Source of the DNA: a candidate division LCP-89 bacterium
GTDB taxonomy: Bacteria; Electryoneota; B3-LCP
NCBI GenBank assembly: GCA_025774735.1
Contig: JALGZU010000424.1
Span: 1-5,525, forward strand
DNA length: 5,525 bases
Reading direction: 5' to 3'
A program made the position numbers and the translations under genes. Below are positions 1 through 5,525 of this stretch, piece by piece (position 1 is the stretch's first letter; each line of letters opens with the position of its first letter). A model generated the notes under the pieces. That model was given only the letters and a program-made list of their open reading frames with translations. It searched no databases and was not told the origin of the DNA.

Positions 1-732
1 GTCTTGATCACCAATGCTCAGGGATTGAGCCTGTTCTCCTTCGGGGGACATGATATGCTCCGGGCTCCGACAGACGTGGCGGTGGATTCGGAGGGACGCA
101 TCTACGTCCAGGTCTCCGAGAACGGTGGCAGGACGGTGAATGTTTTCGATTATAACGGCGATTATCTGGGTCCGTTTCCATTCAAGAATTTGACTCCCGC
201 CTCGGTCCATATCGAGAGCCTGGTGATTGACGATCAGGACCGGCTTTACCTTCTGGACGGGGTGGAAAAGAGGATTCTGGTTTACGACCTTTCGGGAAAT
301 CCGCTTTTTGAATTTCCGCTTTTCGAAGAATTGAGTGAAGAGCTTCGGCGCCAGCAGGTTTTAGGCAACCTGTTCATTTACGGGGAGACGATCTATATCC
401 CTGCAGCAATGCTGGGATCAGTTTACTGCTACGGCAAGGATGGATCACTACTCAGACTGTTCGGTCATCGCGGCAGTGCGTTCGGCGAATTGAGCTTCCC
501 CATCGCCGTTTCCGTTGACGGGCGGGGGAATATGCTGGTTTTGGACAAGAACCGTCACACGATCGTGGGATTCACTCCCGAGGGCAAAGTCCTGGGGGAA
601 TTCGGCGGTCGGGGAGTGGGTTCGGGCTGGTTTTGCTATCCGAATTCCATGCTGGTCGATTCCCATGACCGCATCTGGGTGAGCCAGGTATTCAACAACC
701 GGGTGCAGGTTTTGAACGTCACCGATGAATGA
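1..732 (+). CDS. NHL-repeat six-bladed beta-propeller protein, 5' end outside the window
   Basis: The reading frame is open from the first base and stops with TGA at 730-732, giving 243 visible residues. A TTG at position 4 could be read as a start, but the protein there begins in the middle of a propeller blade, so the gene very probably starts upstream. Five NHL-type blades are visible, each with an aliphatic-Asp-G-x-aliphatic-Y/W/L core: around residues 21-36 (DVAVDSEGRIYV), 71-86 (LVIDDQDRLYLL), 118-133, 161-180 (AVSVDGRGNMLVLD) and 215-230 (MLVDSHDRIWVS). The first 15 residues look like the closing strands of a sixth blade, which fits a six-bladed fold with signal peptide and first strands missing. 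NHL propellers are protein-interaction scaffolds without catalytic residues. It lies 149 bases upstream of the OmcS-like cytochrome on the same strand. I recall an NHL-repeat gene beside omcS in Geobacter, so a role in export, assembly or anchoring of the cytochrome is a reasonable inference, not shown here. Confidence 0.85.
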   Translation, partial: VLITNAQGLSLFSFGGHDMLRAPTDVAVDSEGRIYVQVSENGGRTVNVFDYNGDYLGPFPFKNLTPASVHIESLVIDDQDRLYLLDGVEKRILVYDLSGNPLFEFPLFEELSEELRRQQVLGNLFIYGETIYIPAAMLGSVYCYGKDGSLLRLFGHRGSAFGELSFPIAVSVDGRGNMLVLDKNRHTIVGFTPEGKVLGEFGGRGVGSGWFCYPNSMLVDSHDRIWVSQVFNNRVQVLNVTDE

Positions 733-865
733 GATCATAAATCCAACGAAAAGAGATGAGGCCATTTGAGAAAAAACATGAAAGGAGGGTAGATTTCAAC
801 CTGTATGCTGACGATACCGGGGAGAGACAAAAGGCTGTGGAGGAGAACGATAAAAATCCAATTAC

Positions 866-871
866 AGAGGA
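866..871 (+). promoter_or_regulatory. Ribosome binding site deciding the cytochrome start
   Basis: AGAGGA lies 10 bases before the ATG at 882 and supports that ATG over the in-frame ATG at 756. Starting at 882 puts a signal peptide exactly at the N terminus. Confidence 0.5.
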
Positions 872-881
872 AAAAACAAAA

Positions 882-1943
882 ATGAGAAAAGCACTACTGA
901 TTGGTTTACTGTCCGTGTGTGTACCCCTGCTTTTCGTCGGCACCGCTCTGGCTTTCCACGATGCGGGCGTGGCGCACTGCAACGGCTGTCACACGATGCA
1001 TAACAGCGAAGACGGGGCCCCCGTGGACCCGGACAGCCCCAACGGCAACGCCTGGTTGCTGAAAGATGAGACCCCCAGCGACGTGTGTCTGAATTGTCAT
1101 GCCACCGGACTGGGCGCAGTCTTCGCCGTTGACGAACTCAACCCGTCCCCGCAAAAGGGCGGCGGTAACTTCATCTTCCTGCTGGAAGACAACATCAACG
1201 ACGGTCACAACGGCGCCCTCAACCCGATTGTCGGTGATGCGGCGGGTCACAACCTGGACGCTCCCGGCCACGGCCTGGCTTCCGACGCTACGCTGACCAG
1301 CTCCCCCGGCGGTAGTTTCCCGGCGGGTTCACTGGGCTGCAGCAGCTGTCACGATCCGCATGGAAACGACGATTTCCGTATGCTCCACGGCGTCGGTTCG
1401 GTTCAGGACGACCTGTACACCTTCACCAACGCTGCACCGACGGCTGAAGGTCTTTCGATCTTCTTCGGCAGTGAAAGCAACAGCAACCATACCGCCTACC
1501 AGGGCGGCATGTCCGCCTGGTGCGGTAACTGCCACGGCGATTTCCACAACAACAACACCCAGTTGATTCACCCCTCCGGTTCAGCCATCGGCGGTTCCAT
1601 TGCTACCACATATAACCTCTACAACGGAACCGAGGATCAGACCGGCGGCGATCCGCTGACGGCTTACCTGGCTGCAGTCGCGTTTGAGGATGGCGCGAAC
1701 ACTACCTCCTCGACAGCCGGTCCGACGGCCTCCTCCCAGGTTTCCTGTGTAACCTGTCACCGTGCCCATGCCACGTCCGGTCCGAACGCGGGCCGCTGGG
1801 ACTTCAACGTTACCCTGCTGGAAGAGGATGGTGTTGAATCGGGTTCCTATGCGATTCCGGATCCCTACGCCTCGGCTAACCAGCGTTCGCTGTGTAACAA
1901 GTGCCACAACAAAGACGAGGACGATCACATCGTCACCCCGTAA
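882..1943 (+). CDS. OmcS-like secreted hexahaem c-type cytochrome (putative nanowire subunit)
   Basis: This 353-residue protein opens with a Sec signal peptide: MRK, a hydrophobic stretch, then a predicted cut after TALA (residue 24). It has six CXXCH haem-attachment motifs: CNGCH (33-37), CLNCH (69-73), CSSCH (153-157), CGNCH (214-218), CVTCH (289-293) and CNKCH (338-342). Thirteen further histidines are enough for bis-histidine ligation of all six haems. Blocks match OmcS of Geobacter sulfurreducens as I recall it: mature N terminus FHxxGVAxCxGCHTMHNS, GHN, SSPGG before CSSCHDPHG, GMSxWCxNCH, HPxG, CxxCHRAHA and QRxLCNKCH. In OmcS, polymerised subunits form extracellular filaments with a continuous haem chain. 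The histidine at mature position 16, which in OmcS ligates a haem of the neighbouring subunit, is present. The mature protein (about 329 residues) is shorter than OmcS (about 407), with the loss in inter-haem loops. Codon use is strongly biased (nearly all Asn as AAC), suggesting high expression. A hairpin terminator follows. An in-frame ATG at 756 would add 42 polar residues before the signal peptide and is unlikely. The family call is strong; filament formation is inferred. Confidence 0.9.
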   Translation: MRKALLIGLLSVCVPLLFVGTALAFHDAGVAHCNGCHTMHNSEDGAPVDPDSPNGNAWLLKDETPSDVCLNCHATGLGAVFAVDELNPSPQKGGGNFIFLLEDNINDGHNGALNPIVGDAAGHNLDAPGHGLASDATLTSSPGGSFPAGSLGCSSCHDPHGNDDFRMLHGVGSVQDDLYTFTNAAPTAEGLSIFFGSESNSNHTAYQGGMSAWCGNCHGDFHNNNTQLIHPSGSAIGGSIATTYNLYNGTEDQTGGDPLTAYLAAVAFEDGANTTSSTAGPTASSQVSCVTCHRAHATSGPNAGRWDFNVTLLEEDGVESGSYAIPDPYASANQRSLCNKCHNKDEDDHIVTP

Positions 1944-1958
1944 CCTTTTGCGGGAACA

Positions 1959-1976
1959 ACTGGATCGTCATCCAGT
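1959..1976 (+). repeat. Small inverted repeat after the cytochrome stop
   Basis: ACTGGAT and ATCCAGT form a perfect 7-bp stem around a 4-base CGTC loop, 16 bases after the stop codon. No T-tract follows (the next bases are CTAATTAG), so it is not a convincing terminator on its own. It could protect the 3' end of the cytochrome mRNA. Confidence 0.45.
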
Positions 1977-1994
1977 CTAATTAGTAGACACACA

Positions 1995-2037
1995 GAAACA
2001 AGTCGGTGCCAGGTTGTGTCAGGCACCGACTTGTTTC
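1995..2037 (+). terminator. Perfect 16-bp-stem hairpin, probable intrinsic terminator
   Basis: GAAACAAGTCGGTGCC (1995-2010) is the exact reverse complement of GGCACCGACTTGTTTC (2022-2037), with an 11-base loop. The upper stem is GC-rich. The lower stem is A-rich on the left and T-rich on the right (TTGTTTCCTT), so the structure could terminate transcription in either direction, though the T-tract is interrupted. Its place 51 bases after the cytochrome stop and before the next gene's signal-peptide start suggests the cytochrome mRNA ends here and the downstream pair is transcribed separately. A dispersed REP-like element is the alternative. Confidence 0.65.
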
Positions 2038-2045
2038 CTTATAAC
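2016..2045 (+). promoter_or_regulatory. Weak sigma70-type promoter candidate for the YVTN gene
   Basis: GTGTCA (2016-2021, 4 of 6 to TTGACA) and TATAAC (2040-2045, 5 of 6 to TATAAT) are 18 bases apart. Transcription would start near 2052, leaving a leader of about 48 bases before the ATG at 2100. The -35 element would sit in the loop and right edge of the terminator hairpin. Such matches arise easily by chance. Confidence 0.25.
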
Positions 2046-2099
2046 GCCCGTATTCCAGGAATGATGGGCCATTCATACAGCGAGGATAAAAAAGTACCC

Positions 2100-3017
2100 A
2101 TGAGATTATTGATCACGATCCTGTTTTTCATCGGCGGGGCACTTTTCCAAGCCCAAGCTGCAGGCACATCCACCGGACGGATCATCATCTATCTGGAGAG
2201 GGCTCAGCAACTCGGGACATCCTTTACCATTCAATTCGACGCCATCGAATTGGTGGGAGAGTATTCCCGCTTGAGTCTGGCTCCGATTATCCGTACGGTT
2301 AGCGGAGGTGTATTATCCCAACGTCAAATACTTCTGGGTGAGGGCAACGCCGAGGCGGGGCGCTACGGGCGTCTGATCCTGAGTGTGCAGGCCCAGATGG
2401 ATGTGCGGAACCCGGCGGATTCGTCCGGGAAGGCGCTATTCTCCGGAGAACTCGAGGTTCCCCTCGAGATTGACGTCTTCAGGGGCGCGGCGGAGACGAT
2501 ATTTCTCCAGATCTCCACGAATCCAGTGGCCTACGACTCCCTGATCGTGAGCGCCCGAGCGATCGAGAAGACGGTTCCACCGGAAACGTCCTTAGCTTAC
2601 GTTTCGAACGAGGAGTCGGGTACGGTAACGGTTATCGACCGGCTGTCGGGTGAGGTGGTTGCTTCGGTTTTAGCCGGCGGCTCTCCCCGGGGTATGGCGA
2701 TTGCCCGGAACCGCGGACTATTATTCACCGCCAACGGGGAATCGAACAGCGTCTCGGTGATCGATATCCGCAATCAGCAACTGCGCGAGGTGATTGCACT
2801 GGATTTCGGCGATTCGCCCGAAGCGCTATGCCTGTCAAGGGGCGAAACCACCCTCTATACGGCGAACCAGGGCTCCAACAGCGTCACCGTGATCGAACTG
2901 GCCTCGCTGCACATCATCAACAAGTTATCCGTGGGGACGGGTAGACATCGCCACCGATCCCTGGAGCGGATCGGTTTATGCGGTCAACAGCCTGTCCGAC
3001 AACGTCACCATTATTAA
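2100..3017 (+). CDS. Exported YVTN beta-propeller protein, N-terminal part of a frameshifted gene
   Basis: The ATG at 2100 begins a clear signal peptide (MRLL, a hydrophobic run, cut predicted after AQA near residue 20), so I prefer it to the in-frame ATGs at 2061 and 2064 or a GTG at 2016 inside the terminator hairpin. The ribosome site is weak (GAGGA at 2082-2086, 13 bases away). Residues 24 to about 160 form a beta-rich domain with alternating hydrophobic strands (TGRIIIYLERA, FTIQFDAIELVGEY) and an AGRYGRLILSVQ segment. This pattern recalls DUF4382-type domains, but only loosely. From about residue 165, YVTN-type blades begin: YVSN..GTVTVID, FTAN..NSVSVID, YTAN..NSVTVIE. After residue 280 (base 2939) the frame leaves the propeller pattern and reads about 25 unrelated residues (RHRHRSLERIG and so on) to a stop at 3015-3017, while the adjacent frame carries the missing blades. 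Such propellers bind partners outside the cytoplasm. The intact product would be about 455 residues, and it precedes the barrel gene. Confidence 0.8.
   Translation: MRLLITILFFIGGALFQAQAAGTSTGRIIIYLERAQQLGTSFTIQFDAIELVGEYSRLSLAPIIRTVSGGVLSQRQILLGEGNAEAGRYGRLILSVQAQMDVRNPADSSGKALFSGELEVPLEIDVFRGAAETIFLQISTNPVAYDSLIVSARAIEKTVPPETSLAYVSNEESGTVTVIDRLSGEVVASVLAGGSPRGMAIARNRGLLFTANGESNSVSVIDIRNQQLREVIALDFGDSPEALCLSRGETTLYTANQGSNSVTVIELASLHIINKLSVGTGRHRHRSLERIGLCGQQPVRQRHHY
2937..2943 (+). other. Frameshift site in the YVTN propeller gene
   Basis: Upstream blades read in one frame up to VGT (gtg ggg acg, ending 2939). The next blade, VDIATDPWSGSVYAVN, reads in the +1 frame from gta at 2941. Sibling blades have 21 residues from the G-containing turn to the YxxN asparagine, with a conserved Pro at turn position 5. 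Here one residue and that Pro are missing, which fits loss of about 5 bases (for example within a GGGCCGG-like stretch). It may be a true mutation or a sequencing or assembly error. Confidence 0.8.
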
Positions 3018-3465
3018 TCCGAGAGACGTGACGGAGGTGAGGACGGTCTCCTGCGGATCCCGTCCGGTGGCTGTGGAGATAGCGTTGCGATCCCGAAAAG
3101 CTTATATCGCCAATTACAATTCCGGCAACATCACCGTATTAGATACTGAGTCTCTCACGGTTGAAGGATGGCTGAACAGTAACCGGTCGATCCGGGACAT
3201 GGCATTGGATCCTTTCTCAGAGATGCTCTATTGCGTCATCGAGCAGTTGAACAGCGTGACACTATTGAAAGAACGGCTGAACATCGACATTGCGGAGATC
3301 CTCACCGAGGCGAGGCCTTTCAGGACCAGTTTCGATCCGGAGCGGAGTTACCTCTACGTGATCCACCGCGAGACGGACAGCGTCACCATTATCAACAAAA
3401 CTTTAAGGCGGGTGCAGGGCAGCATCGCGACGGGTCGAAAACCGTACGCGATCCTGTTTCCCTGA
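2941..3465 (+). CDS. C-terminal part of the same YVTN seven-bladed propeller
   Basis: Read from gta at 2941 in the +1 frame, this 174-codon segment continues the repeats without a gap: YAVN..DNVTIIN, YIAN..GNITVLD, YCVI..NSVTLLK and YVIH..DSVTIIN. With three blades upstream this makes seven, the usual number for a YVTN propeller. The last strand (GSIATGRKPYAILFP, just before TGA at 3463-3465) has the form of a half-blade that would close the ring with the first YVSN strand. A GTG at 3028 could serve as an independent start, but that would begin in mid-blade with no signal peptide, so a separate functional protein is unlikely. There is no CXXCH or catalytic motif. If the frameshift is an error, this and the preceding segment are one complete gene; if it is real, the locus is a pseudogene. 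Confidence 0.8.
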   Translation, partial: VDIATDPWSGSVYAVNSLSDNVTIINPRDVTEVRTVSCGSRPVAVEIALRSRKAYIANYNSGNITVLDTESLTVEGWLNSNRSIRDMALDPFSEMLYCVIEQLNSVTLLKERLNIDIAEILTEARPFRTSFDPERSYLYVIHRETDSVTIINKTLRRVQGSIATGRKPYAILFP

Positions 3466-3509
3466 GCGACTCGCCCACCGGGAACCTCCTGCCCTGTGTC
3501 TGGTTCGAA

Positions 3510-5525
3510 ATGATAGTCAGGCTTTTACGTTGGATTGTAAATTTGTCATTGGTCGGGCTGGCCGTCGCGGAGGTGGGCGTCTGCGGATCAATCAACGGGA
3601 GCGTACGTCTATCGGGCGTCAGCACGGACACGGACAGCAGCCGGGTCGAATCCCTGGATCAGCAGTATTTTCTCAATTACGAGCGAGTTTTACTGCCTTT
3701 CGTCAACCTGCAAGCCTCCCTGCGATACCACGACCTGCAGGCCCGCAGCACCCTCGGTAGTGAAGCCTGGCGGGGCGAAATTCAACCGGCCCTTGATCTG
3801 AACTGGAAGAATCCATTTTTCAGCCTGGGTGCGAACTACCGCTATCGACAGGCCAACGGTCTGGATGTTAACGACGACTATCTATCTCGCAGCGCCGGTG
3901 TGTTCCTGAAAACACGCTTCGTGAGCTTACCACAGAGCACAATCCAGTACACCTGGGATCAGAACACGAACAACGTCAGCTCGGCGTCGCAGACTATCGA
4001 GGAGCGGCGTTTTCAGTACAGCACCAACTACAGTCTCAAAACGGCCTATTTCTATTACAGTTTTATGGATAGAGACGTCGAGAATCTGAGCTCGGGCGTG
4101 CGCGAAGACCTGCGTCAACACGTTTTCCGGGTGGATTATTCGGATCTTTACCTGGGGGGGCGGCTACGGTTTGCCGGCAACTACCTGTTCGACTACTCTG
4201 ACCGGAAGGAATACAGCGGAGAATCAGTGGAGCCTCTAACGACGATTCCGATCATACAGGGACTTTACGTGGAGGACGGCACGCCGGAATTCGGCACCCT
4301 GGACACGCTGGGGACTCTGATCGACGGCAACCTCGCCGAGGCAACGTCGCCGGTCATCAACATCGGGGGCAGTTCCATTCATCAGAACATCGGCTTCGAC
4401 CTGGGCTTGAGCCGGGAGATCAGCGAGATACACATTTATACAGACCGTCTTTCAGGGTCAGCGGTGGACTGGACCGTTTACGTGAGCAGCGACAACCTGA
4501 GCTGGTCACCGCTGGACGGGGGGTCATCATCGCTGTACAATACGACGTTGAAACGATTTGAAATCAGTTTCAGTCCGGAGCAGGGGCGTTATTTCAAGGC
4601 CGTCAATTCCGGGGTCAATCCGGAGCCGTTGGTATTCGTGACAGAAGTGCAAGCTCTGCTGTATTCGGACGTTCAGGATCCCCCGACGCTGAAATCGGAA
4701 TTTCACCGGGTGGATTTGAATGCGTCGATGGAGCTTATGCGCAACCTTCGGTTTACGGCCGGAGCGGGCTACGGATCGGTTCCGGAATATTCCACGGGGC
4801 AGTCCCGACAGGATATAAACGCGGTGGGAACGATTTCTTACAGCCCGACCCGCTATTTCAATTCTGTGGCGCGCTACCAGCATGATTATACGGAATATTC
4901 GACCAGTGCCATCGGCTCTCATGAATCAAAAATCGCTTCATTGACGTTTCTGAGCAATCCGCTGGAAACCATGGAAATATCGCTGTCGGGCTCGCACTCT
5001 CAGAATGATGAAAACGACCTGGAGTCGCAGCGCGTCAGCAGCGGCTTGCTGCACCTTTCGACACTGCTGCTTCCGAATTTATCCTCGATCGCCGAGATCG
5101 GATATACGCATGACGACCGGTCCGTGCAGGATTGGATTACGAACAGCTGGCGATACCGCATCTCATTTGATGCCAAGGTTCTACGTTCTTTGAACATGAT
5201 CGCAGGGTACAGCTTACAGGATTACGATTCAAACCAATCATCCTCGGTAGACCAGCGTGAAGAGGCGGACATCCGGTTCAATTACCGTTTAACCTCGACG
5301 ATTTTCCTGCGCGGCGGTGGGACAATAAGCCGTGAGGACAATCAGCTTGAGGTGTTTCAGGACTACTCGCTGAACTGGAATGCGACTCGCAAGATATCGG
5401 CGAGCGTCTACACGCGTTTGGTGGACAGCAATTCGGGCTATCACACTCAAACGCTGAACGTGCAGAGTCAGTACAATTTAAGCAACCGAACCAACCTCTT
5501 CTTCGGTTACTCGCTGAATCGGATA
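3510..5525 (+). CDS. Large outer-membrane beta-barrel with inserted discoidin-like domain, 3' end outside the window
   Basis: The frame is open for 672 codons from ATG 3510 to the window edge. The start (MIVRLLRWIVNLSLVGLAVA) is signal-peptide-like. No Shine-Dalgarno precedes it, and it lies 44 bases after the YVTN stop, so coupled translation is possible. The rest alternates polar and aromatic or aliphatic residues in about 26-27 amphipathic strands, such as QQYFLNYERV, FFSLGANYRYRQ, TAYFYYSFMDRD, LRFTAGAGYG, IRFNYRL and TNLFFGYSLN. Short turns (LPFVN, KNPF, NPLE, SNRT) alternate with long Ser/Asn/Asp/Gly-rich loops, as in porins. Between strands 11 and 12, residues about 232-394 form an insert. 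Its core (about 281-386) looks like an F5/8 type C (discoidin) domain: NIGFDLGLSREISEIHIYTD, WTVYVSSDNLSW, GRYFKAV and VTEVQALLY. The alternation puts this loop on the cell surface. No haem motif or N-terminal CXXC of MtrB type is seen, so it is not called MtrB although the strand number is similar. It is probably co-transcribed with the YVTN gene. A porin, conduit sheath or export channel are possible roles; the specific one is unknown. Confidence 0.8.
   Translation, partial: MIVRLLRWIVNLSLVGLAVAEVGVCGSINGSVRLSGVSTDTDSSRVESLDQQYFLNYERVLLPFVNLQASLRYHDLQARSTLGSEAWRGEIQPALDLNWKNPFFSLGANYRYRQANGLDVNDDYLSRSAGVFLKTRFVSLPQSTIQYTWDQNTNNVSSASQTIEERRFQYSTNYSLKTAYFYYSFMDRDVENLSSGVREDLRQHVFRVDYSDLYLGGRLRFAGNYLFDYSDRKEYSGESVEPLTTIPIIQGLYVEDGTPEFGTLDTLGTLIDGNLAEATSPVINIGGSSIHQNIGFDLGLSREISEIHIYTDRLSGSAVDWTVYVSSDNLSWSPLDGGSSSLYNTTLKRFEISFSPEQGRYFKAVNSGVNPEPLVFVTEVQALLYSDVQDPPTLKSEFHRVDLNASMELMRNLRFTAGAGYGSVPEYSTGQSRQDINAVGTISYSPTRYFNSVARYQHDYTEYSTSAIGSHESKIASLTFLSNPLETMEISLSGSHSQNDENDLESQRVSSGLLHLSTLLLPNLSSIAEIGYTHDDRSVQDWITNSWRYRISFDAKVLRSLNMIAGYSLQDYDSNQSSSVDQREEADIRFNYRLTSTIFLRGGGTISREDNQLEVFQDYSLNWNATRKISASVYTRLVDSNSGYHTQTLNVQSQYNLSNRTNLFFGYSLNRI

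What the first reader, a model, noticed from the sequence alone, without database searches (positions are those of the whole stretch)
882..1943. OmcS-family nanowire cytochrome in a compact gene neighbourhood
Six CXXCH motifs and, between them, lineage-specific blocks (FHxxGVAxC at the mature N terminus, CHTMHNS, SSPGG..CSSCHDPHG, GMSxWCxNCH, HPxG, CHRAHA, QRxLCNKCH) follow the order and spacing of OmcS. This goes well beyond a generic multihaem match and predicts an extracellular conductive filament.
Basis: partly seen in the sequence, partly recalled or inferred. Interest (0 to 1): 0.8.

Follow-up and report, generated by a model that had tools for sequence, protein, structure and literature searches.

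The report
OmcS-type nanowire cytochrome with assembly genes
This DNA encodes a close structural relative of the Geobacter "nanowire" cytochrome OmcS, at the head of a gene set that looks like a nanowire assembly machine in little-known bacteria, so it suggests that such electrical filaments reach well beyond Geobacter, although no filament has been shown here.

Summary

In relatives the order is NHL propeller, cytochrome, (YVTN propeller), large beta-barrel, two CsgG/LpoB-like proteins, PPIase, 26-haem and 16-haem cytochromes. This fits what papers say of Geobacter's osc (omcS companion) operon. A stem-loop after the cytochrome gene is conserved and rare elsewhere in these loci.

Filament formation is inferred. 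A 2026 paper warns that OmcS-like genes cannot be called nanowires by sequence, and this gene's place fits OscC (function unknown) as well as OmcS. New member of a known kind.

The parts
1..732 (+). NHL-repeat six-bladed beta-propeller protein, 5' end cut by the window
   Evidence: Pfam NHL E 2.3e-11; a relative lies upstream of the cytochrome in 24 of 36 loci with room
882..1943 (+). OmcS-family hexahaem c-type cytochrome, 353 aa precursor
882..953 (+). signal peptide (24 aa) ending TALA; mature protein begins FHDAG as OmcS begins FHSGG
   Evidence: read by eye; OmcS mature N-terminus from 6ef8
978..992 (+). haem motif 1 CNGCH
999..1001 (+). His16 codon of the mature protein; counterpart of the OmcS histidine that, as recalled, ligates a haem of the neighbouring subunit
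   Evidence: histidine in 59 of 59 aligned proteins; that one OmcS ligand comes from a neighbour: PMC6584659; that it is His16 is recalled
1086..1100 (+). haem motif 2 CLNCH
1338..1352 (+). haem motif 3 CSSCH
1521..1535 (+). haem motif 4 CGNCH
1746..1760 (+). haem motif 5 CVTCH
1893..1907 (+). haem motif 6 CNKCH
1995..2037 (+). stem-loop with a perfect 16-bp stem, 51 nt after the cytochrome stop; no T-run after it
   Evidence: counterpart (perfect stem of 9 bp or more) in 23 of 27 loci that have the barrel within 4 kb
2100..3465 (+). YVTN/lactonase-type beta-propeller protein in two frames: frame change between 2942 and 2944 (ORFs 2016..3017 and 3028..3465)
   Evidence: NCBIfam TIGR02276 E 1.3e-20 and 7.9e-12; frame change seen with the L022 protein as query
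3510..5525 (+). large outer-membrane beta-barrel with an inserted F5/8-type-C-like domain, 3' end cut by the window
   Evidence: AlphaFold2 pLDDT 88.1; best Foldseek match 6r2q_B of the Mtr complex, E 2.6e-9; F5/8 type C Pfam E 2.7e-5, below its cut-off

Best explanation
The gene encodes an OmcS-type hexahaem cytochrome and heads an osc-like (omcS companion) locus of an uncultured bacterium outside the known Geobacter group. Proposed working: the protein is exported, loaded with six bis-histidine c-haems in the periplasm, kept foldable by the locus PPIase, passed through the outer membrane with the help of the CsgG/LpoB-like proteins and the large barrel, and polymerises head to tail outside, a histidine near the N-terminus (His16) closing the haem chain across the subunit joint. 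The 26-haem and 16-haem cytochromes of the locus would carry electrons across the periplasm into the filament base. The stem-loop after the cytochrome gene would let the subunit be made in excess over the machinery. Shown here: family, predicted fold, histidines, gene order in relatives, stem-loop. Inferred: polymerisation, route, conductivity, role of each accessory protein, and that the window's own contig continues as its relatives do.
Against: No filament, haem geometry or location was tested. No Geobacter genome could be reached, so Osc orthology rests on order, type and size read second hand; Shen et al. 2025 could not be opened. NHL lies upstream in only 24 of 36 and YVTN downstream in only 12 of 33 loci, so these two are not essential. 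Residues 1-23 of the model and other loops are below pLDDT 50. Codon skew does not separate the copy most like the window's from other copies of the same genomes (lower in 8 of 13 comparisons). In G044 the stem-loop is on the other copy. Five of 25 cytochrome-bearing genomes lack a clear barrel hit. The window itself ends inside the barrel.
Confidence: 0.66

Rival explanations
1. It is the counterpart of OscC (GSU2501), the OmcS-like hexahaem that accompanies the assembly block in Geobacter, and acts as a non-filamentous periplasmic or assembly cytochrome rather than as the wire itself.
For: Its place directly before the propeller/barrel block is that of OscC. PMC13194489 lists OscC as periplasmic. 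Many genomes hold further hexahaem copies, which could be the wire subunit.
Against: All twelve histidines, including the putative inter-subunit one, are kept. It is far better conserved than the barrel (52-73% against 22-43% identity to the window in the same 19 loci), has skewed codons and its own stem-loop, which 8 of 10 window-like copies but only 2 of 12 measured other copies have. Four genomes of the phylum search show a single copy, though these genomes may be incomplete. None of this excludes an abundant non-filamentous protein.
Confidence: 0.22
2. It is a generic multihaem periplasmic cytochrome (NrfH, MtrA/DmsE or c7 type) that only shares CXXCH motifs with OmcS.
For: Pfam and NCBIfam hits over cut-off are to generic CXXCH or c3-type models.
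Against: NrfH, decahaem and HmcA models score far below their cut-offs. The PDB match to OmcS runs in two strong stretches through residues 25-311, plus a weak C-terminal one, and the predicted fold has OmcS as its one match.
Confidence: 0.02
3. The locus is a porin-cytochrome conduit: the barrel and the 26-haem protein carry electrons out, and the hexahaem is a cell-surface terminal reductase that does not polymerise.
For: Barrel's top Foldseek match is a chain of the Mtr complex (MtrB, as recalled) and the 26-haem protein of L022 scores over the cut-off of the DmsE-type decahaem family (279.7 against 192.2 bits).
Against: Other outer-membrane barrels follow only 1 to 2 Z units below (OprC 17.0, FecA 16.4 against 18.0); CsgG-like and PPIase genes point to assembly; OmcS fold and histidines.
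Confidence: 0.1

Closest known systems
OmcS of Geobacter sulfurreducens (PDB 6ef8, 6nef)
   Same: Six haem motifs in the same order, same mature N-terminus, twelve shared histidines, same predicted fold.
   Different: 41% identity to the Geobacter OmcS row P0121; about 80 residues shorter (353 against 434 aa precursor); separate clade, branch length 1.13; no filament shown.
OscC / GSU2501 and the osc (omcS companion) operon of Geobacter
   Same: OmcS-like gene directly before a block with a folding gene and a 26-haem cytochrome, as seen in relatives of the window.
   Different: An NHL propeller gene lies upstream in the window; sequence homology to the Osc proteins could not be tested; the window ends inside the barrel.
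OmcS-like DA_402 of Desulfurivibrio alkaliphilus (PMC12545173)
   Same: OmcS-like, predicted extracellular and filament-forming by its authors (passages).
MtrB (6r2q_B, Mtr complex; chain identity recalled) for the barrel
CsgG (curli secretion) / LpoB / GNA1162 lipoproteins for two genes of the relatives' loci
   Same: Pfam matches over cut-off in L022.
   Different: Weak in L025 (only LpoB over cut-off for the first protein, nothing for the second); role in secretion inferred.

Membership tests
OmcS-type hexahaem nanowire cytochromes | Six CXXCH motifs in OmcS order | tested here: met
   (57 of 59 aligned rows have six, two have five)
OmcS-type hexahaem nanowire cytochromes | Sequence homology over most of the length | tested here: met
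   E 1.4e-38, two significant stretches covering query 25-311, plus a weak third at 329-345
OmcS-type hexahaem nanowire cytochromes | OmcS fold | tested here: met
OmcS-type hexahaem nanowire cytochromes | Twelve histidine ligands | tested here: met
   twelve histidines in 58 or 59 of 59 aligned rows; conservation only, not geometry
OmcS-type hexahaem nanowire cytochromes | One ligand supplied by the neighbouring subunit | tested here: inconclusive
   His16 kept in 59 of 59; its role across the joint is recalled and no multimer could be modelled
OmcS-type hexahaem nanowire cytochromes | Continuous haem stack through a filament | not testable with these tools
   no haem-containing or multimer prediction
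OmcS-type hexahaem nanowire cytochromes | Extracellular location, polymerisation, conductivity | not testable with these tools
   needs culture or expression
osc (omcS companion) locus | OmcS-like gene followed by the ordered block with PPIase and 26-haem cytochrome | tested here: inconclusive
   met in relatives (PPIase 21 of 24, multihaem 19 of 22 loci with room); in the window only the propeller and most of the barrel are present before it ends
osc (omcS companion) locus | Sequence homology to Geobacter OscD-OscJ | not tested
   no Geobacter genome reachable; Shen 2025 not held
OscC (GSU2501) orthologs | Grouping with OscC rather than OmcS in a tree | not tested
   no OscC sequence identified among the proteins fetched
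OmcE tetrahaem filaments | Four haems, sequence similarity | tested here: not met
   six haem motifs; no OmcE entry at E <= 1
NrfH / decahaem MtrA-DmsE cytochromes | Score over the curated cut-off | tested here: not met
   14.2 against 134.2 and 26.3 against 192.2 bits

The most novel reading that the evidence does not exclude
A complete nanowire factory, subunit plus chaperone, CsgG-like exporters, a dedicated large barrel and a 26-haem feeder, is an ancient module spread over at least six phyla by MAG label (the full block is seen in Krumholzibacteriota, Zixibacteria, Calditrichota, Acidobacteriota, Gemmatimonadota and Fibrobacterota loci), and it carries an RNA stem-loop directly after the subunit gene that sets the ratio of subunit to machinery, a regulatory part that I did not find described in the listings.
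Probability: 0.45. Interest if true: 0.68.

Novelty: new member of a known kind. Interest (0 to 1): 0.5.

Why it matters
Whether cytochrome wires exist outside the Geobacter relatives, and how they are secreted, is open, and a recent paper says sequence alone cannot tell. A clade with the OmcS fold, all ligand histidines and a conserved assembly-type gene set gives concrete genes and MAG lineages to test, and a dedicated barrel that tracks the cytochrome gives a second marker besides the cytochrome. The conserved stem-loop gives a simple prediction: much more subunit than machinery transcript.

Tried and rejected
NrfH/MtrA/c7-type assignment: rejected. OmcE relation: not supported. Absence of OmcE and other filaments from the fold list was not used as evidence, since Foldseek returned one chain only. 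Viral or plasmid origin: scans of viral contigs with OmcS (no match) and with A1 (28 pattern matches, none a relative) and of plasmids with OmcS (no match) gave nothing. RNA families at gathering threshold and tRNA: none. Codon skew as a test between the window-like and other copies: inconclusive (8 of 13). MtrB kinship of the barrel: only suggestive. In one search the best 120 of 2683 and the best 120 of 4060 were listed; alignment A1 used 40 and 18 of those, the tree 15 and 22 of them plus 54 hexahaem genes from loci and the window. ORF calls contain antisense artefacts (cluster c7), which is why one search used tblastn; its queries were the ORFs of each cluster, those of the same locus included. 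The E-value cut-offs for the co-occurrence counts were chosen after seeing the lists. My rare-codon list was an arbitrary E. coli-like set and is not relied on. Shuffles kept single-base content only. Paper search for His16 gave nothing usable.

Full report
Observation. The window holds four co-directional genes: an NHL propeller cut at its 5' end (1-732), the cytochrome (882-1943), a YVTN propeller in two frames (2100-3465) and a large barrel protein running off the end (3510-5525). No whole genome is held for the window.

Histidines. In OmcS all twelve axial ligands are histidines, eleven from the same subunit and one from a neighbour (PMC6584659, passages). Of the window's histidines, twelve are kept across 59 aligned proteins (window plus 40 of its clade, 18 OmcS-like): six of CXXCH and H2, H16, H99, H136, H206, H272; H2 and H13 are each missing in one row, the rest in none. 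Two of the 59 rows have five CXXCH motifs instead of six. H179 and H198 are kept in 41 of 41 rows of the clade but in 0 and 6 of 18 OmcS-like rows, so they are not ligands of the shared core. That His16 is the inter-subunit ligand is recalled; a paper search for it gave nothing usable.

Clade. Genome contigs gave 43 distinct loci, in MAGs whose titles name Krumholzibacteriia, Zixiibacteriota, Eisenbacteria, Calditrichota, Acidobacteriota, Gemmatimonadota, Fibrobacteria, Delongbacteria or only 'bacterium'. In a 92-row tree the 22 OmcS-like rows lie on one side of a fully supported branch of length 1.13 and the window with the 69 other rows on the other (unrooted).

Locus. tblastn of the window's genes, ORF clustering and a tally over loci with room on the contig give the order: NHL (24 of 36 loci), cytochrome, YVTN (12 of 33), barrel (29 of 33), CsgG/LpoB-like lipoprotein (24 of 28), a second protein with GNA1162/LpoB/CsgG-like matches (22 of 26), PPIC-type PPIase (21 of 24), large multihaem cytochrome (19 of 22; 26 CXXCH in 13 of the 16 loci printed, the others 25, 21 and a cut one with 20), then a further multihaem cytochrome (16 CXXCH in L004, L011, L028 and L042; cut by the locus end in others). 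Four loci with room downstream lack the barrel: L012, L027, L035 and L040. Domain matches are; in L025 the second CsgG-like protein has no Pfam match. Papers describe Geobacter's osc operon: omcS, omcT and oscC (GSU2501), and eight genes GSU2500-GSU2493 after it, with OscD linked to morphology, OscE-G to secretion, OscH to folding, and GSU2495 a 26-haem protein (PMC12977616 passages; PMC13194489 passages). Where the YVTN gene is present, the relatives' order fits this place by place, OscD's 473 aligned residues against a median of 471 for the YVTN cluster included. This is a match of order, type and size, not of sequence, because no Geobacter genome was in reach.

Linkage. At E <= 1e-20, 20 of 25 cytochrome-bearing genomes and 0 of 55 others in the phylum of L003 hold the barrel (Fisher 1.5e-14; kinship and genome completeness not corrected). 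At the default cut-off 26 and 24 of 80 genomes ring, 21 of them shared; three weak barrel hits lie in genomes without the cytochrome. In 199 genomes of the phylum of L011, 13 and 12 ring at the default cut-off; 9 hold the cytochrome at E <= 1e-10 (six of these are weak or partial matches), 10 the barrel at E <= 1e-20, 8 both.

Barrel. The model (pLDDT 88.1, pTM 0.64) is a tube of about 27-28 strands by my count with an inserted beta domain that matches F5/8 type C below its cut-off. Its first Foldseek hit is a chain of the Mtr complex, but other outer-membrane barrels follow 1 to 2 Z units below, so a conduit role is only one option.

Stem-loop. After the cytochrome stop the window has a perfect 16-bp stem (1995-2037). 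Among 38 distinct loci 29 have a perfect stem of 9 bp or more within 150 nt, mean 10.4 against 5.3 in shuffled sequence. In loci with the barrel nearby it is 23 of 27, against 0 of 17, 0 of 24, 0 of 23, 0 of 21, 0 of 19 and 1 of 16 after the other genes. Of 35 perfect stems of 11 bp or more in 571,173 bases, 24 lie within 200 nt after a hexahaem gene and 11 elsewhere. Fifteen of the 27 contain CGCCCGG in the first arm; the window, L022, L028 and others have other letters with intact pairing. The search itself asks for perfect pairing, so this is no independent covariation test; the comparison with other genes is the control. In 18 of 23 the ten bases after the stem hold four T or fewer, so I favour an mRNA stabilising or partial stop role over a full terminator; a DNA site is not excluded.

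Copies. One to four matches per ringing genome occur, some of them fragments. Comparing the copy most like the window's with others in ten genomes: stem of 9 bp or more in 8 of 10 against 2 of 12 measured (13 fetched); codon skew stronger in 8 of 13 comparisons, so no clear difference.

Standing. Widespread OmcS homologs and a widespread, ancient assembly machinery are in print (PMC10954620, passages; Shen 2025, title only). My searches for these phyla together with OmcS listed 20 of 75 and 15 of 792 papers; of those listed only PMC8478452 and PMC12501874 hold the word OmcS, both as marker-gene surveys (passages). The search on osc and CsgG (9 of 9 listed) and that on stem-loops (10 of 2560 listed, none with omcS) showed no description of the element; this is a thin basis for saying it is unreported. 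Physiological need for OmcS wires is itself disputed (PMC11077965, abstract in listing). I therefore file it as a new member of a known kind.

Noticed in passing
window 1995-2037 and after the cytochrome gene in loci such as L004, L008, L022, L025: Strong stem-loop conserved in place after the cytochrome gene and rare elsewhere in the loci; 18 of 23 lack a T-rich tail.
   Followed up: yes
window 2942-2944: The YVTN propeller gene changes frame here; sequencing error, true break or frameshift cannot be told apart from one contig.
   Followed up: partly
L012, L027, L040: Hexahaem paralogs with room downstream but without the barrel and with at most a 6-bp stem after the gene.
   Followed up: partly
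L004 19890-20900, G003:C185:20102-21088, G053:C153:25518-26477: A second hexahaem gene (about 52-57% identical to the window's) at the far end of the same contig region, reminiscent of omcS/omcT/oscC.
   Followed up: partly
   Followed up: no
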